A stretch of 64,000 nucleotides of DNA. Source: Winogradskyella vidalii. Its GTDB lineage: Bacteria > Bacteroidota > Bacteroidia > Flavobacteriales > Flavobacteriaceae. The stretch is taken from the NCBI RefSeq assembly GCF_013403955.1, contig NZ_JABFDG010000001.1:1054001-1118000 (forward strand), written 5' to 3'. Within the stretch, counting starts at the first letter, position 1; every line of letters starts with the position of its first letter. The notes beneath the pieces are model-generated. The model searched no databases. It was not told where the DNA came from and was given only the letters and a program-made list of their open reading frames with translations. Positions 1 to 64,000 of the stretch are shown here, piece by piece. The translations under genes and the position numbers were made by a program.

Positions 1-273
1 ATTTTATCTTATATCTTTTTAGACTTATAGTCTTATAAATCAATAAAATAATAGGTGTTCATTCTTTAAAACTGAATAATTAATTGTTTAAAGGACATAT
101 AACGCAAACTTCAGGTTTTGATTATGCATGACTCTTGGGACTTTAGTATTGGTCATTCTTCTTTTAATTTTAGGTTCTTTTTCTCGGTTGTTTTAAATTT
201 GGACTTCTCTTTTTTTTGTTTTTTGCGCTTGATTTTCATCTGACTTTGTATCTTGGTGCTGTAATTTATAATT
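1..273. other. Upstream spacer before first glycosyltransferase
   Basis: These 273 bases hold no open frame I would support. They are very AT-rich, with T-runs around 210-225. No clear TAnnTTTG box, terminator or tRNA was seen. The region probably carries the leader of the gene at 274 or the tail of an upstream gene outside the window. Confidence 0.4.
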
Positions 274-1209
274 ATGCCAAAACAACCACTTGCTTCTATA
301 ATAATACCAGTATATAACCGTGCCCATTTAATTGTCGAGACCTTAGATTCTATTATGCAACAAAGTTATCTGAATTGGGAATGCTTGGTTGTAGATGATG
401 TAAGTACAGACACCACGGTTGAAGTTATTACATCATACGCCGAAAAAGATAGCCGAATAAAACTATATAAACGTCCAGATACTAAGCCAAAAGGAGCTAA
501 TGCCTGTAGAAACATAGGTCTAGATAAAGCACAAGGAAACTATATTGTGTTTTTTGATAGCGATGATTTAATGACGGAAAACCATTTAGAGGTTAAGGTC
601 AATGCCATTCAGAAATTTGACTGTGATTATGTCTTAACTAAAACACAATATTTTAATTACAGTAACGAGGGTATCAATGCCTATTATCAATTCGATACAA
701 TTCCTATTACAGCCTATAATTATGTTACACGGAAGATCAATTGGTTAACTTTAGATGTTTGTATAAAGGCTACACTCGCTAAATCTATTTCTTTTAACGA
801 AAACTTACAGTCTGGACAAGAATATAATTACTTTAGTAAATTGGTTCATTTTTCTACTAATACAGAGTTCATAGATGAGGTTATTTCATTAAGACGATAT
901 CATAATGCGTCCATACGCGCAAGATTAAACAATGGTTACAAAAAACAGGTTGGACGATTTAGAGCAAGTTGGTTTACATATTTGGACTTAAAGCCTATAG
1001 CCAATAACGATAGTTTAGAATTTTTGATGAATAATTGTGTAAGGGTTTGCCATGAAACTAAATCTGTGTTTGTAGCTACAAAAAAGCTATTTGTAAAGGA
1101 AGTCTTAAGTTTTTATGGTTTACGCGGAGTCTATTTTTTATTATTATTTTTTAGTTTAAAATATCTTAAGTTAGGTTATAATTATAGGCATCTATTTTTA
1201 AAGGATTGA
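274..1209 (+). CDS. Family 2 glycosyltransferase
   Basis: A GT-A fold glycosyltransferase that should move a sugar from a nucleotide-sugar to a lipid-linked glycan at the cytoplasmic side of the inner membrane. The N-terminal 100 residues carry the core: SIIIPVYNR at 8-16, the acidic pair DD at 41-42 and the metal-binding DSDD at 95-98. The C-terminal 200 residues are variable and basic near the end, which fits acceptor binding or membrane contact. It is the first of three tandem GT2 genes with related N-termini. Donor and acceptor cannot be read from sequence. The ATG start fits the usual family start just before the first beta strand. Confidence 0.93.
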   Translation: MPKQPLASIIIPVYNRAHLIVETLDSIMQQSYLNWECLVVDDVSTDTTVEVITSYAEKDSRIKLYKRPDTKPKGANACRNIGLDKAQGNYIVFFDSDDLMTENHLEVKVNAIQKFDCDYVLTKTQYFNYSNEGINAYYQFDTIPITAYNYVTRKINWLTLDVCIKATLAKSISFNENLQSGQEYNYFSKLVHFSTNTEFIDEVISLRRYHNASIRARLNNGYKKQVGRFRASWFTYLDLKPIANNDSLEFLMNNCVRVCHETKSVFVATKKLFVKEVLSFYGLRGVYFLLLFFSLKYLKLGYNYRHLFLKD

Positions 1210-1275
1210 AAGGCCTGTTTTTTATCTAAACTATTATATTCGTATTTTGTAATTGAAAAAAAATAAATTATTCAC

Positions 1276-2214
1276 TTGCCTTTAGTTTCTATCATTATAC
1301 CAACATATAACCGCTCCCATTTAATTGGTGAAACGCTAAATTCTGTGTTAGCACAAACCTATGAAAATTGGGAGTGTATTGTTGTAGATGATGGTAGTAC
1401 GGATGGAACTGACCTATTATTAGCTACTTATTGTCAACAAGATTCCAGAATTCAATATCACCACAGACCTAAAGATCGACCTAAGGGTGGAAATACTTGT
1501 CGGAATTATGGATTTGAATTGAGTAAAGGTGACTATGTGAACTGGTTTGATAGTGATGATTTGTATCTGCCTGAAGCGCTACAAACCATTAGTTCTGCAT
1601 TTGAAATTATGACTGATGTTGTTGTAAGTCCATTGCAACGTTTTAACTCGGAAACAGGTACGTTATCAGCGCAAAATACAATTGATAAATTACCGTTAAT
1701 TCCTGCTTATTTGGTAGGCGAGGTGGCCTTCTACACTATTGGTCCTACATGGAGACGTTCTTTTTTATTGCAGCAAAATCAATTGTTTGATGAAAAATTA
1801 ACTATTATTCAGGATTGGGATTTTAATCTTCGTATGCTATATCAAAACCCTACTATTGTGTTTTTAGAGACTGCTCAAATACAGTATCGGATTCATGAGC
1901 AATCGTTACAAAAGCAATTGTCAGAGTTGAACTTGGATTTAATAGAAGCTGATTTTAAAATTAGAACTAAGCATTTAAAACTTTTAGCTGAATATTACCC
2001 ATCAGGTGTTCCTGTTTTAAGACAATTTATTTTAGACCGGCGAAAACATTTTGTAAAATTAGCATTTACTAGAAAAGATAGATATAAAATGAGTTTAGCA
2101 AAAGATTTAATACAAACTCAGAAAGCACATCAAGATTATATAGGCGTTATTAAAACTTATTTAGGGCTATGTTCTTATAAATGTTTTGGAAGAGGGTATT
2201 GGTTTTTTAGGTGA
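1276..2214 (+). CDS. Family 2 glycosyltransferase
   Basis: GT-A glycosyltransferase of the same tandem family as its two neighbours. Motifs: SIIIPTYNR at 5-13, VDDGSTDGT at 37-45, DSDD at 92-95. A WDFNLR segment in the middle matches the region that holds the catalytic base in this family. The start is TTG at 1276. No ATG lies close enough upstream in frame, and the first beta strand follows at once, so TTG is the best start. The N-terminal third is close to that of the gene at 2429 while the C-terminal parts differ, which suggests duplication followed by acceptor-domain divergence. Sugar specificity is unknown. Confidence 0.92.
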   Translation: MPLVSIIIPTYNRSHLIGETLNSVLAQTYENWECIVVDDGSTDGTDLLLATYCQQDSRIQYHHRPKDRPKGGNTCRNYGFELSKGDYVNWFDSDDLYLPEALQTISSAFEIMTDVVVSPLQRFNSETGTLSAQNTIDKLPLIPAYLVGEVAFYTIGPTWRRSFLLQQNQLFDEKLTIIQDWDFNLRMLYQNPTIVFLETAQIQYRIHEQSLQKQLSELNLDLIEADFKIRTKHLKLLAEYYPSGVPVLRQFILDRRKHFVKLAFTRKDRYKMSLAKDLIQTQKAHQDYIGVIKTYLGLCSYKCFGRGYWFFR

Positions 2215-2225
2215 GGGAGTAAAAA

Positions 2226-2267
2226 GAATACAGAGCATAGAACATAGAGAATAGAAGTTGGATTTAA
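2226..2267. repeat. Degenerate 7-bp-period repeat
   Basis: Six consecutive 7-base units all begin with GA: GAATACA, GAGCATA, GAACATA, GAGAATA, GAAGTTG and GATTTAA. The run lies just after the stop of the glycosyltransferase ending at 2214. The units are not identical, so this is an old or fast-drifting array. The same period recurs elsewhere in the window. Confidence 0.55.
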
Positions 2268-2428
2268 ATTTTCAGCTAAGAGTTAGCTTATCAATACAAC
2301 TTTTTTTAGTGACAAGGCATTTTTCCAATGGAAATAGTAATTTTCAGAAAACTAAAAACCAACAGCTTTCAATTTCCAACTCTAAACAAAATTACTATCT
2401 TAGCCCACAGCTATTAAAACATTGAAAC

Positions 2429-3364
2429 ATGACCAAAGAACCTTTGGTGTCTATTATTATTCCTACATTTAATCGTGCCCATTTAATTGGAGAGACTTTA
2501 GATTCTGTGTTGGCTCAGACTTACCAAAATTGGGAGTGTATTGTGGTTGATGATGGTAGTATGGATGGTACCGACCAATTAATGGCCAGCTATTGTGTTA
2601 AAGATTCAAGGTTTCAATATCATCATAGACCAGCAGATCGTTTGCCTGGAGGTAATGCGGCTCGTAATTATGGGTTTGAGGTTTGTAAAGGGGAATATGT
2701 GAATTTTTTAGACTCTGATGATTATTTTGATACTAAAGCCATAGAAGTGAAAATTTACTATGCTTTAAGAGAATCTGCAGATGTAATAATTTCAATGCAC
2801 GCAAGATCATATGAAGAATTAACTCCAACAGTAAATTTTATAAGAAGTTTTGAGACTAATAATTTTGATATAGATTTTGTGTTATCAAGAAATTCAATTG
2901 TTACAGCAGATCCATTAATTAAAACAACTAAACTTACAACTGTGCGGTTTGATGAAGAACTAGTTAGATTTCAAGATTATGATTTTTTTATTCGCTTGTT
3001 TAGAACTCATTTGAAGTATTGTATGCTAGATGCTAAATTGTATTGTTACAGAGAAAATAACGTAGATAGTATATCTTCTAAAGCATTAAATGGTGTTGCT
3101 AATAAATCAAATTTACAGTTATATATTGTTAAGCAAAATCTAGAATATTATAAAGGCAATAAGGTTGTTGAATTAGAGTGCTATAGAACTATTAGGAAAA
3201 TGTATAAGAGTTTTATGAAAGAAAGAAAGATTATGTGTATTCTTAAAAATTATAATTTTTATAGAAAAGGATATATACTTAATTTTATAGAGTTTTCATT
3301 TTATTTCTTTTATAATTTGTTTTTTCAAAAGGGGTTTGATAAAATGAAGCGAAAAATAAGATGA
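2429..3364 (+). CDS. Family 2 glycosyltransferase, mosaic
   Basis: Third member of the tandem GT2 family. The core has SIIIPTFNR at 8-16, VVDDGS at 39-44 and DSDD at 95-98, with an FQDYDFFIR segment further on as the likely base region. Residues 1-95 are very close to the gene at 1276. From about base 2740 onward the DNA becomes more AT-rich and the protein no longer resembles the neighbour, ending in a hydrophobic and lysine-rich tail. This looks like a conserved donor half joined to a different acceptor half, but that is inference. The ATG at 2429 follows a 214-base spacer. Confidence 0.92.
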   Translation: MTKEPLVSIIIPTFNRAHLIGETLDSVLAQTYQNWECIVVDDGSMDGTDQLMASYCVKDSRFQYHHRPADRLPGGNAARNYGFEVCKGEYVNFLDSDDYFDTKAIEVKIYYALRESADVIISMHARSYEELTPTVNFIRSFETNNFDIDFVLSRNSIVTADPLIKTTKLTTVRFDEELVRFQDYDFFIRLFRTHLKYCMLDAKLYCYRENNVDSISSKALNGVANKSNLQLYIVKQNLEYYKGNKVVELECYRTIRKMYKSFMKERKIMCILKNYNFYRKGYILNFIEFSFYFFYNLFFQKGFDKMKRKIR

Positions 3365-3368
3365 TTGT

Positions 3369-3596
3369 ATGTATTTAGATTTTATAAACGTGAAACAGAT
3401 CATGTCGTTTTATGATGTTAATTTCTGTGATACCGAACTTCTTTTTTATGTTTTAAATATAGGTGCATTATCCCTACCGCATAAAATAATAGAGCATTTA
3501 TTAAATTGCTTTAAAAATGTTTTTAATATTTATTATGCACAAGAATATAGAAGAATAAAAATACTTAATTTTAAAAATTTAAAAGAAGCGTATTAA
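3369..3596 (+). CDS. Small unrecognised open frame
   Basis: A 75-codon frame begins five bases after the preceding glycosyltransferase stop and ends 18 bases before the next gene. I recognise no family. The product would be hydrophobic and aromatic-rich with two Cys residues and a basic end, but has no convincing membrane segment or motif. The tight spacing favours a real gene or the remnant of one. The high AT content means a chance frame is also possible. Confidence 0.3.
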   Translation: MYLDFINVKQIMSFYDVNFCDTELLFYVLNIGALSLPHKIIEHLLNCFKNVFNIYYAQEYRRIKILNFKNLKEAY

Positions 3597-3614
3597 AAGG
3601 AAATTAATTAAACA

Positions 3615-4751
3615 TTGAGGACAATCACAATATTACATCCTTTTTCTGCTAAATCTGTTGGATTAGAATCTACAGATTTATACTATTTTCATAGTAAACC
3701 ACATGAAAACGCCTTACGTATTTTACAAAGTAAAGGCTTTGGTGTCACAATAGATTATTTTACAGGTTCTTTTTTTCCTTATACCAAAACGATAAAAGGT
3801 GTTAAAAAACGTTTTTGGCCAGTTAGTTGTCCTATTTTAAAAAAGCGACATGCTTGGAAAAAACAACATTCATTATTTAATTATTTATACACTAGTGTAA
3901 AGCCTTCAACACTTACAATTATAAATATGTCTGGACATGGCAGTGCCTATTGTTTTAAATTGGCAGCTTTATTAAAAAAACAAAATAAACCTTATATCGC
4001 TATGATTGGCGGTATGCATATGGGAACCTCAAAAGACGTTTTAAGTTATTATAACAATGCCAATCATATTATTGTACATACACAGGTTCAAAAAGATATT
4101 TTAAAACAAACAAATGGATTTAAGGATTTAGAAATAAAAGTGATGCCATTAGGTGTAGATACGAGCTTGTTTAAACCCTATTTTGAAGTAAAAGAAAAAT
4201 CTAGTTTGTTGTATGTGGGACGTATTTCGCGATTAAAGCAAATAGAGTGTGCTATAGATTCACTCTCGTATCTAAATAAAAAAGGAGTAAGGGGAGTAAA
4301 CTTGACTATTATAGGTCCTATAAGTGATACTGAATATCATAAAGAATTACAAGAAAAAGTACGAAGTCTAGGATTAGAATCTCAAATACATTTTAAAGGT
4401 GCGCTAAATCAGGAGGATTTAATACCTTACTACCAAAAAGCAACATTACTTTTAATGCCTAGTAAACATGAGTCTTTTGGTATGGTTATGGTCGAAGCTA
4501 TGGGTTGTGGTACACCTGTAGTTGCATTTCGAGGTTCAGGTGGCCCTGATGAAATTGTGACCAATAACGTTACAGGGTTATTGTGTGAGGACGTTAATTA
4601 TAGTGAGGAGGTTTATAATTTATTAATTAATAAGAAAGTATTAGATGACATGTGTCTTAGCGCTGTGTTAGACGTTAAGCATCATTGGAGTTTAGATTAT
4701 ACCGCAAAGTGCTTAGAGAGTTCAGTTAAATTTGCATTAGAAAAATTTTAA
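3615..4751 (+). CDS. Family 4 (GT-B) glycosyltransferase
   Basis: Retaining GT-B glycosyltransferase of the GT4 type acting in polysaccharide assembly. The C-terminal nucleotide-sugar domain begins near residue 195 with the YVGRISRLKQ strand. The EX7E motif is seen as ESFGMVMVE near residue 285, followed by the glycine-rich GSGGPDE. The N-terminal acceptor domain has an HPF motif right after the start and a GGMHMG loop near residue 132. The start is TTG at 3615; the first beta strand follows immediately and no better start lies upstream. The stop abuts the next ATG, so the two genes are translationally linked. Confidence 0.92.
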   Translation: MRTITILHPFSAKSVGLESTDLYYFHSKPHENALRILQSKGFGVTIDYFTGSFFPYTKTIKGVKKRFWPVSCPILKKRHAWKKQHSLFNYLYTSVKPSTLTIINMSGHGSAYCFKLAALLKKQNKPYIAMIGGMHMGTSKDVLSYYNNANHIIVHTQVQKDILKQTNGFKDLEIKVMPLGVDTSLFKPYFEVKEKSSLLYVGRISRLKQIECAIDSLSYLNKKGVRGVNLTIIGPISDTEYHKELQEKVRSLGLESQIHFKGALNQEDLIPYYQKATLLLMPSKHESFGMVMVEAMGCGTPVVAFRGSGGPDEIVTNNVTGLLCEDVNYSEEVYNLLINKKVLDDMCLSAVLDVKHHWSLDYTAKCLESSVKFALEKF

Positions 4752-5879
4752 ATGAAATTTAATAGTATAAGAATTAATGATATTAAGTGTATTGTGTGGT
4801 ATGTTCCTTTAGAATTAAATCATTCTAGTTACATATTGTCATCAACTTTACTATTTGCTAAACAGAATAATATTGAATTTAAAATATCTAATAAAAACCT
4901 TAATAAAAGAGGGCAAATAAATGTTTTAAATGATAAAGTTAGATATACAGATCATTGGTTTTCTAAAGTAACCTATGTCGATTTTATTTTACATTCTAAT
5001 AAAAAAATTCGATTAGCATTTGATCTTAATGATTTGGGCTATTATTTTTCGAGACATGCATTTAAAATTGCAGATGTGGTTTATAAGCGTTCATATAATC
5101 CTAAGTTTATTAACAGGTTAGCAACCAGCAAGAAAAGTAAAATTAAAAAAATGGGTTTACCTTTTATGGTAAGACCAAATGAGAGTCCAGAGCCTTTAAA
5201 GCTTTGTTTTAATTATTTGATATTTAGATTTAAACAATATGTCAAACCAAATCGATCAGTTTTTAGTAGAGGTATTAAAATTTTTCCTTTAGTTTATAAA
5301 GAATTGAAAAGGTTCTTTTACACAAGAAAGGTTAGTGATTTTGAAGTAGTTTCATTGAATTTAAATAATAATATTTTTTATCAAAAAAGGTTATTCTATT
5401 CAAAAGATGTAGATGTCAAGAATTTGACAGAACAAAGGGTTAATATGATACAAATTTTAAAAAACAGTTTTGGAGATGTATTTAAAGGCGGGTTAATGGA
5501 GGATAGTTTATCTGTTAAGTTATATCCCGAGATTATTTCAAATATATCTGGTGATCAGCATGCCTTCTTGGAAGAAATGAAGAATTGTGGCATTTGTATT
5601 TATACAAGAGGTCTAAAAAAATCTACAGGCTGGACGTTATCCGAGTTTATGTCTCAAGGTAAATGTATCATAGCAGAACAAATTTATAATGATTTACCAT
5701 TTAAAATAAGACATGATGTTGAGGTTATGTTTTATAATTCAGATGAAGAGATGATTGAATTTTGTAAACAATTAGTACTTGACGAAAATAAAAGAAAAGA
5801 ACTTGGTGAAAATGCACGTAAATATTATGATAGATATGTAAATCCTAAGACTTTTTTGGAATCACTACTGAAAAATTAA
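4752..5879 (+). CDS. Unassigned glycosyltransferase-like protein
   Basis: I do not recognise a precise family. The last 100 residues resemble the end of a GT-B enzyme: a KSTGWTLSEFMSQGKCII segment sits where GT4 enzymes have EX7E, but with Lys in place of the first Glu. A KRKELGENARKYYDRYV helix follows, as is common at GT1/GT4 C-termini. The first 270 residues are lysine- and aromatic-rich without a clear nucleotide motif. The ATG directly abuts the preceding stop. The gene is notably AT-rich. It may be a divergent transferase with another donor; alternatives cannot be excluded. Confidence 0.7.
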   Translation: MKFNSIRINDIKCIVWYVPLELNHSSYILSSTLLFAKQNNIEFKISNKNLNKRGQINVLNDKVRYTDHWFSKVTYVDFILHSNKKIRLAFDLNDLGYYFSRHAFKIADVVYKRSYNPKFINRLATSKKSKIKKMGLPFMVRPNESPEPLKLCFNYLIFRFKQYVKPNRSVFSRGIKIFPLVYKELKRFFYTRKVSDFEVVSLNLNNNIFYQKRLFYSKDVDVKNLTEQRVNMIQILKNSFGDVFKGGLMEDSLSVKLYPEIISNISGDQHAFLEEMKNCGICIYTRGLKKSTGWTLSEFMSQGKCIIAEQIYNDLPFKIRHDVEVMFYNSDEEMIEFCKQLVLDENKRKELGENARKYYDRYVNPKTFLESLLKN

Positions 5880-5886
5880 AATAATA

Positions 5887-6918
5887 TTGAATACGCTATT
5901 TATACATCACAGATCAAAACACCATGCTAAAAACTCGGGGTATAGTAGGTTGGTAGATTACTATAAAGGTTCTGCCTCGGTAAATGGAGATCAAAATATA
6001 CCATTTATAGCGGCCAAACAATGGGCTAAAATGGCTAAAAAGCAAGCCGGTATATATGATGCAGGAAGTGTTTTTAAAGAATATGCGCTCTATAAATCAT
6101 TAAAAAACAGAGATAAACAAGAGCCTACAACTGTTCATTATTTAAATGGTGAACGTGATATTCGATACGTTGTACGGTATGGAAGCGTATTTAAAAATAC
6201 TAGATTTTGTGCGTCGTTTCATAAACCACCAAAAACTTTAGATACTCTAATTCATTACACTGATTATATAAGTCGTTTAGATGGTGCTGTTTGTGTTGGA
6301 GAAAATCAGGTTAATTATATTAAAGAGCGTTTTAAAATTCCGAAAGTAAAGTATATACCTCATGGAGTAGATAGTCAGTTTTTTGTACCTGCATTACATG
6401 AAGCGTATAATCAACCTATATTGTTATTTGTAGGACAGCACATGCGCGATTTTGAGGCTTTAAATTATTGTGTACCTAAGTTAGCAGAAGCAATTCCAGA
6501 TTTAAAAGTACATGTGATTATTCATAAGGCTTATGTGAATAAAGTATTACCACATCGCTGCGTGGAAGTTTTTAGCGGAATTAATGATGCAATGTTGTTA
6601 AAAAAGTACCAAGAGGCTACCGCTTTGTTTTTACCTTTACTAGATAGTACTGCTTGTAATTCTATTTTAGAAGGTTTGGCTTGCGGATTACCAATTATAA
6701 CCACGGATGTTGGTGGGAATTCTGGATACTTAAAAAGCACAGATGCTGTGTTAACAAAATTGGGCGCTTATGATGATTTAATAGAACACACTATAAAAAT
6801 TGTTTTAAATGAAAGTCTTTTAGAAACAATGCGTAAAAAAAGTAGAATGAAGGGAGAAGCCTTAGATTGGAAATTTGTGGCTAGTGACGTAAATGATTTT
6901 CATGCGTCTTTATTTTAA
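5887..6918 (+). CDS. Family 4-like glycosyltransferase
   Basis: GT-B protein of 343 residues. Near residue 158 it shows the IPHGVDSQFF hinge typical of GT4, then ILLFVGQHMRDF at the start of the C-terminal domain. The usual first Glu of the EX7E motif is replaced (segment STACNSILEGLACGLPII keeps only the second Glu), followed by TTDVGGNSGY. Loss of the first Glu occurs in some active members, so activity is likely but not certain. The start is TTG at 5887, seven bases after the preceding stop, directly before the first beta strand. Confidence 0.88.
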   Translation: MNTLFIHHRSKHHAKNSGYSRLVDYYKGSASVNGDQNIPFIAAKQWAKMAKKQAGIYDAGSVFKEYALYKSLKNRDKQEPTTVHYLNGERDIRYVVRYGSVFKNTRFCASFHKPPKTLDTLIHYTDYISRLDGAVCVGENQVNYIKERFKIPKVKYIPHGVDSQFFVPALHEAYNQPILLFVGQHMRDFEALNYCVPKLAEAIPDLKVHVIIHKAYVNKVLPHRCVEVFSGINDAMLLKKYQEATALFLPLLDSTACNSILEGLACGLPIITTDVGGNSGYLKSTDAVLTKLGAYDDLIEHTIKIVLNESLLETMRKKSRMKGEALDWKFVASDVNDFHASLF

Positions 6919-6970
6919 ATACATGAAAGTACATGCGTCTTAATTTTTTTATAATTTATAAAATTAGTTT

Positions 6971-8167
6971 TTGAAACCACCACTTAAAATTGCCATATAC
7001 ACAGGACTTATTCCGAATACGACCTTTATTGAAACGCTCATTGCTGGAGTGGCAAAAGAGCATGACGTCTTACTTTTTGGTACGGTTAAAAAAAAGACAC
7101 GTTATGCTTCTAAGCGTATTAAAATTATAGATACGCCCACGTCGTTATACAAAAACATACCGTTGACACTTTGGCGCGCCATAAAGTTAGGTATTCAACA
7201 TCCTAAACGCTTATCATTAGCCATAAAAGAAGCGAAAACTTATGCTACCTTGTATACTAAATGGCTTCGATTCTCACGTTTTGTGCCCGTGTTATTATAT
7301 GCGCCAGATATCTTTCATTTGCAATGGACGAGCCGCATAGATCGTTGGTTGTTTTTAAAATCGACATATCCCTGTCATATTATAGTGAGTCTGTTAGGCT
7401 CACAAGCAGCTATTTTACCTTATATTAATCCGGAAGTGTTTAAGAGGTATCAACGTTGCCTTCCTAAAGTAGATGCTATACATTCCATATCTGAACATTT
7501 AGGGAATCAGGCTACAAATTTTAATGTCCGTCCAGAGCGTGTTTATGTGATTTCGACTCCTATTCCAACAGCTGCTTTCTCGTATTATAAACCTTTTGAA
7601 AAACGTGATGTTAAACCATTTCAGCTGGTATCTGTAGGACGCTATCATTGGGTTAAAGGGTATCGATATGGTATACAAGCGGTACAGCAACTTATTCAGT
7701 CTGGTGTAGATGTTCATTACACCATTATAGCAGCAGGTAAGATTCCTGAAGATCTTATATTTCAAGTCAACCAATTGGGGTTACAAGATCATATTACCTT
7801 CAAGCCCAGTTTACCTCAAACCACATTATTTGAGCACTTGCAAACGTATGATGCTTTGCTATTGCCAAGTTTAAGTGAAGGTATCGCCAATGTGGTATTG
7901 GAAGCTATGGCTATAGGACTGCCTGTAATTTCTACAAATTGTGGAGGTATGGCAGAAGTGGTGATTCCTGACAAAACGGGTTGGTTGATCCCTGTTAGAG
8001 ATGCTAAAGCCTTAGCTGATGCTGTGATTAATTGCATGGAAGTTACCGAGGAAGATAAGCGTCTTATGATACAGCAAGCTTTCGATTTTGTAAACAATCG
8101 TTATCATGAAAAGCATAGTATAGCCCAGATGTTGCGGCTTTATGAGGAATTAGGTCGTAGGTATTAG
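6971..8167 (+). CDS. Family 4 glycosyltransferase (paralogue A)
   Basis: GT-B glycosyltransferase of GT4 type, 398 residues. Features: IPNTTFIETLI near the start (acceptor loop), VSVGRYHWVKGY opening the C-terminal domain near residue 220, EX7E as EGIANVVLE near residue 300, and a GGMAEVV loop. It is a close paralogue of the next gene over its whole length, with the C-terminal half most alike. The start is TTG at 6971. The final codons and the stop lie inside a 7-bp-period repeat (8146-8187), so the exact C-terminus (LGRRY) depends on repeat length. Confidence 0.92.
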   Translation: MKPPLKIAIYTGLIPNTTFIETLIAGVAKEHDVLLFGTVKKKTRYASKRIKIIDTPTSLYKNIPLTLWRAIKLGIQHPKRLSLAIKEAKTYATLYTKWLRFSRFVPVLLYAPDIFHLQWTSRIDRWLFLKSTYPCHIIVSLLGSQAAILPYINPEVFKRYQRCLPKVDAIHSISEHLGNQATNFNVRPERVYVISTPIPTAAFSYYKPFEKRDVKPFQLVSVGRYHWVKGYRYGIQAVQQLIQSGVDVHYTIIAAGKIPEDLIFQVNQLGLQDHITFKPSLPQTTLFEHLQTYDALLLPSLSEGIANVVLEAMAIGLPVISTNCGGMAEVVIPDKTGWLIPVRDAKALADAVINCMEVTEEDKRLMIQQAFDFVNNRYHEKHSIAQMLRLYEELGRRY

Positions 8168-8187
8168 GTTGTAGGGATTAGGAAATA
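8146..8187. repeat. 7-bp-period repeat spanning a stop codon
   Basis: Six 7-base units of pattern GGNNNTA: GGAATTA, GGTCGTA, GGTATTA, GGTTGTA, GGGATTA and GGAAATA. The array encodes the last residues of the glycosyltransferase ending at 8167 and contains its TAG stop (8165-8167). Confidence 0.6.
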
Positions 8188-8214
8188 CGTTTCTGAGTTC
8201 TAATGTTTATAACT

Positions 8215-8222
8215 TACCTTTG
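8215..8222 (+). promoter_or_regulatory. Candidate TAnnTTTG promoter box
   Basis: TACCTTTG fits the Bacteroidota -7 consensus TAnnTTTG and lies 35 bases before the ATG at 8258. No clear -33 TTTG partner is obvious. It could give the second GT4 paralogue its own promoter. Confidence 0.4.
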
Positions 8223-8257
8223 TCCGCGTTAGTGTTATTTGAACCAATTACTAAACT

Positions 8258-9451
8258 ATGGGTAACCGACTTAAAATAGCTGTTTTTTCAGGAACCATAC
8301 CGAGTACCACCTTTATAGAGCATTTAATTAAAGGCGTGTCTCAAACTCATGAGGTGTACTTATTTGGGGTTCAAACTACTCCTGTGGCGTATGAATCTGA
8401 TCGTATTGCAGTCTATAACACTCCAAAAACTCATATAAAGAATGCCGTTGTCAGTAGTTATAGACTAATGCAATTGGTTATTAAATCGCCAAAAGATGCG
8501 GTGAAATTATATCGACATACCTCTCAATTTAATAAACGCTATGATCGCTGGATTCGGTTTACAAAACTATTACCGATGGTCTTATATAAGCCTGATGTAT
8601 TGCATATTCAATGGGCTAAAGATATCGCGTTCTACAAGGTGTTACAAGATTTATTTGGAGTTCCGATTGTCGTGAGTTTGCGTGGTGCTCATATTAATTA
8701 TACGCCTATAGTCGATTTGCAAATTGCAACAATTTATAAACAGGAATTTCCAAAAATAATAGCCTTCCACGCCGTTTCTAAGGCTATTGGAGAAGAGGCT
8801 AAGCGATATGGTGCTTCAGCTAATGCAATTCAAATTATTCATTCTCCTATTCCGTCTTTCTTTTTTGAGCATTATAAGCCCTGCATAACGGTACAAGACA
8901 AAACTATACGATTGGTTTCTGTTGGGCGTTTTCATTGGGTTAAAGGTTACGAAACAGCATTAGATACTATAGCTCTATTAAAGCATAAAGGTTATCACAT
9001 TCAGTATACCATTGTAGGACCTGACGAATTTACTGAAGCCTTATTATTTCAATGCCATCAGCTCAATTTAGTCGATGACGTTGCTTTGGTTGGGGCTATG
9101 GCTCAAACAGAATTGATTTCGTTTTTACAGCAATTTCACGGCATGTTACTGCCTAGTTTAAAAGAGGGAATTGCTAACGTGGTGTTAGAAGCTATGGCGA
9201 TTGGCTTACCTGTTGTGTCTACAGATTGCGGTGGGATGGCAGAAGTGGTAATTCCTAAAGAGACGGGTTGGTTGGTGCCCGTTAGAGATGCAGAAGCAAT
9301 GGCTGACGCTGTGATAGATTTAAGTATAACTTCCAAATTAGAATTGCATACGATAACAAAACGTGCCCACCAGTTTGTAAAGCTGGAGTTTAATGCTGAG
9401 GATAGCATTTCTAAATTTGTGAGAATGTATGAAGGGGTAGTTGGTGGTTGA
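8258..9451 (+). CDS. Family 4 glycosyltransferase (paralogue B)
   Basis: GT-B, GT4-type enzyme of 397 residues and tandem paralogue of the gene at 6971. Shared landmarks are IPSTTFIEHLI near the start, VSVGRFHWVKGY near residue 223, EX7E as EGIANVVLE near residue 302 and GGMAEVVIP. The duplicate probably acts on a related acceptor and adds a similar sugar, but this is inference from relatedness only. The gene starts with ATG and has its own candidate promoter box at 8215. Its stop lies at the beginning of a hexamer repeat (9447-9482). Confidence 0.93.
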   Translation: MGNRLKIAVFSGTIPSTTFIEHLIKGVSQTHEVYLFGVQTTPVAYESDRIAVYNTPKTHIKNAVVSSYRLMQLVIKSPKDAVKLYRHTSQFNKRYDRWIRFTKLLPMVLYKPDVLHIQWAKDIAFYKVLQDLFGVPIVVSLRGAHINYTPIVDLQIATIYKQEFPKIIAFHAVSKAIGEEAKRYGASANAIQIIHSPIPSFFFEHYKPCITVQDKTIRLVSVGRFHWVKGYETALDTIALLKHKGYHIQYTIVGPDEFTEALLFQCHQLNLVDDVALVGAMAQTELISFLQQFHGMLLPSLKEGIANVVLEAMAIGLPVVSTDCGGMAEVVIPKETGWLVPVRDAEAMADAVIDLSITSKLELHTITKRAHQFVKLEFNAEDSISKFVRMYEGVVGG

Positions 9452-9482
9452 AACTGAACTCGAAGTTGAAGTTGAACTCGAC
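9447..9482. repeat. 6-bp-period repeat at gene 3' end
   Basis: Six 6-base units: GTTGAA, ACTGAA, CTCGAA, GTTGAA, GTTGAA and CTCGAC. The array begins on the stop codon (9449-9451) of the preceding glycosyltransferase. Confidence 0.55.
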
Positions 9483-9491
9483 ATTGGATAA

Positions 9492-9545
9492 AAACCTTTC
9501 TGCTTTTATTTTTTTGATGAAATCAAATTACCCTTCCTTTGAAAT
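9492..9545. repeat. Dispersed hairpin-type repeat, copy A
   Basis: This stretch aligns with 21786-21838: both run from a CCTT(T)CTG start through a GATGAAATCAAA/GGTGAAATCAAA core to a TCCTTT end. In this copy the inverted repeat around the core is imperfect. Both copies follow a short-period repeat at a glycosyltransferase 3' end. Confidence 0.45.
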
Positions 9546-9571
9546 TATTATATTCGTCGTGCTATTAGACT

Positions 9572-10972
9572 ATGAAAACAATCACCACACCAATAATTCC
9601 TATTGTACCCACATATGCTAAGGTAAACGCACCACATGAATTGAATTTAGAGGCTATTTGTGTTTTTGCAGCGATTGGTTTTTTTTTAGATACAGATACC
9701 TATTGGAAAGATGAGGTTGTGTTGCGACCTGGATGTCAACATACCATTTCAGATGATGGTTATCTCTTGGAAAGTATTCCTTGGTTCGAATGGCATTATA
9801 CACCCGATAAAACCCGTGATTTCGACGCGACTTTACAAGAATTTACAACACTGTTCGAATCTATTATAGAAGAACAAACGGTTGGAAAAAAAGTGATTTT
9901 ACCTTTATCTGGTGGTTTAGATAGTAGAACACAAGCTGTAGCGTTACAGCACCTAAACGCGTCTGTAAATAGTTATAGTTATGATTTTCAGGGAGGTTAT
10001 AAAGAAACTCAAATAGCAAAAGCGATTGCTGAAGTTTGTGATTTCGACTTTACAGCCTATACCATTCCTAAAGGCTATTTATGGGATGTGTTGGAAGATT
10101 TAGCGACATTAAATCGTTGTGAATCTGATTTTACGGCACCACGACAAATGGCCATAGTTGACGAGTTTGAGACTATGGGTGAGGTGTTTTCATTAGGGCA
10201 TTGGGGAGATGTGTTGTTTGATGATATGGGAGTTAGAGACGATTTGCCATTGAAAGATCAGGTTAAGGTGCTTCAAAAAAAACTGATTAAAAAAGGAGGT
10301 AGAGCATTAGCGAACCAACTTTGGAGTTATTGGAATTTAGCAGGAGATTTTGACGCTTATTTTGAAACGCGCATTACTTCACTACTTTCTGCTATAGAAA
10401 TTCTTAATAATGCTAATGCACGTATTCGTGCTTTTAAAAGTATGTATTGGGCACCACGCTGGACATCCATAAATTTAGCCGTGTTTGCTAGTAAGCATCC
10501 CATAACTTTACCATATTACGATAAACGTATGTGCGAATTTATATGTACGGTTCCTGAAGACTTTTTGGCCAAACGACAGTTGCAAATTGGGTATATAAAA
10601 CAGCGCGCTCCTAAGCTTGCAAAAATTACTTGGCAAGACCAAAGGCCATTTAATCTTTATACGTATCCAAAAAATAAGACACCTTATAATTTGCCTTATC
10701 GTACGATTAATAAATTGGAAAGAGTTTTTCAGGAAGTTTTAGGAAAGAAGTATATAGAACGCAATTGGGAATTGCAATTTTTAGGAGATGATAATCAAAA
10801 GAAATTAGAAGCGTATGTATATAACACTGAATTTAATTCTTGGATTTCTAAGTCTATAGTAGATCAGTGTTACAACGCTTTTAAAAGTGGTAATACTGTC
10901 GAGAAATCTCATGCCATGAATATGTTTTTAGTTTTTGCCGTACATCAACACTTAAACAATAGGCATGCATAA
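9572..10972 (+). CDS. Asparagine-synthetase-like amidotransferase without full glutaminase domain
   Basis: ATP-pyrophosphatase (PP-loop) protein of the asparagine synthetase family. The PP-loop SGGLDSR is at 113-119 and the rest of the synthetase domain follows to the C-terminus. Full AsnB has about 200 residues of class II glutaminase with an N-terminal catalytic Cys2. Here only about 100 residues precede the PP-loop, Met1 is followed by Lys, and the piece resembles the tail of that domain (a RPGC turn near residue 54). The enzyme should therefore use free ammonia or a separate ammonia source. In polysaccharide loci such proteins are usually proposed to amidate uronic acids. It overlaps the next gene by 8 bases. 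Confidence 0.85.
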   Translation: MKTITTPIIPIVPTYAKVNAPHELNLEAICVFAAIGFFLDTDTYWKDEVVLRPGCQHTISDDGYLLESIPWFEWHYTPDKTRDFDATLQEFTTLFESIIEEQTVGKKVILPLSGGLDSRTQAVALQHLNASVNSYSYDFQGGYKETQIAKAIAEVCDFDFTAYTIPKGYLWDVLEDLATLNRCESDFTAPRQMAIVDEFETMGEVFSLGHWGDVLFDDMGVRDDLPLKDQVKVLQKKLIKKGGRALANQLWSYWNLAGDFDAYFETRITSLLSAIEILNNANARIRAFKSMYWAPRWTSINLAVFASKHPITLPYYDKRMCEFICTVPEDFLAKRQLQIGYIKQRAPKLAKITWQDQRPFNLYTYPKNKTPYNLPYRTINKLERVFQEVLGKKYIERNWELQFLGDDNQKKLEAYVYNTEFNSWISKSIVDQCYNAFKSGNTVEKSHAMNMFLVFAVHQHLNNRHA

Positions 10973-11561
10973 ATTGAGCTTTATTTTTTCAAAACGATTC
11001 TTTTTTATCCTCTATAAAAAAATACAGTTGCGTCATATGTATAACAAGTATGTAGAGCATAATAGATTAATACATGAAGATATTGAGACCAGTTTTTTAA
11101 AACGAGGATGCACCGCTATGGACACTTCAATAAAAACAAAGTTTAATCACTTAATGTTATATTACCCTGAGTTTGCTGTTATTTTCTTTTGGAGAATAGG
11201 TGTTTCAAAAACGAAGTGGTTAAAAATGTTTTCTAAAGATTATAACTTTAAAATATTTAAAAGCACAAATATTAAGGGAGGTTTATTTTGCTTTCACCCG
11301 TACGCTTCGGTAATTAATGCCAAATCTATTGGTCGAAATTTTGAATTTAGAAATGGCCTAACAATAGGCAATAAGTCTAATGATAATTCATACTTACCTG
11401 TTATAGGTAATAACGTTACGGTAGGTGCACAAGTTGTTATCATAGGAGATATAGAAATAGGCGATAATGTTGTAATTGGAGCAGGATTGGTTGTTGTAAA
11501 ATCTTTTCCTTCAAATTGTGTCATAGCAGGTAATCCTGCAAAAATAATAAAGACTTTATAG
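10965..11561 (+). CDS. Hexapeptide-repeat acyltransferase (serine acetyltransferase-like)
   Basis: Left-handed beta-helix acyltransferase of the serine-acetyltransferase/LbH group, probably O- or N-acetylating a sugar in this locus. The C-terminal 100 residues carry the hexad pattern (IGNNVTVGAQVVI, IGDIEIGDNVVIGAG) and the family ending with AGNPAKII. The N-terminal 95 residues are basic and helical. The likely catalytic His of the first coils is not clearly placed; HPYASV near residue 110 is a candidate. It overlaps the amidotransferase gene by 8 bases, which implies coupled translation. True cysteine biosynthesis is less likely given the context. Confidence 0.85.
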   Translation: MHKLSFIFSKRFFFILYKKIQLRHMYNKYVEHNRLIHEDIETSFLKRGCTAMDTSIKTKFNHLMLYYPEFAVIFFWRIGVSKTKWLKMFSKDYNFKIFKSTNIKGGLFCFHPYASVINAKSIGRNFEFRNGLTIGNKSNDNSYLPVIGNNVTVGAQVVIIGDIEIGDNVVIGAGLVVVKSFPSNCVIAGNPAKIIKTL

Positions 11562-11576
11562 GATTTAGGTGATTGT

Positions 11577-12668
11577 ATGAGTAAGAAAATAAAAATTTTA
11601 TATACTATACCTAATTTTGATAGAGCTGGAAGTGGTAAGGTTGTTTATGATTTGGTAAAGGGGTTGGATAAGACAAAGTTTGCTCCTGAAATTTGTGTGT
11701 TTCATACCAGAGGTGCTTTCTATTCAGAAGTCGAAGCCTTAGGTGTTCCTATTCATGTTTTCAAATTTGAAGCAACGTATAAACCTATAACTACCTTTGT
11801 TTTTAGAGTTTTTAAGATCGTACGCTTTTTTAAAACACAGCAGTTTGATTTGATACATTCTTGGCATTATACCTCTGATTTTTCTGAGCCTTTAGCCGCA
11901 AGACTAGCTGGTATACCTTACGTATACACAAAAAAAGCGATGGGATGGGGAAATAAAGCGTGGAAAATACGGACGTATTTCAGTACAAAGGTCATAGCGA
12001 TTAATACAGATATGATGACTGAGTTTTTCTATAATATGAAAACAAAGGTTGTTCAATTACCATTAGGGGTTGATACTGAGATTTATAAGCCTTTAAAAGC
12101 AGGTATTAGTTTAAAAAAGCAATTGGGAATTCAAGAGCAGGATTTTGTTATTGTCAGTGTGGTGAACATGGTGCCAGTTAAAGGCATAGAATTATTACTT
12201 GAGGCCGTAAATCAAATAAGCTCAAGTTCTTCTATCAAAGTATTGATAGTAGGACATAATGAGAGTGATTATGCCAAAGGATTAATGCAAAAATATGGAA
12301 GTCATCGTTTTGTTTTTGTCGGTAAACAGTTAGATGTTAAACCCTATATTGCTTTAGCAGATGTTTTTGTTATCCCAACTAAAGATGAAGGAAGACGAGA
12401 AGGTATGCCTGTGGCTCCGTTGGAAGCTATGGCCATGGGAATACCGGTAATCGGCGCCAATATTTCAGGGATAAAAGATATTCTTCAAGATTTCCCCGAG
12501 CTTTTATTTAAGCCTTCTCATACTAAAGACCTAAAACAAAAGATCGAATACTTTATGGCGAATCGCCCTATATATAAGAACAAATTAGTAGCGTTAATTC
12601 ATGAAAAATATAATTTGTCTAAATTTATTAATGATAGAGAGCAATTTTATAAATCGATATTAAAATGA
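11577..12668 (+). CDS. Family 4 glycosyltransferase
   Basis: GT-B, GT4-type enzyme of 363 residues. The N-terminus has the typical IPNFDRAGSGKVV acceptor loop. The linker LPLGVDTEIYKP lies near 160, the second domain opens near residue 188, and EX7E reads EGMPVAPLE near residue 280. It lies 15 bases after the acyltransferase and overlaps the sulfotransferase gene by 4 bases (ATGA), so these genes are co-translated. Specificity is unknown. Confidence 0.93.
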   Translation: MSKKIKILYTIPNFDRAGSGKVVYDLVKGLDKTKFAPEICVFHTRGAFYSEVEALGVPIHVFKFEATYKPITTFVFRVFKIVRFFKTQQFDLIHSWHYTSDFSEPLAARLAGIPYVYTKKAMGWGNKAWKIRTYFSTKVIAINTDMMTEFFYNMKTKVVQLPLGVDTEIYKPLKAGISLKKQLGIQEQDFVIVSVVNMVPVKGIELLLEAVNQISSSSSIKVLIVGHNESDYAKGLMQKYGSHRFVFVGKQLDVKPYIALADVFVIPTKDEGRREGMPVAPLEAMAMGIPVIGANISGIKDILQDFPELLFKPSHTKDLKQKIEYFMANRPIYKNKLVALIHEKYNLSKFINDREQFYKSILK

Positions 12669-13477
12669 TTTCTAAAATAATCAATAGTTATACCTATAAA
12701 AAGTATCATCGGAAAATTAAATATTTTTTATCTAGCAGGTATTATAATAATTCAAAGTATTTACCTGAAGGCATTGATCGTGTTTATCACATTCATATTC
12801 GTAAATCTGCAGGTACCTCTGTGAATAGCGCCTTTTGGAATTTAGGTGATTTAACTTTAAAAAAAATAGGAAGAGAGCCATTAGTATTATCAAAAAAATT
12901 TTCATTTGTATGCTTTAATAAAGAGCTTATTGAAGCCGGACATTACTTATATGCTAGTGCACATTTTGCACAATGGGAATTAAATTTAAAACCAAACACC
13001 TTTACATTTACAGTTCTAAGAGAACCATACAGTAGATTAGTCTCATTGTATAAATATTATACTTGGGTTGATCAAGTTGATGAAAAAACAGGGTACTATT
13101 TAGATACGTCTTATTATGTATTAAAAGCTCAAAAACACTTGTTAGGCAAGACTTTTAAGGATTTTGTAGATGTGTTGAGTGATAAATATCTCACGAATCA
13201 ATTATATACCTTTAGCCAGACATTAAATGTTGCTGATGCTTTAAATAATATATCAAAAGTGAATCGTGTTTATTTTCAAGAGGATTTTCAGTATGCCATT
13301 AGTGATTTAGAAACGTGTTTAAAGTTGCCATTACATGTGAAAAATGAACGTAATTTTGGGAATATCGATATACATATCTCAGAAGAAGAAAAGCAATATG
13401 CGTTAAGTAAACTAAAAGATGAAATTGAATTTTATAAATTGGCTGTAGAAAAATATAAAAATGTAGTATGCATATAG
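12665..13477 (+). CDS. Sulfotransferase-family protein
   Basis: Carbohydrate sulfotransferase-like protein of the Sulfotransfer_2/3 type using PAPS as donor. The 5'-phosphosulfate loop is HIHIRKSAGTSVN with RKSAGTS at 46-52. The 3'-phosphate-binding region is LREPYSRLVSLYKYY near 118-132, including the Arg and Ser expected there. There is no signal peptide, so it should act in the cytoplasm on lipid-linked glycan. Neighbours are overlapped by 4 bases upstream and 10 bases downstream. Sulfated polysaccharides are plausible for a marine bacterium. No PAPS synthesis genes are in the window. Confidence 0.82.
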   Translation: MISKIINSYTYKKYHRKIKYFLSSRYYNNSKYLPEGIDRVYHIHIRKSAGTSVNSAFWNLGDLTLKKIGREPLVLSKKFSFVCFNKELIEAGHYLYASAHFAQWELNLKPNTFTFTVLREPYSRLVSLYKYYTWVDQVDEKTGYYLDTSYYVLKAQKHLLGKTFKDFVDVLSDKYLTNQLYTFSQTLNVADALNNISKVNRVYFQEDFQYAISDLETCLKLPLHVKNERNFGNIDIHISEEEKQYALSKLKDEIEFYKLAVEKYKNVVCI

Positions 13478-14625
13478 CTCTCATATTATCGCAACCACCA
13501 GGCTATTCTGAGACCTTTTTTAAATCAAAAATTAAAGGCTTGCAAGACGCAGGATATCTGGTGAGTTTATTTGTTCAAAAAGATGACCCTACATTTAACG
13601 CTTGTAGGGTATTTAAGTTGCCCAAAGTTTATAAGCATCCTATAGTTCAAGCCCTTGCTTATTTATGGATAATTCTGAGCTTAGTACCCTATGTGAAGCG
13701 CGTGAAACGTTTTATAAAATTAGAACACGGGAGCAAACGCAAAAAAACACAAATATTTAAGAATATATATACCAATGCAAGTTTGTTAAAATCTAATGTT
13801 GATTGGCTGCATTTTGGTTTTGCGACCTTGGCATTACAACGCGAGCATGTGGCTAAAGCCATAGGTGCAAAAATGGCAGTGAGTTTAAGAGGGTTTGATA
13901 TTGATGTTTACCCCATGAAACATCCTAATTGTTATGTGACATTGTGGCAAGACGTAGATAAAGTGCATGCGATTTCTAAATATACACTAAACCAAGGATA
14001 TTATCATGGTCTACCCAAGACTGTTGCCTCAACGATTATTACTCCTGCTGTCAAGTTAGTTAGTACAGAACGAAGGAGTGCCTCTAAGACCACTAAAATT
14101 ATAACAGTAGGTCGTTTGCATTGGATGAAAGGGTACTTGGATATTTTAGAAGCGTTATCCATTTTGAAAACTATAAGTGATAATTTTCATTATCAAATTA
14201 TAGGCATAGGAGCTGAGGAGGAAGCAATAAAGTTTACGATACACCAATTAGGGCTGCAAAATCATGTAACGTTACTTGGACAGCAATCACATGATTCAGT
14301 ATTTACATATATAGAGCAAGCCGAGGTGTATTTACAATATAGTCATTCAGAAGGCTTTTGTAATGCGGTATTAGAAGCTCAAGCTTTAGGGAAATTATGT
14401 GTTGTGTCAGATGGAGGAGGCTTATCAGAAAATATCATTGATGGTAAAACGGGTTGGGTGGTGCCAAAGCGACAGCCCAAACTATTAGCAAAAACTCTAG
14501 AATCTGTAATAGCGCAAGATGATGTTATTAAAAGTCAATTTTCCGAACGGGCCAAAGCACGTGTTCAACACCAATTTACATTGCAACAACAGCAAGCTAA
14601 GTTTGTGGAGTTCTATAAAGACTAA
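13468..14625 (+). CDS. Family 4 glycosyltransferase
   Basis: GT4-type enzyme of 385 residues. The second domain opens with ITVGRLHWMKGY near residue 212, close to the VSVGR(Y/F)HWVKGY of the paralogues at 6971 and 8258, so it belongs to the same subgroup. EX7E reads EGFCNAVLE near residue 295, then DGGGLSENI. It overlaps the sulfotransferase gene by 10 bases. Of the two candidate starts the ATG at 13468 is the earliest and leads straight into the first beta strand (IALILSQPPGYSETF). Confidence 0.93.
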   Translation: MHIALILSQPPGYSETFFKSKIKGLQDAGYLVSLFVQKDDPTFNACRVFKLPKVYKHPIVQALAYLWIILSLVPYVKRVKRFIKLEHGSKRKKTQIFKNIYTNASLLKSNVDWLHFGFATLALQREHVAKAIGAKMAVSLRGFDIDVYPMKHPNCYVTLWQDVDKVHAISKYTLNQGYYHGLPKTVASTIITPAVKLVSTERRSASKTTKIITVGRLHWMKGYLDILEALSILKTISDNFHYQIIGIGAEEEAIKFTIHQLGLQNHVTLLGQQSHDSVFTYIEQAEVYLQYSHSEGFCNAVLEAQALGKLCVVSDGGGLSENIIDGKTGWVVPKRQPKLLAKTLESVIAQDDVIKSQFSERAKARVQHQFTLQQQQAKFVEFYKD

Positions 14626-14675
14626 ATATTAATACTAAAACGTGAATTAATGATTTTACAATATAATAGTTTAGC

Positions 14676-16109
14676 ATGATTTTTAACTCATTAGATTTTG
14701 CAATCTTTTTACCTGTCGTCTTTTTTTTATATTGGTTTGTTTTTAATAAAACCGTTGATAGACAAAATGTTTTGGTTGTCGTTGCTAGTTATGTGTTTTA
14801 TGGCTGGTGGGATTATCGGTTTTTAGCATTGATATTATTTAGTACGATAATAGATTTTGGTATCGGGCAACTGCTATTGAAGACAGAAATCCCTAAAAAA
14901 AGAGAATTACTGTTATGGACAAGTATTTCTGTTAATTTGGGACTTCTCGGCTTTTTTAAATATTATAATTTTTTTGCTGATAGCTTTGTTGACGCCTTTT
15001 CTTTTTTCGGTCATAGTATTCAACCTAATACTTTAGATATTATTCTACCCGTAGGTATTAGTTTTTATACCTTTCAAACGCTAAGTTATACCATCGATGT
15101 TTATCGAAAAAAATTAGAACCCACATCAAGTTTTATTGAGTTTTCTGCATTTGTAAGCTTCTTTCCTCAATTGGTAGCAGGTCCTATAGAGCGTGCCACT
15201 AATTTATTACCGCAATTTAAACATAAGCGACATTTTAAGTACTCTGAAGCCATGGATGGTGTGTATCTTATTATATGGGGATTGTTTAAAAAAGTAGTCA
15301 TTGCAGATAATTGTGCTCAGTTTGCAAACGATATTTTTCAGCATTCAGGTAGTTATTCTTCCTCAACGTTACTTTTAGGATCCTTTTATTTTGCTTTTCA
15401 AATTTATGGTGATTTTTCAGGCTATTCCGATATCGCTATAGGAACTTCTAAACTGTTTGGTTTTAATTTGATGCAGAATTTTGCTGTACCTTACTTTTCA
15501 AGAGATATGGCCGAATTTTGGAGACGTTGGCATATTTCATTATCCACGTGGTTTCGAGATTATTTATATATACCATTAGGTGGTTCTAGAGGTTCTAAAT
15601 GGCAACAAATACGAAATGTTTTTATAATTTTTATCGTAAGTGGATTTTGGCACGGCGCAAATTGGACTTTTGTAATATGGGGCTTCTTAAATGCACTGTA
15701 TTTTATACCTTTATTATTATTGAATAGGAACAGGACACATACAAATGTCATCGCAGAACATAGCATTTTACCATCCGTAAAAGAAATCGGACAAGTTGTA
15801 GTGACTTTTATGTTAACACTATTGGCTTGGATATTTTTTAGGGCTAATACTATATCTGATGCCTTTTTATATATTGAAAGACTATTTCAGTTTTCATTTA
15901 AAATGGACCGTCTAACTTTAGAGCGTTTTTCTTATGAAATGATTCCATTAGTTGTCCTTTTAGTTGGTATAGAATGGTTTTCTAGAAGAAAGCAACATCC
16001 CTTAGAGACAATTAAAAAACCTATGGTTTGGAGTCTAATTTTAATATTTTTAATTTTTGTTTTTGGTAGTTTTTCAAGTGTACAAGAATTTATTTATTTT
16101 CAGTTTTAG
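14676..16109 (+). CDS. MBOAT family O-acyltransferase (AlgI/DltB-like)
   Basis: Integral membrane O-acyltransferase that passes an acyl group, often acetyl, across the inner membrane to modify an extracytoplasmic polysaccharide. It has about ten hydrophobic segments over 477 residues, the usual length. The family core EFWRRWHISLSTWFRDYLY starts near residue 280, and the catalytic His is His326 in SGFWHGANWT. The next gene, two bases downstream, encodes a membrane-anchored SGNH-like protein, so the pair matches the AlgI/AlgJ or DltB/DltD arrangement. The acceptor is presumably the glycan made here. Confidence 0.94.
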   Translation: MIFNSLDFAIFLPVVFFLYWFVFNKTVDRQNVLVVVASYVFYGWWDYRFLALILFSTIIDFGIGQLLLKTEIPKKRELLLWTSISVNLGLLGFFKYYNFFADSFVDAFSFFGHSIQPNTLDIILPVGISFYTFQTLSYTIDVYRKKLEPTSSFIEFSAFVSFFPQLVAGPIERATNLLPQFKHKRHFKYSEAMDGVYLIIWGLFKKVVIADNCAQFANDIFQHSGSYSSSTLLLGSFYFAFQIYGDFSGYSDIAIGTSKLFGFNLMQNFAVPYFSRDMAEFWRRWHISLSTWFRDYLYIPLGGSRGSKWQQIRNVFIIFIVSGFWHGANWTFVIWGFLNALYFIPLLLLNRNRTHTNVIAEHSILPSVKEIGQVVVTFMLTLLAWIFFRANTISDAFLYIERLFQFSFKMDRLTLERFSYEMIPLVVLLVGIEWFSRRKQHPLETIKKPMVWSLILIFLIFVFGSFSSVQEFIYFQF

Positions 16110-16111
16110 GT

Positions 16112-16987
16112 ATGATACAGTTTTTTAAGAGAATAGCAATCCTTTTAAGTATAGTAGTATTAACTTTATTTCTGTTAGATAGTTTATATACCTATATTTA
16201 TGTGCATCCCCACTATGCAAGATCTAAAGTATCATGGTTAAAAACATTAGATACAGATAGTAAATATGATTACGCAGTGTTCGGGTCATCTCGAGTGCAT
16301 TTTAATTTTAATCCGATGTTAGTGGAAGAAAAAACGGGGTATAAAGGAATTAATTTAGGTTTTCCTAATAGTAAAAGTTTTGAAATTAAATTAATGGTTA
16401 AACTTTTTTTAGAAAAACATCAAGTAAATACAATTTTTATTCAGGTTGATGACCACTATAGTATAGATGGTTTTGATCCTATTGCGATAGTTCCTTTTCT
16501 ACCATATATTCGAGACCCTCAATTGTTTGAGGATATTCGTTCTGTAAATACTGAAGCATCATTTCTATATTATTTACCGTTTTATAGATATATGAAATAT
16601 GATGCTAAATTAGGGTTTAGAGAGATAATGATGAGTTTTTATAAAAATAATAAATATGATAATCGTTTAGGGTATCCTTTAGGTAAAGAAAAGCAGATGA
16701 GGGAAAGGGAAACTAAATATAAATTTCTACTTGAAGACAAATCTAACCCTCATATTGAAGAAGTGATAACAATTTGTAAAGAAAAAAATATTCAAATTTA
16801 TTTTTACACCTCGCCTATATATAAAGCGGAAGGGAATTTTGATGTTTTTCATAAAAACTTGCCCAACTATCATGATTTTTCTAATATTTTTGTTAATGCT
16901 AAGTTGTTTAGAGATCCATATCATTTGAATATAGAAGGAACTTCCGTTTTTACAGAAGAATTTATAGAAACTTATTTTAAGCCGTGA
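16112..16987 (+). CDS. Membrane-anchored SGNH-like acylation partner
   Basis: Protein of 291 residues with one N-terminal membrane anchor (about 8-28) and a periplasmic domain. An FGSSRVHFN motif at 57-65 places a Ser where SGNH/AlgJ-like proteins have their nucleophile. DPYHLN at 268-273 matches the C-terminal D-x-x-H catalytic pair. It lies two bases after the MBOAT gene and probably completes acyl transfer to the polysaccharide. Similarity to a named family is inferred from motif placement, not from overall recognition. The stop overlaps the GTG start of the next gene. Confidence 0.78.
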   Translation: MIQFFKRIAILLSIVVLTLFLLDSLYTYIYVHPHYARSKVSWLKTLDTDSKYDYAVFGSSRVHFNFNPMLVEEKTGYKGINLGFPNSKSFEIKLMVKLFLEKHQVNTIFIQVDDHYSIDGFDPIAIVPFLPYIRDPQLFEDIRSVNTEASFLYYLPFYRYMKYDAKLGFREIMMSFYKNNKYDNRLGYPLGKEKQMRERETKYKFLLEDKSNPHIEEVITICKEKNIQIYFYTSPIYKAEGNFDVFHKNLPNYHDFSNIFVNAKLFRDPYHLNIEGTSVFTEEFIETYFKP

Positions 16988-18051
16988 CTTCAGATAAAAT
17001 GAAACTATTCTATTCTAAACAGCATTACAATAAATCATTTCGAGGCCAAACCTTTCCTTTATTAAAACCTTTTATAAAAAAGGATGGTTTTACTGATCAA
17101 GAACGTATGGATATGTATGGTGTTTCCGGGCAAGATGTAATATTTGTAGACGTTATAGAAGAATCAGATGTTGCCATATTAACGATGTCCTGGAATTATT
17201 ATGTAAAGACCAACCAGCAATCCAAAGCCTTTCAATTTTTTAAGAAAACCCAAGGTCTACAAATACCAACTTGGGTCGTGTTATTAGATGATGTCGGTTT
17301 AGATTTTCCTGATTTTCCGCATGTGAAATTATTTAGGCAAAGTGGATATAGGACTAAAGCACCGCAATGGCATGTTGGTCTACCTGTTTTTATATCAGAT
17401 CCTTTAAAAGAACATTACAATGCCAATACTATATTTGAGCGCCGTTATTCTAAGCACCCAACGATAGGGTTTTGCGGGTATGCCACGTTAAATATTGCTT
17501 TAGCACTGAAGACTAAACTTAAAATTGGCTTAAAAAATTTGGGTTATTATCTAAAATTACATTCGCAAGAGCCTGAAATGTTATTAGCGGCTGCTCAATG
17601 GCGGTATAAGATTTTAAAACGCTTAGAAGCTTATTCAAATATTAGGACAAATTTTATATATCGAAAAAAATATCGAGCTGGAACACAGAATGCCGAGCAA
17701 CGCGCTGCATCGACGCAAGAATTTTTTGATAATATAAAAGATTCTGATTATGTGGTATGTGTACGTGGAGCTGGCAATTTTTCTGTACGTTTGTACGAAA
17801 CTTTAGCAATGGGACGTATTCCTGTTTTTGTGAATACAGATTGTATATTGCCAATGGATGAAATAATAGATTGGAAACAACATGTGGTTTGGGTAGAAGC
17901 GGATGAGATCGATGATATAGGTAATATTATATTGCAATTTCATAAAAAATTAGATCAGGAGCGTTTAATTGCTTTGTTTAATAAAAATCGTATGTTGTGG
18001 GAGGATAAATTAATGCTTTCCGGTTTTCTTAAGTTTAAAAGTCTTAGCTAG
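16984..18051 (+). CDS. Exostosin-family (GT47-like) glycosyltransferase
   Basis: Protein of 355 residues with the exostosin signature in its C-terminal third: VCVRGAGNFSVRLYETLAMG near residue 258, then IPVFVNTDCILPMDEIIDW. These segments hold the Arg and Glu that bind the nucleotide-sugar in this family. The GTG at 16984 overlaps the previous stop; an ATG five codons on (16999) is an alternative start. Bacterial exostosin-like proteins are known from polysaccharide loci. The sugar transferred cannot be inferred. Confidence 0.85.
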   Translation: MTSDKMKLFYSKQHYNKSFRGQTFPLLKPFIKKDGFTDQERMDMYGVSGQDVIFVDVIEESDVAILTMSWNYYVKTNQQSKAFQFFKKTQGLQIPTWVVLLDDVGLDFPDFPHVKLFRQSGYRTKAPQWHVGLPVFISDPLKEHYNANTIFERRYSKHPTIGFCGYATLNIALALKTKLKIGLKNLGYYLKLHSQEPEMLLAAAQWRYKILKRLEAYSNIRTNFIYRKKYRAGTQNAEQRAASTQEFFDNIKDSDYVVCVRGAGNFSVRLYETLAMGRIPVFVNTDCILPMDEIIDWKQHVVWVEADEIDDIGNIILQFHKKLDQERLIALFNKNRMLWEDKLMLSGFLKFKSLS

Positions 18052-18172
18052 AAATTATACTAAATTTTTTAATTTGAATGCGTTTCTATTTAATTCCTAG
18101 CTAATTTTTTTAAGGGTAAAGCTATTGTTTAAGTTATCACCTTATAGAATATAGATTAATGTTATATTTGAA

Positions 18173-18180
18173 GAGGCATA
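18173..18180 (+). promoter_or_regulatory. Candidate TAnnTTTG promoter box
   Basis: TATATTTG matches the Bacteroidota -7 consensus and lies 93 bases before the ATG at 18273, inside the 221-base spacer that splits the locus. It may start a second transcription unit. The -33 element is not clear. Confidence 0.45.
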
Positions 18181-18272
18181 TAAATCTTGTTTTATTTAAA
18201 GCGCTCAGACGAGATTAATGTAATAATTGATTTAAAAACGCGCTAAGTCCTTAAATTGATGAAAAGAATTGA

Positions 18273-19340
18273 ATGAAGACCTGTTTTCTTTCTTATAATA
18301 TTATGCCTACTTCTACAGGCGATTATTTTATTGCATTGAGTAATAAGCTAGCAGAGACTCATAAAGTGTATGTTGTTGCTGGAAAAATTAGAGATGTCAA
18401 GGTGAAATTAAATCCAGAAATAATAGTGTTGCAATGGCCATCTCCAAGACCAACAGCTCTAAAAGATTTTTTGTTTTTAATTCGGTTAGTAAGACAATAT
18501 CAGCCAAATTTAATGATATCGATGTTTAGCTTTGTTAATTTGTTTTTAATTGTTGGTTGGTTATTTCGTGTAAAATTAAGAGTTGCTTGGATTAGAACTA
18601 TAAGCTCTCACTATACATATAAAAAGTATAAGGTTTTAAGAAAATCGTTTATTTATAGATTAGCAACTAATATTATCACTAATTCAAATGCGACAAAACA
18701 AGATGTCAATAGTTTTTTTAAAATTCCTTTATCTAAAATAACAGTGCTTCCCAATTCAGTTATAGATTATAGTACTAAATTGCAAGGTATTGATACTAAT
18801 CGTAAAAATTTATTGTATGTTGGCAGACTTCACCCAGGAAAAGGAGTTGACGTTTTGATTAAAGCGTTTTCGGAATTAACCATTAGATTTCCTGGTTTTC
18901 ATTTGGATATTATAGGTAACGGAGATATTTTAAAAGCATTACAAAATCTTGCTAATTCATTAGATGTTTCGGACAAGGTTTCATTTTTGGGTCAAAAGGA
19001 TAAAGCCTCCGTTTTACGCGCTTATAAAAAATCGTATTGTACTATTATTCCTAGTTATTCTGAAGCATTCGGTTTTACGGTTATTGAGGCTATGAGTACT
19101 GGTACTTGTGTTATAGGAGCTAATAATACAGGAATCAAAGAAATTATAGTTCCTGATGAAACAGGACTTTTATTTAAAACAGGAAATTCAGAAGATTTAG
19201 CATATAAACTTGAAAAATTAATGGAAAATTTGAGTTATCGCAATAAGTTAGCACAAGCTGGTCACAGCCGCTTTTTAGAACTTTACGAAAACAATTATGC
19301 TATAGGTAGGGATGCTAATTTTTTTAATAGTTTAAGTTAA
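18273..19340 (+). CDS. Family 4 glycosyltransferase
   Basis: GT4-type enzyme of 355 residues. The linker LPNSVIDY is near residue 163, the second domain opens with YVGRLHPGKGVDVLI near 187, and EX7E is EAFGFTVIE near residue 265, followed by NNTGIKEIIVPDETGLLF. It is the first gene after a 221-base spacer with a candidate promoter box. The FkbM methyltransferase gene follows after 14 bases. Confidence 0.94.
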   Translation: MKTCFLSYNIMPTSTGDYFIALSNKLAETHKVYVVAGKIRDVKVKLNPEIIVLQWPSPRPTALKDFLFLIRLVRQYQPNLMISMFSFVNLFLIVGWLFRVKLRVAWIRTISSHYTYKKYKVLRKSFIYRLATNIITNSNATKQDVNSFFKIPLSKITVLPNSVIDYSTKLQGIDTNRKNLLYVGRLHPGKGVDVLIKAFSELTIRFPGFHLDIIGNGDILKALQNLANSLDVSDKVSFLGQKDKASVLRAYKKSYCTIIPSYSEAFGFTVIEAMSTGTCVIGANNTGIKEIIVPDETGLLFKTGNSEDLAYKLEKLMENLSYRNKLAQAGHSRFLELYENNYAIGRDANFFNSLS

Positions 19341-19354
19341 TAAGTTAAGAGGGA

Positions 19355-20269
19355 ATGATATTAAAATATAAAATTACTAAATCTATTTGTAGCTTTTTAC
19401 CACCGATCCTAGCTCAAAAAGTGCGTGATACTTTCTTTTCGATTAAGGAAGGTGAGCAGTTGAATTTGGATTTTAATAAAAAAAGTTTTACGGGGAGTGT
19501 TTTTAGTGGTAATACGTCTGATTTTCATGCCTTTAAATTTAGTGTTCATGGTTATTTTGATTGGCGTAATGTTGTGATTTCGGATGAGGTTTTGAAACAC
19601 AAAAAAGGAGGGAATGTTATTGAAGTAGGTGCAAATATAGGTACAGAAACACTTTCTTTTTGTGATGTTGCAAAAAAATATAAGACTAAAGTTTTCGCAT
19701 TTGAGCCTTTACCTTCAAATTTAGATTCTATTATTCGGAATAAAACAGAAAATAACCTCGACAATTTGGAACTTTTTAATTGTTTAGTTTCTAATGAGCC
19801 AGGAAGGGCATCTTTCAATGTACCTATAGGTAATAATTCTGGTTCTGGATTTATTACAGATTCTAAGAACAACAATAATATTCAAGAATTTGATGTTGTT
19901 ACTTTGGACGGAAAACTAAAAAAGGAGCTGGTCTCATTGATTTGCGTAGATGTTGAAGGTTTTGAATATCAAGTACTACAAGGAGGTGAAGGTATTATAA
20001 AGAGAGATAGTCCCGTTTTGATTTTAGAAGTAAATAAGCGGTTTTTAGAAAAGCGAGGGCATATAAAATTTAAAGCGTTTTGTAATTACCTCAGTGAGTT
20101 AAGCTATGATTGTTATTCTATAGATAAGTTAGGGATATCTAAAGTGAATTTTAATAACCATAAATCACGTGCAAATAAAAACTGGATCTGTATTCCAAAC
20201 GATGATCTATTACTTTTTGATAAAATAAATAGACGCTTACTGATTAGTGCTTTGAACCCTTTAATTTGA
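19355..20269 (+). CDS. FkbM-family methyltransferase
   Basis: SAM-dependent methyltransferase of the FkbM type, which O-methylates sugars in many glycan loci. The SAM-binding loop VGANIGTET is at about 91-99. The acidic ribose-binding strand follows in AFEPLPSNLD, and DVEGFEYQVLQGGEG near 198 is the family hallmark. A purine-rich AAGAGGG lies just before the ATG, a rare ribosome-site-like sequence here. The N-terminal 80 residues vary. The substrate is probably a terminal or backbone sugar of the polymer. Confidence 0.92.
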   Translation: MILKYKITKSICSFLPPILAQKVRDTFFSIKEGEQLNLDFNKKSFTGSVFSGNTSDFHAFKFSVHGYFDWRNVVISDEVLKHKKGGNVIEVGANIGTETLSFCDVAKKYKTKVFAFEPLPSNLDSIIRNKTENNLDNLELFNCLVSNEPGRASFNVPIGNNSGSGFITDSKNNNNIQEFDVVTLDGKLKKELVSLICVDVEGFEYQVLQGGEGIIKRDSPVLILEVNKRFLEKRGHIKFKAFCNYLSELSYDCYSIDKLGISKVNFNNHKSRANKNWICIPNDDLLLFDKINRRLLISALNPLI

Positions 20270-20313
20270 CTATTTTGAAAGTATAAAACAACTATTTTTT
20301 ATGAACATTATTT

Positions 20314-21696
20314 ATGCTATTCACCTTCCTTAAATATTTGCAACCTACACATTATTTCCAATTAAGGAAACATAATGGTAATTCAACTTTTCCTAAAGTC
20401 GATTTGTTACCAGATGCTGTCTATTCTAAGTTAACTAAGGATTTAGATTATTCAAGCGCTTGGGCGAAGTCGTATGATTTGTCTTGGCAAGCTGTGCAAT
20501 GTGGTTATATTGGTCAATGTGAAACATACACTGAATTTAAGATAGTTCCCGTTATAGATAATTACAGGTTCGCACGAAAATATTTTAGTTCATTTTGGGT
20601 CTTCTATATTTTAATTGTTCGTCTTTTAAGTTTTTATAATCCTATAACAGAGGTTTTTGGCTGGTGGAAGACTCGTAAAGTTTCGCGTAGCAGCTATTTA
20701 GAAATCCCATTAGTATATTCAGAATATGATGCTTTTGAGTCCGAGTTGATAAAACAGAGCCCTTTAGTTAGTGTGATTATCCCAACTTTAAATCGCTATC
20801 CATATTTAAAGGATGTTTTACAAGATTTGGAGCAACAAGACTACACGCATTTTGAGGTTATTATTATTGATCAATCCACGCCATTTCAATCTGAGTTTTA
20901 TGCTGATTTTCAATTGGATCTACAAGTGGTGAATCAAAATGAAAAAGCCTTGTGGTTGGCACGTAATCGTGCTGTGAAAATGGCAAAAGGCGACTACATT
21001 TTATTGTTTGATGACGATAGTCGTGTTTCTAAAGATTGGATTTGTGAACATCTAAAAGCTTTAGATTATTTTAAAGCAGATTTATCTTCAGGAGTTTCTA
21101 TTTCTGAGCTAGGTGCGCCCACACCTGCGCATTATTCCTATTTTAAAATTAGTGATCAATTAGATACAGGGAATGTGTTATTAAAAAAGACTATTTTTAA
21201 AGCTATCGGTCTATTCGATCGACAATTTGAAAAACAACGAATGGGTGATGGTGAGTTTGGTTTACGCTCGTATTTAGCAGGCTACATAAATATTTCGCAT
21301 CCTTATGCCAAGCGTTTGCATTTAAAAGTGGGTAGTGGGGGGTTACGGGATATGGGAAGTTGGGATGCGTTTAGAACGAATTCGTTGTTTGAACCGCGTC
21401 CAATACCAAGTGTATTGTATTATTTTAGACGCTATTGGGGAAATTCAGCAGTGCGTTGGTCGTTGTTACGTACGGTGCCGTTATCTATTATGCCATATCG
21501 TTTTAAAGGATCAAAGTTGATGATGATAGTAGGAGCAGTGGTTTCTATATTTATTTTTCCTTTAGTGGTATTTCAGGTGTTTAAGTCTTGGAGATTGGCT
21601 GGTAAGAAATTGGATGAAGGGGCACTTATTGAAAAGTTAGAAGTGGGAAGTGAGAAGTTAGAAGTGGGAAGTGGGAAGTGGGAAGTGAGAAGTTAG
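20314..21696 (+). CDS. Family 2 glycosyltransferase with repeat-encoded tail
   Basis: GT2 enzyme of 460 residues with an unusual N-terminal extension of about 150 residues before the catalytic core (VSVIIPTLNRYPY). The metal-binding motif DDDS follows in LLFDDDSRV, and GDGEFGLR lies further on. A hydrophobic segment near 405-425 may anchor it. The last 20 codons (from about 21633) are encoded by a 7-bp tandem repeat, which reads as the heptapeptide series EKLEVGS, EKLEVGS, GKWEVRS before the stop. The native tail probably ended near KKLDEGALI. Repeat change would alter frame and length of the tail. Confidence 0.9.
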   Translation: MLFTFLKYLQPTHYFQLRKHNGNSTFPKVDLLPDAVYSKLTKDLDYSSAWAKSYDLSWQAVQCGYIGQCETYTEFKIVPVIDNYRFARKYFSSFWVFYILIVRLLSFYNPITEVFGWWKTRKVSRSSYLEIPLVYSEYDAFESELIKQSPLVSVIIPTLNRYPYLKDVLQDLEQQDYTHFEVIIIDQSTPFQSEFYADFQLDLQVVNQNEKALWLARNRAVKMAKGDYILLFDDDSRVSKDWICEHLKALDYFKADLSSGVSISELGAPTPAHYSYFKISDQLDTGNVLLKKTIFKAIGLFDRQFEKQRMGDGEFGLRSYLAGYINISHPYAKRLHLKVGSGGLRDMGSWDAFRTNSLFEPRPIPSVLYYFRRYWGNSAVRWSLLRTVPLSIMPYRFKGSKLMMIVGAVVSIFIFPLVVFQVFKSWRLAGKKLDEGALIEKLEVGSEKLEVGSGKWEVRS

Positions 21697-21779
21697 AAGT
21701 TAGAAGTTAGAAGTTAGAAGTTAGAAGTGGGAAGTGAAAAGTAAAAAGTAAAAAGTAAAAAGTGAAAAGTGAAAAGTGG
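21633..21779. repeat. 21 x 7-bp tandem repeat array
   Basis: Twenty-one contiguous 7-base units fill exactly 147 bases. Units are variants of GAAGTTA, GAAGTGG and GAAGTGA, drifting at the right end to AAAGTAA and AAAGTGA. Five identical GAAGTTA units lie at 21689-21723. The array begins within the coding region of the GT2 gene and runs 83 bases past its stop (21694-21696). It is the longest and least degenerate of the 7-bp-period arrays in the window. Confidence 0.95.
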
Positions 21780-21785
21780 GGTGAA

Positions 21786-21838
21786 TCCTTCTGGCTTTGA
21801 TTTCTTTAGGTGAAATCAAATCCGCCATCCTTTAATTT
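21786..21838. repeat. Dispersed hairpin-type repeat, copy B
   Basis: This stretch aligns with 9492-9545. It contains a perfect 8-bp inverted repeat, TTGATTTC at 21797-21804 and GAAATCAA at 21812-21819, with a 7-base loop. It follows the 7-bp tandem array directly. It may fold in RNA, but no T-run follows at once, so it is not a classical terminator. Confidence 0.5.
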
Positions 21839-21885
21839 CGACGGTTATTGGTTGGGAGGAGGAGCTTATTAAAAAAAAACATAAG

Positions 21886-21972
21886 GTCATTGAGAGGACG
21901 TAGGACGACGTAATCTGTATATTTTTTGCGGACGCTTTACGGAACTGCCTCGTCCTGCTTCCTCGCAGTGAC
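21886..21972. repeat. GC-richer imperfect inverted repeat element
   Basis: The left arm (21886-21917) begins GTCATTGAGAGGACG and the right arm (21945-21972), read on the other strand, begins GTCACTGCGAGGAAG. The arms match imperfectly over about 28 bases and flank a 27-base centre. The element is richer in G and C than its surroundings and ends 15 bases before the TTG start at 21988. It resembles the interspersed GTCATTGCGAGGA-type palindromic repeats of many bacterial genomes; that identification is from memory. Confidence 0.65.
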
Positions 21973-21987
21973 AAAATAGAAAATACA

Positions 21988-23097
21988 TTGAATAAAAAGA
22001 TTCTTATAGTTACCTCTGAATTCCCACCGCAACCTGGTGGTATTGGTGATCATGCTTATAATTTGGCTTTATATTTTAGTTTATCCGGATATAAGGTCAC
22101 TGTGATAGCGGATCAGCGTTCTGAAAACGGAATGGAAGAGTCTGATTTTGATAGCGCTTTACCATTTAAGGTTTTGCGAGTCGGCCTAAGTTCACCTCGA
22201 TTATCTATGTACTTAAAGCGTCTTCAACTTCTAAGACGTTGCTTAAAGTCTACGGATTTGGTATTGGCCTCAGGGAAATTTTCCTTATGGAGTGTTGGGT
22301 TTTTAGGGCACAACGGTCTTTTGCGCTTGGCGGTGGTACATGGATCTGAGGTTAATTTTAGTAAAGTCTTACTAAAAGCTAGTATTAACAAAGCCTTAGA
22401 TCGTTTTGATAAAATAATTGCCGTATCCCAATTTACAAAATCATTATTGCCCAATACTATTCAACAGAAAACGGTAGTAATACCCAATGGTTTTAATCCT
22501 GATAAGTGGGGTATTGAAGATGATAAAAAGGTGCAGCTTAAAGGTTCACCTAGATTAATTACAGTAGGTCAAGTTAGTGAGCGGAAAGGACAACATGAGG
22601 TCATCAAACTTTTGCCAAATTTAATACAACATTTTCCAAGCATTAGCTACCACTGTATAGGTATTCCTACAGATCAGGCCTCTTGTGAATTATTAGCAGA
22701 ATCTTTAGGGGTGGCATCTCATTTACATTTTTACGGTCGTCTAGGCCAGAGCGACTTACAAAACATGTTAAACGCTAGTGATGTTTTTGTAATGTTAAGC
22801 ACTACTACCGCTAGTGGTGATGTTGAAGGCTTTGGTATCGCTTTGTTAGAAGCTAACGCCTTAGGGGTCCCTACTATAGGAGCCAGTGGATGTGGGATTG
22901 AAGATGCCATTTTACCAGGAAAGTCAGGAGAATTGGTAAATTTAGAGGACGCTGAGGGCTTTGTAGAAACACTTAGTACTATTTTAAACCATCGAGAACA
23001 CTATAAATTGGGCTCAAAACAATGGGCTGCTGCACATCAATGGGATGTTGTTATAAAAAAATATCTGACTGAAATAGCAAATGTTATAAAGTTGTAA
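21988..23097 (+). CDS. Family 4 glycosyltransferase
   Basis: GT4-type enzyme of 369 residues, similar to the PimB/mannosyltransferase-like group by its start (SEFPPQPGGIGDHAYNLA, the acceptor loop). The linker is IPNGFNPDKW near 165, ITVGQVSERKGQHEVI follows, and EX7E is EGFGIALLE near residue 282, then ASGCGIEDAI. The TTG start at 21988 lies 15 bases after the inverted-repeat element and immediately precedes the first beta strand. Sugar specificity is not determined. Confidence 0.92.
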   Translation: MNKKILIVTSEFPPQPGGIGDHAYNLALYFSLSGYKVTVIADQRSENGMEESDFDSALPFKVLRVGLSSPRLSMYLKRLQLLRRCLKSTDLVLASGKFSLWSVGFLGHNGLLRLAVVHGSEVNFSKVLLKASINKALDRFDKIIAVSQFTKSLLPNTIQQKTVVIPNGFNPDKWGIEDDKKVQLKGSPRLITVGQVSERKGQHEVIKLLPNLIQHFPSISYHCIGIPTDQASCELLAESLGVASHLHFYGRLGQSDLQNMLNASDVFVMLSTTTASGDVEGFGIALLEANALGVPTIGASGCGIEDAILPGKSGELVNLEDAEGFVETLSTILNHREHYKLGSKQWAAAHQWDVVIKKYLTEIANVIKL

Positions 23098-23113
23098 TTC
23101 GTTTAAATATGGT

Positions 23114-23121
23114 TAGTTTTG
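23114..23121 (+). promoter_or_regulatory. Candidate TAnnTTTG promoter box
   Basis: TAGTTTTG fits the consensus and lies in the 142-base spacer before the gene at 23240, about 119 bases upstream of its ATG. No clear -33 element was seen. Confidence 0.3.
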
Positions 23122-23239
23122 CAGCTAATTTATATTATAAGATTTATGATAGGTGCATTATCGAAAAGGCAAGTAATACTATGTGTTTTTGAGGGCCTTG
23201 TTATAAAATATATATAAAAGCACATTTTGTGCATTTGGA

Positions 23240-24367
23240 ATGAAGTTAGTCATAATATCACATACAGAGCATTATAAGCACAAGAATGGAAGCATTGTAG
23301 GTTGGGGACCTACCATTACTGAAATAAATCATCTCACTGCAATTTTTGAGACTATTGTGCATATTGGTATGTTGTACCCGGGAGATGCTCCCAAGAGTGC
23401 GTTGCCTTACACAAGTTCTTCTATACAATTTGTCCCTATTCCAACTGTAGGTGGTTCTGGATTAAGCAATAAATTGAACATTCTAATAGCGGCACCTAAA
23501 ACCATTAGTTTGGTAAGTAAATACCTGAAAATTTCTGATTATTTTCAGTTACGAACCCCTACAGGAATTGGTGTGTATTTAATTCCTTATCTCAGTTGGT
23601 TTCACAGGAGCCAAGGTTGGTATAAATATGCCGGGAACTGGAATCAAAACTCCGCACCTATAGGCTATGCTTTTCAACGTTGGTTTTTAAAAAATCAATC
23701 TCGGAAGGTGACTATTAATGGCGAATGGGCAAAGCAGCCTAAGCATTGTATTACTTTTGAAAATCCTTGTTTAACCGATGATGATCTAATTATTGGTGAG
23801 CAGGTTACAGCCCATAAGCGCAAGTCAGATTTAATTGATTTTTGTTATGTAGGTCGTTTGGAAACCCCAAAAGGTGTTGGTAGAATTATAGCATCAATAG
23901 ATCAGTTAGAGGCAAAGGAGCGTGACAAAATAGGGGTTATTCATTTGGTTGGAGATGGTGCTGAACGCTTATATTTTGAACAGCAGGCTAAATTACGTTC
24001 GGTGAACTTTAAATTTCATGGGTTTTTGAATCGCGAAAAAGTTTTTGAAATTTACAAGCAGTGTCATGGTTTTTTGATGCCTACTACAGCCTCAGAAGGG
24101 TTTCCAAAAGTATTGGCTGAAGCTATGAATTTTGGTTGTGTTCCTATAGTCTCTAGTATATCTTCTATTAATCAATACATTATTACAGGAGAAACTGGAT
24201 TTGTGTTACCTCAGGTAAATGAACAAGCGCTTGCAGAATGTATAACCAACTTTATAAATATGACTCAAACAGACTATGAGGCTTTGATAGAGAAAGGTCA
24301 AGATGTTGTAAAATATTTTACTTTTTCTTACTATAATGAACACATAAAAAAAGCTATTTTAAATTGA
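23240..24367 (+). CDS. Family 4 glycosyltransferase
   Basis: GT4-type enzyme of 375 residues with a divergent N-terminal domain (HTEHYKHKNGSIVGWGPTI near the start). The second domain opens with CYVGRLETPKGVGRII near residue 207. EX7E is EGFPKVLAE near residue 288, followed by SSISSINQYIITGETGFVL. The four-base gap to the polymerase/ligase-like gene indicates co-transcription. Specificity is unknown. Confidence 0.92.
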   Translation: MKLVIISHTEHYKHKNGSIVGWGPTITEINHLTAIFETIVHIGMLYPGDAPKSALPYTSSSIQFVPIPTVGGSGLSNKLNILIAAPKTISLVSKYLKISDYFQLRTPTGIGVYLIPYLSWFHRSQGWYKYAGNWNQNSAPIGYAFQRWFLKNQSRKVTINGEWAKQPKHCITFENPCLTDDDLIIGEQVTAHKRKSDLIDFCYVGRLETPKGVGRIIASIDQLEAKERDKIGVIHLVGDGAERLYFEQQAKLRSVNFKFHGFLNREKVFEIYKQCHGFLMPTTASEGFPKVLAEAMNFGCVPIVSSISSINQYIITGETGFVLPQVNEQALAECITNFINMTQTDYEALIEKGQDVVKYFTFSYYNEHIKKAILN

Positions 24368-24371
24368 AATC

Positions 24372-25751
24372 ATGAGAATAGCAATAAATATTAAACCTTA
24401 TAAAGATAATTTTGTGCCTCTTCTTTTAGGCCATATTATTTTGGGTATTGTTATATATTTATTTGAATCTTTTGCACGCGTTTATTTTGTAGGGGTTTTC
24501 CTTTATTTTATTTGGAACATTATGAACTCTCCCGAACGAGAAAAAACGATGTATGTATTATTAGGCTGTGCTTATATTACTGGTGGCGAGGTGTTTTTAA
24601 GGATGGTTAAAGGGTACTTTTTCTACGAAACTGGTAAGTATTTTGTATTATTCATGATGCTCATGGGAATTTTTTATAAGGGTGCTTCTGGTAAATCATA
24701 TCCTTATTTTATATATCTTATTTTATTAGTTCCAGCAATTATTGTTGCTTCAATTACGTTAACTTATGATGCTAATTTTAGAACAAATGTAACATTTGTA
24801 CTTGCAGGCCCTGTTACTTTAGGTATTGCTGCTTTATTTTGCTACGATAGAAAGGTCTCGCAGCAACAAATTTTAAAGATATTACAGTATCTTGTTTTAC
24901 CAATCATATCAATGACTGTTTACCTATTTCTTTATAACCCTTCTATACGAGAGACGATATCAAATACAGCATCTAATCCAGCAACCTCCGGTGGTTTTGG
25001 GCCAAATCAAGTTTCTACAGCTTTAGGAATGGGGATGTTTGTAATGGTTGTTCGAATTTATTTGCAATCACCTAGCTTATTTATGCGTATTTTGAATATC
25101 TTGATTTTTGCAGCGATTACATTTAGAGCTATTGTAACCTTTAGTCGTGGTGGTGTATTTGCAGCGATTATTGTTGTTTTAGGATTTCTTGGGGTCTTGT
25201 TTATAAAGTCTAATTACAAGATGAAAAATCAAATAATAGGCTCTACTATTGTGTTTTTATTTGCAATTAGTGTAACATGGCTTGTAGGCTCCTCTCAGAC
25301 TGGAGGTATGTTAGATAAGCGTTATGCGAATGAAGATTCATTAGGACGAGAAAAGGGAGATGCGACTACAGGTCGAGGTAAATTATTTATGGAAGAAATG
25401 GATGGGTTTTTACAAGATCCTATATTTGGAATTGGTGCTAGTAGGACTAAAAATATCAGAGTAAATACAACAGGTGAACAATTACCCACACATAATGAAG
25501 TAGGAAGATTGTTAGGTGAACATGGTATGTTTGGAGTTATTATTTTACTGATTTTAGTTATAAAACCTTTGGCTTACCGTTCATCAAATCCTAGGAGTTA
25601 CTTTTTTTATGCCTTTTACTTTTTTTGGTTTGCTACGATTAATCATTCCGCGATGCGGATTGCTGCCCCTTCATTATTTTATGCATTGGCGTTATTAAAT
25701 ATTACAGATGTTAAGAAAAAAAATATTATACGTAGGAAACAACTTGTATAA
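24372..25751 (+). CDS. O-antigen polymerase/ligase-like membrane protein (Wzy/WaaL type)
   Basis: Polytopic inner-membrane protein of 459 residues with ten or more hydrophobic segments. The large periplasmic loop near residues 305-380 carries FGIGASRTKN and PTHNEVGRLLGEHGMFG, the pattern of the Wzy_C/O-antigen ligase fold (His and Glu in the loop). It should either polymerise undecaprenyl-linked repeat units or ligate the glycan to a lipid acceptor. Sequence alone does not separate the two. Its last 44 bases overlap the start of the next gene. Confidence 0.85.
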   Translation: MRIAINIKPYKDNFVPLLLGHIILGIVIYLFESFARVYFVGVFLYFIWNIMNSPEREKTMYVLLGCAYITGGEVFLRMVKGYFFYETGKYFVLFMMLMGIFYKGASGKSYPYFIYLILLVPAIIVASITLTYDANFRTNVTFVLAGPVTLGIAALFCYDRKVSQQQILKILQYLVLPIISMTVYLFLYNPSIRETISNTASNPATSGGFGPNQVSTALGMGMFVMVVRIYLQSPSLFMRILNILIFAAITFRAIVTFSRGGVFAAIIVVLGFLGVLFIKSNYKMKNQIIGSTIVFLFAISVTWLVGSSQTGGMLDKRYANEDSLGREKGDATTGRGKLFMEEMDGFLQDPIFGIGASRTKNIRVNTTGEQLPTHNEVGRLLGEHGMFGVIILLILVIKPLAYRSSNPRSYFFYAFYFFWFATINHSAMRIAAPSLFYALALLNITDVKKKNIIRRKQLV

Positions 25752-26727
25752 CAGTAAAACGAACCCGTCATCAATCCAAGTTATTGGAAAACAACTGGAA
25801 AGTATAGGTTTTGAAATGTATTATAGTTCAAGTAGAAATAACAAAGTATTACGCTTGTTAGATATGCTCTATGCTTGCTTTAAGTATAGAAATTCTGTTA
25901 GTAACGTTATAATTGATACTTATAGTACAAGTAATTTTTATTTTGCAGTCTTAGTGAGTCAATTGTGTCGGTTATTGAAATTGCCCTATGTTTTAAGTCT
26001 AAATGGTGGTAATTTACCTGCGAGATTGCAGAATAATCCTTGGTTGTGTGCAATTACATTTAAACCCGCAAAAGTATTAGTTTCACCATCACTATATCTA
26101 TTAGATGCTTTTTCAAAACATGGTTATTTAGATGTTGTATATATTCCGAATGCATTAAATTTAAATCATTACAAGTTTAATCTAAGGTCTGTAAATGAGC
26201 ATATTAATCTGCTTTGGGTACGTTCGTTTTGTAAAATTTATAATCCATGCTTAGCTGTAGACCTATTAAAAGCGATTCAAGACCTTGGATATAATGTTAG
26301 TTTATGTATGGTAGGTCCAGATACTGATGGCTCATTAGCAAAGGTTAAGGCTCATGCTAATGCATTAGCTGTTAATGTTAAAACACCAGGCAAATTAACT
26401 AAAACTGAGTGGATAGCTCTAGCTGATGATTATAATGTATTTATAAATACTACTAATTTCGATAATATGCCAGTGAGTGTTATAGAAGCAATGGCGTTGG
26501 GCTTACCTATAGTTTCTACTAATGTTGGAGGCTTACCTTTTCTAATTGAAGATGGTGTTGATGGTATTTTAGTTCCACCGAATAATCTAAAAGCTTTTGT
26601 AGAGGCAATATTAAAATTAGAGTCTCAACCTAAGTCAATAAAAACGATGGTAATTAAAGCCCGTGAAAAAGTAGAACTGTTCGATTGGATGCTCTTAAAA
26701 GAGCGTTGGAATAGAGTATTAAGTTGA
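25708..26727 (+). CDS. Family 4-like glycosyltransferase
   Basis: GT-B enzyme of 339 residues. The N-terminus YVGNNLYNSKTNPSS replaces the usual glycine-rich loop, and the linker is IPNALNLNHY near residue 148. The EX7E position reads DNMPVSVIE near residue 253, with Asp in place of the first Glu, followed by STNVGGLPFLIEDG. It overlaps the polymerase/ligase-like gene by 44 bases in another frame; the ATG at 25708 leads straight into the first strand, so the overlap is likely real. It is the last glycosyltransferase before the initiating phosphotransferase. Confidence 0.9.
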   Translation: MLRKKILYVGNNLYNSKTNPSSIQVIGKQLESIGFEMYYSSSRNNKVLRLLDMLYACFKYRNSVSNVIIDTYSTSNFYFAVLVSQLCRLLKLPYVLSLNGGNLPARLQNNPWLCAITFKPAKVLVSPSLYLLDAFSKHGYLDVVYIPNALNLNHYKFNLRSVNEHINLLWVRSFCKIYNPCLAVDLLKAIQDLGYNVSLCMVGPDTDGSLAKVKAHANALAVNVKTPGKLTKTEWIALADDYNVFINTTNFDNMPVSVIEAMALGLPIVSTNVGGLPFLIEDGVDGILVPPNNLKAFVEAILKLESQPKSIKTMVIKAREKVELFDWMLLKERWNRVLS

Positions 26728-26838
26728 TTATTTATGGCGAAAATTTCTATTAAGTAAAATTATGATTAGGTTAATATCCTAAGTTAATGTTAAAAATCAT
26801 TCAGACTTCTTATATTTACGCCCTAGTTTTTCCCTAAA

Positions 26839-28233
26839 ATGACTAAAAAGAAAAGTATCCATTTCGAAGTTTCTGAACGTAAAATTCTACTTAGAATTGT
26901 AGATTTGGTAATTGCATTTGTAGGTGTCTATGCCTTAAGTTTATACTTTGACTTTGAATATGTTGTTGTTAGTGCAGATAATAATGTGTCTTTAATTTTA
27001 TTAGGTGTGTATGTTAGCGTTTTTGGGACTATCTTTGAACTCTATGATCTTCAAAAAGCCAGTCGCTTAGATACTACTTTTAAAAATATAGTGATAACAG
27101 TTTCTACAGTGGTTCTGTTTTACTTGTTAACACCTATTTTATCACCTGTTCTTCCTGATGAACGTTTACAAATTGTTTACCTCTATTTTACCTTAATTAT
27201 CTCGATTCTTATTTGGAGGCTTATTTATATATATCTAATTGAATCGCCTCGTTTTTATAAACGCGTATTGTTAGTCGGAGAGATTTCTAATATTGATGTT
27301 GTTGTTAAGGCATTAGATACTACAGATCCTAATTATAAAATCATTGGATTTATTAATAGTGAGATTACCATGCCAGATGCTGTAAGATATACAGGATTAA
27401 AAGAATTTGAAGCCATTGACTTCCTGCAAACCATTGAAGACGAAAATATATCTGAAGTTTTAGTGGCAAGTTTTAATACCGAAGCTATAACTCCTGAAGT
27501 CTATCATAATTTAATGTTGCTTTTAGAGCGTGGATTTAAAATACGAGATTATACGCAGGTATATGAAGAGTTACTACAAAAAGTACCGATTCAGTTTGTA
27601 GGTAAAGATTTTTATAAATATTTCCCATTCAGTAGGAGTAATGAAAACAAGTTGTATATCTTTTTTCATCGGACTTTTGATATTGTATTTTCTTTAATTG
27701 GCTTATTGGCTGGTGCTCTGCTGTTGCCTTTTATTTTAATCGGTAATTTACTAGGTAATAAAGGGCCTTTATTTTATGTTCAAGAACGTGTAGGTAAAAA
27801 CAGTAAGAATTTCAGTATTATTAAACTAAGAACCATGATTGTTAATGCGGAAGCTAGTGGTGTTAAATGGGCTCAAAAAAACGATGTTAGAGTTACGGCA
27901 TTTGGTAAATTTTTACGACGTTCACGATTGGATGAGATTCCACAATTTTATAATGTTTTAAAAGGCGATATGAGTATTATAGGGCCACGACCAGAGCGTC
28001 CTTTCTTTGTTAATGAGTTATCGCGTATAATTCCGTTTTATCAAACCCGTCATATTATTAAACCCGGTCTAACAGGTTGGGCACAAGTAAGTACCCGCTA
28101 TGGCTCTTCAATAGACGACAGTCTTACAAAACTTCAATATGATTTGTATTATATTAAGCACCGAAGTGTTTTTTTAGACTTCAGTATTTCTATAAAAACG
28201 TTGAGTACAATTTTGTATTATCGTGGGCAATAG
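26839..28233 (+). CDS. Polyprenyl-phosphate glycosylphosphotransferase (WcaJ/WbaP-type)
   Basis: Initiating enzyme of polysaccharide assembly: it loads sugar-1-phosphate from a UDP-sugar onto undecaprenyl phosphate. The N-terminal half has four membrane segments and a CoA-binding-like domain. The C-terminal Bac_transf domain has a membrane hairpin near 275-300, KLRTM near 330, the catalytic-region SRLDEIPQFYNVLKGDMS, GPRPER near 382 and KPGLTGWAQV near 409. Length matches the large two-domain class. It closes the locus, 111 bases after the last transferase. Glucose versus galactose cannot be told. Confidence 0.95.
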   Translation: MTKKKSIHFEVSERKILLRIVDLVIAFVGVYALSLYFDFEYVVVSADNNVSLILLGVYVSVFGTIFELYDLQKASRLDTTFKNIVITVSTVVLFYLLTPILSPVLPDERLQIVYLYFTLIISILIWRLIYIYLIESPRFYKRVLLVGEISNIDVVVKALDTTDPNYKIIGFINSEITMPDAVRYTGLKEFEAIDFLQTIEDENISEVLVASFNTEAITPEVYHNLMLLLERGFKIRDYTQVYEELLQKVPIQFVGKDFYKYFPFSRSNENKLYIFFHRTFDIVFSLIGLLAGALLLPFILIGNLLGNKGPLFYVQERVGKNSKNFSIIKLRTMIVNAEASGVKWAQKNDVRVTAFGKFLRRSRLDEIPQFYNVLKGDMSIIGPRPERPFFVNELSRIIPFYQTRHIIKPGLTGWAQVSTRYGSSIDDSLTKLQYDLYYIKHRSVFLDFSISIKTLSTILYYRGQ

Positions 28234-28263
28234 GAATTGCCTTTGAACTGTGAGGTTACTCAC

Positions 28264-28305
28264 TAACTATGAATTTAGAATTTGAAGCTAGATGTTAAGA
28301 GCTAT
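28264..28305. repeat. Degenerate 7-bp-period stretch
   Basis: Six 7-base units can be laid out: TAACTAT, GAATTTA, GAATTTG, AAGCTAG, ATGTTAA and GAGCTAT. Only the two GAATTT units are clearly related, so this is the weakest of the 7-bp-period sites. Confidence 0.3.
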
Positions 28306-28331
28306 ATTTGTGCATAAGTAGCAAGCTAAAT

Positions 28332-28350
28332 AAAGTAAGGCTTACTTTTT
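28332..28350 (+). terminator. Possible weak terminator after the polysaccharide locus
   Basis: AAAGTAAG and CTTACTTT form an almost perfect palindrome around a single G, followed by more T. A hairpin of about six pairs with a five-base loop and a short T-run is possible. It lies about 100 bases after the phosphotransferase stop. Confidence 0.35.
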
Positions 28351-28403
28351 AAATGGGGAGATTCAAACATCCATTGCCATTCATCGAAATGAAATTTCTA
28401 AAT

Positions 28404-29582
28404 TTAATTCAAAGTTGTTTTACTAAACCATTTCACCAAATAAATATACCTTACTAACAGCGCGATAAGCAGTGGAATTAATCCAATAGCGAATACTTGA
28501 ACACCACCAATCCAATGAAACGTCATTAGCGTAAACATAATGATTAAAAATTTGAGGTAGCGTATAACCCAGCTTTTTACTTGGGGCTTTAATAATTGCA
28601 CCATTACCAAAAGATTAAGCGGAAAAGCCCACAATAAGTTGTAGTTATTAGCCGTTGCCGAGTGGTCTGTGGCAAACCATAAGAACAGAATAAGCAAACC
28701 AATTAGTCCTGTAGTACCAAAAAGTATAAGGTCTAACCACTTGTTTCTAGTGTTATTTTTATAGTCTTTATAAGTTAGAAACAGAATAAATAATCCAATT
28801 AATCCTACAATAACTAACGGACTAAAAACAAAATCCATAGATGAATTATTCTCGTTTTTCTCATAAAGGATTGAAGAATTTTCCACTAAAGCTTTTGAGT
28901 CATTTAGTGTTGCTGTTTCAAAAAAGTTGTGAATGTAGTACGGTAAAAACATATGCTCTTTCACTGAAGCTTTTCGGTCTATAACAGAACCTAAAGCGAT
29001 ATCAATCCCAAAACTGCCCCAAGTATTTAAGCCAACATGGTCGTGAATAAGACTTCTAAAAGTCTGTTCTTCGAAGTTTTTGGGTGTTTTAAATTCAATT
29101 TCTGATGTCGTAGCGATTTGTGCAACATCTCTAATTCGTGTAGCACAATTATCATAGAAAAAATCGTATAAATAACGTCTGTTTTCAGGCTTGTAATTGT
29201 TTTCTAAATAGTTGAATAATTTTTGTTTTTCTTCAAGGGTAAGATTTAAAACCTGTTCCTTAATTGTTCGATTAGCATTAGAATAGCCATAATAAATATT
29301 CTTAAAGTTATGCCTGCTAATCAGATAGTTTAATTTGCCTTGTGCGAATTTTAAATAAAAATTTGGTGCTTCAAAATCGTATTCGCCATAGCCATATACC
29401 ACATCGATACCTAAGGTGTTATCTTTTATTCTGAAACCATTATGTCCAAAAGCATCATTTAAGGACTCACCAGGACCAAAGGTTAAAACTGATATGCTTG
29501 CATTAGGAGAGAGTTGCGGTTGTTGTGCGAATGTGATTCCTAATATAAAAAGCGTTAAAAAGAGGGTTAGTTTTAATTTCAT
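28404..29582 (-). CDS. DUF4105 / Lnb-family lipoprotein N-acyltransferase-like protein
   Basis: Protein of 392 residues: signal peptide (cleavage near 19), a periplasmic domain to about residue 245, then about five membrane segments. The periplasmic domain carries FGHNGFRI near 46 and YDNCATRIRDV near 143, the conserved His and Cys of DUF4105. That order resembles a permuted papain-like acyltransferase fold, which is my inference. A Bacteroides member (Lnb) has been reported to N-acylate lipoproteins, so this may finish lipoprotein maturation. It lies 30 bases after the PorV-like gene on the same strand, so they are probably one operon. Confidence 0.82.
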   Translation of the reverse strand: MKLKLTLFLTLFILGITFAQQPQLSPNASISVLTFGPGESLNDAFGHNGFRIKDNTLGIDVVYGYGEYDFEAPNFYLKFAQGKLNYLISRHNFKNIYYGYSNANRTIKEQVLNLTLEEKQKLFNYLENNYKPENRRYLYDFFYDNCATRIRDVAQIATTSEIEFKTPKNFEEQTFRSLIHDHVGLNTWGSFGIDIALGSVIDRKASVKEHMFLPYYIHNFFETATLNDSKALVENSSILYEKNENNSSMDFVFSPLVIVGLIGLFILFLTYKDYKNNTRNKWLDLILFGTTGLIGLLILFLWFATDHSATANNYNLLWAFPLNLLVMVQLLKPQVKSWVIRYLKFLIIMFTLMTFHWIGGVQVFAIGLIPLLIALLVRYIYLVKWFSKTTLN

Positions 29583-29612
29583 AGTAACCTAAGAGGTATT
29601 GAAGTTAAGTTG

Positions 29613-30710
29613 TTATCTAAAAACACTAAAATCTATTTTTAATGAAAAGACATTAGAATACAAGGCTGCGCTTTGGTCGCCAATATCAGTGAAGGCATAA
29701 TCAATGTGAATACCTTTGTATTTAAAACCGACACCAAAATTTGGTTGAAAAGTCACTTGCTCAGAATTATCAATTTGTAATTCATTTTGAAAATTACCAA
29801 CGCCAGCTCTTAGAAACACTAGTTCAGTATAACCAAATTCAAAACCCAACGCCGGATTAATACTAGCAAAAGAGGATGATATAATATCATTGTTTTCAAC
29901 GAAACGCATATTCAGGTTTGCTGCTGCCAATAACGAATAATCGTAATTAAATATCCATTTTTTAGACATACCTAGTTGTAATTTTGGGATGGTGATTTCA
30001 GTTGTTTCTGGTAATTCTTGGTTTTCGCCTTCAACAGCACCACTAATTTGTTCAAATTTTTCCTCGTTTATTGACCAAGCGTTGTAGGTAGTGGTAATAT
30101 CTCTAGCCATAATACCAAATTTCCAATTGTTTTTGCTTTCAAATTGAATTCCGGCATCCAATCCAAACCCCCAAGCGGATGCAAAATCACCTATAATTCG
30201 TCGTATTATCTTTGCATTAACTCCATAATTTAAGCCATCTAATGGTAATTTTCTAGCATATGAAAATGTTAATCCATAATCTGCTGTAGAAAAAGTGCTT
30301 ATTCTGTCGTAATTAATGTTGCCTTGGTCGTCTATTAATTGGGTGGTGTCTAATATATCATCTACACCAAATCTAATTAATGAAATGCCTAAGGCACTCT
30401 CATCATCTAAAGGCATAGCGTAAGCTAAATAATTGTAATTAGAAATATTAGCAAAATAACTGGAGTGCATTAAGGCGAGTTGGTTTTCTTCAAGATGAAC
30501 CAGTCCTGCTGGGTTCCAATAACCAGAATTTACATCTGCCGTTTGAGACACCACAGCATTACTCATGCCTAAAGCAGCAGCATCCACACCTATATTCATG
30601 AATTCATTTGAATATTTTCTTGTGGTTTGTGCCGAAGCGATAAGTGTTGTAAGCGTTAAGAGAATTAGAAAGCAATTTTTCAACAGCAAAAATTTTTTAC
30701 AAAGATGCAC
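29613..30710 (-). CDS. PorV/PorQ-family outer-membrane beta-barrel protein
   Basis: Protein of 365 residues with a signal peptide ending near residue 27 (LIASAQ), followed by a FadL-like 14-strand barrel pattern of alternating residues. The opening FMNIGVDAAALGMSNAVVSQ and SGYWNPAGLV are the PorV/PorQ hallmark. PorV is the shuttle of the type IX secretion system; this divergent form is usually annotated as PorV2 and its exact part is not established. The start is GTG at 30710, as no ATG gives a complete signal peptide. It precedes the Lnb-like gene by 30 bases. Confidence 0.85.
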   Translation of the reverse strand: MHLCKKFLLLKNCFLILLTLTTLIASAQTTRKYSNEFMNIGVDAAALGMSNAVVSQTADVNSGYWNPAGLVHLEENQLALMHSSYFANISNYNYLAYAMPLDDESALGISLIRFGVDDILDTTQLIDDQGNINYDRISTFSTADYGLTFSYARKLPLDGLNYGVNAKIIRRIIGDFASAWGFGLDAGIQFESKNNWKFGIMARDITTTYNAWSINEEKFEQISGAVEGENQELPETTEITIPKLQLGMSKKWIFNYDYSLLAAANLNMRFVENNDIISSSFASINPALGFEFGYTELVFLRAGVGNFQNELQIDNSEQVTFQPNFGVGFKYKGIHIDYAFTDIGDQSAALYSNVFSLKIDFSVFR

Positions 30711-30840
30711 ATTATTTTTCTATCTATTTAACTATAAAAAGGATGTTATTATTGTTTTATGAGTTTAAATAAAATAATCAATTTGAAAAAATTATAAGTT
30801 TAGAGAGAAATACTTTTCTATTTTTACAAAAATTATAACT

Positions 30841-31596
30841 ATGAGTTTAAAACGGCATATCCCCAACTTAGTTACCCTTCTGAATTTGTTTTCGGGTTGT
30901 ATCGCAGTAATTTTTGCAGTTAATGGCAATTTTATCGCGGCAGCTATTTTTGTATTCTTAGGTATATTTTTCGATTTTTTTGATGGCCTTCTAGCACGAA
31001 AATTAAATGTACAAAGTCCATTAGGTATTCAGTTAGATTCTTTAGCCGATTTAGTAACTAGTGGTGTAGTGCCCGGTATCATTATGTTTAAGCTTATATC
31101 ATTAACAGTTGATGCGCCTGATTATGGAGCGTATACCGACAGCTGGAATTCTGTTTTTCATTGGCAAGGATTTAAAATGTCTCTATTACCTCTCATAGGT
31201 TTGTTTATTGCATTAGCATCGGCTTATCGTTTAGCAAAATTTAATTTAGATGAAGACCAACAAAGTTACTTTAAGGGATTGCCGGTACCAGCAAATACCT
31301 TGGTGATTTTATCATTGCCTTTGATTTTAGAATATCAGAATAGTGATATCATAAATACAATAATTATTAATAAATGGTTTTTAATAGGTCTTACACTTTT
31401 AAGCTGTTATTTGTTGAATTCTAGTATTAAATTATTTGCTTTAAAGTTTGATAACTGGGGCTTTAAGGATAATGCAGTGCGTTATATATTTTTAATATTA
31501 AGTGTAATTTTATTAATCGTACTTCATTTTGCTGCTATACCACTTGTTATTGGGTTGTATATTCTACTTTCTTTATTAACTCAATCAAAAATTTAA
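30841..31596 (+). CDS. pssA: CDP-diacylglycerol-serine O-phosphatidyltransferase
   Basis: Inner-membrane enzyme that makes phosphatidylserine from CDP-diacylglycerol and serine, the precursor of phosphatidylethanolamine. The CDP-alcohol phosphotransferase motif is complete: Asp45, Asp48-Gly49, Ala52-Arg53, Gly62, Asp66 and Asp70. Six or more hydrophobic segments span 251 residues. The N-terminus HIPNLVTLLNLFSGC is typical of the PssA II subclass. It is divergent from the PorV-like gene and lies 7 bases before the DUF808 gene. Confidence 0.93.
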   Translation: MSLKRHIPNLVTLLNLFSGCIAVIFAVNGNFIAAAIFVFLGIFFDFFDGLLARKLNVQSPLGIQLDSLADLVTSGVVPGIIMFKLISLTVDAPDYGAYTDSWNSVFHWQGFKMSLLPLIGLFIALASAYRLAKFNLDEDQQSYFKGLPVPANTLVILSLPLILEYQNSDIINTIIINKWFLIGLTLLSCYLLNSSIKLFALKFDNWGFKDNAVRYIFLILSVILLIVLHFAAIPLVIGLYILLSLLTQSKI

Positions 31597-31603
31597 TTAT
31601 ATA

Positions 31604-32485
31604 ATGGCTTCAGGATTTTTTGCATTATTCGATGATATCGCGGCTTTGATGGACGACGTTGCAGCAATGACCAAAATAACGACTAAAAAAACCGCAGGCA
31701 TACTAGGGGATGATTTAGCTGTAAATGCAGAAAAAGCTTCAGGGTTTATGTCCTCTCGTGAAATTCCTGTGTTATGGGCCATTACAAAAGGTTCATTTTT
31801 AAACAAGTTGATTATTTTGCCTTTGGCTTTTTTGTTAAGTGCATTTATTCCTTGGGCAGTTATTGTGATTTTGGTACTTGGGGGTTTGTATTTATCTTAT
31901 GAAGGTGCCGAAAAAATATATGAGTTTTTTGTGCCACATCCTAAAGAAGTTATAACAGACTTAAAAGAAGACCTTACAGAAGAAGAATTACTCGCTGCAG
32001 AAAAAACCAAAATTAAATCAGCTATTGTTACCGATTTTATTCTCTCTGTAGAAATTGTGATTATAGCTTTAGGAGCTGTAGTTGGAGAACCTTTGCTGAC
32101 TCAAATTATAGTGGTGACTATCGTAGCTTTGATTGCTACAGTTGGTGTTTATGGCATTGTTGCTTTGATTGTGAGAATGGATGACTTTGGTTTAAAGCTC
32201 ATCAGGAAAAGTAATGGTAATAAAGGAATTTTATTTTCTATTGGAACATTTTTAGTTTGGGCACTACCTATGGTTATTAAAAGTTTATCGGTTATAGGAA
32301 CCATTGCTTTAATATTAGTTGCTGGTGGTATTTTTGTTCATAATATAGATTTTATTCACCATTTACTAGAATCACTTCCATCTCTATTGGGGCATGTTAT
32401 TGCTGGTTTAGTGATAGGTGCTTTATGTTTAATTGTGGTAAAAGTATTTAAAATGTTGATTTTTGGAAAAAAAATAAAGCATTAA
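31604..32485 (+). CDS. DUF808 family membrane protein
   Basis: Inner-membrane protein of 293 residues. The N-terminus ASGFFALFDDIAALMDDVA and the KKTAGILGDDLAVNAEKA segment identify DUF808 (YedI-like). A soluble N-terminal third is followed by about six hydrophobic segments. Its function is not known. It follows pssA after 7 bases and is probably co-transcribed with it. Confidence 0.88.
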   Translation: MASGFFALFDDIAALMDDVAAMTKITTKKTAGILGDDLAVNAEKASGFMSSREIPVLWAITKGSFLNKLIILPLAFLLSAFIPWAVIVILVLGGLYLSYEGAEKIYEFFVPHPKEVITDLKEDLTEEELLAAEKTKIKSAIVTDFILSVEIVIIALGAVVGEPLLTQIIVVTIVALIATVGVYGIVALIVRMDDFGLKLIRKSNGNKGILFSIGTFLVWALPMVIKSLSVIGTIALILVAGGIFVHNIDFIHHLLESLPSLLGHVIAGLVIGALCLIVVKVFKMLIFGKKIKH

Positions 32486-32569
32486 CAAAATTTAATTGTT
32501 AATTTGTGCGTACTTGTTGATTTTTAATTGGTTAATAGCAAACCCTAATTTCTAAAACGAATATTAAAA

Positions 32570-32869
32570 ATGAAAAAGTTCAAATTAACAGGATTATTAA
32601 AAGTGTTTACTTTTTTAATTCTAATTCAGTTTGCTATTGGTTTAGCTGATGTTTTCTTGGCACAGTCTAATAGTGATTTAGCATCTATAACATCTATATT
32701 AATTACAATTTGTAGTTATCCAATTGGATTAATTAATAGTAATTTGCCTTTTTATGTTTCTGAAGACCTGTTTATGGTTGGATTGTATTGGGTAATTAAC
32801 GTGATTATTCAAGCGATTTTTCTGTACTTAATTTTAATTGTACTTAGAAAAATGAATGAAAGTAGTTAA
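32570..32869 (+). CDS. Small three-helix membrane protein
   Basis: A 99-residue product with three hydrophobic segments (about 9-28, 38-55 and 68-92) and short basic ends (MKKFKLTGLLK and RKMNESS). No family is recognised with confidence; the layout resembles small DUF2975-type proteins, which is only a suggestion. The ATG follows an AT-rich 84-base spacer after the DUF808 gene. Confidence 0.65.
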   Translation: MKKFKLTGLLKVFTFLILIQFAIGLADVFLAQSNSDLASITSILITICSYPIGLINSNLPFYVSEDLFMVGLYWVINVIIQAIFLYLILIVLRKMNESS

Positions 32870-32915
32870 TTAATGTTTTAACTGATTTATCTTAAACTAT
32901 CTGATTATTTTAGTC

Positions 32916-33656
32916 TTAAAATTCCAATTTCTTTTTGCGTAACTCAAAATTCTGACCTAAGTAGACTTTACGAACCATTTCGTCACTTGCTAATTCTTCT
33001 GGTTTACCTGCTTTTAAGATATTACCTTCAAACATTAGGTAGGTTCTGTCAGTGATAGCTAAGGTTTCCTGTACGTTATGATCGGTAATTAAAATGCCAA
33101 TATTTTTCTTGGTTAATTTGGCTACAATACGTTGAATATCCTCAACAGCAACCGGGTCAACACCAGCAAAGGGTTCATCTAAGAGAATAAAACTTGGATC
33201 TGTTGCTAAAGCACGTGCAATTTCGGTTCTTCGTCGTTCGCCACCAGAAAGTAAATCACCTCTACTTTTTCTTATATGCCCTAAACCAAACTCCTCAATT
33301 AACGACTCCATTTTTTCGTGTTGTGCTTTCTTGCTCAACTTTGTCAGTTGGAGTACACTTAAAATATTATCTTCAATGCTTAATTTTCTAAAAACAGAAG
33401 CTTCTTGAGCTAAATAACCAATACCGTTCTGTGCACGTTTGTACATGGGATACTTGGTAATGTTCGTGTCATCTAAAAAGATATTTCCACCATTAGGCTT
33501 AATGATTCCAACAATCATATAAAAAGAGGTGGTTTTTCCGGCGCCATTAGGACCTAATAAACCAACAATCTCACCTTGATTAACTTCAAGAGAGACATTT
33601 TTTACCACTTTTCGTCCACTGTAGGACTTCATCAAATTTTCTGCTCGTAACTTCAT
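32916..33656 (-). CDS. lptB: LPS export ABC transporter ATPase
   Basis: Cytoplasmic ATPase that powers lipopolysaccharide extraction by LptFG. Motifs: Walker [10 protein letters not shown] at 35-43, Q-loop YLAQE at 81-85, signature LSGGERRR at 136-143 and Walker B ILLDEP at 157-162, with the LptB-type [17 protein letters not shown] stretch. Length 246 is normal. The other Lpt genes are not in the window. The gene lies 155 bases from the tatC/kdsD block on the same strand, so envelope functions cluster here. Confidence 0.95.
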
Positions 33657-33811
33657 ATACTTGGTATGAACGCTAAAATTAATAAAATCATATAGAAACT
33701 ATTCGTTTTAATATTCATTTATTAAAAGTTTAACCTTGTAATATATCTTAAAATGAGTTTGTAATAGTTTTAAAGAATTTCTAAATAATCAAAAAAGAAA
33801 TATAGCTTTAA

Positions 33812-34174
33812 TTAGAGGTCTTGCTTAGCACTATGCTCTTCAATTGCTTCCCAATATTCATGGGCGCGTCTTAAATGTGGAATAACAATAGTACCTCCAA
33901 TTAAGGTAGCAATGCCAAGGGCTTCACTTATTTCTGCTTTTGTTAAACCTTCTTTATGAGAGGATTCTAAATGGTATTTTACACAGTCGTCACAACGTAA
34001 AACGGTTGAGGCTACTAGTCCAAGTAATTCTTTGGTTTTTTTATCTAATGCACCTTCTTGAAAAGCATTAGTATCGAGATTAAATATTCGTTTTACAACT
34101 TTATTATTGTCGGCTAATATTTTATCATTCATTTTAGCACGATAGGTATTAAATTCCTCTACAATATCAGACAT
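33812..34174 (-). CDS. Carboxymuconolactone decarboxylase/AhpD-like protein
   Basis: Small all-helical protein of 120 residues. The AhpD-type active site is seen as Cys61-x-x-Cys64 with His68 in LRCDDCVKYHLESSHKEG. Such CxxCxxxH proteins often act as peroxide or thiol reductases; a decarboxylase role is unlikely. It lies 3 bases after tatC on the same strand and is co-transcribed with it. Its physiological partner is unknown. Confidence 0.9.
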   Translation of the reverse strand: MSDIVEEFNTYRAKMNDKILADNNKVVKRIFNLDTNAFQEGALDKKTKELLGLVASTVLRCDDCVKYHLESSHKEGLTKAEISEALGIATLIGGTIVIPHLRRAHEYWEAIEEHSAKQDL

Positions 34175-34177
34175 AAT

Positions 34178-35026
34178 TTAAGGCTTAACTTTAGGTTTTT
34201 TGTTTTCTTTTGCTGTTTTTCTAGCTTGATTTCTTACCACAACGGCAGAGATATAGATGCTTACTTGGTACAATATTAAAATGGGGATGGCCACAATAAC
34301 TTGACTGGCAATATCTGGTGGTGTTATTACCGCAGATACTATTAATACGATGACTAATGCAAATTTCCGGTATTTTCTTAAAATTTGTGGTGTTACTAAA
34401 CCTACTTTGGTTAAAAAGTAGATGATGATAGGGAGTTCAAACACAAAACCTGAAGCAATTGCAGATGACCTTACAATGGCGATAACAGAACTCACATCAA
34501 ATTCATTTGAAATTTGATCACTAATTTGATAGTTGGCTAAAAAATTAATAGATAGTGGCGTAATAATATAATAACCAAAAAGTACCCCTAAAAAGAACAA
34601 TAATGAAGCAATAACGATAAAACCTCTTGAGCTTTTACGTTCGTTAGATTTTAATCCTGGACTAATAAAACTCCAAAGTTGGTATAACACATAGGGAAAT
34701 GAAATAATAAAACCAGCATAAATAGATGTCCATATGTGCGCAGAGAACTGACCTGCAACGGTTCTGTTTTGAATGATAAAAGGAAATTTTTCAGCACAAA
34801 ATGTCGTGTCATTCATACCTATAAGCTGAGACATTTTGCATAGTCCTTCATAGGTAGGGAAACTCATGTGTGTTGGTCCAAAAATAATGACATCAAAAAT
34901 AAACTTCTTAAATATAAATGCTAAAATTCCTGCAATTACAATACCTAAGGTTGCTCTAATTAAATGCCATCTTAAATCTTCGAGATGGTCCAGAAAAGAC
35001 ATCTCATTCATTTGTTTTTTTGCCAT
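34178..35026 (-). CDS. tatC: Twin-arginine translocase subunit TatC
   Basis: Inner-membrane receptor of the Tat pathway for folded proteins. Six membrane segments over 282 residues; the N-terminal MSFLDHLEDLRWHLIRA is the conserved cytoplasmic signal-binding region with its Glu, and the LSINFLANY and ITPPDIASQ segments are also typical. No tatA/B gene is next to it. It overlaps the stop of kdsD by one base and is followed by the AhpD-like gene after 3 bases. Confidence 0.96.
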   Translation of the reverse strand: MAKKQMNEMSFLDHLEDLRWHLIRATLGIVIAGILAFIFKKFIFDVIIFGPTHMSFPTYEGLCKMSQLIGMNDTTFCAEKFPFIIQNRTVAGQFSAHIWTSIYAGFIISFPYVLYQLWSFISPGLKSNERKSSRGFIVIASLLFFLGVLFGYYIITPLSINFLANYQISDQISNEFDVSSVIAIVRSSAIASGFVFELPIIIYFLTKVGLVTPQILRKYRKFALVIVLIVSAVITPPDIASQVIVAIPILILYQVSIYISAVVVRNQARKTAKENKKPKVKP

Positions 35027-35997
35027 TATATAATGCCTTCTTTTATTAAATCGTGAAGATGAACTACTCCAGAATACTTACCATCATGCTCTACTAATAA
35101 CTGAGAAATGCCAAACTCTTCCATAACTTCTTTAGCATCAACGGCCATAGCATCTTCTTCAATACGTCTTGGATTATTACTCATAATATCCTTAGCTTTT
35201 ATTGCGGAGAGGTCATCACTTTTACTCAACATACGTCTTAAATCACCATCTGTAATAATCCCAATAATTTCGTTGTTTTCTACAACCGCAGTTACACCGA
35301 GCATTTTTTCCGTAATTTCTACAATCACTTCTTTTAATGAGGCTTCTAGACTGACTTGTGGTTTTTCATTTTGAGATGATAAATCATTCACTCTTAAATA
35401 TAAACGCTTACCAAGTGCGCCTCCTGGATGGTATTTTGCAAAATCGTTACTAGAAAAACCACGTAAATCTAAGAGACATATTGCTAAAGCATCTCCCATT
35501 ACGAGTTGTGCTGTGGTGCTAGTTGTTGGTGCTAAATTATTCGGACAAGCTTCTTGAGAGACATAAGCATTCAAAACATAATCAGCTTGCTGACCTAAAA
35601 AGGAGTCTTTATTGCCTGTAATAGCAATCATTTTGTTTTTTGCATTCTTAATTAAAGGGACTAAAACTTTAATTTCTGGTGTATTTCCACTTTTCGAAAT
35701 ACAAATTACGACATCGTTTTCAAGAATTAATCCTAGGTCACCATGAATCGCATCTGCTGCATGCATAAAAACGGCTGGAGTGCCCGTAGAATTTAGCGTT
35801 GCGACGATTTTGTTTGCTATAATTGCACTCTTACCAATTCCAGTAATAATGACACGGCCAGTGGACTTATAAATGAGTTCTACAGCATCAGCAAAATCTT
35901 CCGTTAGTATTTCTGATAAATTATATATAGCTTTACTTTCTAATTTTATCGTTGCTTTTGCAATTTTTAAAATGGCTTCTTTACTTTTACTGTTCAA
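35026..35997 (-). CDS. kdsD: Arabinose-5-phosphate isomerase (KdsD/KpsF)
   Basis: Converts ribulose-5-phosphate to arabinose-5-phosphate, first step of Kdo synthesis for LPS. SIS domain at about 30-175 with GIGKSAIIANKIVATLNSTG and CISKSGNTPE (phosphate loop), then two CBS domains from about 200 to 323. Length 323 is typical. It heads a reverse-strand operon with tatC and the AhpD-like gene, divergent from recQ with an 88-base spacer. Confidence 0.95.
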   Translation of the reverse strand: MNSKSKEAILKIAKATIKLESKAIYNLSEILTEDFADAVELIYKSTGRVIITGIGKSAIIANKIVATLNSTGTPAVFMHAADAIHGDLGLILENDVVICISKSGNTPEIKVLVPLIKNAKNKMIAITGNKDSFLGQQADYVLNAYVSQEACPNNLAPTTSTTAQLVMGDALAICLLDLRGFSSNDFAKYHPGGALGKRLYLRVNDLSSQNEKPQVSLEASLKEVIVEITEKMLGVTAVVENNEIIGIITDGDLRRMLSKSDDLSAIKAKDIMSNNPRRIEEDAMAVDAKEVMEEFGISQLLVEHDGKYSGVVHLHDLIKEGII

Positions 35998-36085
35998 AAC
36001 TTATGATTTATTGAGTTTTTTAAATTTAAAGAAATTGTTATCTTTAAAGATGTTGCAAATGTATATAAAATACCAATAGGGATTA

Positions 36086-38287
36086 ATGAGTATTGCAGAA
36101 ATTGACTTACACGCCGCTTTAAAAAAGCACTTTGGATTTTCAGGATTTAAAGGTCTTCAAGAAGAAGTAATTAAGAACGTCGTAGCCGGTAATAACACGT
36201 TTGTTATTATGCCAACTGGTGGCGGAAAATCGTTATGTTATCAACTACCAGCGTTGATTAAAGAGGGAACTGCCATTGTAGTGTCGCCTTTAATTGCACT
36301 GATGAAAAACCAAGTTGACGCCATAAGGGCGGTGTCTGAACATGAAGGCGTCGCACATGTTTTAAATTCTTCACTGAATAAAACAGAAGTAAAACGTGTA
36401 AAAGACGATATTACTAATGGTATAACAAAACTACTTTATGTTGCACCAGAATCGCTGACTAAAGAAGAGTATGTTGACTTTTTAAGAACGGTCAAAATAT
36501 CTTTTATGGCGGTAGATGAAGCTCACTGTATTAGTGAGTGGGGTCACGATTTTAGACCCGAATACAGAAATCTTAAGACTATTATAAAACGTATAGGAGA
36601 TGATATTCCTATTGTTGGGCTAACCGCTACCGCTACACCTAAAGTACAAGAGGATATTTTAAAGAGTTTGGGAATGCCCAAAGCCATAACCTTTAAAGCG
36701 TCATTTAATAGACCTAATCTTTACTATGAGGTACGTCCTAAAACTAAAAATGTAGATTCTGATATTATTCGTTTTGTAAAACAGAATGAAGGGAAATCAG
36801 GGATTATCTACTGTTTAAGTCGAAAGCGGGTTGAAGAATTGGCACAAGTCCTTCAGGTTAATGGGGTTAAAGCCGTACCTTATCACGCTGGTCTCGATGC
36901 TAAAACTAGAGTGAAGCATCAGGATATGTTTTTAATGGAAGATACCGATGTTGTAGTCGCAACTATTGCCTTTGGGATGGGAATTGATAAACCTGATGTG
37001 CGTTTTGTAATTCATCACGATATTCCTAAAAGTATAGAAAGTTACTACCAAGAAACTGGTAGAGCAGGTCGTGATGGTGGCGAAGGCCATTGTTTGGCTT
37101 ATTATGCTTATAAAGATATTGAGAAGCTTGAAAAGTTTATGGCAGGAAAACCTGTTGCAGAACAAGAAATTGGACATGCACTTTTACAGGAAGTTGTGGC
37201 TTTTGCAGAAACGTCAGTATCTCGACGTAAATTTATTTTGCATTATTTTGGAGAAGAATTTGATACCGAAACCGGTGAAGGCGGTGATATGGATGATAAT
37301 GTACGTCATCCTAAAAAGCAAGTTGAAGCTAAAGATGATGTTAAGATTCTTTTAGATACCGTAAAAAGAACTAATGAAAAGTATAAGTCTAAAGATTTAG
37401 TACAGGTACTTGTCGGTAATTCAAATGCGCTGATAACATCGCATAAAACAGATACTCAAGACTTTTTTGGAATAGGTAAAGCTAAAGATAAACGCTATTG
37501 GATGGCGCTTATTCGTCAAGTTTTAGTAGCAGGTTATTTAAAGAAAGATATTGAAACCTACGGTGTTTTAAGGTTGAGTCCTAAAGGTGCTGATTTCATC
37601 AATACGCCGGAATCTTTTTTAATGGCTGAAGATCACGTTTTTGACGAAAATTCTAATGATGGTATTATCACTAAAGCCAAAGGTGGCGGCGGTGTTGCAG
37701 ACGAAAAATTGATGAGCATGCTTAAGGATTTACGTAAGCGAAATGCTAAAAAATTAGGAGTGCCTCCTTTTGTTATTTTTCAGGACCCGTCATTAGAAGA
37801 TATGGCTTTAAAATATCCTGTTTCTATAGTAGAATTATCAAATGTTCATGGTGTTGGAGAAAGTAAAGCTAAAAAATATGGTAAAGATTTTGTAGGCTTA
37901 ATTGCAGACTATGTTGAAGATAACGATATAATGAGACCAGATGATATGGTGGTAAAATCTACAGGGACCAACTCGGCTTTAAAATTATACATCATTCAAA
38001 ATGTTGACCGAAAATTACCTTTAAGCGATATTGCCTCTTCTAAAGGGATGGAAATGAATACCTTTATTAAAGAAATGGAATCTATTGTGTTTTCAGGAAC
38101 GAAGCTAAATATTAGCTACTGGCTCGATGATATCTTAGATGAAGATCAACAGGAAGAGATTCACGATTATTTTATGGAGACTGAAAGTGATAAAATTTCC
38201 GATGCAATTGAAGAGTTTGATGGCGAATACGACGATGAAGAATTACGCTTATACCGTATAAAATTTATGAGTGAGGTGGCTAACTAG
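36086..38287 (+). CDS. recQ: RecQ-family DNA helicase lacking zinc-site cysteines
   Basis: ATP-dependent 3'-5' DNA helicase for recombination and fork repair. Walker A TGGGKS at 44-49, DEAH box near 143, helicase motif VI in [13 protein letters not shown] region, then an HRDC-like segment near 550-615. In the position of the RecQ zinc site (about 375-410) the [13 protein letters not shown] frame is kept, but all four metal-binding Cys are absent and the loop reads [13 protein letters not shown]. The fold must be held in another way. This may be a lineage trait rather than damage, as the frame is intact at 733 residues. Confidence 0.94.
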
Positions 38288-38326
38288 ATCTTATTCCTCA
38301 GTCTTTGTTTTTAATTAAATAATCTA

Positions 38327-38364
38327 CGTCAGTTTGAGTGAGTTACATACCATTTAAACTGACG
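38327..38364. terminator. Inverted repeat between convergent genes
   Basis: CGTCAGTTT (38327-38335) and AAACTGACG (38356-38364) are perfect 9-bp arms with a 20-base loop, between the convergent recQ and the gene at 38377. No T-run follows directly on either strand, so it may be a poor terminator or a protein site. Confidence 0.4.
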
Positions 38365-38376
38365 AACTCATTTTTA

Positions 38377-38829
38377 TTATTCTTCTTCATCAGTAGCATC
38401 AATAACAACGTATTTACTAAACAAAATATCGTGTTTTTTTACTTTAAGCTGAATGCTTCTAAGTGTTGCATTCTCTAGATGTTTCACATCACTTTCTTCA
38501 ATCTGAAAATCAATTTTAGTCACATTTCGACCTTTAATATCAGAGTTTTCAGATTCAAATTCGGGCATATCTGAATTTAAGTTTAATTTAAAATCATCTC
38601 CAATAAAAGCTAGTGTGGCACCAGTTTTAGACTTAACAGATAATTGGCCTACAATAACCGTTTGGAAGAAGAAATAACCGCCCAATTCATTCAATCCAGC
38701 ATAAAGGACATTACTTTCAGAAACACCAAAAGGTTTGTTTTCTACATCATTTATAATCGCTTCAATAGTGTCACCAGTTGAGGTTTTTTCAGAAGTCTTA
38801 GAACCGAAGAGTTTTGATAAAAATGCCAT
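38377..38829 (-). CDS. Unrecognised acidic cytoplasmic protein
   Basis: A 150-residue product without signal peptide or membrane segment. It begins MAFLSKLFGSK, then alternates short strands (TVIVGQLSVKSKTGATLAF) and ends in an acidic tail, DATDEEE. I recognise no family. The frame is supported by normal codon use, a clear ATG and position between recQ and the PPIase gene. Confidence 0.75.
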   Translation of the reverse strand: MAFLSKLFGSKTSEKTSTGDTIEAIINDVENKPFGVSESNVLYAGLNELGGYFFFQTVIVGQLSVKSKTGATLAFIGDDFKLNLNSDMPEFESENSDIKGRNVTKIDFQIEESDVKHLENATLRSIQLKVKKHDILFSKYVVIDATDEEE

Positions 38830-38924
38830 GTCATATTTTTTTCAAAACTAAACTTATTAATTCAAACAGCAAATTATTGAATTCCTGTATGCCATTTTCT
38901 ATCATTTTGTTTAATAAGTATCAA

Positions 38925-38959
38925 ATCTTAAATCTAAATTCGTAATTCGTAAATCATTG
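38925..38959. repeat. 7-bp-period repeat next to a promoter box
   Basis: Five 7-base units: ATCTTAA, ATCTAAA, TTCGTAA, TTCGTAA and ATCATTG. The array ends three bases before the TATCTTTG box of the PPIase gene and covers the expected -33 region. Confidence 0.5.
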
Positions 38960-38961
38960 AC

Positions 38962-38969
38962 TATCTTTG
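38962..38969 (+). promoter_or_regulatory. TAnnTTTG promoter box of the PPIase gene
   Basis: TATCTTTG is a full match to the Bacteroidota -7 consensus and lies 24 bases before the ATG at 38994, a common spacing. The -33 region falls inside a 7-bp-period repeat. Confidence 0.6.
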
Positions 38970-38993
38970 CAGCCTTAAACAAAATAAAACACA

Positions 38994-39926
38994 ATGCAAG
39001 ACGGTTTATACGCAAAATTCAACACTTCAAAAGGTGAAATATTAGTGAATTTAGAGTTTGAAAAAACTCCAGGAACAGTTGGAAATTTTGTGGCTTTAGC
39101 AGAAGGGAATTTAGAAAACTCGGCTAAACCTCAAGGTAATCCATATTATGATGGTTTAAAGTTTCATAGAGTGATTCCAGATTTTATGATTCAAGGAGGC
39201 TGTCCACAAGGAACAGGAAGCGGAAATCCTGGTTATAAATTTGATGATGAATTTCATCCTGATTTAAAACATGATGGTCCTGGTGTTTTAGCTATGGCTA
39301 ACGCAGGTCCTGGGACTAACGGAAGTCAATTTTACATTACACACATTGCAACCGATTGGTTAGATAATAAACATACTGTATTTGGAAATGTTGTTGAAGG
39401 ACAAGATATTGTAGATGCTATTGCTCAAGGTGATATTATTGAAAGTCTTGAGATTATAAGACAAGGTGATGCTGCAGAAAAGTTTAATGCTATTGAGGCG
39501 TTTAGAACTTTTGAAGGATCTCGCGAAAAGCGTATCGCTGCAGAACGTGAAGCTGCACGAGCAGAATTAGATAAATTAGCTGCAGGTTTTGAAGAAACGG
39601 CATCTGGTTTACGTTACAAAATCATTCAAAAAGGTGAAGGTAAAAAAGCAGAAAAAGGACAAATGGTTTCTGTGCATTACAAAGGGCAATTAGCTGACGG
39701 CACTGTTTTTGATTCTTCGTACAAAAGAAATTCACCTCTAGATTTCCAAGTTGGTGTTGGTCAGGTAATCTCTGGTTGGGATGAAGGTATCTGTTTATTG
39801 AGTGTTGGTGACAAAGCACGTTTCGTTATTCCTAGTGATTTAGCTTACGGTGCAGCAGGAGCAGGTGGCGTAATTCCTCCAAATGCAACTTTGATTTTTG
39901 ATGTAGAATTAATGGGAACTAAATAA
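38994..39926 (+). CDS. Cyclophilin-FKBP fusion peptidylprolyl isomerase
   Basis: Two prolyl-isomerase families in one 310-residue chain. Residues 1-160 are a cyclophilin (YYDGLKFHRVIPDFMIQGG, GTNGSQFYIT, LDNKHTVFG). A helical charged linker follows (about 168-195). Residues 205-310 are an FKBP domain (VSVHYKGQLADGTVFDSS, VISGWDEGI, GVIPPNATLIFDVEL). There is no signal peptide, so it should act on folding in the cytoplasm. Dual-family immunophilins of this order are known from Flavobacterium. It has its own promoter box and a strong terminator. Confidence 0.95.
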   Translation: MQDGLYAKFNTSKGEILVNLEFEKTPGTVGNFVALAEGNLENSAKPQGNPYYDGLKFHRVIPDFMIQGGCPQGTGSGNPGYKFDDEFHPDLKHDGPGVLAMANAGPGTNGSQFYITHIATDWLDNKHTVFGNVVEGQDIVDAIAQGDIIESLEIIRQGDAAEKFNAIEAFRTFEGSREKRIAAEREAARAELDKLAAGFEETASGLRYKIIQKGEGKKAEKGQMVSVHYKGQLADGTVFDSSYKRNSPLDFQVGVGQVISGWDEGICLLSVGDKARFVIPSDLAYGAAGAGGVIPPNATLIFDVELMGTK

Positions 39927-39956
39927 GTTTAATTGATAGACTTACATATTTAATAC

Positions 39957-39990
39957 AAAAACCTCTTGAAATATTTTAAGAGGTTTTTTT
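39957..39990 (+). terminator. Rho-independent terminator of the PPIase gene
   Basis: AAAAACCTCTT pairs with AAGAGGTTTTT around a 10-base loop, and a T-run follows. It lies 30 bases after the stop at 39926. The A-run on the left could let it work on the other strand too. Confidence 0.85.
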
Positions 39991-40020
39991 ATAGTCATTA
40001 TTTATGGTTTTGGTATATAT

Positions 40021-40050
40021 AAAAAAAGTGAACCTTTTAAAGTTCACTTT
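40021..40050 (-). terminator. Rho-independent terminator of the DJ-1/PfpI gene
   Basis: AAAGTGAAC and GTTCACTTT are perfect 9-bp arms with an 8-base loop. Read on the minus strand the stem is followed by a run of T (A at 40021-40027). It lies just after the stop of the gene at 40077. Confidence 0.8.
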
Positions 40051-40076
40051 AATGTAATTTAATCTAAAGTTTTCAA

Positions 40077-40637
40077 TTATGCGGTTTGCATCTGGTGCTT
40101 ACCTTCATAAATCTCTTCAATTAATTTAGAATTAAATGCTGGTAAATCATCTGGTGTTCGGCTTGTTACTAAGCCTTCATCAACAACTACTTCGCTGTCT
40201 TCCCATTTTGCCCCGGCATTAACCATATCGCGTTTTATAGAACTAAACGATGTTATTTTTCTACCACTCAATACATCAGCTTCTGCTAATAATTGTGGTG
40301 CGTGGCATATGGCACCTACAGGCTTCTTGTTTGCAAAAAAGGACTTTATAAATCTAATACCGTCTTCATTTCGTCTTAAGGTATCCGGATTTATCACGCC
40401 ACCTGGTAGCACAAGCGCATCGTAGTTTTCTTGAGATGCTTCACTGATAGTTTTATCTACATCATAACTATTACTCCAGTCACCATTGGCCCAAGATTTA
40501 ATTGTTCCAGATTTTTCTGAAATGATATGCACATCTGCATTGGCATTTTTTAACGCATCTAAAGGCGATTTTAATTCACTTTCTTCAAATCCATTGGTTG
40601 CTAATATGGCAACTTTCTTTCTATTTAAATTTTCCAT
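40077..40637 (-). CDS. DJ-1/PfpI family protein
   Basis: Class I glutamine-amidotransferase-like protein of 186 residues. The nucleophile elbow GAICHAP places Cys111-His112, and the conserved acid is Glu19 in GFEESEL. It matches the PfpI/YhbO/YajL group, proposed to be proteases, deglycases or stress chaperones; which holds here is unknown. It is a single gene with its own terminator and no partner. The ATG start and length are normal. Confidence 0.93.
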   Translation of the reverse strand: MENLNRKKVAILATNGFEESELKSPLDALKNANADVHIISEKSGTIKSWANGDWSNSYDVDKTISEASQENYDALVLPGGVINPDTLRRNEDGIRFIKSFFANKKPVGAICHAPQLLAEADVLSGRKITSFSSIKRDMVNAGAKWEDSEVVVDEGLVTSRTPDDLPAFNSKLIEEIYEGKHQMQTA

Positions 40638-40997
40638 TATATGATTTATGTTTTTTCATTAATAATTCGATTCAACTTCAAGATAAAGAATACTTAGGGG
40701 TTCAGCGAATTTGAAAGGACTCTTAACTTGGATTTAGTAGTTCTTGTTAAATGAATAGGTGTTAGTGTTAAAAGCTAGAAATTGTGTTAAAATGACTAGA
40801 GAGGAACAGTGAAATCTTAGATTTATAAACTTTTATTAAGCTTATTTTTCAAACTGAACTGAGACATTCATTTTTTTAGATTTGTAAAATCTTGTTTTGT
40901 AGATATTTAATTCGATATGAAGTATAAAAACTAATTTTTAATAGTCTATGCATTCACTATTGATTAATTTTATTGAAATTAAAAAAAACAAACTTAT
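40638..40997. other. 360-base intergenic region
   Basis: This gap separates the divergent DJ-1/PfpI gene and the T9SS-secreted protein gene. It holds no supported open frame. A small hairpin AGATTT-GTA-AAATCT at 40878-40892 is present. It must hold promoters for both genes, but I see no full TAnnTTTG box on either strand near the starts. Confidence 0.4.
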
Positions 40998-42470
40998 ATG
41001 AAACAACTATTACTCAGTTTATTACTTGTATTTGGCTTCGCTAATATACTTTTGGCACAAGAATACATTACACCAGATTTAGGAGAAACTTATACTTTGG
41101 ATGATTTAGTTATTGAAACTCCGGCAACCATGTCTGTATCAGGAACTACTTATACCTTAATAGACGATCTTACAATTTCAGCAACGGATACATTTCTTAT
41201 AGACTCTGATGCGACTTTAAAAATTGGTGCAGATATACGCATTACCGTTTTGGGAACCTTTAGTGTAGATTCAGACGCTGTAACTTTTACAGCAATTGAT
41301 CCAGCTACACCTTATGATGGTTTTCGCTTTGAAGAGTTTTCGGAAATTAATATTCAAAATTCAACCATAGAATATGGCGGTGGATTGCGAGTACTTACCG
41401 AAACTTTTACGATTAATAATTGTTTGATAACCAATAATGTTGCAGGTGTGGCTACAGGCAGCGTTATTGCATTGTCTAGAGGTATGGCTCAAATTACTAA
41501 TAATACAATTAGTTTTAATGATACGCCAGCTATTAGTTCTGGCGCTACTAACGAAGTGTCGCCGTATATTTTTAATAATTATATTGAAGGTAACAACCAA
41601 GCAAATGCTAACCGTCCTCAAATAAATATGGGAATCACTTTAGTTGATGACCCTATTCAAATTATTCAAAATACAATAATAGGTGATCGCAGTTTAGATC
41701 AAGCTGGAGGTATTGGGTTATCTAATTTTTTTGGTGGTGTTATCAATGCCGTAATCGAAGATAATATTATTAGAGATAACCGTTATGGTATTGCTATACT
41801 TGGTGATGATGTTTCTGCTAACGTTACAAATAATATTATTGAAGACAATGACACCCAAGGAAATCCAAATCTTGGTGGAAGTGGTATTTCTTTAAATGCA
41901 ACTTCAGAAGGCAATATTGTAGTAGCAAGTGGCAATTCTATTCGTAGAAATTTATGGGGAATTACCCTTCAAGGAGAATCATCTATAAATTTAGGAGATG
42001 ATATTGATAATGTTGGACAAAATGTATTTTCAGAAAATGGTAATGGCGGTTTTACTTATGCATTATTCAATAACACAGATAACGCCATAACCGCATTACA
42101 TAATTGTTGGGATGAAGCTAATGCTCCAATTACTTTAGCAGATGCTGAAGCTGTAATCTCTCATCAAAATGATAATGCTACATTAGGACTGGTGACATTT
42201 GACCCTGTTGATTGTGGTTTTTTAAGTGTAGAAGATCTCGCTTTAGTTGATATTACCATTTATCCTAACCCTACGAGTGGCCAAGTGATTTTGGATAATA
42301 ATAAATCATTTAAGCAAATGAATGTGTATAGTATTGACGGTAAGCTCATGCTGCAGAAAACACTTCAGATAGGAACTAATGAAATGAATCTTGATTTGAA
42401 TTCTGGTATGTATGTATTAGAATTAAATGGAGACAATACTAAGGCTGTTAAAAAGCTGATTGTTAAATAA
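40998..42470 (+). CDS. Secreted beta-helix protein with T9SS type A sorting domain
   Basis: Protein of 490 residues: signal peptide (about 1-20, ending LLAQ), a right-handed beta-helix of repeated short coils rich in N-N-x-I (INNCLITNN, TNNTISFND, IEDNIIRDNRYGI, VTNNIIEDND), and a C-terminal sorting domain from about residue 412 (DITIYPNPTSG, MNVYSIDGK, LNSGMYVLEL, KKLIVK). It is exported by Sec, then across the outer membrane by the type IX system. Beta-helices often bind or cleave polysaccharides, but no catalytic triad could be assigned. A terminator follows. Confidence 0.92.
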   Translation: MKQLLLSLLLVFGFANILLAQEYITPDLGETYTLDDLVIETPATMSVSGTTYTLIDDLTISATDTFLIDSDATLKIGADIRITVLGTFSVDSDAVTFTAIDPATPYDGFRFEEFSEINIQNSTIEYGGGLRVLTETFTINNCLITNNVAGVATGSVIALSRGMAQITNNTISFNDTPAISSGATNEVSPYIFNNYIEGNNQANANRPQINMGITLVDDPIQIIQNTIIGDRSLDQAGGIGLSNFFGGVINAVIEDNIIRDNRYGIAILGDDVSANVTNNIIEDNDTQGNPNLGGSGISLNATSEGNIVVASGNSIRRNLWGITLQGESSINLGDDIDNVGQNVFSENGNGGFTYALFNNTDNAITALHNCWDEANAPITLADAEAVISHQNDNATLGLVTFDPVDCGFLSVEDLALVDITIYPNPTSGQVILDNNKSFKQMNVYSIDGKLMLQKTLQIGTNEMNLDLNSGMYVLELNGDNTKAVKKLIVK

Positions 42471-42494
42471 TCGTTTTATTGAAAAAGAAAAATG

Positions 42495-42534
42495 AAAAAG
42501 AGGCTGTCTGAAAAGGCAGTCTCTTTTGTTGTTT
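42495..42534 (+). terminator. Rho-independent terminator of the beta-helix gene
   Basis: AAAAGAGGCTG pairs with CAGTCTCTTTT (one G-T pair) around a short loop, followed by TTGTTGTTTT. It lies 25 bases after the stop. The symmetric A and T runs could also end the opposing gene at 42554. Confidence 0.75.
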
Positions 42535-42553
42535 TAAAAGTTTTTATAGTTTA

Positions 42554-43144
42554 CTAATAGCAATTCGCTAAATGTGAACTAGAAACATCAAGAACCATGT
42601 TGTTTAAGTCGGAATAAGTTCCATTTTCTATTCCTGGGTCGTCTTTATTAGGTTTGTGTAAAAGTCTTAACATCAATTGTACACAACCACTATTACCTGT
42701 GGTTAAGGTGAAATTAGTGCCAATAGGTTTATTGTTAATATCAAAAGGACTGGCATATGCTATTTGAATATTAGAAGCTTCCGTAGGAGAGAAGATAAAT
42801 ATATGATCAGTACCTTCATTAATTATTTCTGAAGTTAAATCTTCAGGTGGACTCACATTTTCGTTGAGTAATTGCACCGAACAATTGTAAGTCATATTGG
42901 CGACAAAAGCGCCAGTAACATCGTCTTCTCCTGAATGCTGATTACCGTTCCATCCATCTTGGTCATACTTATATAAAACAATAGGTTCTAAACTAGTGTC
43001 TGTTGGTGTCATGGTGACGATGGAAGTGGTAATGAATTCAATCTCATTTACAGTTTCACTATCATCATTTCTGTCATCACTACTACAAGCTGAAAGTATT
43101 ATTATTGAAGTGAAGAGGAATACATTTCTAAATAAAGATGGCAT
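42554..43144 (-). CDS. Hypothetical lipoprotein
   Basis: Protein of 196 residues with a lipoprotein signal: lipobox LSAC with Cys20, followed by SSDDRNDD. An acidic stretch directly after the lipidated Cys is a surface-export signal in this phylum, so surface exposure is possible. The rest is a beta-rich domain ending in a GNSGCVQLMLRLLHKPNK segment. It resembles a common flavobacterial lipoprotein family often labelled type 1 periplasmic-binding fold; this is from memory. It converges on the beta-helix gene. Confidence 0.82.
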   Translation of the reverse strand: MPSLFRNVFLFTSIIILSACSSDDRNDDSETVNEIEFITTSIVTMTPTDTSLEPIVLYKYDQDGWNGNQHSGEDDVTGAFVANMTYNCSVQLLNENVSPPEDLTSEIINEGTDHIFIFSPTEASNIQIAYASPFDINNKPIGTNFTLTTGNSGCVQLMLRLLHKPNKDDPGIENGTYSDLNNMVLDVSSSHLANCY

Positions 43145-43214
43145 ATGTAAGTTGATTTGAGTGTTTTTGAAATGGTATTTTTAAGTTTATAACAGAACCA
43201 AAATGCTACCCGTT

Positions 43215-43484
43215 TTAATCTTGTGTTGAATCTGACTTTTTGTAGGTAGAATGCTCAATGTTTTTTTGCTTTAAAATCGCATAAAATTTTCGTGGTGAAA
43301 TTTTTAAATCCTTAGTGATTTCACTGACTTTTTTTTGCCCTTTTTTATAGTATTTTAAATTTTCAGTTACTTTTTTGTTGAAATAGTAATCTTTCAGTTT
43401 TTCAATAACCTGTAATTCGGTTAAATTAGCTTCCTCAGCGTAACTTTGTAAATCGGTTTTTAATTTCGATAATTTTGTTTTCAT
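43215..43484 (-). CDS. Small basic protein, possible helix-turn-helix
   Basis: A lysine-rich product of 89 residues from the ATG at 43484; a longer 99-residue form from a TTG at 43514 is possible. I chose the inner start because it leads straight into the charged MKTKLSKLK helix and leaves an 18-bp palindrome at 43509-43526 upstream as a possible operator. The segment SEITKDLKISPRKFYAILKQ looks like a helix-turn-helix recognition unit. No family is recognised. Autoregulation through the palindrome is inference only. Confidence 0.65.
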   Translation of the reverse strand: MKTKLSKLKTDLQSYAEEANLTELQVIEKLKDYYFNKKVTENLKYYKKGQKKVSEITKDLKISPRKFYAILKQKNIEHSTYKKSDSTQD

Positions 43485-43508
43485 ATTTGCGCTTTTTTTT
43501 AGGTTGAA

Positions 43509-43526
43509 CATCAAATTAATTTGATG
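43509..43526. promoter_or_regulatory. 18-bp perfect palindrome, candidate operator
   Basis: CATCAAATTAATTTGATG is an exact palindrome located 25 bases upstream of the preferred start (43484) of a small basic, HTH-like protein. It overlaps the alternative longer start of the same frame. Such a site suits a dimeric DNA-binding protein. Confidence 0.45.
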
Positions 43527-43682
43527 CTAACTTGTTTCTGGTTTGGTTGAATGGTTTGTGCTTTTAAGTTACAAAATAATTTAAAATAATAAAATGCTCT
43601 TTGTAAGTGTATTATATCTTAGTAGTTACTGTAGATGCCATAGAATAGGAAAAACCGTTAGCGTTACTACTTGATTTTTTAG

Positions 43683-44267
43683 TTATTTTCTCAACCAACC
43701 TAAAATTTTATTGTTGTCAATTTTCCATTTTTCCGCTTTATTAATCAAGTTGTATTTTTCTCTTGAATTTCCAAAAGGGCCAGGGTTTTGTTGAATAATT
43801 TCTATTTCTTTTTCGGTTACTTTAGAAACAATTGCTACATGGCCGTATTTATTGAGCAATGTGCCCTGGTAAACGACTAAATCATTGACTTTTGGTTTCG
43901 ATTGACTAGGATTTGTGAATTGCGTTAAATTTCGCTGTTTATTTTTGTTACCATCATTTAAGTTTTGATCAAAAAAATCTTTTGCATGACCATAACTATT
44001 TGGCATTTTATGATGTAGAGCTTCATAGTAATATCGTTTTACAAATTCGACACATTGATATTTTAAGCCGATGTTATAACCATCATCAGTTAATTGCCGA
44101 CCGTCAACATGTCCTACGCCACCGTTATAATAAACAGCAACACCATTTAGTTGGTCTATTTTTTGTCCGACTTCATATTTCGGATTGAGATTAATTTTTT
44201 TAGATATAAAAAATCCAACGAGACATAATATAAGTACTCCGAAAAGGCGTAAAATTCTTTTTTTCAA
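43683..44267 (-). CDS. CHAP-domain hydrolase, membrane-anchored
   Basis: Protein of 194 residues with an N-terminal hydrophobic anchor (about 5-23) and a CHAP (NlpC/P60-like) domain. The catalytic Cys is Cys72 in KYQCVEFVKRYYY and the His is His143 in YGHVAIVSKV. Such domains cleave peptidoglycan peptides or glutathionyl-polyamine amides. Location is the periplasm or cell surface. The gene stands alone; the acylase/119-residue protein pair begins 57 bases upstream on the same strand and could be co-transcribed. Confidence 0.88.
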   Translation of the reverse strand: MKKRILRLFGVLILCLVGFFISKKINLNPKYEVGQKIDQLNGVAVYYNGGVGHVDGRQLTDDGYNIGLKYQCVEFVKRYYYEALHHKMPNSYGHAKDFFDQNLNDGNKNKQRNLTQFTNPSQSKPKVNDLVVYQGTLLNKYGHVAIVSKVTEKEIEIIQQNPGPFGNSREKYNLINKAEKWKIDNNKILGWLRK

Positions 44268-44324
44268 TTTATTTGAAGTGTTTTTCGTGATTTTCTGAAT
44301 AAGGATACCTTAAAAAAAATGTTT

Positions 44325-44684
44325 TTACTTACTTTTTTGCAAAATCAAACTTAATTGTTTTCCAAATACAGCAGAAATGCCAGCAGCTAAACCACCAATA
44401 GCGCCTGTAAGCAGCATTAAAATATAAGAACTGCCACCTAAAGGTAAAAGAATAGCGATACGTTTTGCTAAGGTAAAGTCGTTAGCATTACTCAATATAA
44501 AACTATAGGTAAACCATAAGATTAGGATGGCTAAAAATGGTATAAAAAATACAGCTGCTTTTTTTAGAGGAATAAAAAGAGCGGTCGCTGAAGCTGCTGC
44601 CATTATTGACCACCAAGGTAAAACGAATGATAAACCATAGGCTAATAAAAGTGTTACTATAAAATTAATAATATTTTTATTCAT
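44325..44684 (-). CDS. Small membrane protein coupled to the acylase gene
   Basis: A 119-residue product with four hydrophobic segments and few polar residues. No family recognised. Its ATG overlaps the stop codon of the penicillin-acylase-family gene (TAATG), so the two are translationally coupled. It may be a membrane partner or simply share the operon. Confidence 0.75.
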   Translation of the reverse strand: MNKNIINFIVTLLLAYGLSFVLPWWSIMAAASATALFIPLKKAAVFFIPFLAILILWFTYSFILSNANDFTLAKRIAILLPLGGSSYILMLLTGAIGGLAAGISAVFGKQLSLILQKSK

Positions 44685-47095
44685 TATTTAATTGGTGTTA
44701 AGGTTTGTGTACCAATAATAACATCGGTTGCGTTATCATTTTGTAAAAAATTGAGATTGTGATATTTTCCTTCGGCCCAATCGTCTATAAAATTGTCGTA
44801 GTATTTACTCCCTGGGTTACCCGATTGTCCGCCAGGGTAAATGCCTAAAGCGGTAGGAGGTGAGGTCATTTCTACAATCATTCGCCATGACGGCCCCCAA
44901 TTTTCGGACGTTGCATTTACGATATTTTTACCACCGCCAATCGGGATATCAAATCTAGAAAAAGCAGGTAAGCCCTGAAGTAAATGTCCTGCGAAAGTAC
45001 CTTTGTAATTCACCCAATTAAGGCTGCCGTTTTCGGTTTTCCAATTGTTGAGGTCTTCTACGGCTTTGCTAAAGCTAAGATGAAATAAATCTTTTGCTGT
45101 TTCTTGCTTTGGAGTGTCTACAATATCCATAAAGGCATCGTCACCATTATTTTTTAATAAATAAATGGTCTGATAAGTAAAAGGTGAATCTACAGCTGTG
45201 TTTTCAATATCAAATTCATCCCAAACCATATCGTACAACACATCCCACCAGGCTTTCCAAATACTTGGACCGATTTCTTCCATATCATTATTGTACGTCC
45301 ATTTTTTAGCCATCTCAAAAATCGCTTTTTCTTCGGGGGTTAGTGTAGAACTATCCATGGTGTTTAGCATGTAAGGCATTAGTTCTGCGGCTTTAAGATT
45401 GTAGTTGTTATTGTGTAAATCTTTAAAATCTTGAACGCTAAATTTTTCTTTAGACTTAAAAAAATCATTAATCACACGGTTTCTGTAAGTTTCATAACCA
45501 TCATTATAAACAAAATAAGGGTAAGCTTCATCTACGGGCGATTGATTAGCGGAACTTACAAAACCACGTTCTGGATTTTTAGTATGGGCATTAAATTCTT
45601 GCGGAATAAAACTTTGCCAATCGTTTTCTGGTAGACTTCCGTCCATGACAAATTTCCCTTGGCCTTCCCATTTATTAGGAAACTGACCTTGCACCCAAAT
45701 AGCAATATCACCTTCAGTAGAAGCAAATACAAAATTTTGTGCAGGAGCAACCCAGTTTTTTAATGCAGCAACATAGTCATCATAGTTTTTGGCTTTATTC
45801 ATTTCGGTAAAGGTTTTTTGACCATTACCTGGAATATGACCGGTCCAACGCATGGCATAACCCGCCAATGCTTTGTCTGATTTAAAATTTTTGTCATACA
45901 CTACAGGGCCATGATGGGTGTAAAGCACCGAATCTTTATAGGTTGGTTGCCCTTTAATTTTAATCTCCTCCACTCTAACCGAAACATCTTTCCATTGGTT
46001 ATCAAATTTGTACTGGGTACGGTCGTCGTTAAATTCAATTTTATACCAATCAATAACATCTCTTGTGGCATTAGTTTCTCCCCAAGAAATATGTTCATTA
46101 AATCCCGAAATTACAGCTAATGCTCCCGGTAATGTGGCGCCAAAAGCATTATGATCCGGAGTACTCAACTGCATTACAAACCAAATGGAAGGTAGATTGA
46201 GACCTAAATGTGGGTCGTTAGCTAAAATTGCATTTCCAGAAGTTGATTTTTGTTTTGAAACAGCCCAGTTATTACTCCCATAATTAGGGTCTGGTTTATC
46301 TATAGTTTCTGAGATAGAGTCTAAAACGGGTGTGTTAAAAGGATTTTCTGTTTGTGGGACGTCAATAAAACTCCAATCTGTTTCTTTAGGAATAATAGGA
46401 TCTGTTTTATCGAAGAATTCAGGAAATAATAAATCGAAGCGTTCTTGGCCAAATAAACGTAGCGCATTAGTGTTTTCCATGTCTTCATCACCACCAGCCA
46501 ACATTTTGGTCATATACATTAATAGTAAGGCTGTTTTCTTAGGGGTCCAAACTTCAGGTTGGTAGTCGAGCAACTTATATTCAACGGGGTAATCTTTAGG
46601 GGCTAATTGTGAAATATAACTATTTACACCCTCTGCGTAGGCCTCTACTAAAGCCATCACTTCTTTATCTTTAGCCATTTTTTTTAGAGTTTGCTCTGCA
46701 CCATAACCCATGCCTCGCCTACGTTCTTGTTTGTCGTAATCTAAGGCAGCTTCACCAATGATTTCTGATAGGCGACCAGCAGCTGCAAAGGTCTGAAACT
46801 CCATTTGCCAAAGACGATGTTTAGCCGTAATATAGCCTTGTGCTCGATATAAATCCAAATCGTTTTGTGCAAATAAGTGCGGAATTAACTCAGCATCATA
46901 GTGTACGGAGACCTTTTCTTGTAATTCAGGAATCGTGATATTTCCCGAAATGGATTCGTCCGTTTCATTTTGCCAGACACCCGTGTAAGGGTTTAAAAAT
47001 TTTCCGATAGGCGGTATGGAACCAAATTTAGTGTTGAGTGCATAAAACATACCTATCATTAATATGAAAGATAGTGTCAGTTTGAAATACTTCAT
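44684..47095 (-). CDS. Penicillin-acylase-family Ntn hydrolase
   Basis: Large secreted hydrolase of 803 residues. An N-terminal signal or anchor (about 1-22) is followed by the alpha part, then the self-cleavage site before Ser274 in YGSNNWAVS, the expected N-terminal nucleophile of the beta chain. The ILANDPHLGL stretch soon after and the SSANQSP and HNNNYN regions fit the family. The precursor matures into two chains in the periplasm. Natural substrates may be N-acyl compounds such as acyl-homoserine lactones; this is not shown by sequence. Confidence 0.94.
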   Translation of the reverse strand: MKYFKLTLSFILMIGMFYALNTKFGSIPPIGKFLNPYTGVWQNETDESISGNITIPELQEKVSVHYDAELIPHLFAQNDLDLYRAQGYITAKHRLWQMEFQTFAAAGRLSEIIGEAALDYDKQERRRGMGYGAEQTLKKMAKDKEVMALVEAYAEGVNSYISQLAPKDYPVEYKLLDYQPEVWTPKKTALLLMYMTKMLAGGDEDMENTNALRLFGQERFDLLFPEFFDKTDPIIPKETDWSFIDVPQTENPFNTPVLDSISETIDKPDPNYGSNNWAVSKQKSTSGNAILANDPHLGLNLPSIWFVMQLSTPDHNAFGATLPGALAVISGFNEHISWGETNATRDVIDWYKIEFNDDRTQYKFDNQWKDVSVRVEEIKIKGQPTYKDSVLYTHHGPVVYDKNFKSDKALAGYAMRWTGHIPGNGQKTFTEMNKAKNYDDYVAALKNWVAPAQNFVFASTEGDIAIWVQGQFPNKWEGQGKFVMDGSLPENDWQSFIPQEFNAHTKNPERGFVSSANQSPVDEAYPYFVYNDGYETYRNRVINDFFKSKEKFSVQDFKDLHNNNYNLKAAELMPYMLNTMDSSTLTPEEKAIFEMAKKWTYNNDMEEIGPSIWKAWWDVLYDMVWDEFDIENTAVDSPFTYQTIYLLKNNGDDAFMDIVDTPKQETAKDLFHLSFSKAVEDLNNWKTENGSLNWVNYKGTFAGHLLQGLPAFSRFDIPIGGGKNIVNATSENWGPSWRMIVEMTSPPTALGIYPGGQSGNPGSKYYDNFIDDWAEGKYHNLNFLQNDNATDVIIGTQTLTPIK

Positions 47096-47217
47096 GAAAT
47101 AGAATTATAGTCGGACTTAAAAATAGGAAAATATAAACTAAGGTTAGATATGATTCATACGAATTAAATCACACGGCGATACAATGAGTTTGCATAGCGC
47201 TTCATAAAAAAATATCA

Positions 47218-47248
47218 CGCAAATCCGCAAAGTCGCAAAGTCGCAAAG
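47218..47248. repeat. 8-bp-period repeat
   Basis: About four units of CGCAAAGT (the first is CGCAAATC, the last is incomplete) lie between the acylase gene and the DUF721 gene, inside a 218-base spacer that otherwise shows nothing. Confidence 0.6.
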
Positions 47249-47313
47249 AAAAATAAGGCTAGTAACTAAATTTTAATATTTTCTCACTAACCACCAATCA
47301 CTAGCAAAAAAAA

Positions 47314-47634
47314 CTACCGAAGTATTAACTTCTTAACCACTTCTTTTCTAAGTGATTCATTAAGCATTTTTATGATTTTTTCGGTACCGTAGCTTAATTC
47401 TTCACGTAATACACTAGAGCTGAGTTGTACATAGAGTGTTTCGTGTTTTAATTCTATAGCTGTAGTGTAATTATTGACACCATTTCCCATTAAATTTGCC
47501 CAAGCTTCACGCACATCTACCTTGTCTAAACCCGATTGTAAATTGTTGGTTTGGACGAATTCTTTTAAAATATCTTCAATAGGTTGATTGTCGTTCTTTC
47601 GTTTTGCCATAATCATTGCCGCCAAAGCGGTCAT
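47314..47634 (-). CDS. DUF721 (DciA-like) protein
   Basis: A 106-residue DUF721 protein. The pattern VREAWANLMGNGVNNYT, then LYVQLSSSVLREELSYG with a basic end, fits the family. DciA members of this family load the replicative helicase in bacteria lacking DnaC/DnaI; that role here is inferred. It lies in the recF operon, after the lipocalin-like lipoprotein gene with a 9-base gap, a neighbourhood that supports a replication link. Confidence 0.88.
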   Translation of the reverse strand: MTALAAMIMAKRKNDNQPIEDILKEFVQTNNLQSGLDKVDVREAWANLMGNGVNNYTTAIELKHETLYVQLSSSVLREELSYGTEKIIKMLNESLRKEVVKKLILR

Positions 47635-47643
47635 CTTTTTTTA

Positions 47644-48108
47644 TTATTCTAAATCTAATTTTATTGGAACATAGCGTTTATAAAGATACACATTTTCATC
47701 TTCATTAATCACGCGAAGCTGTTCTGAAGTGGCCTCCAATACGGTTTCTTTCCAATTAGCATAAGGCGTCGTATAATACATATTTAATTGGTTGTCTTCA
47801 ATTTTTAATTGAATGTTTTCCGCATCTTCAGACGTAAAATAAGTGTCATTAATTCCTGGTTTTAGTTTTTTTCTATACCCCTTTAAACTATCATTAACAC
47901 TGATGTAGTCTATAGTTTCGTTGAACTTATACTCTTTTTTACTGCCATCTGCCATGGTGACTTCTTGTATTTCCCAATAGCCTTCTAAATGCTGGATATA
48001 GTTTTCTGGGTTTTTAGAGCAGCTAAGAACTAACAGTCCAATAGCAACTATAAGCGTAGATTTCCAACGGAAGAAATTACGGGAAGTTGTTGTGCGTCGT
48101 GCTTTCAT
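47644..48108 (-). CDS. Lipocalin-like lipoprotein
   Basis: A 154-residue protein with a lipoprotein signal (LLVLSCS, Cys30). The mature part starts with EGYWEIQEVTMADG, the GxW-type opening of lipocalin-like domains, and is beta-rich. The start could be later, as about 18 basic residues precede the hydrophobic segment. It sits between recF and the DUF721 gene with gaps of 3 and 9 bases, so it is operonic although its role seems unrelated. Confidence 0.78.
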   Translation of the reverse strand: MKARRTTTSRNFFRWKSTLIVAIGLLVLSCSKNPENYIQHLEGYWEIQEVTMADGSKKEYKFNETIDYISVNDSLKGYRKKLKPGINDTYFTSEDAENIQLKIEDNQLNMYYTTPYANWKETVLEATSEQLRVINEDENVYLYKRYVPIKLDLE

Positions 48109-48111
48109 CTC

Positions 48112-49191
48112 TTAAAGTTTAAAAATTTTATAGGATTGATGGGTTTGCTTTATCACATCTTCAGTACGTTCAGCATGAGTGTCGCTGATGAAAATTTGAC
48201 CAAAGTGCTCATCATCAACCAGATTCATAATCTGTGCCACACGGTTTTCATCTAACTTATCAAAAATATCATCTAAAAGTAATATAGGGGCAACACCACT
48301 TTGCTGTTTTATAAAGTCGAATTGTGCCAACTTTAAGGCTATTAAAAACGATTTTTGTTGCCCTTGACTTCCAAATTTCTTAATTGGAAATTCGTCAATC
48401 AAAAACACCAAGTCATCTTTATGGGTGCCAACGCTTGTGTACTGTAAGCCTTTGTCCTTATTAATGTTTCTGTTTAATAATTCTTTTAATTCCGTATCAA
48501 ACAAATCACTTTTATAAGTAAGGTTGATAGCTTCTTTACTTTGGCTAATGGCTTCGTAGCGCGATTTAAATATAGGGATGAAAGTCTTTAGGAATGCATC
48601 TCGTTTCTTAAAAATTTCACTTCCAAAGGTGTGTAATTGGTCATTGTATATTGCAAGTGTATCGGCATTAAAGGTATTGTTTAATGCAAAATATTTTAAT
48701 AAAGCGTTACGTTGCGCTAATACCTTATTATAACTGATAAGTTCTGTTAGGTAGGTTTTATCACTTTGTGAAATTACACTATCTATAAACTTACGCCGTG
48801 TATCACTACCTTCTATAATTAAATCGCGATCTGCAGGCGAAATTATAACTAAAGGAATAAAGCCAATATGCTCACTGAATTTTTCGTAAGCCTTACTGTT
48901 TCGTTTAATAACCTTTTTTTGTCCACGCTTTAGGGAAACAATAATTTTTTCGTCACGGTCATTTTTAGTGAAATTTCCATCAACAACAAAAAACTCAGCA
49001 TTATGATTAATATTTTGAACAGCGATAGGGTTAAAGTAACTTTTTCCGAAAGCTAAATGGTAAATGGCGTCTAATGCATTTGTTTTTCCGATGCCATTTG
49101 CACCAACAAAACAGTTGATTTTGACGTCGAAATCGAAAACCTGACTTTCAAAATTTTTATAATTAACTAAAGATAGTGTGTTTAGATTCAT
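48112..49191 (-). CDS. recF: DNA replication/repair protein RecF
   Basis: SMC-like ATPase that helps load RecA at gaps. Walker [10 protein letters not shown] at 30-38, the signature region [17 protein letters not shown] near 275-291, and Walker [14 protein letters not shown] near 300-312. Length 359 is normal. It is the first gene of an operon with a lipoprotein and the DUF721 gene. It is not next to dnaA/dnaN here, so this is not an origin marker. Confidence 0.96.
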
Positions 49192-49256
49192 GAAAAGCGA
49201 AAAATTTGCTTGATTTTACTGAAGTAGCAAAGCTTTTAGACTTGTAAATAATTATT

Positions 49257-49264
49257 CAAAAATA
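49257..49264 (-). promoter_or_regulatory. Candidate recF promoter box
   Basis: On the minus strand this reads TATTTTTG, a TAnnTTTG match, 66 bases upstream of the recF start. It is one of two divergent boxes in the recF-TPR spacer. Confidence 0.4.
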
Positions 49265-49310
49265 ACAAATAAATAGGCTTTTAAATCCCAATAAAAATTT
49301 TATTTTTGCG

Positions 49311-49318
49311 CACGCACA
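49311..49318 (+). promoter_or_regulatory. Promoter box of the TPR-ribH operon
   Basis: TATTTTTG fits TAnnTTTG and lies 12 bases upstream of the ATG at 49331, so the leader would be very short. It is followed by CGCACGCAC. Confidence 0.5.
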
Positions 49319-49330
49319 AAATGACAAGTT

Positions 49331-50095
49331 ATGGCAACGTATAAGAAAAGAGGCTACAAACCAAAAACTAAAAAAGAGAAGGAAGAAATTGTTGAAGATG
49401 ATTCAACAACAGCTGAGGTATTTAATTCCTTAGATGAAGGTGCTTCCCGAACTGAAGAATGGGTTGTAAGAAACCAAAAATATATTATTGGTGTCGTTGC
49501 TGCGATAGCTGTAGTAGTTTTAGGTTATTTAGGTTACAATAAAATTGTAGCAGAACCACAGCAAAAAGAGGCAATGAACGAAATGTACATGGCTAAAAAA
49601 TATTTTGATGATGCTGTTAATGGTATATCATCAGACTCACTTTATAGAATGTCTTTAGAAGGTGGTGAAGGAAAGTACGGTATGCTCGATATTATTAATG
49701 AGTATGGCGGAACACCTGCAGCCAATTTGGCTAACTATTATGCTGGTATGGCATATTTAAATCTAAGAGATTACCAAAATGCTGTAACGCATTTAAGCGA
49801 TTTTTCTAGTGATGATAAAATGCTAGACCCTATTGCTAAAGGTGCTATTGGAGATGCTTTTGTTCAATTAGAGCAGCCAGAAGAAGCTTTAGGTTATTAT
49901 GAAAATGCTTTTAAAGCAGATGTAAACGAATTTACAACGCCTCTATATTTAATGAAGGCGGCAAGAATCGCGATTAGTTTAGACCAAAATAGTAAAGCTC
50001 TAGGTTATTTAGAGCGTATTAAAACTGAATTTTCTTCATCTAATGAAGCTGGAGATGCTGATGTTTTAATTGGAAAAGTAGAAGCAAGCTTGTAA
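49331..50095 (+). CDS. TPR protein with one membrane anchor (YfgM-like)
   Basis: Protein of 254 residues: a lysine-rich cytoplasmic head (1-45), one membrane segment (about 51-73), then tetratricopeptide repeats in the periplasm (NLANYYAGMAYLNLRDYQNA, DAFVQLEQPEEALGYYENAF, KALGYLERIKTEF). The layout matches YfgM, a helper of the Sec translocon and periplasmic chaperones; function here is inferred. ribH follows after 3 bases. Confidence 0.88.
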   Translation: MATYKKRGYKPKTKKEKEEIVEDDSTTAEVFNSLDEGASRTEEWVVRNQKYIIGVVAAIAVVVLGYLGYNKIVAEPQQKEAMNEMYMAKKYFDDAVNGISSDSLYRMSLEGGEGKYGMLDIINEYGGTPAANLANYYAGMAYLNLRDYQNAVTHLSDFSSDDKMLDPIAKGAIGDAFVQLEQPEEALGYYENAFKADVNEFTTPLYLMKAARIAISLDQNSKALGYLERIKTEFSSSNEAGDADVLIGKVEASL

Positions 50096-50098
50096 AAT

Positions 50099-50584
50099 AT
50101 GGCAACCGAAAATCATAATTTATCAGAATACGATAAAGCATCAATCCCAAACGCGAAAGACTTTCGGTTTGGGATTGTTGTTTCAGAATGGAATGACACT
50201 ATTACCGAAGGCTTATATAAAGGTGCCAAAGAAGCGCTTTTAGATTGTGGTGCTATAGAGGATCATATTGTACGTTGGAATGTACCTGGTAGTTTTGAGC
50301 TTATTTATGGCTGTAAAAAAATGCAGCAACCTAAAATATTTGATGCTATTATCGCTATAGGTTCTGTAATACAAGGAGAAACAAAACATTTCGATTTTGT
50401 TTGCGAAGGTGTTACACAAGGCATTAAAGATTTAAATATCATCAATGATACACCGGTCATTTTCTGTGTGCTTACAGATAATAATATTCAGCAATCTATT
50501 GACCGCTCTGGTGGTAAACACGGTAATAAAGGGACAGAAGCTGCAGTGGCTGCAATTAAGATGGCTTTTTTAAATAAGCAGTAA
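50099..50584 (+). CDS. ribH: 6,7-dimethyl-8-ribityllumazine synthase
   Basis: Penultimate step of riboflavin synthesis: condenses the ribityl-aminouracil with dihydroxybutanone phosphate. Active-site stretches are VSEWNDTITEGLYKGA, WNVPGSFEL, GSVIQGETKHFDFV (catalytic His97) and IDRSGGKHGNKG. Length 161 is normal for the icosahedral-forming family. No other rib genes and no FMN riboswitch are seen nearby. Confidence 0.97.
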   Translation: MATENHNLSEYDKASIPNAKDFRFGIVVSEWNDTITEGLYKGAKEALLDCGAIEDHIVRWNVPGSFELIYGCKKMQQPKIFDAIIAIGSVIQGETKHFDFVCEGVTQGIKDLNIINDTPVIFCVLTDNNIQQSIDRSGGKHGNKGTEAAVAAIKMAFLNKQ

Positions 50585-50834
50585 GCAGTTGTTTCCATTT
50601 TTATAACCTTTTCAGTTGTACTGTCTTGGTATAATTGACGTTTAATTTTGCCAGTGCCTACAAACTCTGGCATTCTTTTTGTTTATAATTTTAAGGAATC
50701 CTTAAGTGATTTTTCCTTGTATTTTCTTTACTTTTGAGTTTACACGGAATGGATTTGAAATAATCTAACAATTCAAATTAGTGTTCATTTAAAATTCATT
50801 AAGTAGTAGTAATCAAGTTTAATTTAGAGGTTAA

Positions 50835-51050
50835 TTGTTTAAGCAAAGAAAAAATAAACGTTTTACATACAAACCACGCTTTCAGGATTCCGAAGAAACA
50901 AAGTTAAAAGATGGTTTAGAGTCAAAATGGAGTGAAGTTAAAGGCACATCAAAACGTAGTGGGAGCCAATTAAACACTTTAGTGGTTTTAGTTGTGATGT
51001 TATTTTCAATTTTTATTTTGTATTATATTCTCGAAGGCTATATTAAATAA
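50835..51050 (+). CDS. Small tail-anchored protein (twin A)
   Basis: A 71-residue product starting at TTG 50835. The basic head FKQRKNKRFTYKPRF is followed by a polar middle and one C-terminal membrane segment (about 47-68), so it is probably tail-anchored. It shares the KN(K/R)(R/K)(F/Y)xYKPR(F/Y) head with the next gene, 7 bases downstream. Such proteins are often labelled riboflavin synthase subunit beta in flavobacteria, seemingly from position; sequence shows no enzyme. Confidence 0.75.
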   Translation: MFKQRKNKRFTYKPRFQDSEETKLKDGLESKWSEVKGTSKRSGSQLNTLVVLVVMLFSIFILYYILEGYIK

Positions 51051-51057
51051 GGATATT

Positions 51058-51342
51058 ATGGGATTATTGAAAACGAAAAAAAATAGAAAGTATAATTATA
51101 AACCACGTTATTATAAAGGTGAAGGGAGTCCTTATGAGCTTAAACATAAATTTGATGATTATAGAACAACAGTAAATCCTGCCAAAGGATTTAAAGGAAA
51201 ATTAAACGCAGCTTTAGATGATTATAAGCATAATCAGGATGATAATGTTAATAAGCGTGTTTTAATAATCGTAGCAATTTTAGTATTGTTGTTTTTGTTT
51301 ATTATTGGTTTCGACCTTACTATTTTCTTTCCCAAAAACTAA
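51058..51342 (+). CDS. Small tail-anchored protein (twin B)
   Basis: A 94-residue product with the head KTKKNRKYNYKPRYYKGEG, a charged middle (YELKHKFDDYRTTVNP) and one C-terminal membrane segment (about 69-88). It is a paralogue of the preceding small protein. Its stop overlaps the mutL start (TAATG), so it is coupled to mutL. Function is unknown. Confidence 0.82.
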   Translation: MGLLKTKKNRKYNYKPRYYKGEGSPYELKHKFDDYRTTVNPAKGFKGKLNAALDDYKHNQDDNVNKRVLIIVAILVLLFLFIIGFDLTIFFPKN

Positions 51343-53201
51343 TGTCAGATATTATTCAACTTTTACCCGACCATGTTGCCAATCAAATTGCAGCAGGTGA
51401 GGTGGTTCAGCGTCCAGCTTCAGTAGTTAAAGAATTACTAGAAAATGCTATAGATGCCAATGCGACTGAAATAAAACTTATTATTAAAGATGCTGGTAAA
51501 ACGCTAGTTCAAGTTATTGATAACGGCAAGGGGATGAGTGTTACCGATGCCAGACTCAGCTTTGAGCGTCATGCCACTTCAAAAATCCAGGCAGCTGAAG
51601 ATTTATTTCAATTAAATACAAAAGGCTTTAGAGGTGAGGCATTAGCAAGTATTGCTGCAATTGCACATGTGGAGTTAAAAACTAAACAAGGTGAAGACGA
51701 TTTAGGCACAACCATTGTTATAGAAGGCAGTGAGGTGAAATCTCAAGAAGTTACCGTAACACCAACAGGAACATCCGTTTCGGTGAAGCATTTGTTTTTT
51801 AATATTCCCGCGCGACGAAATTTCTTAAAATCAGATACCGTAGAATTGCGTCATATCACAGATGAGTTTCATCGTGTTGCTTTAGCGCATCCCAATATTG
51901 GTTTTTCCTTTTATCATAATGGTAGTGATTTGTTTAATGTGCCACAAGAGAACTACAGACAGCGTGTTGTTCATATTTTTGGGACAAAGACTAACGAGAA
52001 ATTAGTACCTGTTGAAGAAGAAACAGAGGTTTTAAAAATTTCAGGATTTGTAGGTAAGCCTACATTTTCTAAAAAAACAAAATCGGAACAGTTCTTTTTT
52101 GTCAATCAACGTTTTATAAAAAGTCCTTATCTAAACCATGCTATAAAATCGGCTTTTGAAGGCTTGTTGAAGGATGGATATCATCCGAGTTATTTTCTAA
52201 ATCTTACGGTGGATCCAAAATCCATAGATATTAATATTCACCCAACAAAAACAGAGATTAAATTTGATGATGAGCATACACTTTATGCCATATTGCGTTC
52301 AGCTGTAAAACATAGTTTAGGACAATTTAATATTGCTCCAGTTTTAGATTTTGAACACCAGAGTAGTTTAAATACACCTTACAATTACAAAGATAAATCT
52401 GCAGCGACTCCAGCCATTGAAGTGGATCGGAATTATAATCCATTTTCAGATGATTCTGCAGGGAAACCACAGTCTGTAAGTCGTAATACAGGATTTAAAT
52501 CTGAACCTGCAGCATCTTGGGAAAGTTTGTATGTGGGCTTAGAGTCTAAGGGAAATACTGCTCAGTCTGATTTTAGTGAAGTTACTTTTGAAAGTGATTC
52601 TAAAAATGAATCCATATTTAGTGATTCATCTATAGAAACAAAAAAATCAACCTTTCAACTACAACAAAAATATATCGTTAGTACTTTAAAATCGGGGATG
52701 TTAATTATAGATCAAAATAAAGCGCATCAACGGGTTCTGTATGAAAATTTTTTAAAGCATATTACAGTTAAAGAAGCCACAAGTCAGCAATTATTATTTC
52801 CTTTGCAGTTACATTTTACACCTAACGAGACTAAAATTATTGAGGATTTAAAAACCGATTTAGAACATACCGGATTTGTGTTTTCAGAATTAAATACAAA
52901 AGAAATTATTATAACAGGAGTTCCTGTAGGTGTTCCAGAAAGTGAAGTGTCTATTATTTTAGAGCAACTGATTAGTGATGTAGAAAATGATTTGCCAGAA
53001 ACTAATTTTAGTGCTGCCGACTTATTAGCTAAATCAATGGCTAAGAGTTTAGCGATTAAAAACGGGCAATCCTTAAGCAGTACAGAACAAGAACACATGG
53101 TAAACAGTTTGTTTGCATGTAAAGAACCCAATGTATCACCGACCAATAGACCCACATTTATTACGATGGCAGTTGATGATATTGAAAAAAAATTTATGTA
53201 A
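51342..53201 (+). CDS. mutL: DNA mismatch repair protein MutL
   Basis: GHKL ATPase of mismatch repair. The N-terminal domain (1-330) shows ELLENAIDANAT, DNGKGM, HATSKI and TKGFRGEALASI. A linker of about 100 residues rich in Ser and Asn follows, then the C-terminal dimerisation domain. The endonuclease motif of nicking MutL proteins, DQHAxxExxxxE, reads DQNKAHQRVLYE at 457-468: His becomes Asn and the first Glu becomes Gln. The CPHGRP motif is also absent. It may therefore lack nicking activity. The start overlaps the previous stop, and rhomboid genes follow after 3 bases. Confidence 0.95.
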   Translation: MSDIIQLLPDHVANQIAAGEVVQRPASVVKELLENAIDANATEIKLIIKDAGKTLVQVIDNGKGMSVTDARLSFERHATSKIQAAEDLFQLNTKGFRGEALASIAAIAHVELKTKQGEDDLGTTIVIEGSEVKSQEVTVTPTGTSVSVKHLFFNIPARRNFLKSDTVELRHITDEFHRVALAHPNIGFSFYHNGSDLFNVPQENYRQRVVHIFGTKTNEKLVPVEEETEVLKISGFVGKPTFSKKTKSEQFFFVNQRFIKSPYLNHAIKSAFEGLLKDGYHPSYFLNLTVDPKSIDINIHPTKTEIKFDDEHTLYAILRSAVKHSLGQFNIAPVLDFEHQSSLNTPYNYKDKSAATPAIEVDRNYNPFSDDSAGKPQSVSRNTGFKSEPAASWESLYVGLESKGNTAQSDFSEVTFESDSKNESIFSDSSIETKKSTFQLQQKYIVSTLKSGMLIIDQNKAHQRVLYENFLKHITVKEATSQQLLFPLQLHFTPNETKIIEDLKTDLEHTGFVFSELNTKEIIITGVPVGVPESEVSIILEQLISDVENDLPETNFSAADLLAKSMAKSLAIKNGQSLSSTEQEHMVNSLFACKEPNVSPTNRPTFITMAVDDIEKKFM

Positions 53202-53204
53202 CCT

Positions 53205-54026
53205 ATGAGATTTAGTATAACAGATGGCGTAAAACATTTATTAATTATAAATGTTGTGATGTTCATTGGAACCGTAACTTTAGGCGATGGCGAATTGTTT
53301 AATCGGTTATTTACAATGTATTTTCCAACAAACGATTTGTTTCAACCTTGGCAAGTGGTAACACATATGTTTATGCACGGAAGTCCTGCACACTTGTTAT
53401 TTAACATGTTTGCCCTTTGGATGTTTGGGACACCTGTTGAACAGCGCTTAGGCACCAAAAAGTTTCTATTTGTATATTTTTCGGCTGGTTTTGGAGCCTT
53501 GTTATTTCAGTTAGGGTATTATGCGGTCGATTATTTTTCAGCGATGCAAGTTATAGCTGATTTAAATATAGATAGTGATCTTTTACATCGTATTATGAAT
53601 ATTGATGCGTCTTCAGGTGATTATATTCAAGGTGAAATTCTTCATCAGAGAATGATACCTTTATTAAATGAGGCTAACTTTACGTCAACCATTTCTAATG
53701 ATAGTTTTAAAGCTTTATTTGATTTGAATGTTTTAAACCGAAGTGCCATGGTTGGAGCATCAGGTTGTATAATGGGAATATTAGCAGCTTTTGGAATGAT
53801 GAATCCTAATGCTGAATTAATGATGATTTTCTTACCAATTCCAATTAAAGCAAAGTATTTTATTCCTGGAATTATTTTATTAGATGTTATCTCAGCTGTC
53901 ACCGGAACATCCTTCTTTAGTCCAAGTAATACCGCATATATGGCGCATGTTGGCGGTGCTGTTATTGGTTTTTTAATTATGTGGTATTGGAAAAAAAATG
54001 ATATGAATAAATACCGCTGGAATTAA
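53205..54026 (+). CDS. Rhomboid-family intramembrane serine protease (1)
   Basis: Six-helix membrane protease of 273 residues. The catalytic pair is Ser186 in VGASGCIMG and His248 in MAHVGGAVIG, and the HGSPAHLLFNMFAL motif in helix 2 provides the oxyanion site. An insertion of about 60 residues (roughly 100-170) between helices 3 and 4 is longer than in the GlpG core. It follows mutL by 3 bases and precedes the second rhomboid gene by 1 base, so all three are co-transcribed. Confidence 0.95.
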   Translation: MRFSITDGVKHLLIINVVMFIGTVTLGDGELFNRLFTMYFPTNDLFQPWQVVTHMFMHGSPAHLLFNMFALWMFGTPVEQRLGTKKFLFVYFSAGFGALLFQLGYYAVDYFSAMQVIADLNIDSDLLHRIMNIDASSGDYIQGEILHQRMIPLLNEANFTSTISNDSFKALFDLNVLNRSAMVGASGCIMGILAAFGMMNPNAELMMIFLPIPIKAKYFIPGIILLDVISAVTGTSFFSPSNTAYMAHVGGAVIGFLIMWYWKKNDMNKYRWN

Positions 54027-54027
54027 T

Positions 54028-54900
54028 ATGAGTACAGTTCAAGATTTAAAATATAAGTTTAATAATCTCGATGTTTTTGGTAAAATCATAGCGATTAACG
54101 TTGTGGTGTTTATTATTGCGCTCGTATTTAAATCGCTATTGCGTTTTGATATGTTCACATATTTTGAACTACCATCTGGTGCTATGGATTTTGTTTTGCA
54201 ACCGTGGAGTTTAATTACTTATGGGTTTTTGCATTATGATTTATTCCATTTGATATTTAATATGTTGTTTCTCTATTATTTATCACGCATCACTACAAAT
54301 TTATTTCGGACTAAAATGGTGCTCAATATTTACTTTTTGGGTATCATTTTTGGCGGGTTGGCTTATTTAGCTTTTACTAACTTAGTACCCACAGCTTTTT
54401 TTAGTGGAAGAGGTGTGCTGGTTGGTGCATCAGCAGGAGTTAGTGCCTTATTACTTTTTGTAGCAGCTTACATGCCGAATACCGAAATCCGATTGTTCAA
54501 TGCTTTTAATGTCAAATGGAAACATATAGCTATAGTTTTTGTAGCCTTAGATTTAATTAGAGTGTTGTTAGGTCAGAACCAAGGCGGTTATATGGCGCAT
54601 TTTGGTGGGTATATCTTAGGGTATTTATATGCTACCAAATTGATGAAAGGTACTGATATAGGTACTGGTTTTGAACGCACAATGGATACGGTTGTTGGTT
54701 GGTTTAAACCTAAATCAAATTTAAAGACAGTTCATAAAACGAAAACAAAAAGTTCAACATCTTATAAGACTAAAACTAAGTCTGATGCGTTAGATAAACA
54801 GAAGAAAATAGATGCTATTCTCGATAAAATAAGCAAGAGTGGTTATGATAGTTTATCAGCAGATGAAAAAGCATTTCTTTTTAAAGCAGGAAAAGATTAA
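54028..54900 (+). CDS. Rhomboid-family intramembrane serine protease (2)
   Basis: Second rhomboid protease, 290 residues. Ser135 lies in VGASAGVSA and His191 in MAHFGGYILG; helix 2 has HYDLFHLIFNML. After the six helices there is a cytoplasmic tail of about 75 residues, very rich in Lys, Thr and Ser, ending with IDAILDKISKSGYDSLSADE, a conserved C-terminal domain of Bacteroidota rhomboids. It is a tandem paralogue of the preceding gene but diverged. Substrates are not known. Confidence 0.95.
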   Translation: MSTVQDLKYKFNNLDVFGKIIAINVVVFIIALVFKSLLRFDMFTYFELPSGAMDFVLQPWSLITYGFLHYDLFHLIFNMLFLYYLSRITTNLFRTKMVLNIYFLGIIFGGLAYLAFTNLVPTAFFSGRGVLVGASAGVSALLLFVAAYMPNTEIRLFNAFNVKWKHIAIVFVALDLIRVLLGQNQGGYMAHFGGYILGYLYATKLMKGTDIGTGFERTMDTVVGWFKPKSNLKTVHKTKTKSSTSYKTKTKSDALDKQKKIDAILDKISKSGYDSLSADEKAFLFKAGKD

Positions 54901-54905
54901 TTACA

Positions 54906-55928
54906 GTGAAGGGGTTAAGGTTTAGTAGTAAAATTATATTTTCAATCAATTCGTTGGTTGCATTTTTATTGCTTATTTCTTACATCTTACCCTACATTCC
55001 ACCAAAAAGCTTTGCAACACTATCAGTTTTAAGTTTGGGTGTGCCTTTACTTATAATTCTCAATGTTGTCTTTTGTATATATTGGTTACTTCGAGTAAGA
55101 AAACAATTTATTTTATCTCTCGTCGTGCTATTGTTAGGTATAAACTACATTAATTCAATGTATAATTTTACTTCTACAACTAACATTGAAGATGATGCTA
55201 ATTTTTCGGTGATGTCTTTTAATGTTCGGTTGTTTAATAAGTTTAATTGGATTCCTATTGATGACGTTAAATCAAAAACAGTTGAGTTTATAGAAAAGCA
55301 TCAACCTGATATTCTAAGCCTTCAAGAATATCCTCGAGCAAACCCTATAAGTATAGCGGGCTACTTTAATTACAATGCAACTTATACTGAAAACGTCAAG
55401 GGGGGGCTTACGCTACTTTCTAAATTTCCAATTGTAAATTCTGGTTCACTTGAATTTGAAAACACTTACAATAATGGTATTTTTATTGATGTTGTAAAGC
55501 AAAACGATACAATTAGAGTTTATAATTTCCACTTACAATCTTCAGGAATTGAAACCGATGTAGAAAAGCTTAAAAAGGAAACTTCGGGACACTTATTTAA
55601 ACAGGTAGGGTCAACATTTAAAACGCAACAAGATCAAGTAGAATTGTTTTTAGCGCATAAATCTAAAACGAATTACAGAACCATTGTTACAGGTGATTTT
55701 AATAACACCGCTTATTCTTATATCTACAAGAAAATTAAAGGGGATGATTTAAAAGATACTTTTGAAGCCGCTAGTAATGGTTTTGGGAGAACGTATGATT
55801 TTAAATTTTTTCCAATGCGAATCGATTTTATTTTAGTAGATGAAGACTTTACAGTCAATGGTTTTCAAACCTTTGATATCAAACTTTCGGATCACTATCC
55901 TATAAAAACGACTTTAAAATTACATTAA
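54906..55928 (+). CDS. Endonuclease/exonuclease/phosphatase-family protein
   Basis: Protein of 340 residues. Two or three N-terminal membrane segments (to about 85) are followed by an EEP domain with MSFNVRLFNK, LQEYPRA (metal-binding Glu), GDFNN and a final SDHYPI (catalytic Asp-His). It may hydrolyse a phosphodiester in lipids or nucleic acids outside the cytoplasm. The start is GTG at 54906, six bases after the rhomboid stop. Its last 9 bases overlap the end of the opposing gene. Confidence 0.92.
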   Translation: MKGLRFSSKIIFSINSLVAFLLLISYILPYIPPKSFATLSVLSLGVPLLIILNVVFCIYWLLRVRKQFILSLVVLLLGINYINSMYNFTSTTNIEDDANFSVMSFNVRLFNKFNWIPIDDVKSKTVEFIEKHQPDILSLQEYPRANPISIAGYFNYNATYTENVKGGLTLLSKFPIVNSGSLEFENTYNNGIFIDVVKQNDTIRVYNFHLQSSGIETDVEKLKKETSGHLFKQVGSTFKTQQDQVELFLAHKSKTNYRTIVTGDFNNTAYSYIYKKIKGDDLKDTFEAASNGFGRTYDFKFFPMRIDFILVDEDFTVNGFQTFDIKLSDHYPIKTTLKLH

Positions 55929-56228
55929 CCAGCAATCTACGGTGTCCGCGATAATGTGTGCCACTAAGCCTAACCCTATAAATCGGGTTTTCTTAGAAAG
56001 TAGTAAAAGAACATATATTGCAATCGCATAGTAGGAGTGAAGCGGATGAAAATTGATGCTGCAACGGTTGGCTTCAAAAATCGGGCTAGCTAATAAATGG
56101 TCTAAATCAATCAGCATCCCTAACATCATAATGCCATATGCTTTTAGCCAATACGTTTTGTAGCATAAAATGGCAATAACTAAAGGTAAGCCAAAATGAA
56201 TACCGTAATGGATAAATGATTGAAGCAT
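55920..56228 (-). CDS. DUF6122 family membrane protein
   Basis: A 102-residue protein with three hydrophobic segments. The motifs LIDLDHL, NFHPLHSYYA and AHIIADTVDC hold His and Asp residues like those of the metal-dependent YdjM-type membrane hydrolases, so a metal site is likely. The family is known in flavobacteria as DUF6122; function is unknown. It follows wbqC by 7 bases and converges on the EEP gene with a 9-base overlap. Confidence 0.85.
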   Translation of the reverse strand: MLQSFIHYGIHFGLPLVIAILCYKTYWLKAYGIMMLGMLIDLDHLLASPIFEANRCSINFHPLHSYYAIAIYVLLLLSKKTRFIGLGLVAHIIADTVDCWLM

Positions 56229-56235
56229 AAATTCT

Positions 56236-56862
56236 TTACAGTGTTTGAATAATACGGGCTTGTTTCTTTAAATATAATTCTGTATTAGGACCTTCGTTAA
56301 ACAATAAATCTAAAACACTAAGATTAGAAATAAAGCCATGTTTTTCTGTGAAAACTTGCGTATAAGGTTGAAGTGATTGTACTTTAAAATTACGTTTCAC
56401 CAAATTTCTATAATCGGTTTTACCTGTTGGTGTTTTTTCAAAAATAGCAGTGTGTAAAGGAGAATTATCTAGCTGTAAGCATTCTGAAAGTAAATCAAAA
56501 CACCCTAAATTAAAGTCTAATATATAATCGAATTGTTTTTCGAAAAGTGGCATTAAATCGTCGATATAGTATTCAAAAAAAGGAGACATGCTATAAGCCG
56601 ATTGTAAGGATTTTAAATGTTGAAGTTGCCATTGTTCTTCATTAGCAATTTTTACATCCCTATAAAGCTGTCTGTTTTTCTGGGTGTAACTCACGGGAAC
56701 AGTGAGTGCGAGTTTTCCATTAGCTCCATAAATTTCAGTGCGATTTCTATACGATTGTTTTTGGTAATTATCGGACACTTCAAAATAAACATCGTCTGAA
56801 TTTACCATAGCCCCTATGTGTGCAATATTAGGAAAATATGTGGGGTAGATGAGACTAGTCAT
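56236..56862 (-). CDS. WbqC-family protein
   Basis: A 208-residue WbqC-like protein. The opening YPTYFPNIAHIGAMVNSDDVYFEVSD (read in part) and the QKQSYRNRTEIYG and LTVPV segments are diagnostic. WbqC proteins are found in O-antigen loci and in lepB-linked positions in this phylum; their reaction is not established, though a transferase or aminoacyl modification role has been proposed. It lies after lepB with a 264-base gap, so it may have its own promoter. Confidence 0.9.
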   Translation of the reverse strand: MTSLIYPTYFPNIAHIGAMVNSDDVYFEVSDNYQKQSYRNRTEIYGANGKLALTVPVSYTQKNRQLYRDVKIANEEQWQLQHLKSLQSAYSMSPFFEYYIDDLMPLFEKQFDYILDFNLGCFDLLSECLQLDNSPLHTAIFEKTPTGKTDYRNLVKRNFKVQSLQPYTQVFTEKHGFISNLSVLDLLFNEGPNTELYLKKQARIIQTL

Positions 56863-57126
56863 GTTGTAGGAAATCGATTTTTTACTTTTGTTAGGCTTTC
56901 ATTTAGCTTTTAAAATACTACCAATTTAGAAGCAATTATATATAGAGGGCCACAAGGCATTCTTTTAAGTTTTAGTGATTATGTGTTTATCAATATATTG
57001 TCGCTACGACACAGGTGCTAAGTAGTTTTATTTGTTTAAGTTAAGAAATATCTTTCGCTTTTCTTTAGATCAAAAGTGTACAGTTATTTACAACTTTAAA
57101 CAAATTATTAACTTACGTAATTAGAT

Positions 57127-58752
57127 TTAGCTATTCTTAGCCTTTTTCTTTCGTCTCCACTTATTAAATCCGGTGATTCCTAAAACAAGAATAAGAAACG
57201 GAATAAAATAAGAGGTTCGTTCGCCAGAGCCACTAACGGTTGTGAAAATTCTATCCCAACGGAATTTCCAATTTTTAACACCATCATTTATACCATCGAT
57301 GCTCATCCAAATGAATACGGGTTTTCCAATCACGTGATTGTAGGGTACAAATCCCCATGCTCTCGCATCAATTGAATTGTGGCGATTATCACCCATCATC
57401 CAATAATAATCTTGTTTGAATGTGTACGATGTTGTAGGCTGATTATTAATAAAAATTTGTTCACCTCTGGTTACAACTTGATTACCTTCATATTCTGAAA
57501 TAGCACGCTTGTAAATCGAAATATTATCCATATTTAACTTCACTGTAGCGCCGGCTTTGGGAATCCAGAGTGGGCCAAAAAAGTTCGTATTCCAATTGTG
57601 TTTTAAATCGTGAGGAAATGTATTAGAATCTCTTATGCCTTCATCTTCAGCATGAAAAGTTAAGGATGTTATATTAGGGTGTATCTCAGCTTGTTTTGCT
57701 GCTTCAGGCGTTGCTTGTACAACAAAAGTTTCGCGTTGTTGGTTATAGCCAATACCATCTGTAATATCATATTTTTTTAGAATAGGCTTCACTTTTTGAG
57801 TGAGCTCATACATAGAGTTTGCAGTGATGTTGTTAAATTCAATATCATAAGAAAATTGAACTCTGGCTCTTTCTGGCAATACATTTTGTTTACCATTAAT
57901 ATAAACGACTCCATTTTTAATCTCAAGTGTATCGCCAGGAATACCAACACAACGTTTAACCAAGTTAGTTTTCTTATCAATTGGTTTGTAATAATTACGG
58001 TCTGGGGTAAATTGATTCATATCCACCAACGTATCTGCTGGTTGTCCAAAAACCACAATATCATTCCGTTCTATCTTTTCAAAACCAGGCAACCTAAAAT
58101 AAGGGAGTTGCAGTTTGTTCATCCAAGAGGTATTACGTTCTTCATAATGATCGTTAAATAAATATGATTTTGATTTTATAACGGGAATAGTATCGTGTAC
58201 CATAGGTGCAGCTACAGTAGTCATTGGTAATCTTGCCCCGTAGTGTACTTTACTTACAATAAGAAAATCACCAACAAGCAATGATTTTTCTAATGATGAC
58301 GACGGAATAACAAATGGTTGAAAGAAATACGTATGAACAATAGTTGCAGCTACAATGGCGAATAGGATAGAAGTTATCCATTCTCCAGTAGATGTTTTTG
58401 GTGTTAATTTTCGGTCTTCAATATAATTAACATCTGTCATATAATTAAGGTAATACAGATAAAATCCTAAGGTAACGATGCATAATAGGGCATCAACTTT
58501 ACTGTCTTTTCCAAAAGCACGTGCGGTTTCTACCCAAGCAGCAGGAATCATAATTAAGTTAACAATAGGTAAAAACATAATGATTACCCACCACCACGGA
58601 CGCGAAATAATTTTCATTAAAATCACAGCATTGTATATTGGTACAAATGCTTCCCAAGCTTGTCTGCCTGCTTTAATGTATAATTTCCATGTGCCTAAGC
58701 CATGGATAACTTGTAATACGAGTAAAAAGATAAACCACTGTGTCCAGCTCAT
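57127..58752 (-). CDS. lepB: Signal peptidase I, large Bacteroidota form
   Basis: Membrane serine protease that cuts Sec signal peptides. At 541 residues it is about twice the E. coli size. Three or four N-terminal membrane segments come first. The catalytic Ser is Ser153 in IPSSSLEKSLL and the Lys is Lys266 in NLVKRCVGIPGD; the GDNRHNSIDARAWGF box follows near 460. The insert between these (about 290-440) is large. A C-terminal membrane segment precedes the lysine-rich end. It lies downstream of dapB with a 118-base gap. Confidence 0.95.
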   Translation of the reverse strand: MSWTQWFIFLLVLQVIHGLGTWKLYIKAGRQAWEAFVPIYNAVILMKIISRPWWWVIIMFLPIVNLIMIPAAWVETARAFGKDSKVDALLCIVTLGFYLYYLNYMTDVNYIEDRKLTPKTSTGEWITSILFAIVAATIVHTYFFQPFVIPSSSLEKSLLVGDFLIVSKVHYGARLPMTTVAAPMVHDTIPVIKSKSYLFNDHYEERNTSWMNKLQLPYFRLPGFEKIERNDIVVFGQPADTLVDMNQFTPDRNYYKPIDKKTNLVKRCVGIPGDTLEIKNGVVYINGKQNVLPERARVQFSYDIEFNNITANSMYELTQKVKPILKKYDITDGIGYNQQRETFVVQATPEAAKQAEIHPNITSLTFHAEDEGIRDSNTFPHDLKHNWNTNFFGPLWIPKAGATVKLNMDNISIYKRAISEYEGNQVVTRGEQIFINNQPTTSYTFKQDYYWMMGDNRHNSIDARAWGFVPYNHVIGKPVFIWMSIDGINDGVKNWKFRWDRIFTTVSGSGERTSYFIPFLILVLGITGFNKWRRKKKAKNS

Positions 58753-58870
58753 AATTTTATATTTTGTCTTGTGTGTAACACCTTATAAATTTCAAAATGT
58801 TTAGCCAACTAACTTGAAGTTTAATTGGTAAAGGTGTAAATTATTTCAGTTTGTTCTAATAGTTGGCAAA

Positions 58871-59572
58871 TTAACCAATGTTTAACACATCTTTCATGCT
58901 AAATACACCTTTTTTATCTTTTATCCATTCGGCTGCAATTACAGCGCCTAAAGCAAAACCTTGTCTGCTATGTGCGGTATGTTTAATACTTATTGAATCT
59001 ACTTCAGAATTATAAGTGATTTCATGAGTGCCAGGAACGTGTTCTATACGTTTAGCTTCAATATGAATTTCATTGGTTTTCGGTTGGTCTAAGGTCCAGT
59101 TGGTATAATCGGTATACTCTATAATTTGTTCTGCTAAAGTAATCGCTGTACCGCTTGGAGCATCTAATTTTTTGGTATGATGGATTTCTTCAAGTTCGGT
59201 TGTATATTCAGGGAAACCAGCCATTAATTGACTTAATTTCTTATTGAGTTCAAAAAACAGATTGACGCCTAAACTAAAGTTTGAAGCATATAAAAACGTT
59301 CCTTTTTTCGCTTCACAATAATCTAAAATCTCATTGTACTGATCTAACCATCCTGTTGTACCTGATATTACAGGGACTCCAGCATCTAAAGCTTTTTTTA
59401 TATTAGACACGGCAGCTGTTGGAATACTAAAATCTATAGCGACATCGGTGTCTTTAAAGTTATAGTTTGCGTTAGCATCAGCTATTTTCAAGGTAATACT
59501 ATGGTTTCTATTTAGCGCAATTGCTTCAATACTTTTGCCCATTCGGCCATAACCCAGTAAAGCTATTTTCAT
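58871..59572 (-). CDS. dapB: 4-hydroxy-tetrahydrodipicolinate reductase
   Basis: Lysine and diaminopimelate synthesis; reduces the cyclic intermediate with NAD(P)H. The N-terminal Rossmann motif is LGYGRMGKSI, the catalytic region is EEIHHTKKLDAPSGTA (His and Lys) near 127-142, and HTAHSRQGFALGAVIAAEW is near the end. At 233 residues it is slightly short but typical for this phylum. The DUF5683 gene ends 30 bases upstream, so an operon with parAB is likely. Confidence 0.96.
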   Translation of the reverse strand: MKIALLGYGRMGKSIEAIALNRNHSITLKIADANANYNFKDTDVAIDFSIPTAAVSNIKKALDAGVPVISGTTGWLDQYNEILDYCEAKKGTFLYASNFSLGVNLFFELNKKLSQLMAGFPEYTTELEEIHHTKKLDAPSGTAITLAEQIIEYTDYTNWTLDQPKTNEIHIEAKRIEHVPGTHEITYNSEVDSISIKHTAHSRQGFALGAVIAAEWIKDKKGVFSMKDVLNIG

Positions 59573-59602
59573 TTCTCTCTATTTTGTGATATGTTTTTTG
59601 GC

Positions 59603-60190
59603 TTAAAATTTAAAATTTAGTGTTAAGCCTAAATCTGAAGTGTTTTCCATTTCATTATATTGGTAATGTGGACTTAAACTTAGGTTTTCGTCAACATTGA
59701 ACTGTAATAAATGTGCATCTACATTAGCATCAATAATATTTAATGCATATAGCCCAAGGGTTATTAAGAGTGACATTTCCTTGTTTCGGTTAAACTGCTG
59801 TTGGGCTCTCACAAGACCGTCGTCTGATATTAAACCATAAAACTCATCATCTTTAAAACCTGCTAAACGACTCTTGTAGGCATCTCTGTAGCGATTGTAT
59901 TGCTTGTTGTTTCTCACATAGAAATAGACACCAGTACCAATAGCGCCCCAAACAATAGGAATTTTCCAATACCTTTTGTTGTAAGCTTGACCTAAACCAG
60001 GAAGCACTGCGGAATAAAAGGCTGCTTTAGAGGGTCTTAAAGGGTCGATTTCTTTTTTTACCAAAGTTTCATTGGCTATGATAGGAGTTTCTTCAATAGC
60101 AATACTTGTGCTGTCTTTTTCGGTTTGAGAAAATGAAAGTAGCACTGAAAACAAACCCAGTAAAAGACAATAGAACCCCTTATTTGTCAC
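59603..60190 (-). CDS. DUF5683 family protein
   Basis: A 195-residue protein with a signal peptide (about 1-20) and a membrane or amphipathic region. The core is PSKAAFYSAVLPGLGQAYNK followed by KIPIVWGAIGTG, typical of DUF5683. Function is unknown. Its start overlaps the end of parB by 11 bases, a conserved arrangement in Bacteroidota. Confidence 0.9.
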   Translation of the reverse strand: MTNKGFYCLLLGLFSVLLSFSQTEKDSTSIAIEETPIIANETLVKKEIDPLRPSKAAFYSAVLPGLGQAYNKRYWKIPIVWGAIGTGVYFYVRNNKQYNRYRDAYKSRLAGFKDDEFYGLISDDGLVRAQQQFNRNKEMSLLITLGLYALNIIDANVDAHLLQFNVDENLSLSPHYQYNEMENTSDLGLTLNFKF

Positions 60191-61088
60191 GTTGTACTAG
60201 TTTTTTTAAACGGTTGAAATCTTCTTCAGAATGAAAAGGAATAGTGATTTTTCCACTACCATTTTTAGCCACTTTAACATCGATTTTATGACCAAAATAA
60301 TCTGAAAAATCTTTAACGCCTTTTTTGATGTTTTTTGAAATTTCAGTAATTGGTTTTTCTGTTTTTTCAGTAGGAGGTGTGTCTTCTGTTAATTGTTTTA
60401 CCAATTGTTCAGTCGCTCTAACTGATAATTTATTACTGATGATTTTTTCGTAAATGTCGAGTTGATCAACCTGACCTTCAATATTCACCATTGCTCTTCC
60501 GTGACCCATGCTAATAAAGCCATCGCGAATACCGGTTTGAATAATTGGGTCTAACTTTAATAAGCGTAAATAGTTGGCAATTGTTGAACGTTTTTTACCC
60601 ACACGCTCGCTCATTTGCTCCTGGGTTAAATCTATTTCGTCAATTAAACGTTGGTAGGATAATGCAATTTCAATGGCATCTAAATCTTGGCGTTGAATGT
60701 TCTCAACCAAGGCCATTTCTAAAGACTCTTGATCATTTGCAATCCTAATATACGCAGGTATGGATTCTAAACCAATTAATTTTGAAGCTCTAAAACGTCG
60801 TTCACCAGACACCAATTGGTAATTGTTGAAAGCTAATTTTCTAACGGTTATTGGTTGAATCACTCCAAGCTCGCGAATTGAAGAGGCGAGTTCTTTTAAG
60901 GTTTCTTCATTAAAATTTGTTCGAGGTTGAAATGGGTTTACATCGATACTATCAATATCGAGTTCCACAATATTACCGACGACTTTATCTGCATTTTTGT
61001 CTTCTGCAGAATTGATTTCGTTTTCAGGATCTTTTAATAAAGCCGATAATCCTCTACCTAATGCTTGTTTTTTTGTTGCTTTCGCCAT
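60180..61088 (-). CDS. parB: Chromosome partitioning protein ParB
   Basis: CTP-dependent parS-binding clamp of 302 residues. The N-terminal box has FQPRTNF and GERRFRASKLIG (CTP-binding patch), then the helix-turn-helix LTQEQMSERVGKKRSTIANYLR, and a C-terminal dimer domain. It overlaps parA by one base and the DUF5683 gene by 11. No parS site (TGTTTCACGTGAAACA-like) was found in the window. Confidence 0.96.
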   Translation of the reverse strand: MAKATKKQALGRGLSALLKDPENEINSAEDKNADKVVGNIVELDIDSIDVNPFQPRTNFNEETLKELASSIRELGVIQPITVRKLAFNNYQLVSGERRFRASKLIGLESIPAYIRIANDQESLEMALVENIQRQDLDAIEIALSYQRLIDEIDLTQEQMSERVGKKRSTIANYLRLLKLDPIIQTGIRDGFISMGHGRAMVNIEGQVDQLDIYEKIISNKLSVRATEQLVKQLTEDTPPTEKTEKPITEISKNIKKGVKDFSDYFGHKIDVKVAKNGSGKITIPFHSEEDFNRLKKLVQRDK

Positions 61089-61855
61089 TACGATTCATTT
61101 TTCTTAATCAGCTCTTTTGCTAAGTTCAAATAATTAACAGCACCTTTGCTGCTTACATCATAGTTTATAATACTTTCACCATAACTTGGTGCTTCACCTA
61201 AACGGACATTACGTTGAATAATGGTATCAAAAACCATTTCACTAAAGTGTTTTTGCACTTCTTCTACCACTTGATTAGAAAGGCGTAAACGCGAGTCAAA
61301 CATGGTGAGTAACATGCCTTCTATATCTAACGTTTCATTATGGATTTTCTGTACACTTTTAATAGTATTTAACAATTTGCCTAAACCTTCAAGCGCAAAA
61401 TATTCACATTGAATAGGAATAATTACCGAGTCGGCCGCTGTTAAAGCATTTAATGTTAACAGACCTAAAGAGGGCGCACAGTCAATTAAAATATAATCAT
61501 AGTCTGATTTTAAACTGGTAATTGCTTTTTTAAGCATATACTCACGTTCTTCTTTATCTACCAATTCAATCTCGATGGCCACAAGATCGATGTGAGCCGG
61601 AATCACATCTACGTTTGGAGCATTAGATGCTAAAATAGCATCTTTTGCATCAGCAGAATGCTCTATTAATTGATATGAACCTATTTCAATAGTTTCTACA
61701 TCAATCCCTAAACCAGAACTTGCGTTGGCTTGTGGATCGGCATCTATAAGTAAGACTTTTTTTTCTAAAGCTCCTAGTGAAGCCGCAAGATTTACAGAGG
61801 TTGTTGTCTTACCAACACCTCCTTTTTGATTTGCTATTGCAATGATTTTACCCAT
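61088..61855 (-). CDS. parA: Chromosome partitioning ATPase ParA (Soj)
   Basis: Deviant Walker ATPase of 255 residues that drives origin segregation with ParB. Walker A KGGVGKTTTSVNLA starts at 11, Walker A' is in LLIDADPQANAS and Walker B in YILIDCAPSLG. There is no N-terminal DNA-binding extension, so it is the chromosomal (Soj) type. A terminator of the upstream peptidase gene lies about 80 bases before the start. Confidence 0.97.
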   Translation of the reverse strand: MGKIIAIANQKGGVGKTTTSVNLAASLGALEKKVLLIDADPQANASSGLGIDVETIEIGSYQLIEHSADAKDAILASNAPNVDVIPAHIDLVAIEIELVDKEEREYMLKKAITSLKSDYDYILIDCAPSLGLLTLNALTAADSVIIPIQCEYFALEGLGKLLNTIKSVQKIHNETLDIEGMLLTMFDSRLRLSNQVVEEVQKHFSEMVFDTIIQRNVRLGEAPSYGESIINYDVSSKGAVNYLNLAKELIKKNES

Positions 61856-61934
61856 TAAATGATTTGGTTATATATAAGGGCTTAAAATTACGATTATTTA
61901 CGACTTTAGAAAATTGAAGTTGTTAACAGTTATA

Positions 61935-61976
61935 TAAAAAAACAACCTTCAAAAAATAATTAAGAAGGTTGCTTTT
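61935..61976 (-). terminator. Terminator between M16 peptidase and parA
   Basis: CAACCTTC (61943-61950) and GAAGGTTG (61964-61971) form a perfect 8-bp stem with a 13-base loop. Read on the minus strand it is followed by a run of seven T. It lies just after the M16 peptidase stop at 61994. Confidence 0.8.
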
Positions 61977-61993
61977 TAAATTAGGGTTAAATT

Positions 61994-64000
61994 TTATTTT
62001 TCTGGGTTATGAATCCCTGTGATATAACCTTGTGTTAAGTATTTCTTAGCAGCTGCATGTAAATCTTTTACAGTTAAACTGTTTACAGCCTCTTCAAATT
62101 TTAAAATGTTTTTAGCATCTTTTTTTAGGTAATCGGCATTTTTAAGCGCTCTTAACCAATAACGATTTGTTTTAATATCTTCCTTATGGTCTAAGATTTG
62201 CGCTTTTTTTACTTTATCTAAATCTGTTTCTGTTGGGCCATCTTTAATTAAAATATCAACTTCCTTCATTGTAGCAGCAATGAGTTTATCTACATTTTCT
62301 GGGCCGCAAGGGAAGCTAATGTTGAAGCTAAACCAATCATAAGGCATATTGCTTATTCTTGCATTTGCACCAGCTCCATAAACGCCACCTTCTTCTTCAC
62401 GAAGTTTTTCAATAAGTTTAATAGATAAAACTTCAGCTAAACTACTTAAAGCTTGGGCTTCTTTTTTGTCATACTGTGTTGGGCCATGGTAGGTTATTCT
62501 AACAGAGCTTTTTTCATCTTCGCCTTTTTCAATAACTTTTTTATGTGAGCCTGTTAAAGGTCTAAAGTCACTTACTTTATAGGTTTCATTGCTACCTAAG
62601 CTAGGTAAGCTTGCTAAGTACGTTTCGCAATAGTCCACTAATTTATCTTCATCGATATTACCTACAAAGTAAAAATGAAAGTCACCTGCATCTGCAAAGC
62701 GCTCTTTATATTTTTCATAAGCTAAATTATAATCGGCGTTATCCATATCTTCTGCAGAAGGAAAGCCTGTGTATCTCGGGTTTTCACCATACATAAACTC
62801 AGACATTTTATCTTGAAAATAAAATTGTGGGCTCGACAATAAATTACCTAAAAACGCTTTTTGTTTGTCAGCAAAACTTTTAAAAGCCTCTTCGTCTTTG
62901 TTTAATGCTGTAAAATGAAGGTTTGTTAACTGAAATAGGGTTTCTAAGTCTTTAGGTGTAGTGTTTCCTGATAGACCTTCGCTATAAGTACCAATCGACA
63001 ATCTTACATTGGCAATTTTTCCAGACATCATTTTACTTAGTTCAATTTTATCAAAACCATTAATGCCAGCTTCGTTTAATCCCCCATTTGCATTGGTTGT
63101 TGCAATATAATCTTCATCACTATATAAAGAAGTGCCTCCATAACTAAACGCATCAAATAATATTTCATCATTTTTAAAGTCAGTCTTCTTATAAGTTACC
63201 GTAGCACCATTGCTCAAAGTAAGCGTGGTTGTTCCAAGTTCCTCATCTGTTTTAGACGCTTTAACGCTACCTTTAGTAGGCATTTCTGTCATTAAAGAAC
63301 TAGCAACAGCTTTATCTTCGTAAGGTTTTAATTCCTTTGCGTTAACGGAATCTAATAGTTCAAGTACTTGTGCTTCTGTCGCTTTTTCTAAGTTGTCTTT
63401 TTCTGGTCCGGTGAGGACAACAACACGATTATCTTCTTTAAGATAAGTTGTAATTAGGGCATTGACTTCTTCGAGAGAGATGGTTGGTAATTGTGAATTC
63501 ATAAAATCGAAACGCCAATCCATACTCGGTATCGGGCTTTGCTCTAAAAAGTTGTTAATGTATCGTCCAACAATTCTTTCAGACTCCATTTTATCACGAT
63601 CCTTGTAAGCACGTTCCATATTAGCAAGAATGTCTTTTTTTGCGCGGTCAAACTCACCTTCAAAAAAACCATGCTGACGTACACGTTCGTTTTCTGTAAG
63701 AAGTGTTTTTAAAGCGTCTAATTGACCTTCTGGACTTGTCATTGCAAAAGATTGAAACGCATTTTTAGTACGAGCAAAAGTACCGCCGTAATAGGTGTAT
63801 CCGTATACAAAAGGTGGATTAGCTCCATTTCTAATTTCATCTAAACGGTTATTAATCATTTGTGAAAATAAATTTTCTACCATAGATTTTCTGTAGTCGG
63901 CATAAGTTTCATCTGGTTTAGAGTCCACTTTGTCCTTAAACATTAATTGTACATTAGCAAAAGGAGCTTCTTTGTCTGACTCAATAGCGACAAACGTTTC
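61994..64000 (-). CDS. M16-family zinc peptidase, 5' end beyond window
   Basis: The frame stays open to the window edge, so the gene is incomplete. About 668 codons are visible, and the full protein should be near 900-950 residues. What is seen is the second part of the first M16 unit plus the second unit, with the REEEGGVYGAGANAR region that matches the conserved Arg-Tyr area of M16 C-terminal halves. The zinc motif HxxEH would lie upstream and is not in view. The family includes periplasmic PqqL-like peptidases. A terminator follows the stop. Confidence 0.92.
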   Translation of the reverse strand, partial: ETFVAIESDKEAPFANVQLMFKDKVDSKPDETYADYRKSMVENLFSQMINNRLDEIRNGANPPFVYGYTYYGGTFARTKNAFQSFAMTSPEGQLDALKTLLTENERVRQHGFFEGEFDRAKKDILANMERAYKDRDKMESERIVGRYINNFLEQSPIPSMDWRFDFMNSQLPTISLEEVNALITTYLKEDNRVVVLTGPEKDNLEKATEAQVLELLDSVNAKELKPYEDKAVASSLMTEMPTKGSVKASKTDEELGTTTLTLSNGATVTYKKTDFKNDEILFDAFSYGGTSLYSDEDYIATTNANGGLNEAGINGFDKIELSKMMSGKIANVRLSIGTYSEGLSGNTTPKDLETLFQLTNLHFTALNKDEEAFKSFADKQKAFLGNLLSSPQFYFQDKMSEFMYGENPRYTGFPSAEDMDNADYNLAYEKYKERFADAGDFHFYFVGNIDEDKLVDYCETYLASLPSLGSNETYKVSDFRPLTGSHKKVIEKGEDEKSSVRITYHGPTQYDKKEAQALSSLAEVLSIKLIEKLREEEGGVYGAGANARISNMPYDWFSFNISFPCGPENVDKLIAATMKEVDILIKDGPTETDLDKVKKAQILDHKEDIKTNRYWLRALKNADYLKKDAKNILKFEEAVNSLTVKDLHAAAKKYLTQGYITGIHNPEK

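Follow-up and report, generated by a model that had tools for sequence, protein, structure and literature searches.

Heptad arrays at gene ends in Winogradskyella and their probable birth in place at stop codons

Background

Phase-variable contingency repeats are tandem repeats which touch a coding region and whose unit length is not a multiple of three. The window analyzed here, a stretch of 64,000 nucleotides from a 4.33-Mb genome of the genus Winogradskyella, contains an array of 7-base units which starts inside a gene for a GT2 glycosyltransferase and runs out beyond its stop codon. A sequence-only reading of this locus had offered two interpretations, namely a contingency tail that varies a polysaccharide enzyme, or a neutral microsatellite that has eaten into the gene end. 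The locus thereby raises the questions of what the gain or loss of units does to the protein, and of how an array of this kind comes to lie across a stop codon in the first place.

Results and discussion

Structure of the array

The GT2 gene (20314-21696, plus strand) encodes a protein of 460 residues with a match to PF00535 (E-value 3.3e-20), whose conserved part extends to about residue 443 (near position 21642). It is followed on the same strand by a gene for a GT4 glycosyltransferase (21988-23097), recognized from its open reading frame and its Pfam match. The array occupies 21633-21779 of the plus strand and consists of 21 units of the form [A/G]AAGTNN, with unit starts spaced every 7 nucleotides, in perfect register, from 21633 to 21773. 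TRF delimits it at 21630-21778 (period 7, 21.3 copies), and in 100 dinucleotide shuffles of the window the five-unit pattern had a chance expectation of 0; register count, TRF and shuffles thus all confirm the 21-unit, 7-base array that had been described. The units had been called exact, which holds for their period and fails for their sequence, there being seven types: GAAGTTA (6), GAAGTGG (5), GAAGTGA (3), AAAGTAA (3), AAAGTGA (2), AAAGTTA (1) and AAAGTGG (1). On its sense strand the array has 67 A, 52 G, 28 T and no C.

The five identical units reported earlier are indeed present as GAAGTTA at 21689-21723 of the plus strand, and this run is not found in the orthologous array of the Winogradskyella genome G124. 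The TAG stop (21694-21696) lies inside the array and takes the place of the native stop, and the array ends at 21779, i.e. 83 bases beyond it as had been stated; the tail translation given earlier is also correct, with KLEVGSEKLEVGSGKWEVRS at the end of the reading frame 20314-21696. No fold was predicted for the array RNA by a tool that does not model quadruplexes, and positions 21300-22300 gave no Rfam matches at gathering scores. From its five GGG tracts, which are unevenly spaced, the array might conceivably form a quadruplex. The spacer between the GT2 and GT4 genes additionally contains an imperfect inverted repeat (21886-21972), predicted as a hairpin in the fold of 21780-21987 (z -4.65). 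It is present as a single copy in its own genome, and hence is not a high-copy element here; like sequence occurs at the same place in G133 and G124 (L053, L054).

Invasion of the gene end and its consequences for the protein

We compared 81 GT2 homologues (80 kept of 183 found, and that of G124). In 71 of them the protein ends 13-15 residues past the position of residue 429, as against 31 residues past it in the window protein, and this near-constancy of the homologous ends supports the earlier suggestion that a microsatellite has eaten into the gene end. The number of units, which had been taken to vary, does differ among relatives, in this case between species, each represented by one genome: at five orthologous sites there are 21 units in the window, 10 in G124, 6 each in W. 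pacifica and W. thalassocola, and 0 in this register in W. sediminis, where a short TAGGGAT-like periodic stretch is found instead. The arrays of the window and G124 have in common their first two units, their last unit and their right flank, and are therefore probably of common origin and altered internally.

Across the 81 homologues, lag-7 periodicity (at least 21 of 28 matches) was detected in 17, the corresponding counts for lags of 5, 6, 8 and 9 being 0, 0, 1 and 0. The best periodic stretch starts within 45 nucleotides of the stop in 12 of these 17 and 56-240 nucleotides beyond it in the other 5. GT2 ends in other genera often carry heptads of other sequence, such as AGTTTNN in Mesonia mobilis, GTTGCAA in an Aequorivita and ACCGATA in a Xanthomarina, and within the genus the W. 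epiphytica GT2 end has the heptad AGATTGG. The end of a Xanthomarina homologue reads GAAAAGTTAGAATAA, with its own heptads of other sequence starting further on.

To simulate changes of array length, every unit was removed or duplicated in turn in silico, and block changes were made as well. Protein and tail were unaltered, at 460 residues, in 14 of the 21 single-unit losses (446 or 455 residues in the remainder) and in 13 of the 21 gains (448 or 467 residues in the remainder), the protein end never shifting by more than 14 residues. When blocks of up to 10 units were changed, the proteins had 441-474 residues. None of the simulated changes deletes residues 1-440 and none has an on/off effect; the switched expression or truncation that defines a contingency locus was thus not seen over this range of lengths. 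The claim that each unit gained or lost moves the protein end is therefore wrong for most of the array. Changes are mostly silent because a run of identical units is unaltered by one more or one fewer, and because units bearing a stop close each frame: GAAGTNN with NN = TA, GA, GT, AA, AT, TT, CT or AG places a stop triplet in every frame within 7 codons, whereas the remaining eight dinucleotides, GG and TG among them, give no such closure, and GAAGTGG and GAAGTTG contain no stop. The array acts mostly as a self-closing sequence, and not as a switch. Unlike phase-variable contingency repeats, it is situated at the 3' end of its gene, and unit changes do not turn the gene off. Frame closure as a general rule for heptads was considered and dropped, all frames being closed on the sense strand in 4 of 9 heptad arrays versus 2 of 9 on the antisense strand; we claim it only for units of the GAAGT class that contain a stop.

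The AlphaFold2 model of the GT2 protein (37-sequence alignment) has a mean pLDDT of 82.7 and a pTM of 0.84. Residues 445-460 have pLDDT values below 50, and further segments of low pLDDT occur at 307-311, 340-355 and 360-364. The array-coded tail (21643-21693, plus strand) is predicted to be disordered, and on this model looks dispensable. Taken together, the neutral half of the earlier reading fits better than the contingency tail.

The array belongs to a dispersed class

The same genome contains 8 GAAGT-class arrays of at least 5 units (one mismatch allowed), the 7-nucleotide tandem unit being dispersed across the genome as are the heptads described by Rehm et al., which are discussed below. 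Seven of the eight are in sense orientation at a gene end, the exception being C11:596941 (L034/L081). The ten proteins encoded before arrays in this and three related genomes include a tRNA nucleotidyltransferase, two TrpG-like amidotransferases, a release factor, UvrB, a HAD hydrolase, a DUF7935 protein and a polyketide cyclase-like protein, along with two that have no Pfam match. Of 68 genomes of the genus, 22 have GAAGTNN arrays of four units, as do 31 of 395 genomes sampled across the phylum; arrays of five units occur in 13 of 37 genomes of the genus and in none of 23 genomes that represent other families of the order.

Period 7 accounts for 8 of the 16 tandem arrays with periods of 4-12 in 2.0 Mb of Winogradskyella sequence (400 kb from each of five genomes), and for 19 of 20 in the 80 named GT2 loci (0.5 Mb). 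Period-7 arrays look denser in the GT2 loci (19 in 0.5 Mb) than in the evenly spaced Winogradskyella stretches (8 in 2.0 Mb), though the species differ between these two samples. Only 3 of 108 arrays, that of the window included, have at least four GGG tracts, and because of this the class is not filed by us within the quadruplex family. In some of the GT2-GT4 spacers (L278, L228, L297) the heptads on the stop side are G-rich and those immediately ahead of the next start are C-rich, which looks like two arrays of opposite strand bias in one gap. Elsewhere in the phylum, genome G355 matches the reversed pattern TGAAGNN 31 times (17 forward, 14 reverse) and GAAGTNN not once, and another heptad class may have expanded there. 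In G130 (L354, L357) several different heptad arrays lie within single convergent gaps.

Placement beside stop codons and the strand rule

In the genus the arrays lie on the sense strand and adjacent to stops. The placement set comprised 91 arrays in 69 clusters, of which 46 arrays in 25 clusters were from the genus; genes were taken as open frames of at least 80 residues, with start positions that are rough. After deduplication, 21 of the 25 genus clusters are in sense orientation at the 3' end of a gene (0.36 under a null of random position and strand in the same gap; p ~1e-6) and 15 of 25 start within 15 nucleotides of the stop (null 0.16; p ~1e-6). The 45 arrays from across the phylum are more mixed: 18 are sense at a 3' end, 10 are antisense upstream of a gene, 10 are inside long reading frames, 4 are antisense at a 3' end, and 3 are placed otherwise. 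Stop anchoring had first been tested on 11 gaps, where it did not reach significance, with 4 arrays near stops versus 2.3 expected and 4 near starts versus 1.9 expected.

Polarity was examined in 108 period-7 arrays, kept after 58 duplicates, 18 arrays with more than 70% coding content and 15 at locus edges were dropped; the window array, whose composition changes midway, counts as two of the 108. The 5' end of the G-richer strand is closer to the edge of a reading frame than its 3' end in 93 of 108 arrays, and in 52 of 59 clusters (p 1.4e-9; 3 of 62 clusters were tied and left out), compared with 0.54 for array-free intergenic windows. The median distances of the two ends from that edge are 3 nucleotides (5') and 145 nucleotides (3'). 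The rule holds for 42 of 45 clusters of the GAAGT class and for 15 of 19 clusters of other heptads (p 0.02). By source, it is seen in 66 of 74 arrays from loci fetched mainly for their arrays, 13 of 16 from GT2 loci, 7 of 7 from trpG loci and 7 of 11 from evenly spaced stretches. In the non-GAAGT arrays the sense strand is the G-richer one in 21 cases and the C-richer one in 2 near stops, versus 2 and 7, respectively, near starts (Fisher p 3e-4, relatedness not corrected). In a literature search that covered few subscription journals we found no earlier report of this strand rule or of GAAGTNN arrays in Bacteroidota.

Neutral tolerance by itself, with slippage acting anywhere in non-coding DNA and arrays lying beside stops only since gaps are short and the spot is harmless, offers the most serious alternative account of this placement. 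The match to the next gene starts within 15 nucleotides of the stop in 28 of the 81 GT2 homologues, and the 17 loci with lag-7 periodicity all lie outside these 28, so that packed operons would offer an array hardly any other place to start. The small effect of unit changes on the GT2 protein also agrees with this proposal. It does not, however, predict a strand, let alone the opposite preferences near stops (21 vs 2) and starts (2 vs 7), and the placement in the genus exceeds a null drawn from the very same gaps. We therefore regard tolerance as a sole cause as unlikely.

Evidence from trpG for birth in place

The clearest indication of how the arrays begin comes from the 3' end of trpG, for which 30 loci were examined out of 62 genomes with a trpG match. 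Arrays were found in 9 of the 30, each of which begins either at the stop itself or within the last codons, and the other 21 have no array. The units often match the gene's own end: in the genome of the window the gene ends AAG AGT TAG and is followed by (AAGTTAG)n, and in G194 it ends AGC AGT TAG and is followed by (CAGTTAG)n. GAAGTGA is present at this site in 1 copy in G192, 2 in G184, 11 in G183, 11 in G151, 14 in G133 and 20 in G124, in a comparison that is unrooted. The right flank that follows GAAGTGA in G192 and G184 is the one that follows the 11 copies in G183, and the same flank is found with one difference in G151. At trpG, both the match of the units to the end of the gene itself and the right flank common to the low-copy sites speak against arrival of the repeats as an inserted block that is unrelated to its target. 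Heptads that match the gene's own end, stop included, in 2 to 20 copies point to birth in place.

Beyond trpG, a stop recurs exactly 7 nucleotides after the real stop in 9 of 27 stop-edge clusters (0.10 in 1377 genes), and over 42 arrays the last 7 nucleotides of the gene agree with the following 7 at 4.07 of 7 positions (versus 2.29), both values being inflated by stop-overlapping arrays in the sample. From these sequence comparisons, seeding at the stop appears clear at trpG and partial elsewhere.

The recurrence of arrays at the same gene ends in several species, trpG included, along with their sense-strand bias, might also be expected of a functional 3' UTR element maintained by selection as a binding site in RNA or DNA. 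Such an element is quite improbable given that the unit sequence varies at a single site (AAGTTAG, CAGTTAG and GAAGTGA at trpG), that 21 of 30 trpG loci do without an array, that no RNA fold is predicted and that the adjoining genes have no common function. Slightly less probable still is a contingency locus in which unit gain or loss would vary the glycosyltransferase C-terminus and hence the surface polysaccharide, for although the array overlaps a gene of a polysaccharide-type cluster, tail lengths differ among five Winogradskyella orthologues (31, 19, 17, 24 and 15) and heptad periodicity recurs at the GT2 end (17 of 81), most changes are silent (14 of 21 losses, 13 of 21 gains) with no on/off change, the tail is predicted to be disordered, sister arrays adjoin housekeeping genes, and in one isolate of a relative, Flavobacterium psychrophilum, described in the portion of PMC4501049 available to us, eight loci were unchanged over 12 passages.

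A proposed origin of the arrays

We consider it probable that slipped copying creates the dispersed 7-base arrays in place at gene edges, mostly at the stop codon, and that they subsequently change in length internally. Slipped copying at the gene edge would be the motor, and the GT2 array was probably seeded by the last codons of its own gene, GAA AAG TTA GAA (E-K-L-E), as the end of the Xanthomarina homologue suggests. The growing array has replaced the native stop, and it is the first in-frame stop within the array that now terminates the protein. This invasion may have been tolerated because many units contain a stop triplet in sense orientation and 7 is coprime with 3, so that a run of such units closes all three frames within 7 codons. 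The outcome would be a short disordered tail with no known role.

Two candidate explanations may be offered for the strand rule. Firstly, a C-poor, unstructured transcript past the stop might avoid recruiting Rho, whose RNA-binding domain is encoded in the genome, and therefore leave the downstream genes of the operon unsilenced. Secondly, RNA:DNA hybrids might arise at the point of ribosome departure from the message, where growth of the array would then be favoured by a G-rich non-template strand. Neither easily accommodates the start-side arrays, in which G is on the other strand. Counting against birth at gene edges, most of the polarity set comes from loci that had been fetched for their arrays, and the evenly spaced stretches alone give 7 of 11; moreover, sense placement at a 3' end is seen in no more than 18 of 45 arrays across the phylum, and 5 of 17 GT2 periodic stretches start 56-240 nucleotides past the stop. 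A bolder extension, which we think possible though rather doubtful, is that bacterial heptad arrays, of any sequence and in any phylum, grow outward from the edge of a gene through a directional mechanism coupled to transcription or to the release of ribosomes, with the last seven bases of the edge as the first template.

Relationship to previously described heptads

Rehm et al. 2015 (PMC4692102), in the sections of that paper available to us, describe the quadruplex-forming heptads GGGAATC and GGGGA(C/T)T in Xanthomonas and Nostoc, which show the same placement as the arrays here, overlap of the stop included. Those sections frame the repeats in terms of quadruplexes, doubt a role in phase variation, report no function and leave the role unresolved. 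As set out there, these heptads are reminiscent of our arrays in being 7-nucleotide units that are dispersed, mostly intergenic, variable in length at one site and adjacent to genes of unrelated functions. Unlike them, the arrays described here have another unit, occur in another phylum and include at least four GGG tracts in only 3 of 108 cases (one being the window array); no preference for four units is seen among them, and their units often match the end of the host gene, all as judged against that same part of the paper.

Heptads are also found in the VNTR loci of F. psychrophilum (PMC4501049), a member of the same family, where 8 of the 12 loci in Table 3 have 7-nucleotide units (e.g. 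AAAGTTT and ATTTTAG) and are mostly intergenic. According to the part of that study available to us, these heptad loci differ between isolates and are used as typing markers, with no discussion of their strand or of their position relative to stops. MacGregor 2015 (PMC4679880) describes, in the part available, TAACTGA repeats from Beggiatoaceae, Cyanobacteria and some Bacteroidetes; in earlier work cited there, heptads are the commonest long simple repeats in most repeat-rich genomes. On the evidence of that part, the TAACTGA repeats resemble our arrays in being heptads, long in Gramella and Aequorivita, with relatives that are free of arrays, and differ from them in their unit and in lying mostly just upstream of start codons. 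The window array, by comparison, has GAAGTNN and AAAGTNN units, overlaps a stop and ends 208 nucleotides before the next start.

Conclusions

Heptad arrays, their variation and their stop-side placement are each already known separately. The present analysis extends this placement to heptads of Bacteroidota that are mostly non-quadruplex, and adds the evidence from trpG for birth in place. A placement common to heptads that are mostly unable to form quadruplexes points to a more general cause, and the trpG site, where sister species have between 1 and 20 copies, provides a comparative system for the birth of a microsatellite at a stop codon. The GT2 gene in turn illustrates how the invasion of a gene end can be harmless, in that every frame is closed by a unit which bears a stop and whose length cannot be divided by three. 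Outward growth from gene edges, if true, would bring the AT-rich heptads of Bacteroidota and the quadruplex heptads of Xanthomonas and Nostoc together, with stop codons as the places where microsatellites are born. The placement described here bears on why long simple repeats in bacteria favour a 7-base unit, and on where in the genome they are located.
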